IMG/VR virus record: IMGVR_UViG_3300031696_001368
Span: 1-20,395 of that record
Strand: one strand, 5' to 3'
Source of the DNA: a virus
Length of the DNA stretch: 20,395 bases
Shown: positions 1 to 20,395 of the stretch, in pieces
Position numbering within the stretch: the first letter of the stretch is position 1
How the letters are laid out: each line of letters opens with the position of its first letter
Position numbers and translations under genes: made by a program
The notes under the pieces: model-generated
What the model saw: only the letters and a program-made list of their open reading frames with translations
Told to the model about the DNA's origin: nothing
Databases searched by the model: none

Positions 1-1187
1 CAGTTATACCTCCATTTAACCCTGCATTTGTAGACAGAACAAACGTTACTTATAACAATTCAACGCAGGATGGAGGGAGGAATCGCCCTAATGTCCCACC
101 GATTCATAATAATTTAAGTCAAGATGGTGGTAGGTATAGTAGTAATACTAGCCCTCTTTATAATAATTTAAGTCAAGATGGTGGTAGAAATCAGGCAACT
201 TCCTCCGTAACACCCATGAGTCCTGCAGAAGAAGCTGTAGTTGATAATGATATTGAATTGGCTAGAATCCAACAAGCAATGAGCGGAGTGGATGTTAATC
301 CAGAGTTTGTCCAAAGAGCTATGCAAAATGCTAATGCTAATGGCGACACTAGAGTAACACCTCAGACGCTTGCGGGAACTCCTTCTATCATGGACCGCAT
401 GAGTCAATGGGGCGACGATGTATGGGATAGTTTCTTTGATGATGAAATCGGTGATGCATCGGTAGCTCAGGCTAAACAAGAGATCAACCCTATAGCAGAA
501 GGTGATATTGGTAATCAGGAATACAAAGGCCCTGCAGATGAAGGTCTAGGTACAGTCAGTATCTATGGGCCTCTGAAAGGCGCTAAGGTCGCAGGTTCCT
601 TTATCAAGTCTGCGTTTACAGCAGGTAAGAATGCATATAAGAACAGACCTAAACCACAACCCATCGTAGAGAAGCATGTTAATCCAACTCCTTTGCTACC
701 AGCACCTAAGCCTGTAGTAGTACCAAGGATAGGTAATAACATGCCATCCACTGTAGTAAAACAATCTATAAATACAGGTAAGAACGTTGTACCCCGTAAC
801 ATGAATCGTTGGGGTGAACCTATGCAGAGGTATGCACCAAAGCCCAAGATTGGACCCGGTGTACCTACTATAGCAGCAGTTACTAATCAGCAAGAACCCC
901 CTATGGGGCCTACTATTGACATTACATACAAACCTGATGATGTCGTACCTGTAGTACCCCCAGTAGATATGCCACAGAATGGTGGCCCAGACAGGGGTGG
1001 TTATCCAAATAAGACCAGACTACCTAATAACGCTAACGCAGCACCACAACGCCCGGGTTATAATGTTGTTAAATCTGGCGACGGTAGCCCTGTGAAGGCA
1101 GGAGGAGGCGGCTACATGTGGTCTAAGGATTATCAGCACCCTATCTGGTCACAAGAAGGTATATGGAAACAAGGAGGGAATGGCTAA
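1..1187 (+). CDS. Pro/Asn/Gly-rich putative virion protein, 5'-truncated by window edge
   Basis: The reading frame is open from base 3 to the TAA at 1185-1187 (about 394 codons), so the ATG at 216 is probably internal and the true start lies left of the window. I do not recognise a family. The visible part opens with three 18-residue repeats containing a QDGGR core, followed by an acidic stretch, a short hydrophobic/glycine segment encoded near 560-630 (IYGPLKGAKVAGSF), and a long Pro-, Asn- and Lys-rich low-complexity tail ending in a Trp-rich segment (MWSKDY, IWSQEGIW). Low complexity and repeats suggest an extended virion or tail-associated protein rather than an enzyme. It is first of four same-strand genes; its stop overlaps the start of the next gene by one base (TAATG), so the two are probably translationally coupled. 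Function is inferred only from position. Confidence 0.75.
   Translation, partial: VIPPFNPAFVDRTNVTYNNSTQDGGRNRPNVPPIHNNLSQDGGRYSSNTSPLYNNLSQDGGRNQATSSVTPMSPAEEAVVDNDIELARIQQAMSGVDVNPEFVQRAMQNANANGDTRVTPQTLAGTPSIMDRMSQWGDDVWDSFFDDEIGDASVAQAKQEINPIAEGDIGNQEYKGPADEGLGTVSIYGPLKGAKVAGSFIKSAFTAGKNAYKNRPKPQPIVEKHVNPTPLLPAPKPVVVPRIGNNMPSTVVKQSINTGKNVVPRNMNRWGEPMQRYAPKPKIGPGVPTIAAVTNQQEPPMGPTIDITYKPDDVVPVVPPVDMPQNGGPDRGGYPNKTRLPNNANAAPQRPGYNVVKSGDGSPVKAGGGGYMWSKDYQHPIWSQEGIWKQGGNG
51..212 (+). repeat. Three tandem 54-bp in-frame repeats (18 residues each)
   Basis: Units are 51-104, 105-158 and 159-212. Each encodes Y/H-N-N-x-x-Q-D-G-G-R followed by eight variable residues. Units two and three share an identical 28-bp stretch (106-133 and 160-187), while unit one has diverged at synonymous and non-synonymous sites. 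The period is a multiple of three and the repeats lie inside an open frame, so they are protein repeats. More units may lie left of the window. Confidence 0.9.
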
Positions 1188-2743
1188 TGGCAACTCAAAA
1201 TAATGCACCATTATCTGGTGGAACCACAAATTTATCTGGTGTGGGCACTTGGTTTAAAAAACACATACCCGGTTGGGACACGGAAGCCTATACTAATTAT
1301 AAGGCTAATCTCCCTGCTGGCGAGTATGCTATTAATGAAAATGATTGGATTAATCAAACTGCCGACAAGAAGATAGCAGCAGGCCATGCAGAGCATGTCA
1401 AGCAAGGTGGTACACTAAGCCTTGAGGAGTTCAGTCAAGGTATTAATTTAAACCCTATTATATCTAATTGGAATGATAACGATGTCCTCGACCAACGCAC
1501 TATAGAGGCAGCTAGGGTGGCAGCATCCGATAAATCCGAGGCTGCTGGCGGTGGTCGTATAAATAAGGGTGATTTCCAGAAAGAGGTAGATGCAGGTAGA
1601 ACAGTAGTACCGGGGTACAAGGTTGATGGCGATACTAGTAACTTCCTAGATGTCCAGAATAATGTAGCAGCAACCGTGGTACCAAATAGTCCAGAAGACA
1701 CTGGTACAGGGCAAGCCGATAAGTTCGACCCTATAACAGGTGAAGCAACGGGTGGTGACAGTAAAAGTTTAACCCCTGATGATTCTGATAAGGATGCAGC
1801 TAAAGGTATATTTGCTAAAGCTTCTGCTTTATTCGGTGGTAGTTTCAGTGAAGCTGAATTAAAACGAATGACATTATACACCATTGGTGGTCTAATATCC
1901 GGTGGGTCGGCTGGGGGTTCTTTTAAGTGGGCGGGTATGAGGATACTTGAGGAACAACAAACTACAGCTAAAAATGCTGCTACTTTAGGTGCAAAGCAAG
2001 CTGGCTTATTTAATAAAGCACCTAAACAGGTTAGAGTTGAGAGTGGTAGTGAACCTGTCCAAGCAATCTTTATGAATGGCCAGTGGTATGATGCAGGTAC
2101 TAAGAAGGTTCTAGAGGGCAAGATTGTTAATTGGGATGATAAGTATAGTATTAATGGCAATACTAAGGACTACAATGATCTCATAACATCTGCCATGACA
2201 GGTATTAAGGATGAGGATGGTAAGGATATAAAATTAGGTGCTACCAGCCATACTGTCGTCAACTCTTGGATGCGTCAGGTTCAAGAATGGAATTCCAAGG
2301 GTTACGGTGTCGATATAAACGATCCTGATACTCGTGGAGCATTCACTGTGGCCGTGGAGAGATCTTTGGCAGCTAATAAAAACTATGAGGAAGGTCGGAC
2401 TGATATGAAAGTCCCTGCTCATTTCTTCGAAGCAACCTTGATTCAAGGATTAGCCCCGGGTGGTGATAAGAACTTTAAAGATATTGGAGGTAACTACCTG
2501 AGTAACGAAGGTAATAAGGCCATGGTTGACAGCATAGACAGTATTATTAATAAAGGTCTAGCTGAGGCTAAAAAGAGAGGTAAGGGTGGTACAGTTAACC
2601 TAAACTCTGTTATGACTGCTATAAAAGGTGGATGGGGTAAGTTAACTGACAAAGAAAAGGAACAGTATAGGGTAAAGGCAGGTGTAGGCCGCTCTGGGTT
2701 CTCTACCTTTATAGAAGAACAGGCTTCTTCGTTCAATAAATAA
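1187..2743 (+). CDS. Putative internal virion or tail protein (518 aa)
   Basis: The start is placed at ATG 1187 (MATQNNAPL), not the in-frame ATG at 1163: a strong AAGGAGG lies at 1171-1177 with about 9 bases of spacing, and the ATG overlaps the upstream TAA. No enzymatic motif is visible. Residues about 1-210 are polar and acidic. A Gly/Ser-rich hydrophobic stretch follows at about 218-255 (TLYTIGGLISGGSAGG then KWAGMRILEEQ), and the C-terminal half is mixed alpha-type sequence ending in a Lys-rich region. A single glycine-rich membrane-prone segment within a large soluble protein is common in podovirus ejection or internal proteins, and the two genes downstream support that reading. A terminator follows, so it closes this transcript segment. 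Function is inferred from context; no homologue is firmly recognised. Confidence 0.8.
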   Translation: MATQNNAPLSGGTTNLSGVGTWFKKHIPGWDTEAYTNYKANLPAGEYAINENDWINQTADKKIAAGHAEHVKQGGTLSLEEFSQGINLNPIISNWNDNDVLDQRTIEAARVAASDKSEAAGGGRINKGDFQKEVDAGRTVVPGYKVDGDTSNFLDVQNNVAATVVPNSPEDTGTGQADKFDPITGEATGGDSKSLTPDDSDKDAAKGIFAKASALFGGSFSEAELKRMTLYTIGGLISGGSAGGSFKWAGMRILEEQQTTAKNAATLGAKQAGLFNKAPKQVRVESGSEPVQAIFMNGQWYDAGTKKVLEGKIVNWDDKYSINGNTKDYNDLITSAMTGIKDEDGKDIKLGATSHTVVNSWMRQVQEWNSKGYGVDINDPDTRGAFTVAVERSLAANKNYEEGRTDMKVPAHFFEATLIQGLAPGGDKNFKDIGGNYLSNEGNKAMVDSIDSIINKGLAEAKKRGKGGTVNLNSVMTAIKGGWGKLTDKEKEQYRVKAGVGRSGFSTFIEEQASSFNK

Positions 2744-2756
2744 ACGATAACCCCCT

Positions 2757-2796
2757 TAAAGGAGAGCGCTATTAAAAGCCTCTCCCTTTATTTTTA
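2757..2796 (+). terminator. Rho-independent terminator after the 518-aa gene
   Basis: Fourteen bases after the stop, TAAAGGAGAG (2757-2766) pairs with CTCTCCCTTTA (2780-2790) with one bulged base. A GC pair extends the stem near the loop, and TTTTT (2791-2795) follows. The downstream gene is on the same strand, so this probably reduces read-through or separates expression levels within the virion module. Confidence 0.75.
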
Positions 2797-2797
2797 A

Positions 2798-2813
2798 TAT
2801 AATAGGTACGAGG
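2798..2813 (+). promoter_or_regulatory. Promoter-like TATAAT and RBS ahead of the 1330-aa gene
   Basis: A perfect TATAAT at 2798-2803 lies just after the terminator, but no good -35 hexamer is found at 16-19 bases upstream, and a start site at about 2810 would leave almost no leader. The GAGG at 2810-2813 is the likely ribosome binding site for ATG 2821 (7-base spacing). The AT-rich TAATATAATAGG could instead belong to a phage RNA polymerase promoter; I see no second copy in the other intergenic gaps to support that. Confidence 0.25.
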
Positions 2814-2820
2814 ATTTGAG

Positions 2821-5800
2821 ATGAATTTCGATGATATAATTAAACCCATCCCTACAGCCACCTACGACGATGTCAAGGAAGGCAGTAGCTTTGAAGGTGC
2901 TTATATCGATGCCGACACAATCAAAGATATCTCTACAGGCCAAGGTTATCGATTAGATACTTTTGATGCACCTGAAGTGTGGAACATGTCAAACGGTGTA
3001 CTTGTACCCGGTGAGGTAGGTGCATCAGAGTTGACAGCACAGACAGCTATATTAGCTAATCATTACGGCTTCAATAAGTTAATCACCAATGGTGAATCTT
3101 ATGACCGAAAAGTTGCTGATCTACAAGATGAGGGTGGTAGGAGTTGGTCTGAGTTTGTTGTAGAAGAGAGGTTAGCAGGCGCTAATCAGTATACATCTAA
3201 GTCTACTATAGACAATCGTATGCTTAACTCCTTCGTAGACTCTCTGAATATTATTGACCAAGGCACTGACCCAGCAGCCAGAGCTAGATTAGCTGTTGCT
3301 AATGCAATAAAAGATGTGGAAGGATATGCCCCTGTATTTGGTAAAGAAGCTGGTAATGAAGCAGAGTTTGCCCAAGGCCAGAACATGTATTCCCGTGAGT
3401 CTACCAATAAAATTGGTGAGCTACTTGCCACTGAAACAGACCCAGAAGAATTACAGAAACTAAGAGAAGCTTATTTCTATAGCAAGTGGGGTAAGAACCC
3501 ATTCACTAGTGTAGGTTCTAGGCGCAATGACCGTACTATAGACAACCAAGCTTACTTCCAGACTAGCACATCACTTACATTAGGTTTGGAAAATGCTGTA
3601 CAAGCTTTCTATGGTGTTGGTGAACTTACAGGTGAATCCGCAGGGTGGGATTGGTTAAAGGATAAGAGTAGTGCAGGTATAGCCCGTAGTGAGACCGCAG
3701 TTGGCGAAGAAGCTAATGTACTAAGTAGTTATAACGATATAGAGGGTGTTGGTGATGCATTCTCATGGATTACTAACAACGTAACAATGTCCCTACCCCT
3801 TATGGGTGCTGTAGTAGCTGGTGGACTTATAGCCGCTCCTCTAGGGCTTACAGGTGTTGCAGGTATGATGGTGGCAGCTACACCTTCCGCTGTATTAAGT
3901 ACAGGTTCTATATGGAACTCTATGCCTGACGGTGAGAAGAGTGCTGGATTAGCTGTGTTAGGTGGTTACGCTGTAGGTCTGTTAGACCGATTGGGTTTTG
4001 CAGGAGGCCTAGGTGGGTTAATAGGTAATTCTGCTAAATCAGCGGTGGAACGTGGTGCTCTAAAAGAAGTTCTTAGGGATATTAACAATAAACTATTCCA
4101 AGAACTAGTCACACCTACTACAATGGTTAATGGGGTATTAAGAACAGCCCTTACACCTGCACAAGCTGCGGCTAGGTTAACATCAGCATCTAAAGCACAG
4201 TTAGTTCAAATGGCTGATAACTTCGGCCAAGCTGCTAGTAAGAACCTACGTGATCTTAAGCTAGTCAAAGGGTCTATCAATCAGATAGTAACTTCGATGG
4301 GACGTGAGGCAGCTACTGAGACTGTTCAGACAGCTATTGAAGAAGTATCATCTGTATATGGCACTAGCGCTGAGTTAAATCCCGCAGCATTCAGAGAGGC
4401 TTTAATAACTTCTGCTGTAGTTGGTGGTGTATTCGGTGCTGGTTTTGATATGCCTAGTATTGCTAAACAGCATATTGATCGTAAAGATTTACTTCACAAG
4501 GTAGCTAATAGCACAACAACACTATCTGACATTGAAGAGTTTAGTCGTAGTGATCAGGAAGAAGCGTTAAGGAATGGCAAGACAGACAGGACTAATGACG
4601 ATAATTTAGGTGAGTTCGGAAAGAATAAACACAGCGCAGCCCCGGGCCACTTCAAAGAAGAAGCTGCTAAAGGTAAGGCTAACGCCAAAGCTGAGAGCAC
4701 AGTAGGCCGTATGGCCCGTACTCTTAAAAACACACCGGGAGCACCTTTTGTAGCCCATCTACTAAATATGGTAGATAAGATAGGGCTAAGGAATAAGGAT
4801 GGCACCCGTAACAGAGGTGTAACCATGCTAGCTAGCGTTCTAGGTGGTGTGAATATAAACTCTGGATACCATCATCAAGAGTATATACATAAACTACGTG
4901 GTACCTTGGTGTCTAAATTACCCTCAGCAGATTCAGTAGCAGAGAAATTAGGTACTAATGTACGTACAGCAAACAAAATGATGCGTAATGCAGTCGATAA
5001 CTATGTTGCTAAAGGTAAAGAGTATGATGGGCCTAAGGCTACTGAGATTAACGAGCTATTAGATTTGTACCGCCTAGGTCAATCTGAGATAACCAAAATA
5101 TTAGCTGATGAGGGATTGGACCTTAGAGCTAATGGCCTTACTGATGGTGGTCTTGACATACTAACAGTACGTCCTTTAGACCAGAAAGCTATTCGAGATG
5201 ACAGAGAAGGATTTAGAGAAATACTGTTAGATCTTGATGGTGGCTACGGTAAGATGACAGAGAGTACAGCCGACAGATATATCGATGAGATATTATCTAG
5301 TGATGGACAAGCAGCAGCTATGGACTTAAATGCCACATACCCTGCCTCCAGCGGTGTACTATCGCCTTATATGAGTAAAGATTTACTAACCGCATATAGA
5401 TCTGAACTAGAAGGTGCAGCTAAACTTGCAGGTAATAATAAGTATCTAGGTAAGGACTTTGCTATTCTAGACAGTGCCTTGGCTACTATCAAAGCAGAAG
5501 GTGCTACTGATGCACAAGTGGCTGAACTAGCCGCAGATATTCAGGATTACTTAGAGATAGCTAATGGTGACTATGGTGCATGGAGTAGTCCTTGGGTGAA
5601 GAACGTACAAGACAATCTAATACTCGTGACATTCTTACGTGGTATGGGTTTCTCAGCTATAGCTTCTTTCCCTGAAGGTCCATTGACTATGTTAGGTGTG
5701 CCTGAACACATTGCATTTAATCATATTAAGGAACATGCCAAGTCCTCTGCTAGAAGTATACTAGACTACATGAACTTTCTTGCTAGTGCGATCCCAGGAT

Positions 5801-6813
5801 CCCCCATCCCTAGGAAAGTAGGTAACAAAGTATCTATGGCACAACTAGATAGCTTGGGCTATCAAAGTGGCCACTCCTCTGCTGTTAAACAGATGGGTGT
5901 AGAGATATCTGGGTGGAAACAAAAGCTAGCAGAAATGTATGCTAAAGCTGTAGGTCTTAACAATATCACTGATGTTACCCGTGGTATGCGTGGTTCAATG
6001 GCAGCTGATGTTATGCGTCACTATGCTGACATCCTTGCGGTAGACCCTGAAAGTAAAAGTAATATGGCGAGGGAGGCTTACAAGGAGCTTAGAGGTTTAG
6101 GTGTTGATGTTAATTTCTTAGTAGGTTTGCATAAAGAGTTTATGGACAACCCTGATGTGAACATAACTATGGAAGATAACGTGAAGCTACAACAACAGGT
6201 AGAAATAGCTTCTATGCGTTTCATAGATCAAGGAATGGTTAACCCATTACCCGGTCAGGTACCTAAAGGTTATAAGCACCAGAAGTTGGCATTACTTAAC
6301 CAGTTCCAAGGCTTTATAGCTAACTTCACATCTAAGATATTACCTCGTATAATGAGTAATATAAAGAATGGATCACCCGGTGTGACAGCTGGTGCTGTGA
6401 GTGTATCCTTGTCAATGATTGCAGCCGCCTTTCTAGGTACTATGTTGCGAGACATGATGAAGTACGGAGAACCCACGCCTTATCTAGATGATTATGATAA
6501 GTTTAGACGTGTATTATTTTCTAGTGGTCTACTGGGTACAGGTGAACGTATATGGTCTGCTATAGACCCTCTTTATGGTGCTGGTATCTTCCAACCCGGT
6601 AAGGATGCAACACTCTTCGGTACTATGGGCCACACATTTGAAGGTGTGGTAGGTGAAGCAGCTGCATGGGGTGTGGTAGAAGATATAGCTAGTGTTGGTT
6701 ACAACAGTATACTTGGTGAAGGTGAGGATGCTGCTAAGAGCGCTCTAAAATTAACCCCTATGGTTGGTACGGTCAATCAGCTTAGGGATGGAATAATTAA
6801 CAGTATATTTTAA
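2821..6813 (+). CDS. Large ejection-type internal virion protein with N-terminal SNase-like nuclease domain (1330 aa)
   Basis: Residues about 20-125 match the staphylococcal nuclease fold in order: D30-A-D32-T33 (SNase D19/D21/T22), R44 in YRLDTFDAPE (SNase R35), D49 and E52 (D40, E43), and R96 in SYDRKVADL (R87). The calcium-ligand and catalytic Arg/Glu/Arg positions are therefore all kept. After this come long helical sequence, membrane-prone Gly/Ala segments at about 322-360 and 372-402, another at about 527-541, and one near the C-terminus at about 1190-1208 followed by LRDMMKYGE. Length and position resemble T7 gp16 (about 1318 aa), which carries a transglycosylase N-terminally instead; no such domain is seen here. 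Likely role (inference): ejected with the DNA, inserting in the envelope, with a nuclease activity toward host or competing DNA. The 1255-aa gene follows after 13 bases. The SNase match is good; the overall role is inferred. Confidence 0.8.
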   Translation: MNFDDIIKPIPTATYDDVKEGSSFEGAYIDADTIKDISTGQGYRLDTFDAPEVWNMSNGVLVPGEVGASELTAQTAILANHYGFNKLITNGESYDRKVADLQDEGGRSWSEFVVEERLAGANQYTSKSTIDNRMLNSFVDSLNIIDQGTDPAARARLAVANAIKDVEGYAPVFGKEAGNEAEFAQGQNMYSRESTNKIGELLATETDPEELQKLREAYFYSKWGKNPFTSVGSRRNDRTIDNQAYFQTSTSLTLGLENAVQAFYGVGELTGESAGWDWLKDKSSAGIARSETAVGEEANVLSSYNDIEGVGDAFSWITNNVTMSLPLMGAVVAGGLIAAPLGLTGVAGMMVAATPSAVLSTGSIWNSMPDGEKSAGLAVLGGYAVGLLDRLGFAGGLGGLIGNSAKSAVERGALKEVLRDINNKLFQELVTPTTMVNGVLRTALTPAQAAARLTSASKAQLVQMADNFGQAASKNLRDLKLVKGSINQIVTSMGREAATETVQTAIEEVSSVYGTSAELNPAAFREALITSAVVGGVFGAGFDMPSIAKQHIDRKDLLHKVANSTTTLSDIEEFSRSDQEEALRNGKTDRTNDDNLGEFGKNKHSAAPGHFKEEAAKGKANAKAESTVGRMARTLKNTPGAPFVAHLLNMVDKIGLRNKDGTRNRGVTMLASVLGGVNINSGYHHQEYIHKLRGTLVSKLPSADSVAEKLGTNVRTANKMMRNAVDNYVAKGKEYDGPKATEINELLDLYRLGQSEITKILADEGLDLRANGLTDGGLDILTVRPLDQKAIRDDREGFREILLDLDGGYGKMTESTADRYIDEILSSDGQAAAMDLNATYPASSGVLSPYMSKDLLTAYRSELEGAAKLAGNNKYLGKDFAILDSALATIKAEGATDAQVAELAADIQDYLEIANGDYGAWSSPWVKNVQDNLILVTFLRGMGFSAIASFPEGPLTMLGVPEHIAFNHIKEHAKSSARSILDYMNFLASAIPGSPIPRKVGNKVSMAQLDSLGYQSGHSSAVKQMGVEISGWKQKLAEMYAKAVGLNNITDVTRGMRGSMAADVMRHYADILAVDPESKSNMAREAYKELRGLGVDVNFLVGLHKEFMDNPDVNITMEDNVKLQQQVEIASMRFIDQGMVNPLPGQVPKGYKHQKLALLNQFQGFIANFTSKILPRIMSNIKNGSPGVTAGAVSVSLSMIAAAFLGTMLRDMMKYGEPTPYLDDYDKFRRVLFSSGLLGTGERIWSAIDPLYGAGIFQPGKDATLFGTMGHTFEGVVGEAAAWGVVEDIASVGYNSILGEGEDAAKSALKLTPMVGTVNQLRDGIINSIF

Positions 6814-6826
6814 GGAGTAATAACTT

Positions 6827-9800
6827 ATGCCAGTGTTTACAGGCAAAGTAGGCGGACAAGCTAATTCTGGAATGTCATTACAAGAGCAAATGTTGGCATA
6901 TCAAAGACAACAAGAGGCAGCGGGTGTCCAACAAACAGCAGCACCATTAGCAGGTGCAAGTGCAGACTTACCTGTACCCAATATTGGTATTGCAAACAAT
7001 GCAACTGTTGGAGGGTTCGTAGAACAATCTGTAATCCCTGCAATGAACGATGCGGGTCTTGATTCCGCAGGGATAGCCAACCAACGTACTGAAGGTAGCT
7101 TCGAAAACTATGGCAGTAATAAGAGGTTTGCAGGTAATGACCCTGAAACTGGACTACCTGTTTTTGAGGATGTCAATAAAGATATGTATGGGCAAGCCGC
7201 CAAGCCTAACACATTACCTGATACCTATGGTATGCTTAATGATCCAGTTAAGATGTTCGGTGGTGATGAGAAAGCCAGTCTACCTATGACTGAGATCAGT
7301 AATGTAGGATCTATATGGGCCAATACAACTAAATGGTTCTATGATGCTGTAACAGAGAAACCTGATAGTGATTTCAGTGTAGCCTTAGGTAAATTAGCTG
7401 GTACTGATTCTCAAAGTCAAGCACAGATGATGGAAGCTATGGGTGTTATCGGTTCTCTAGCTGTTGCCTCCACAGTTAAAGCACAAGAGAGATACACAGT
7501 AGGTCGTGAAGAGATGGATGAATCCGAATCTTATGCACCTATTGCAACGGAAGAGGGTGCAGCGGTACAGGTAGGCCTCGCACCTGATGACTTTATGAAA
7601 GCTACAGGTGGATCTGTTGCTAAGATGTTACAGATGAGAGGCATTGATGTCAGCCATTTAACACCTAGAGATAGGGATGCCTTAGGTGCTAAGTTATTGG
7701 AGCAGCAGTTAGCTAATGGTAATCTAGTAGAAACCACTAAGAATGGCAAAGTTAAATTAACACCTACTGAAGCAGCTCTGATGAGTCCTTTAGGTGATAT
7801 GGCCGATGATCTTATGGGTACCAACCTTAAGGCAGGTGTGAGTGCCATTCCACTTAACGCAGGTACACCTATCGGTGTGAACAAAAATACTGCACAATTA
7901 AGTGGTAATAATAATGTAACAGGTGGTGTAGTAGGTAACGTTGTTAATGAAAGAGCTAAGGATGCATTAGGTCACGTAGCTATAGGTATTGACGAGACTG
8001 CGTTGAAGCTTATTGCACTACAAATAGTAGATCTATTAGGTAAACGTGTTACTCCCATGAATATGGAAGGTGGGCCAGAAAGTAGAATAACTTACAATTC
8101 TAGTGAATTCGCCAAAGCCTATAAATTAGATGAGAAGAGTGCATTAGCTACTTATCGATTAAAATTATTTGATATGGCAGAGAACCCTACCCCAGCACAA
8201 CAAGAAGCAGTACTCAAAGATGTTAACCAGATCAATGAACAGAGACTTACCACCCTTATCTCTCGATTGAATGAACAACTTAAATTAACATCAGATGGTT
8301 ATGCTGGTACCTTGAACAAATTCTACAATTCCTATAGTACAGGTGGTATGAATGGACGTATGTTACCTAATACATTCAATGGCAACTATACAGGTGATAA
8401 GGAAGTAGCTCGTAACGTACACAAAGCTAAGATTAACCCAAGGTTATCCATTAATAAATCTAATTGGACTGACCACAATAAGAAGGTCAATGCAGCAGCA
8501 TCAGGTTTAATAGCTGTTGAGGGTGATAACGTAGCATGGGAGAAAGCATTAGATTCTATGCCAGAATCTGTAGCTGCTGAAATATCTTTCCGTATTGTTA
8601 TGATGGGTAAGTTGTTGAATAAGGACAAGGCCTTACATGCAAAGCTTCTGAAAGATAATAGTGGCAACTCACTAAAAGAAGGACAAGTACTACGTAACCT
8701 TACTATGGGTATGCTGTATAAAGCTTATGTGAACATGAACAGGCAAGAAGGTGATCCTCTTTATGTGATACGTAAATACGCAGATGAAGGTAAGCGTATA
8801 AAAGCTGAATTGGATGGTGCACCAGATATTGTGGGTACCTTGGCACCTCTATCCATAGAGAAGAATGCGACAGGCCGTCAAAAGACTAAGGCAGCAGTAC
8901 AAGAATGGGGTAGTTATGTAGCACCTCGCATGGATGCCATTGCGGAATTTACAAATGACAGAGGCGAGATGAGATCAGATTTATCTCTACGCTTGAACGC
9001 CATGAAGTATATGGAAGCTTATAACGGTGATAGCTCCTCTAACTTTGAACTAGATTTTGAAGTAGAACTGGACTCGACCCAATCTGGCCCATTACTACAA
9101 TCTGTAATGGCCCCAGCCGGTAATAAGTTTAATAATGTACAGGATCGTTTAGGTTTTGCTACAGGTACCACTGATGGTGACTTACGAGCATTGTCTAGGC
9201 AGGAATTCGAGAACGGCCACATCACTGAGCAGGCTTTCAAAGGAGACCCGGCTACTGAAGATCTATGGAAGAACTTCATGGCCAATGTGTTCAATGACCC
9301 AGAAGATGGTGGTATAGCTAAGGAACTTATTCTAAAGCAACCACAAATGCAGTACTTCTATGGTAAACCTGCGAATATGTTTATGGACCTAGCAGGTCAA
9401 TTTGAAGCTAACTTTAGAGATAAGCTAAATGCAGCCATGCCTCATCGTAGTGTAGCTGATCGACGGGAGGATGTTAGAAAGCTAATACAGCAAATGCTTC
9501 AGGATGATGTGTTTGACGTAAGCTATGCACAGTCTATGAAGAGTATGGCTCTTATGCTTGCAGCTACTGGTGCTGATCTTCAGATACAAGGGCCTCATGG
9601 GCCTATTGATCTGACTATTGGTAGTATGCAACATATAATTGATATGGCTGATAATTTGACAGGTAAGTCAGATGTTCAAGCATTGAAGTTACAGATGATT
9701 GATATCTATAATGCTGCCACTGATAAGACTACTCAATATGCTGTTAAGGAGAGGTCTTTCAACCCCTCGACTGCAAAACCTATTGGCTATAACCCCAATA

Positions 9801-10594
9801 TGCCTATTGGCGGTAAGAACCTAAGGACAGGCCCGGGTCAGAAGCTTCAGGATTCTATAGGTGTATTACTGGTCCACCATCTTGACGCGGCTCTCATGAA
9901 CTTCACTATCTCTCATGTTAATAGGAATCAACCTAGACATAATCCTTACCCTGCTAAAATCATTTATGATGCTATCATCACTAATGCTAGCGGTTTCTTA
10001 CGTTATAGTCATACTTATAATAACGTAGCAATACCTAGTATTCGGCAGTGGGATTTACAGAAGTCTATGGGTGATGCTGTCGCCAAGAGTAAGAAGAAGT
10101 TCACAGCTGAACGTCTAGCCAACAAAAATGGTACTGTACCCATCGGTGTCATTGAAGGTTCAGATGGACAAGCAAGTCCTGTTAGTTATCATTCAGCTGT
10201 TACTGGCTGGTTAGATGATGCTGTCAGATACATGAACCCCAAGAGGGAAGATGCTATATCTGATGCAGATTTCACCCAGAAACAGAAGGATGCTAGAAGG
10301 AACGCTAGTATTGTTAGCCATGCAGTTAAGTATGGTTACAAACCACCTGAGTTTTCTGAGGGGTATCTAGCTAATGGTGTAACAGAACCCGGTGAGGTGA
10401 TGATACTTAATGCTGGCGTTAGAACTAGTATGAGAATGAGTATGTTAGCCTATGCTGATTTGTTAAATCAAATAGCATCAGCTGATAATGCAGCAGGTCG
10501 TGCCGCAAGTTGGCGCTCCGAGTCTGCAAGGAAGCGTGTAGGCCAGAGGCAACAACATGTTGCCCCTAAGATAATCGCTAACCTAACTATGTAA
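6827..10594 (+). CDS. Putative virion-encapsidated single-subunit RNA polymerase, N4 gp50-like (1255 aa)
   Basis: Motifs of the T7/N4 RNA polymerase family appear in order. A GR element is at 509-513 (NGRML, R511; T7 R425), though the usual T/D four before R is G507. Motif A is D749-S-T-Q-S-G (T7 D537-G-S-C-S-G). Motif B is K837-Q-P-Q-M-Q-Y-F-Y845-G, with the same eight-residue K-to-Y spacing as T7 K631/Y639 and N4 K670/Y678. A VHHLDAALM element at 1016-1024 matches T7 VHSQDGSHL. Motif C is Y1047-D1048-A (T7 HDS, D812). The first ~350 residues are low-complexity and may be a packaging region; the C-terminus is basic. It sits last in the virion module beside an ejection-type protein, as expected for a polymerase carried in the capsid. 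SD AAGGAG at 6814-6819. It is far from the 803-aa T7-type polymerase in sequence, so it is not a simple duplicate. The R511-D749 gap (238) is larger than in T7 (112), so an insertion is likely. The assignment rests on motifs read by eye; the alternative is a large ejection protein without polymerase activity. Confidence 0.75.
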   Translation: MPVFTGKVGGQANSGMSLQEQMLAYQRQQEAAGVQQTAAPLAGASADLPVPNIGIANNATVGGFVEQSVIPAMNDAGLDSAGIANQRTEGSFENYGSNKRFAGNDPETGLPVFEDVNKDMYGQAAKPNTLPDTYGMLNDPVKMFGGDEKASLPMTEISNVGSIWANTTKWFYDAVTEKPDSDFSVALGKLAGTDSQSQAQMMEAMGVIGSLAVASTVKAQERYTVGREEMDESESYAPIATEEGAAVQVGLAPDDFMKATGGSVAKMLQMRGIDVSHLTPRDRDALGAKLLEQQLANGNLVETTKNGKVKLTPTEAALMSPLGDMADDLMGTNLKAGVSAIPLNAGTPIGVNKNTAQLSGNNNVTGGVVGNVVNERAKDALGHVAIGIDETALKLIALQIVDLLGKRVTPMNMEGGPESRITYNSSEFAKAYKLDEKSALATYRLKLFDMAENPTPAQQEAVLKDVNQINEQRLTTLISRLNEQLKLTSDGYAGTLNKFYNSYSTGGMNGRMLPNTFNGNYTGDKEVARNVHKAKINPRLSINKSNWTDHNKKVNAAASGLIAVEGDNVAWEKALDSMPESVAAEISFRIVMMGKLLNKDKALHAKLLKDNSGNSLKEGQVLRNLTMGMLYKAYVNMNRQEGDPLYVIRKYADEGKRIKAELDGAPDIVGTLAPLSIEKNATGRQKTKAAVQEWGSYVAPRMDAIAEFTNDRGEMRSDLSLRLNAMKYMEAYNGDSSSNFELDFEVELDSTQSGPLLQSVMAPAGNKFNNVQDRLGFATGTTDGDLRALSRQEFENGHITEQAFKGDPATEDLWKNFMANVFNDPEDGGIAKELILKQPQMQYFYGKPANMFMDLAGQFEANFRDKLNAAMPHRSVADRREDVRKLIQQMLQDDVFDVSYAQSMKSMALMLAATGADLQIQGPHGPIDLTIGSMQHIIDMADNLTGKSDVQALKLQMIDIYNAATDKTTQYAVKERSFNPSTAKPIGYNPNMPIGGKNLRTGPGQKLQDSIGVLLVHHLDAALMNFTISHVNRNQPRHNPYPAKIIYDAIITNASGFLRYSHTYNNVAIPSIRQWDLQKSMGDAVAKSKKKFTAERLANKNGTVPIGVIEGSDGQASPVSYHSAVTGWLDDAVRYMNPKREDAISDADFTQKQKDARRNASIVSHAVKYGYKPPEFSEGYLANGVTEPGEVMILNAGVRTSMRMSMLAYADLLNQIASADNAAGRAASWRSESARKRVGQRQQHVAPKIIANLTM

Positions 10595-10606
10595 TAGTAG
10601 GCAAAT

Positions 10607-10656
10607 AAAAATCCCCAGTGTATCTATATTTCTATAGGTACACCGGGGATTTTTTT
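10607..10656. terminator. Bidirectional terminator at the convergence point
   Basis: AAAAATCCCC (10607-10616) pairs with GGGGATTTTT (10645-10654); inside, GTGTA pairs with TACAC and TATA with TATA around a TTTC loop, with one A/C mismatch and one G-T pair. A U-tract is present in both directions. It lies 13 bases after the + strand stop and just before the - strand stop at 10658, so it can end transcripts from both arms. Confidence 0.93.
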
Positions 10657-10657
10657 A

Positions 10658-10936
10658 TTACTTAGCGTTTAATTGTTTCAGGGAGGCTGTTACTCGTTTA
10701 TTAGCCTCAGCCCTATGTTCACTGGCAGTCTGTTTAGCCTTCTTATCAGGTACACCTTGAGCTACCAATTCCTTGTAAGTCTCTGCATATTGCGCATTAA
10801 CTATAGCATTGTTTATAGCGGGGGTGTAAGCGACAGCAGGGTCTAGGTTATAGATCTTCGCCAACTCCATATCATCTACATCTCTACGGAATATGTTGTG
10901 GCTCCGGCCCTTATCAATCAATTGTTCTTCAAGCAT
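10658..10936 (-). CDS. Small unknown protein, last gene of the minus arm (92 aa)
   Basis: The start is placed at ATG 10936 (MLEEQLIDKG) because GGAG at 10947-10944 sits seven bases upstream; the longer frame from 10981 has no comparable site and would overlap the upstream gene by 53 bases. The protein is soluble, charged and probably helical, with a Lys/Ala-rich C-terminal half (VPDKKAKQTASEHRAEANKR). No domain recognised. It overlaps the stop of the preceding gene by eight bases, so it is probably translationally coupled, and it ends at the bidirectional terminator. Its function is unknown; a small T7-type accessory or host-interaction protein is a guess only. Confidence 0.7.
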   Translation of the reverse strand: MLEEQLIDKGRSHNIFRRDVDDMELAKIYNLDPAVAYTPAINNAIVNAQYAETYKELVAQGVPDKKAKQTASEHRAEANKRVTASLKQLNAK

Positions 10937-11159
10937 TAGTACTCTCCATCCTCCAACTATTAAGTAAACCTTGGTCTGCAAGCAACAGTTGGATATGCTT
11001 CAGGGCTTTAATGGGGTTCTCATGTGTAGAAATATACACATCATTAATATCTCTACTATACATCAGCTCAGGGGGTAACCCTTCCTTTGTACAGTAGGTC
11101 TCATCATCTATGTTCGTGAACCCACGAAGGTACAGATGATTATAATTTTGCTTAATCAT
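10929..11159 (-). CDS. Small unknown protein downstream of the RNA polymerase (76 aa)
   Basis: Starts at ATG 11159 behind a very strong AAAGGAGGTG that lies immediately after the stop of the RNA polymerase gene, so expression follows the polymerase closely. The product (MIKQNYNHLYLRG...) is rich in Asn, Tyr and acidic residues, without signal peptide, membrane segment or metal-binding Cys/His pattern. I recognise no family. Small genes adjoining a phage RNA polymerase sometimes encode host-takeover factors, but nothing in this sequence indicates that. Confidence 0.7.
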   Translation of the reverse strand: MIKQNYNHLYLRGFTNIDDETYCTKEGLPPELMYSRDINDVYISTHENPIKALKHIQLLLADQGLLNSWRMESTNA

Positions 11160-11169
11160 AACACCTCCT

Positions 11170-13581
11170 TTAACAGAAGAAGTAATCAGAGTCTAGGACT
11201 TCTGATACATCTAAGGTACCTTCTGTTGGTAGTTTAATACTGCCCATATCTGATTTAGATAGGACGTTATCTCTAATATGTTCGAACTGACCTCTAGGGC
11301 CATACATATCTACGAATACTTCTTTGATAAGACCGGATAGCTCTTCCACATCACATGCATGAGTAGCAAATGAGTCATGAACAGGTGCTATATGCCCATC
11401 AAACTTATCCATGACTAATGACATATGAGCAGCATCTTGTGAATGAATATAGTTAGGTGCTATACCCGATGCATACCCTTGCTTGTCAGGGATTGTGGTC
11501 TCTACAGCTAGAACATGCTTCAGTCTATTACGGCTACTAATGCCCTTTAATACTGAATCAATCTTCCATTCCTTCATAAGGTAAGACCTGTATTTCACAG
11601 GAAATCCTGATGGAGAAGTCCAATTCAATTCCCTGGCTCCATTACCCTTAGCAATGTAACTGGCTATCATATTGAACTGTTGGCTTAATCTATCTAGCTC
11701 TAGTATATCCTCGTTAGACTTTAATTTCTTACGTTGGATAACCTTCTTAGCAGCTATAAGTTTACTACGATCATGCTTAGATACAGCCTCACCAGTTAAC
11801 TTGTGTAGATAACCTGTTTCACCCAATTCATAAGACGCGAGCTGTTGTAGGAAAGCTTTAACAGTATCTGCACTAGGGCATACCTTATTGATAGCTTGTA
11901 TAACAGACCTACTAAGTAGAGTGCAATCAAACATATCAATATCGTATTTGCTAGTGAAACCCTCGGTATAACAATCTTCATACATGTTATCCGCTATGCG
12001 TGAGGTTCCGGCTGCATACTGTCGTACCATAGTGGCACGTTTAGTAATGCCCTTTCTAATGTGTTTCATAGGTATCTTACGGGGGGTAAACCAATCAGGG
12101 AGGTTATCCACTAATTCCTTAGCCACCTTAATATACAGGTCACATGGTACATCTGTCTTAGTAAGACCTACCATAGCACCAGTGATAGCATCCTTACTCA
12201 TAGCAGCACTATGTTGGATACCATTACACATACCATCAATAGGTATGGGTAGATATGAGATAACTTCTTCACCTTCTTCACATGAGTTCCATGCCAACCA
12301 CTCGCAGGCACATGCATAAAAGACTATAGGCTTCTCACAATTAATGAATTTACCGTTAAGAGCAGTCTCAAGAACCATATCATAATTGTTCTCTAACCAC
12401 CTAACTCTATCATTAAGGTTCATCTTATCTACAGAGATAGATTCTAACCCTTCCGATTCTAACAGTGCTTTGTAGTTATACTCACACCAAGAAGGGATAG
12501 ATTCTACTGCATACGATTCGTTGAAGCTATTAGCCGTGTGTATGGCTAACCATGTAACTCCCTTAGGGGTCAGGGGCTTTCCTTCTCCAAATTGTAGCAG
12601 GCCTCTAGCTAGATCACCTCCTTGATAATTAAGGAACTGCTCACGGATATAGTATCTCCCTCTATAGTCAGTATCCACTAACTGAAAGAAAGGTTTACCA
12701 TATCCTTTAAGGGTGCTAGCCTTCTCTTTAATGATTTGGAACTCATAGTTCTTACTACGAGCCTTTAATACTTTCTTCTTCTTGTTCCAAAGATCTACCT
12801 CTACAGCATAGACTTCCTTAGTCTCTAGAGTTTCGTTCTTCTTCAAGTTATTGTAAGCCTTACGTACAGCCAACATAGAACCAGCCTCGGGTAAAGCTGT
12901 TTCCTCATGTAAGAAGTAATCAGTATTAGCTATCATAGCCTCATAGACGCTCTCATTGATAGCCCATTTCATCTTGTTAAGAGAATTGAGTGACCTAAGC
13001 CAAGGTGCATCAATATACTGAGGGAATTCCCGTTCATCCTGCATACCCCAACGTTTAATCGCTGGGTATCCTAGGGTGTTCAGCTCAGTTATGCTCTCTG
13101 GCTTATGTAGAACAGTGTTGGGTAACAATGCTCCAACTATAGCTATGGGTACATCACTGATAAAGCCCCAGAGAGGGCCTGGAGTGACCACATAGGGTGC
13201 TGTGATCGCTCTATCAGAGAATCCTTCTTCACGGAATGTAGTTATACAATCCTTAGCTTTAAATGCCTCAAGGAACAGGTCACCTAACCGGATGGCCTTA
13301 TCCTTAGGTAGTGGTTCACCACCCATGTAAGCACTCAGGGATTCGCCTATTGCTACAGATACAGATGTTAACTTAGCCATACCAGCTATGTCACCGTTGG
13401 CATCACGAGAGAATTTTAACTGTATCTTCTCAGATGCTAGGTATACCATAGTAGGTAGTTTAAGCTTGTACTCGGGGTAGAAGGCTAACACTATACAACC
13501 AGTGTTACCTCTAGGGCTATTGATATTAGCCTTTTCTATACGTTCAATCAGATACTCAGCTATTTGTTCGATTAAATTCAT
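11170..13581 (-). CDS. T7-type single-subunit DNA-directed RNA polymerase (803 aa)
   Basis: All catalytic motifs are clear: D305-Y-R-G-R309 (T7 DxxGR); motif A D449-G-M-C-N-G-I-Q-H; motif B K514-R-A-T-M-x-x-x-Y522; the IHSQDAAHM element at 712-720; and motif C H735-D736-S-F. The C-terminus DYFFC resembles the T7 DFAFA foot. It is shorter than T7 RNAP (883 aa), mostly in the N-terminal domain. One oddity: the residue after the motif B tyrosine is alanine (Y522-A523-A-G) where T7 has glycine (Y639-G640). It lies near the 3' end of the minus operon, unlike T7 where gene 1 is early and proximal, so something else must transcribe at least ten genes before it. It probably transcribes late genes from phage-specific promoters, including the plus-strand virion module (inference). 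Confidence 0.97.
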   Translation of the reverse strand: MNLIEQIAEYLIERIEKANINSPRGNTGCIVLAFYPEYKLKLPTMVYLASEKIQLKFSRDANGDIAGMAKLTSVSVAIGESLSAYMGGEPLPKDKAIRLGDLFLEAFKAKDCITTFREEGFSDRAITAPYVVTPGPLWGFISDVPIAIVGALLPNTVLHKPESITELNTLGYPAIKRWGMQDEREFPQYIDAPWLRSLNSLNKMKWAINESVYEAMIANTDYFLHEETALPEAGSMLAVRKAYNNLKKNETLETKEVYAVEVDLWNKKKKVLKARSKNYEFQIIKEKASTLKGYGKPFFQLVDTDYRGRYYIREQFLNYQGGDLARGLLQFGEGKPLTPKGVTWLAIHTANSFNESYAVESIPSWCEYNYKALLESEGLESISVDKMNLNDRVRWLENNYDMVLETALNGKFINCEKPIVFYACACEWLAWNSCEEGEEVISYLPIPIDGMCNGIQHSAAMSKDAITGAMVGLTKTDVPCDLYIKVAKELVDNLPDWFTPRKIPMKHIRKGITKRATMVRQYAAGTSRIADNMYEDCYTEGFTSKYDIDMFDCTLLSRSVIQAINKVCPSADTVKAFLQQLASYELGETGYLHKLTGEAVSKHDRSKLIAAKKVIQRKKLKSNEDILELDRLSQQFNMIASYIAKGNGARELNWTSPSGFPVKYRSYLMKEWKIDSVLKGISSRNRLKHVLAVETTIPDKQGYASGIAPNYIHSQDAAHMSLVMDKFDGHIAPVHDSFATHACDVEELSGLIKEVFVDMYGPRGQFEHIRDNVLSKSDMGSIKLPTEGTLDVSEVLDSDYFFC

Positions 13582-13596
13582 CGCTATGCTGCTCCG

Positions 13597-13884
13597 TCAG
13601 AATGATTTTAGATGTTTGAACACGTCGGTGTTCTCTCCATACAATGCCTTCAGATTAGGCTTGCCTATTATAGCATTTAATACGTCCTCTTTGGGGATTT
13701 TACTCTCTTTTATGAGAACTACTATATCAGAATCTGACATCATATCAGCCTCATCATGCCTATTAAACGTAGTCAGTTTATGGCTCATCTCGTATAGTAG
13801 ATTATCTAAAGGTGATAGCAGTAATCCTGCGTCCTCCACTACGTCACTCTCATAACGTAATGGTTCTCCATTATAGTCCATCAT
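13597..13884 (-). CDS. Small acidic unknown protein between helicase and RNA polymerase (95 aa)
   Basis: Starts MMDYNG at 13884; its ATG overlaps the TAA of the primase-helicase gene by one base (TAATG), with GGAGG in the helicase 3' end, so it is coupled to the helicase. A second ATG three bases on is an equally possible start. The protein is acidic in its first half and has a more basic, helical C-terminal part (IPKEDVLNAIIGKPNLKALY). No recognisable domain, signal or membrane segment. Position suggests a replication or transcription accessory protein; function unknown. Confidence 0.75.
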   Translation of the reverse strand: MMDYNGEPLRYESDVVEDAGLLLSPLDNLLYEMSHKLTTFNRHDEADMMSDSDIVVLIKESKIPKEDVLNAIIGKPNLKALYGENTDVFKHLKSF

Positions 13885-15515
13885 TAGAAATCCTCCTTTA
13901 TTACATCGACACTAGTTAAACGGCCTGTATCTATATCATATGATGCAGACCCCGCACTACCTGTTACACCTGAGAAGCGGTTCTTAAGTACAGAGAAGTT
14001 TACTGTACTACGCTTGATCGGATCATCAGAGGTTAAGTCCCTAGAGAATCCAATGATATCGAAGGATACTTGTTTAACACTACCCGATCCTTTGATATCA
14101 TCTAGTGAAGGCATCTTCCCTTCTTCGAATGACTTCCCTTGTAAACCTGTCTTACGTAGGTGGCTAATCAGACCTATCCATACATGATGCTTGTTACATA
14201 TTCGTAACAGTTCATTCATCATCTTGTCAGTGGCCTCATTACCTGTCAGTTTCTCTACACCCTCACTTACTGCGATAGTTAAGTGGTCAAGGATAAGATA
14301 CTTACACCCCATTAGGGCTAGGTACTCTATCTTATCTACTAGACTACCATCAGATACAGCGCCTTGGTGATCCAGTAGTATCAATCTACCGTCCCCAAAC
14401 ACCTCATCGAAAGCCTTCCTTTCCTCCTCTTCTGTTGTAGTACCAGCAGACATATCCTTTCTCAGATGCATACCAATGAACTTACCAGCAGTATAACCTA
14501 CCGATTCTTCCAGTGATATCATACCTACCTTCTCTTCAGTAGTGTCTAGGATGTGTAGAACAGTCTCCTTGATGATACTACTCTTACCAATAGAAGTACC
14601 TGAAGTAAACAGGGTTATCTCACCTTGCCTAATTCCTTTCAGCTTGTCTTGTACAACAGCTAAACAGGGTGGATAGGGTATAGTGGGGATTTCCTTCTTA
14701 TCACGATAGGCTTCCCATATAGATTCACCTGACATTATTCCAGCAGGGTTGTAGGGTTGAGCATTCCATATAGCTCTATTGACTTCCATATACCCATGCT
14801 TAGTATACTCGTCAGACGCGTCCTTCTCCTTACCCTTGACAATCTTAACCTTATCATAGCCGCATATCTTAGCCAACTTCAATATAGCCTCTTCGCCTGC
14901 CTTATCAGCATCCATCCATAGACATATCTCATCAAATGACCTTAGCCACTCTCGTTGAGCTAGGGGTGCCTTCATATTACTAGCAGAGGCCAGTGATACT
15001 ACGGGGTAGATAACACCCTTCTGTTCATAGGACTCAGCTATGGCTAGAGTGTCCTCTTCACCTTCAGTGATAACTAAACGTTTACCACCAGCAGAGAAGT
15101 TTTGTTGACCAAAGAGTTGATCACCCATGTCACCTTGGAACCTGAAGGTCTTAGGCATGTTCCTCACTTTGGAACCTAATTCCTCTCTATCCTTATGGTA
15201 GGGGTAGTAGACTATATCTACCTGACCATTGGAATCATAGGAACTTCTGACCCCAAACATCTCGGCTACCTTCTTACTTATCTTTCGTTTAGCAGCTGTA
15301 CCGTAGGGTAACCCACTGACAGGTATGACTGCTTCTGGTTCTACTTGCACATAAGACTCCTTAGGCTTCTCACCTTCCTCGTAAGTATAATAGTTAGTGG
15401 AGCAGCTAAAGCAGTATCCAGATAACCTACCATCATCTTCTAGATATACTGCTACTGCGTCTGAACTGTCACATTTTGCACAACCGCTATGCTTTTGAAA
15501 TTGACCGCTTCCCAT
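13884..15515 (-). CDS. Bifunctional DNA primase-helicase, T7 gp4-type (543 aa)
   Basis: N-terminal zinc-binding domain with C12-x2-C15 and C35-x2-C38; TOPRIM primase core with E151 in LVITEGEEDT and D202-x-D204 in LWMDADKAGEE; then a RecA/DnaB-type helicase with Walker A GTSIGKSS (306-313), Walker B YLILD (D410), a SHLRK sensor segment (451-455) and a candidate arginine finger R513 in KNRFSG. Length is close to T7 gp4A (566 aa). It unwinds the fork and primes lagging-strand synthesis with the family A polymerase encoded upstream. GGGAG precedes ATG 15515 by about six bases; the start overlaps the RusA gene by 29 bases, which hints at coupled translation. No internal start for a zinc-less short form (as T7 gp4B) is obvious. 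Confidence 0.96.
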   Translation of the reverse strand: MGSGQFQKHSGCAKCDSSDAVAVYLEDDGRLSGYCFSCSTNYYTYEEGEKPKESYVQVEPEAVIPVSGLPYGTAAKRKISKKVAEMFGVRSSYDSNGQVDIVYYPYHKDREELGSKVRNMPKTFRFQGDMGDQLFGQQNFSAGGKRLVITEGEEDTLAIAESYEQKGVIYPVVSLASASNMKAPLAQREWLRSFDEICLWMDADKAGEEAILKLAKICGYDKVKIVKGKEKDASDEYTKHGYMEVNRAIWNAQPYNPAGIMSGESIWEAYRDKKEIPTIPYPPCLAVVQDKLKGIRQGEITLFTSGTSIGKSSIIKETVLHILDTTEEKVGMISLEESVGYTAGKFIGMHLRKDMSAGTTTEEEERKAFDEVFGDGRLILLDHQGAVSDGSLVDKIEYLALMGCKYLILDHLTIAVSEGVEKLTGNEATDKMMNELLRICNKHHVWIGLISHLRKTGLQGKSFEEGKMPSLDDIKGSGSVKQVSFDIIGFSRDLTSDDPIKRSTVNFSVLKNRFSGVTGSAGSASYDIDTGRLTSVDVIKEDF

Positions 15516-15915
15516 GACGTACTCCCTTATCTTCTGTGAATTGAATTTCTGTTAGTGTAAAGCTAATGAACTCTTGCCCCTTCCCTACTACAGTCTTAGT
15601 AGCTGCGATATGCATAATCTGCTTATCATCAAACTTAAACCATCTCTGTAAGACATCTAACAGTGTTTTAATAGGGTTATCCACATCACTCAATGCTGTA
15701 GCAAAACCCCAATGGATATCAAGCTTGAACCTCATAGCTTTAACATCCTTCCTACTAGGTATTTCATACCCGAATAACTCCAATGCCATCAGTTCTTCAA
15801 ACTTTCTATACTTAGCACTTTTCTTGCGCTTTAAAGTATAGGCAGCATTGATTGACAGAGGTTTTACGGAGCAATCCATATGCAATTCCCATAATTCCCT
15901 ACTGTAATTAGGCAT
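15487..15915 (-). CDS. rusA: RusA-type Holliday junction resolvase (142 aa)
   Basis: The acidic motif is well kept: D77-V-D79-N-P-I-K83 matches E. coli RusA D70-x-D72 and K76, and F95-D96-D97-K-Q-I matches the third catalytic aspartate (D91). The N-terminal part has SINAAYTLKRKKSAKYRKF, typical of the family's N-x-x-Y region with a basic follow-on. RusA enzymes are Mg-dependent dimers that cut four-way junctions symmetrically. In T7 the equivalent step is done by unrelated endonuclease I (gp3), so this is a functional replacement, probably resolving branched replicating DNA before packaging. The C-terminal about 15 residues are basic and specific to this protein. GGAG lies seven bases before ATG 15915, inside the exonuclease 3' end, with an eight-base overlap. 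Confidence 0.92.
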   Translation of the reverse strand: MPNYSRELWELHMDCSVKPLSINAAYTLKRKKSAKYRKFEELMALELFGYEIPSRKDVKAMRFKLDIHWGFATALSDVDNPIKTLLDVLQRWFKFDDKQIMHIAATKTVVGKGQEFISFTLTEIQFTEDKGVRHGKRSISKA

Positions 15916-16618
15916 TTAGAATCTCCTTCTCACCCGTACGGATGTTGTAACGTTCATTAGGTCGTTGACGAATGTAGATAAGGTCAGTCATAAGCTGACA
16001 ATAACTCATGTAATCTAGGCCCTTATATAGGTCACGGTAGGCTTGCTTAACTACATCCAAACGCTTACCCATAGGGCATAACAACAGTAGTTTCTCAGCA
16101 CCCTTGATACCAATACCCTTGATACCGGGGATACCATCCGTACTATCACCCATGATCATTTGCACATGCAGCATCATATCAGCCGCATCAGCATCAGCAG
16201 GGTAGTGTTCATCCTTCTGAGGGTTGTAGATAGGGACTGCTACAGTACGTAGGTCTTTATCAGGACTAATGATTGTACCTCCGTTCTCTAGTGCTAGGTA
16301 AGCTACCACATCATCGGCTTCTTCACCATCAGATTGAATAGCTTTATAATGACTGACTAAACGATCATATACAGCGACCATGATAGCCTTCTTCTCAGGG
16401 TCTTCTTCAGACTTACGGTGGGATTTATACCCATCATAGATATCATGTCTAAAGTTACCTGTACCCTTAACTACAAAGGTAACGTCATCTATATGTGCCC
16501 ATAGGCTTGCTAGGACTGCTTCTATAGAATGATCTAACTTTTCTAATGCCTCTTCAAGTGTTTTATCACCCCAAGAAGCTACGTATACTAGTGAATCTGC
16601 ATCATAGTAATATTTCAT
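15908..16618 (-). CDS. 5'-3' exonuclease, FEN/T7 gp6-like (236 aa)
   Basis: Shows the order of the FEN/Pol I 5'-nuclease family: N-terminal YYYDADSLVY (D6, D8 candidate metal ligands), a basic FRHDIYDGYKSHRK arch region, acidic EEADDVV, SPDKDLR, and GDSTDGIPGIKGIGIKGAEKLL, the last being the metal-binding GDxxDN-like site followed by a helix-hairpin-helix (H3TH) DNA-binding motif. It is shorter than T7 gp6 (300 aa). The expected role is RNA primer removal and host DNA breakdown for nucleotides. Its product works with the separate family A polymerase just upstream, which lacks such a domain. Its ATG overlaps the stop of the 25-aa membrane peptide gene (TAATG); its own SD (TTGGGGTAAG) is weaker than its neighbours', so coupling through the small gene is likely. 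Confidence 0.95.
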   Translation of the reverse strand: MKYYYDADSLVYVASWGDKTLEEALEKLDHSIEAVLASLWAHIDDVTFVVKGTGNFRHDIYDGYKSHRKSEEDPEKKAIMVAVYDRLVSHYKAIQSDGEEADDVVAYLALENGGTIISPDKDLRTVAVPIYNPQKDEHYPADADAADMMLHVQMIMGDSTDGIPGIKGIGIKGAEKLLLLCPMGKRLDVVKQAYRDLYKGLDYMSYCQLMTDLIYIRQRPNERYNIRTGEKEILNA

Positions 16619-16695
16619 TATTTCTTACCCCAAGTACTGTTAATAACAGCTATATACACTATAACTATCCATACTGTTACCACTATTATTATCAT
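16618..16695 (-). CDS. Tiny hydrophobic single-span membrane peptide (25 aa)
   Basis: Between the DNA polymerase stop and the exonuclease start lies a complete 26-codon frame. Its ATG (16695-16693) overlaps the polymerase TGA as TGATG, and its TAA (16620-16618) overlaps the exonuclease ATG as TAATG. A strong GGAGG sits seven bases before its ATG. The product starts MIIIVVTVWIVIVYIAVI and ends NSTWGKK: an 18-residue hydrophobic helix with a short, positively charged C-terminal tail, so by the positive-inside rule the C-terminus faces the cytoplasm. There is no upstream room for a longer protein. Exact fit between two overlaps plus the strong SD argue for a real gene. It is too short for a classical holin; a membrane anchor, a small host-membrane effector or simply a coupling leader for the exonuclease are the options. 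Confidence 0.72.
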   Translation of the reverse strand: MIIIVVTVWIVIVYIAVINSTWGKK

Positions 16696-18515
16696 CAGTG
16701 AACCTCCAAGTAGTCATTACCACACTTAACATCACCCGCACACATGAGGGTAATACCGAACTTCTTAGGTGTTTCTGAGAAGCAATGACGGATAATAACT
16801 TCAGCCGCCTCTTTATCTTTAGGATTTATTTCCCAACTACACTCATCATGATATGCAAGTAGCTGTAAGAACTCTATATTAGCAGCTTCAAACGACTCAT
16901 TGATGTCTACGATGGTATGTTTAAAGATAATAGCCTCTGTACCCTGAATAAGATAACAGAAGGCCTTGTAACTCTCTTCCACTATGATCTTTCGACCATC
17001 AACACCCATTAAATATCCTCTCTGAGCAGCCACTTGTGACTTCTTAGTTAACTCACGGAGGGCAGGCCAACGGTTAAGAAACTTATTCTTAGCTTTGTTA
17101 CCCGCATCTTCTGGTATCTCTAGTATTCTGGCTAACTTACGTCCACCAGCACCAAAGGCCCATGCAAAGAAGAAAGGTTTAGCTTGGTTACGAGTACAAC
17201 CTATAGCATCAGCATTCTTTTGGTGTATATCACCACTCATTATTTCATTGATAAACTCTTTATCTTTAGAGAAATGAGCCATGATACGAGCTTGGTAAGC
17301 TGCACCGTCTGCTGATATAATAGTCTTACCCTCAGGTACTTGGAATAGCTTACGGATCTGTGAACCATAAGCGGCTTTAGGTGAAGGTATATTAGCTATA
17401 CCGATATGGGTCTGTCTACCTGTGGCAGCACCTATATCAATTACATCACCATGCAGTCGTCCATCCCAGTACATCTTCTCCCAACCTTTAAGAACAGATT
17501 GCCTTGCTCTAAGTGTAAAGAATCTATCTATCATAACACCAGTCGGCCCTATTCGAGCTAGAGCAGTGGATGTTAGTTTAGGTGAGGTCTTTACAAATGA
17601 ACCATCAACTCTCTTAAAGTTCCAATCGTCCCATACAACACCATTACGCTCTAGGTAATCTTTCAAGTGATCTTGATTGCCTATACGTGCAGGTGTTAAT
17701 ACGCTACGTTGAAACTCAGTACCAGCCTCAATGGGTGGTGGGATTCTCAGAGCGTCCGAGGGGTCTACGTACTCTCCTAGGTACTCCCCTACAACTCTAG
17801 CTGAGACTGAAGTATATTCCCCGTTCTTCTTATATTTAGGTGTCTTGGGTTCTTTATCAATCATTATTGTGATTGAACCAAGTAGGGGTTCTACAGTTTC
17901 CTCAATAGTGGTTAACTCCTCTTGGATTAAATCCATTAGAGCTAGCTTACCTTCTTGATCGAACTTCCAGCCATTAGTACATTGCATGGATGTGTAATGT
18001 GACATCCTATGTTCAATGTCAATAGCCTGTTGATACTTACCACCAGTTCGTTGTAAAATGAGATTAGCTTCTCTAACTATCCTTTCATAGATAGCTTCGT
18101 TAACCGTGACATCCTGAATACAGTACGCCATCATCTCAGGTGTATACTTAGACCAGTCCTCGTATGCGCCTTTAGGGAAACTAAGATTCTCACCCCAAGC
18201 CTTCATACTATGCTTACCTATACGGTTAAACTGATTCAATCTAGACATAATCAATGTGTCATAGACCTTCTCATGAGGTACAGTGTACCCCATAACCATA
18301 GCGATAGCAGGCCCATCAAACCTTATGAAGTTATGACCTATAATACGATCAGCAGCCTCCATGTAGGGTATTGCTTCAGAGTTGTTAGGTAATGAGTCAT
18401 CATAATCCGAGAATGATAATGTCTCACCACCTACTTCTTTGATTGCTATACACCAAATCGAGGTTAACTCCGTTAATAACCCATCGGTTTCAATGTCCAC
18501 AATTATATTCTTCAT
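16695..18515 (-). CDS. DNA polymerase, family A, T7 gp5-like with 3'-5' exonuclease (606 aa)
   Basis: Exonuclease domain: D7-I-E9 (Exo I), HNFIRFD67 (Exo II), Y131-C-I-Q-D135 (Exo III). Polymerase domain: RLHGDVIDIGAATGRQTH (353-370); motif A A402-D403 with R410; motif B R442-N-Q-A-K446 with F450; motif C H556-D557-E558. The C-terminus NDYLEVH resembles T7 NWAICH. A segment at about 213-284 falls where T7 pol has its thioredoxin-binding insertion, so a processivity-loop equivalent is possible (inference). It is about 100 residues shorter than T7 gp5. Two conserved positions differ: Q408 replaces the motif A glutamate (T7 E480, Klenow E710) and F454 replaces the motif B tyrosine (T7 Y530, Klenow Y766). 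SD AGGAGG lies in the end of the preceding gene; stop overlaps the 25-aa gene start. Confidence 0.97.
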   Translation of the reverse strand: MKNIIVDIETDGLLTELTSIWCIAIKEVGGETLSFSDYDDSLPNNSEAIPYMEAADRIIGHNFIRFDGPAIAMVMGYTVPHEKVYDTLIMSRLNQFNRIGKHSMKAWGENLSFPKGAYEDWSKYTPEMMAYCIQDVTVNEAIYERIVREANLILQRTGGKYQQAIDIEHRMSHYTSMQCTNGWKFDQEGKLALMDLIQEELTTIEETVEPLLGSITIMIDKEPKTPKYKKNGEYTSVSARVVGEYLGEYVDPSDALRIPPPIEAGTEFQRSVLTPARIGNQDHLKDYLERNGVVWDDWNFKRVDGSFVKTSPKLTSTALARIGPTGVMIDRFFTLRARQSVLKGWEKMYWDGRLHGDVIDIGAATGRQTHIGIANIPSPKAAYGSQIRKLFQVPEGKTIISADGAAYQARIMAHFSKDKEFINEIMSGDIHQKNADAIGCTRNQAKPFFFAWAFGAGGRKLARILEIPEDAGNKAKNKFLNRWPALRELTKKSQVAAQRGYLMGVDGRKIIVEESYKAFCYLIQGTEAIIFKHTIVDINESFEAANIEFLQLLAYHDECSWEINPKDKEAAEVIIRHCFSETPKKFGITLMCAGDVKCGNDYLEVH

Positions 18516-18516
18516 C

Positions 18517-18699
18517 CTATCCTCCTATATCTTGACCTTCTACAGAACCAGTTATACTAAGCTCCTCTGCTGTGATATAACCATCCTCAATCAGTACTTG
18601 TTCTAGCATATCTACGACATCCTTAGCAACATAATGCCCTCGGGTGTATAGTTTTACTAGGTCAATTACTTTAGTAGATAGTAGCTCTACATCACCCAT
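18517..18699 (-). CDS. Small acidic unknown protein upstream of DNA polymerase (60 aa)
   Basis: Starts at ATG 18699 with GGAGGAG eight bases upstream, inside the 3' end of the zinc-finger gene, which it overlaps by 13 bases. Its TAG stop (18519-18517) lies within the GGAGGATAG that serves as the ribosome binding site for the DNA polymerase, so translation of this frame and polymerase are probably linked. The product is acidic and mostly helical, MGDVELLSTKVIDLVKLY... with a Gly/Asp-rich end. No domain recognised. Function unknown. Confidence 0.75.
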   Translation of the reverse strand: MGDVELLSTKVIDLVKLYTRGHYVAKDVVDMLEQVLIEDGYITAEELSITGSVEGQDIGG

Positions 18700-18896
18700 T
18701 TAGATAACTCCTCCAAGACAACAACAGCTATTACACCTGCTGCAAGTCCAGCGATACGGTCAACCCTAGTTCTTTTCTTAAGATAAGTAGGGCATCGCTT
18801 ACCATGATCTCGACGATAGTTAGCACGGTTCTTGCCTTCTTTACCGCAATGCTCACATTCCCAAGGTTGTTGTGTTCCTTTAGTTTTACTTGTCAT
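18687..18896 (-). CDS. Small C2HC zinc-finger-like protein with hydrophobic C-terminal helix (69 aa)
   Basis: C14-E-H-C17 and H31-G-K-R-C35 give a CxxC-x13-HxxxC pattern in a Lys/Arg-rich context, typical of a small zinc-binding nucleic-acid-contacting module. Residues about 48-62 (IAGLAAGVIAVVVLE) form a hydrophobic helix followed by KWVM, so the protein may be tail-anchored in the membrane with the zinc module in the cytoplasm. GAGAGG precedes ATG 18896 by eight bases. It follows the ssDNA-binding gene after a 47-base gap that holds a hairpin. The combination of a DNA-binding-type finger and membrane tail is unusual; tethering replicating DNA to the envelope is a hypothesis only. No known family is claimed. 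Confidence 0.78.
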   Translation of the reverse strand: MTSKTKGTQQPWECEHCGKEGKNRANYRRDHGKRCPTYLKKRTRVDRIAGLAAGVIAVVVLEELSKWVM

Positions 18897-18919
18897 AATT
18901 AATTCCTCTCATTAAATTA

Positions 18920-18937
18920 GGGGCCATCTCTGACCCC
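18920..18937 (-). other. Hairpin after the ssDNA-binding gene
   Basis: On the minus strand GGGGTC pairs with GGCCCC (one G-T pair) around the loop AGAGAT, seven bases past the stop of the ssDNA-binding gene. The following bases (TAATTTAATG) are AT-rich but have no proper T-run, so it is more likely a partial terminator, mRNA end stabiliser or processing site than a full terminator. It could let the ssDNA-binding protein be made in excess over downstream genes. Confidence 0.5.
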
Positions 18938-18943
18938 GTTAAA

Positions 18944-19435
18944 TTAAAACTCTTCAGCTTCTACTGCATCACCTTCAACACCGAAGTCGTCACTACCAGA
19001 CTTTGGCTCATACTTCACTAGATCAGTGATTTGAATAGCCAATAGCTGTACACCAGTTCCCTTCTTACCATTAAAGTCATAGTCGTAAGAGAACACTTTA
19101 ACATGGCCTTTAGAACCATGACCAATAGTACGAGGATCGATAGCCGTCTTAGACTTAGCTGCATCCAATACTTCTGGAGCCTCGTTAACATCACCAGCTT
19201 TGTTAGATGTTGGACGTTTAACATTACCATAGAAGTAACCTTCATCATGTTTCTTGATGCCTACACCTAGATCAGTCAACCGTTTTGCAGTGTCTTGATC
19301 ACCAGTACGTAGCTGAACATCCCAAATATCAGTCCCGAATGGGGCATGTGCAGTTGCTAGATGTGGATAGTGAAACTCTACATCACGTACTACTGCTACT
19401 TGAGTGCTGCCTTTTGATGCTTTCTTTGCGTTCAT
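18944..19435 (-). CDS. Single-stranded DNA-binding protein, T7 gp2.5-like (163 aa)
   Basis: The central part (FHYPHLATAHAPFGTDIWDVQL... YFYGNVKRP... GHGSKGHVKVFSYDYDFNGKKGTGVQLLAIQI) reads as an OB-fold phage ssDNA-binding protein, with aromatic residues in strands. The C-terminal tail is strongly acidic and ends in an aromatic residue (DDFGVEGDAVEAEEF), the T7 gp2.5-type tail that contacts DNA polymerase and helicase. It is shorter than T7 gp2.5 (232 aa). It coats single strands at the fork and favours annealing. AAGGA lies eight bases before ATG 19435. It is flanked on both sides by hairpins, the only such gene here, which suggests its dosage is set separately. Confidence 0.9.
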   Translation of the reverse strand: MNAKKASKGSTQVAVVRDVEFHYPHLATAHAPFGTDIWDVQLRTGDQDTAKRLTDLGVGIKKHDEGYFYGNVKRPTSNKAGDVNEAPEVLDAAKSKTAIDPRTIGHGSKGHVKVFSYDYDFNGKKGTGVQLLAIQITDLVKYEPKSGSDDFGVEGDAVEAEEF

Positions 19436-19478
19436 AATGATATTCCTTATTGATTAATTTTACTACGATTTATTCTTT

Positions 19479-19494
19479 TAGAGAGAATTCTCTA
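19479..19494. other. Perfect 6-bp inverted repeat between DUF3310 and ssDNA-binding genes
   Basis: TAGAGA and TCTCTA flank GAAT, and the core AGAGAATTCTCT is a 12-bp palindrome, in a 66-base gap. On the minus strand it is followed by AAAAGAATAAATC rather than a T-run, so it is not an obvious terminator. On the plus-strand side it is preceded by TTTTA. Possible roles are an RNase III-type processing site, a 5' stabilising hairpin for the ssDNA-binding mRNA, or a small hairpin promoter of the kind used by N4 virion RNA polymerase; none is proven. Confidence 0.45.
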
Positions 19495-19501
19495 GGTAGA
19501 A

Positions 19502-19846
19502 TCACCTTTTACCACCGCTTTCAAGGTCTTCCTTGAGGCGTTCTAGGTACCACAATGACTTACCTAAGTCCTGTAGTATCTCATCCTTCTTACCCAGCCT
19601 AAATAGATACTTATAGGCATTAGCTAGGGCAGCTGCTTGTGAGCCATTCCAACCGACTAATAAGTAGTCCATTATATCAAAGTACTCTAAACCGGGTACA
19701 ATGTCTTTATAATGACCGGGGTTTATAGCTGCTTCTCTGAGACTTTCAGCATGATCTGAAGGAAATAGGTCACCTATCTCAGCCAAAGTAGGGCCAATGC
19801 TAGACTCGCTAATATCATACTTGTCTTTATATGAATCTTTACTCAT
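19502..19846 (-). CDS. DUF3310 domain protein (SaV/T7 gp1.7-like C-terminal domain) (114 aa)
   Basis: Residues about 41-110 carry the DUF3310 signature: NPGHYKD (42-48), then YFDIMDYLL, ANAYKYLFRLGKKD, and a final LxKSLWYLERL helix. In T7 gp1.7 this region is part of a dTMP kinase-like protein and the domain is widespread in phages; its stand-alone activity is not firmly known. The N-terminal about 40 residues are polar and variable. TGGAG lies six bases before ATG 19846. Located early in the replication arm, it probably takes part in nucleotide metabolism. Confidence 0.88.
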   Translation of the reverse strand: MSKDSYKDKYDISESSIGPTLAEIGDLFPSDHAESLREAAINPGHYKDIVPGLEYFDIMDYLLVGWNGSQAAALANAYKYLFRLGKKDEILQDLGKSLWYLERLKEDLESGGKR

Positions 19847-19863
19847 AAATTACTCCAGTTGAT

Positions 19864-19879
19864 CCCTTCTCTTTAAGGG
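19864..19879 (-). other. Short hairpin upstream of the DUF3310 gene
   Basis: In the 35-base gap, minus-strand CCCTT and AAGGG can pair around AAAGAG, seven bases before the DUF3310 SD. The stem is only five pairs and lacks a T-run. It may be chance or a weak mRNA-stability element. Confidence 0.3.
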
Positions 19880-19881
19880 GG

Positions 19882-20382
19882 CTATACACTTAGTTTATGT
19901 AACATGATAGCTTTCATCCGACGTTTCAAGGTCGAAGCAGCCCAGTTAACGGTCGTACCTGTACATGACTTCCATCCATCAGTGGTCATAGTACGGACAA
20001 CGTATCTGTTCTCATACCTTAGGAATGACGGATGCTTGAAGTCATGGTATTGAACCATAGTACCTTGCCCCGGTATATTCTCCAACTCCCACTTCTTAGC
20101 CATCTCCACTTGCTGTGCTCTAGCAATGGGTCTCCGTATGGTTACTACCTTGGTCGCGTAGGCCTCATAATCCTCTGGTGTGTTAGGTAGTTGCTCTGCA
20201 TCAAGTACCATGGCTTCCCTTCCAGCTATATCCTGAATAGTAAGGTTCTTTCTAGCAACTTTACGTAGCCATGATGGTGATATCTTGATACTATAGTGGC
20301 GGTAAGAGACTATATTACCAGTGTTCCTAAACTCTAGGTCATATAGATTACCCTTAAGATGCACAACAGGATTGTCGTGCAT
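19882..20382 (-). CDS. Unknown basic protein, first minus-arm gene in the window (166 aa, 5' end uncertain)
   Basis: ATG 20382 is the first visible start, but the frame stays open to the window end (20383-20394, no stop), so the true start may lie outside. A GAG at the very edge (20395-20393), ten bases before the ATG, could be the end of an SD. The protein is basic with a beta-rich N-terminal half (LYDLEFRNTGNIVSYRHYSIKI) followed by a helical segment (RAQQVEMAKKWELENI) and an Arg/Lys-rich C-terminus (WAASTLKRRMKAI), compatible with nucleic-acid binding, but I recognise no family. It leads into the DUF3310 gene after 35 bases. Confidence 0.72.
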   Translation of the reverse strand: MHDNPVVHLKGNLYDLEFRNTGNIVSYRHYSIKISPSWLRKVARKNLTIQDIAGREAMVLDAEQLPNTPEDYEAYATKVVTIRRPIARAQQVEMAKKWELENIPGQGTMVQYHDFKHPSFLRYENRYVVRTMTTDGWKSCTGTTVNWAASTLKRRMKAIMLHKLSV

Positions 20383-20395
20383 TGTTAGTACACTC

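Follow-up and report, generated by a model that had tools for sequence, protein, structure and literature searches.

A predicted compact virion-type RNA polymerase of the T7/N4 fold at the end of a phage virion gene block

The DNA analysed here (hereafter the window) is a virus record of 20,395 bases, probably derived from a marine phage. Its 1255-codon plus-strand gene most likely, with a probability of roughly 0.86, encodes a compact virion RNA polymerase having the fold of the T7 and N4 enzymes, which would be packaged in the particle, ejected into the host and transcribe the early genes. Homology with the T7 and N4 polymerases, a shared fold, catalytic residues, a conserved gene slot and a near-zero cysteine content were all established computationally, as described below.

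According to open reading frame (ORF) calls and family searches, the window consists of two convergent gene blocks. The plus strand carries an open-ended ORF (394 codons) and, downstream of it, genes coding for proteins of 526, 1330 and 1255 aa, the last one closing the virion block, while the minus strand encodes a T7-type RNA polymerase (RNAP), a DNA primase/helicase, a RusA-like nuclease, an exonuclease, a family A DNA polymerase and a ssDNA-binding protein. The genes of the 803-aa T7-type RNAP and of the 1255-aa protein are convergent, and a terminator-like site was looked for between them and none was found. The relevant features, in window coordinates, are:

3–1187, plus strand: ORF for a cysteine-free virion-block protein of at least 394 aa, its 5' end lying beyond the window
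1163–2743, plus strand: 526-aa cysteine-free virion-block protein, no family match
2821–6813, plus strand: putative ejection protein of 1330 aa, without cysteine (match to phrog_6958, 'virion structural protein', E 6.8e-17)
6827–10594, plus strand: predicted compact virion-type single-subunit RNAP, 1255 aa, no cysteine, starting with ATG
8357–8359, plus strand: R511 of the (T/D)xxGR motif, equivalent to N4 R424 and T7 R425 (R in 36/36 members, residue pairing)
9071–9073, plus strand: D749, motif A catalytic Asp, equivalent to N4 D559 and T7 D537 (D in 36/36, residue pairing)
9335–9364, plus strand: motif B, K837 to Y845-G846, equivalent to N4 K670/Y678 and T7 K631/Y639 (K/R in 35/36, Y in 35/36, G in 36/36)
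9872–9898, plus strand: VHHLDAALM element (aa 1016–1024), counterpart of T7 VHSQDGSHL (motif and profile alignment)
9965–9970, plus strand: Y1047-D1048, motif C catalytic Asp, equivalent to N4 D951 and T7 D812 (D in 36/36, residue pairing)
10934–10944, no strand: point where DNA identity to relatives, covering the replication block, stops and the divergent virion block starts (DNA comparison)
11170–13581, minus strand: first, non-virion T7-type RNAP, 803 aa, 14 cysteines (PF00940, E 2.5e-58; phrog_414, E 7.3e-101)

The 1330-aa neighbour has two hydrophobic segments (aa 321–339 and 1187–1205) and its place in the gene order is kept in relatives; when it was considered as a homologue of N4 gp51, gp52 or gp53, no homology was detected by profile comparison.

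A previous reading, made from the sequence alone, had proposed that the 1255-aa protein is a second single-subunit RNAP. Indeed, in the ORF translation N509-G510-R511, D749-S-T-Q-S-G, V1016-HHLDAALM-1024 and Y1047-D1048-A all occur at the residues it had named, K837 precedes Y845-G846 by the eight residues it had claimed, and D1020 and D1048 are 28 residues apart, against 25 for the T7 counterpart. It had also conceded two weak points. The glycine (G507) at the T/D position of the T/DxxGR motif falls at a site that is variable across the family, and the closest full-length relative of the window protein (L013, 35% identity) has D-I-N-G-R. The gap between GR and motif A is 238 residues long, compared with 135 in N4 and 112 in T7, and since it ranges from 165 to 248 residues family-wide, the larger insert is a family trait. 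A loose pattern of the ordered motifs was found in 27 of 36 members, in none of 20 members of the 1330-aa neighbour family and in 0.6% of shuffled sequences; the motif set of the 1255-aa protein exceeds chance. As a single sequence, the protein had no match in Pfam, PHROGs or PDB sequences.

The same slot, at the end of the virion block and opposite a T7-type RNAP gene, was recognized in about 40 loci, occupied by highly divergent proteins which are unnamed or 'hypothetical' in databases. A tblastn search of 50,697 annotated phage genomes retrieved a sole match (E 2e-3), gp33 of Roseobacter phage CRP-7 (QBQ72826.1, 1235 aa, 'hypothetical protein'), with approximately 24% identity to the window protein over the core; the same search with four other members did not retrieve any full-length relative. 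The CRP-7 layout is that of the window, with large virion-block genes and a convergent T7-type RNAP after them, and gp33 has the same slot and neighbours as the window protein, differing from it in the motif B lysine, which is replaced by arginine. The CRP-7 paper (PMC6918029) describes, in its main text, only the T7-type RNAP of the two polymerase candidates. Further loci were collected with three queries, namely CRP-7 gp33, the T7-type RNAP of the window and a wider RNAP alignment, reading in each case the slot opposite the RNAP. Among the newly read slots, 32 had an ORF of more than 700 codons; all of these contained the pattern [VILFA][YHFW]D[AGSN], and 31 contained [KR]x7YG. Direct searches with one subgroup led to 30 viral contigs, partly from the same loci as the slot set, and to one contig binned in a Bacteroidetes MAG. 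The extent of divergence is illustrated by locus L018, whose T7-type RNAP is 90% identical to that of the window and whose slot protein matches the window protein without significance (23% over 238 columns). Two members, L064 and L065, seemingly contain a NADAR domain inside the polymerase.

Few positions withstand this divergence. Among 34 aligned members, having 9–36% identity to the window protein (residue numbers are those of the full window protein), only R511, D749, G776, G846 and D1048 are invariant, with G655, R787 and Y845 nearly so. Five invariant columns, including the GR arginine, the motif A Asp, the YG glycine and the motif C Asp, also resulted from a 28-sequence alignment centred on the L018 subgroup. 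When 36 members were aligned, R511, D749, G846 and D1048 were found in each of them and Y845 in 35, position 837 being occupied by lysine (26 members), arginine (9) or glycine (1).

The link with known polymerases was assessed by profile-profile comparison (hhalign), whose E-values refer here to single pairwise comparisons, not to a database-wide search. The family matched nine N4-type vRNAP polymerase domains with 98.2% probability (E 5.9e-14, 728 columns) and 16 T7-type RNAPs, including T7, SP6, phiKMV and Syn5, with 98.0% probability (E 2.4e-13, 616 columns). On equal footing, the N4-type against T7-type comparison gave 97.1% (E 6e-11), so that the compact family is linked to either group as well as the two groups are to each other. 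The residues highlighted by the sequence-only reading fall in register in these alignments, window residues 511, 749, 837, 845 and 1048 being paired with 424, 559, 670, 678 and 951 of N4, which are its published catalytic residues (PMC2784036), and with 425, 537, 631, 639 and 812 of T7. As controls, neither the reversed profile nor any of 24 column-shuffled profiles exceeded a score of 18.2, the true comparisons reaching 138 and 55, and the probability was below 1% in comparisons with the 1330-aa neighbour family, ICP2 gp6, N4 gp49 and N4 gp51–53. Against the whole PDB sequence set, the family profile gave no significant match (T7 RNAP, E 1.4–1.9), and a profile built from just the two sequences of the nearest subgroup gave no signal with N4 or T7, a signal appearing once relatives were added; the N4/T7 link thus depends on the wider family.

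Structure prediction led to the same superfamily. The AlphaFold model of residues 60–1255, obtained with a 34-row alignment, reached a pLDDT of 65.6 and a pTM of 0.66, with low confidence for loops and for an N-terminal stretch of approximately 100 residues. The best 50 PDB matches listed by Foldseek were all single-subunit RNAPs (E 1.7e-8 to 9.4e-6, probability 1.00), namely yeast and human mitochondrial RNAP, T7 RNAP and N4 vRNAP, and the best matches among viral models were mostly named RNA polymerases, including N4-type vRNAPs. VIA-align gave Z values up to 15.1 for the window model, with Z 14.8 for T7 (8dh5; rmsd 4.2 Å over 516 residues) and Z 11.2 for N4 (2po4). The L018 model (pTM 0.67) likewise had single-subunit RNAPs as its top PDB matches, with Foldseek E-values down to 1.2e-12, and VIA-align Z values of 18.7 for yeast mitochondrial RNAP and 17.2 for N4 mini-vRNAP (4.8 Å over 602 residues). 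A palm/fingers/thumb fold of the single-subunit RNAP superfamily is therefore predicted for two members of the family; because the alignments behind them share members, the two models are not fully independent. A confident fold devoid of a polymerase core, the outcome that would have contradicted the sequence-only reading, was not obtained, the predicted fold matching single-subunit RNAPs. Together with the mapping of the N4 and T7 catalytic residues, this supports the proposed polymerase identity of the 1255-aa protein.

The four plus-strand proteins contain no cysteine in 3,505 residues, 1255 of which belong to the putative polymerase, in comparison with 1.5–1.7% cysteine in the minus-strand RNAP, primase and DNA polymerase. 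The rate in eight minus-strand replication-block proteins (36 cysteines in 2,773 residues) predicts 16 cysteines for the 1255-aa protein, and the Poisson probability of finding none is about 1e-7. The depletion extends to the whole compact family (3 cysteines in 45,724 residues, 36 members) and to the 1330-aa neighbour family (2 in 27,382), against 55 in 3,201 residues (1.7%) in four T7-type RNAPs of such phages; N4 gp50 has none in 3,500. In N4-type vRNAPs, the lack of cysteine has been suggested to be important for host entry (PMC2784036), and the near absence of this residue in the compact family fits ejection through the tail. In the window, in CRP-7 and in relatives, a late block ending in the vRNAP-slot gene faces an early/replication block, the same order being found in N4. 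Cysteine depletion and gene position both strengthen the idea that the protein may be packaged and may transcribe on entry.

These data also bear on three other explanations. Since the 1255-aa gene lies in the virion block and its product has no database match as a single sequence, it might be taken for an ordinary internal virion protein, similar to T7 gp16, with coincidental motifs; this is the least credible explanation, contradicted by the fold matches and by profile matches that bring the catalytic residues into register, neither of which the controls reproduce. Single-subunit phage RNAPs are, on the other hand, mostly enzymes expressed during infection and not packaged, and the window protein could be one of them, active but located only incidentally in the virion block. 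Such an explanation is hardly favoured either, considering that the adjacent gene already codes for a T7-type RNAP, that the gene ends a block of cysteine-free virion proteins and that near-total cysteine loss is a feature common to N4 vRNAP and not to expressed RNAPs.

Slightly less improbable, but still unlikely, is that the protein retains the polymerase fold as an ejection protein which has lost RNA synthesis and serves in DNA delivery only, for instance by gripping the DNA or acting as a plug. The whole sequence is diverging extremely fast, and the lysine at position 837, essential in T7-type enzymes, is an arginine in 9 of the 36 members. However, the window protein retains this lysine, and the residues kept invariant in 34 sequences include both catalytic aspartates, the arginine of GR and the glycine of YG, the opposite of the pattern expected from loss of catalysis. 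A compact, packaged virion RNA polymerase accounts best for these observations.

The similarity to gp50 of coliphage N4 (Schitoviridae) concerns most of the polymerase domain, that is the central mini-vRNAP, in both profile and fold, the catalytic residues of T/DxxGR and of motifs A, B and C, and the absence of cysteine, and the N4 genome and the window phage each encode also a second, T7-type RNAP. In other respects the two proteins differ. N4 gp50 (3500 aa) comprises a membrane-spanning N-terminal domain, the polymerase and a C-terminal domain with HExxH (PMC12633501), whereas the window protein is about one third of that size, with no HExxH and no hydrophobic segment, thus being devoid of the N4 membrane and HExxH domains; no similarity exists between the two as single sequences, and they occupy separate deep branches. 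In a tree built on 480 profile-aligned columns, the compact family fell outside both the N4 clade (100% support) and the T7-type RNAPs (100%), its own monophyly having a support of only 86%. With neither the N4 architecture nor nesting in either clade, the proteins were filed as a separate compact virion-type single-subunit RNAP lineage, and a simple gp50 homologue was rejected on the basis of tree and architecture. Compared with T7 RNAP, the window protein shares the predicted fold and catalytic residues, as it does with mitochondrial RNAPs, but it is approximately 370 residues longer, about 10% identical, encoded in the virion block and cysteine-free; a copy of the adjacent T7-type RNAP was rejected, as that enzyme falls in another clade. 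The odds appear about even that the compact proteins add a third deep clade to the T7-type and N4-type among phage single-subunit RNAPs, and that they are the minimal virion RNAP.

In N4, the promoters of early genes are formed by short hairpins whose loops have 3 bases (PMC4496689, PMC12633501). No clear excess of 3-base-loop hairpins was observed in the early regions of relatives, the L111, L115 and L116 regions being set aside because they came from the wrong side of the contig; the window itself probably has no early region. Four hairpins were counted in the L117 early region, against a shuffled maximum of 3, and one hairpin is common to L112 and L118.

On the model of N4 (PMC4496689, PMC12633501), we infer the following course of infection. 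The compact polymerase would be synthesised late and enter the capsid together with the ejection proteins encoded beside it; at infection, it would be threaded down the tail into the host along with the DNA. The 1330-aa protein may be co-ejected, its two hydrophobic segments and lack of cysteine making a channel or membrane component plausible. Once inside, the ejected polymerase would be enzymatically active and would transcribe the early genes ahead of any phage gene expression, as N4 gp50 does, and middle and late transcription might afterwards pass to the T7-type RNAP (11170–13581), with a division of labour between the two polymerases.

N4-like vRNAPs had been found only in N4-like phages and prophages, nearly always as fusions with metallopeptidase domains (Iyer et al. 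2017, PMC5512222). In a 2023 IMG/VR survey, vRNAP-like proteins shorter than 2,500 aa were dropped, removing nearly all T7-like RNAPs (PMC10654107), and with such a cut-off the compact family would have been missed. A 2,083-aa vRNAP has been reported in Alteromonas phage R22Y (PMC11705849), which was compared with an Alteromonas schitovirus, and StenR_269/Zobellviridae proteins have been proposed as vRNAPs from their size, helices and lack of cysteine (PMC10747016); these candidates either fall below the classical N4 group in size or do not belong to it. ICP2 gp6 of the Zobellviridae was rejected as a relative, having no profile match to either the compact family or N4. No description of the compact family was found in searches of the open-access literature in PubMed Central.

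The compact versions occur in phages outside the N4-like group, and their lineage has a cultivated member, CRP-7, which makes the start of transcription in such phages directly testable. The C-terminal domain of N4 vRNAP is autoinhibitory, and a natural 'mini-vRNAP' without it would be useful for mechanism work. If the compact proteins do form a third deep clade and the minimal virion RNAP, members that seem to bear a NADAR domain might transcribe and counter ADP-ribosylation defence as one ejected protein, the giant gp50 of N4 would have been elaborated from an ancestor resembling a mini-vRNAP, and virion-carried transcription would be widespread in aquatic podoviruses rather than confined to N4-like phages.

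Across the replication block, DNA identity between the window and five related phage loci (L013, L016, L018, L024 and L026) was about 75-90%, ending abruptly at window 10934-10944 in all five, and the virion block was mostly unalignable with the same relatives, the identity of the virion polymerase to them ranging from 35% down to below 25%. Judging from these alignments, the convergent junction between the two blocks appears to be an exchange point of entire virion modules. A small gene, with a recognisable relative in another locus, lies beside the T7-type RNA polymerase gene:

Window 10658-10981, minus strand: small protein gene, directly downstream of the T7-type RNA polymerase
L033:7105-7512, minus strand: relative of this small protein, DDMExxK...FTPxIN-like

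The motif B lysine is essential in T7-type enzymes. Arginine replaces it in most of the subgroup comprising the virion polymerase homologue CRP-7 gp33 and its relatives (L002-L011, L044-L048), which nevertheless retains the remaining catalytic residues.

Candidate regulatory elements were also detected in relatives:

L112:1434-1450 and L118:3261-3277: hairpin TATAAGTATAACTTATA, 7 bp with 3-base loop, identical in both
L109:1436-1626: intergenic array of ATAAAACCTTGG-type repeats, CRP-7 early region

The hairpin, upstream of a 341-aa gene in both relatives, is a candidate promoter hairpin; however, the surrounding intergenic sequence is also conserved between them. The array, holding 4 of the 5 repeat matches in the scanned CRP-7 stretches, is a candidate promoter or origin element.

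In two relatives, the virion polymerase seems to contain a NADAR domain (PF08719) as an insert separating motif B from motif C:

L065:12632-16657, minus strand: virion polymerase with putative NADAR domain (PF08719 E 1.3e-3, short of Pfam's cut-off)
L064:3773-7927, minus strand: virion polymerase with putative NADAR domain (PF08719 E 1e-4, likewise short of it)

The L065 region also matches phrog_1017 (E 1.2e-8). Since NADAR proteins are linked to ADP-ribosylation, a counter-defence role for these polymerases, once ejected, is conceivable.
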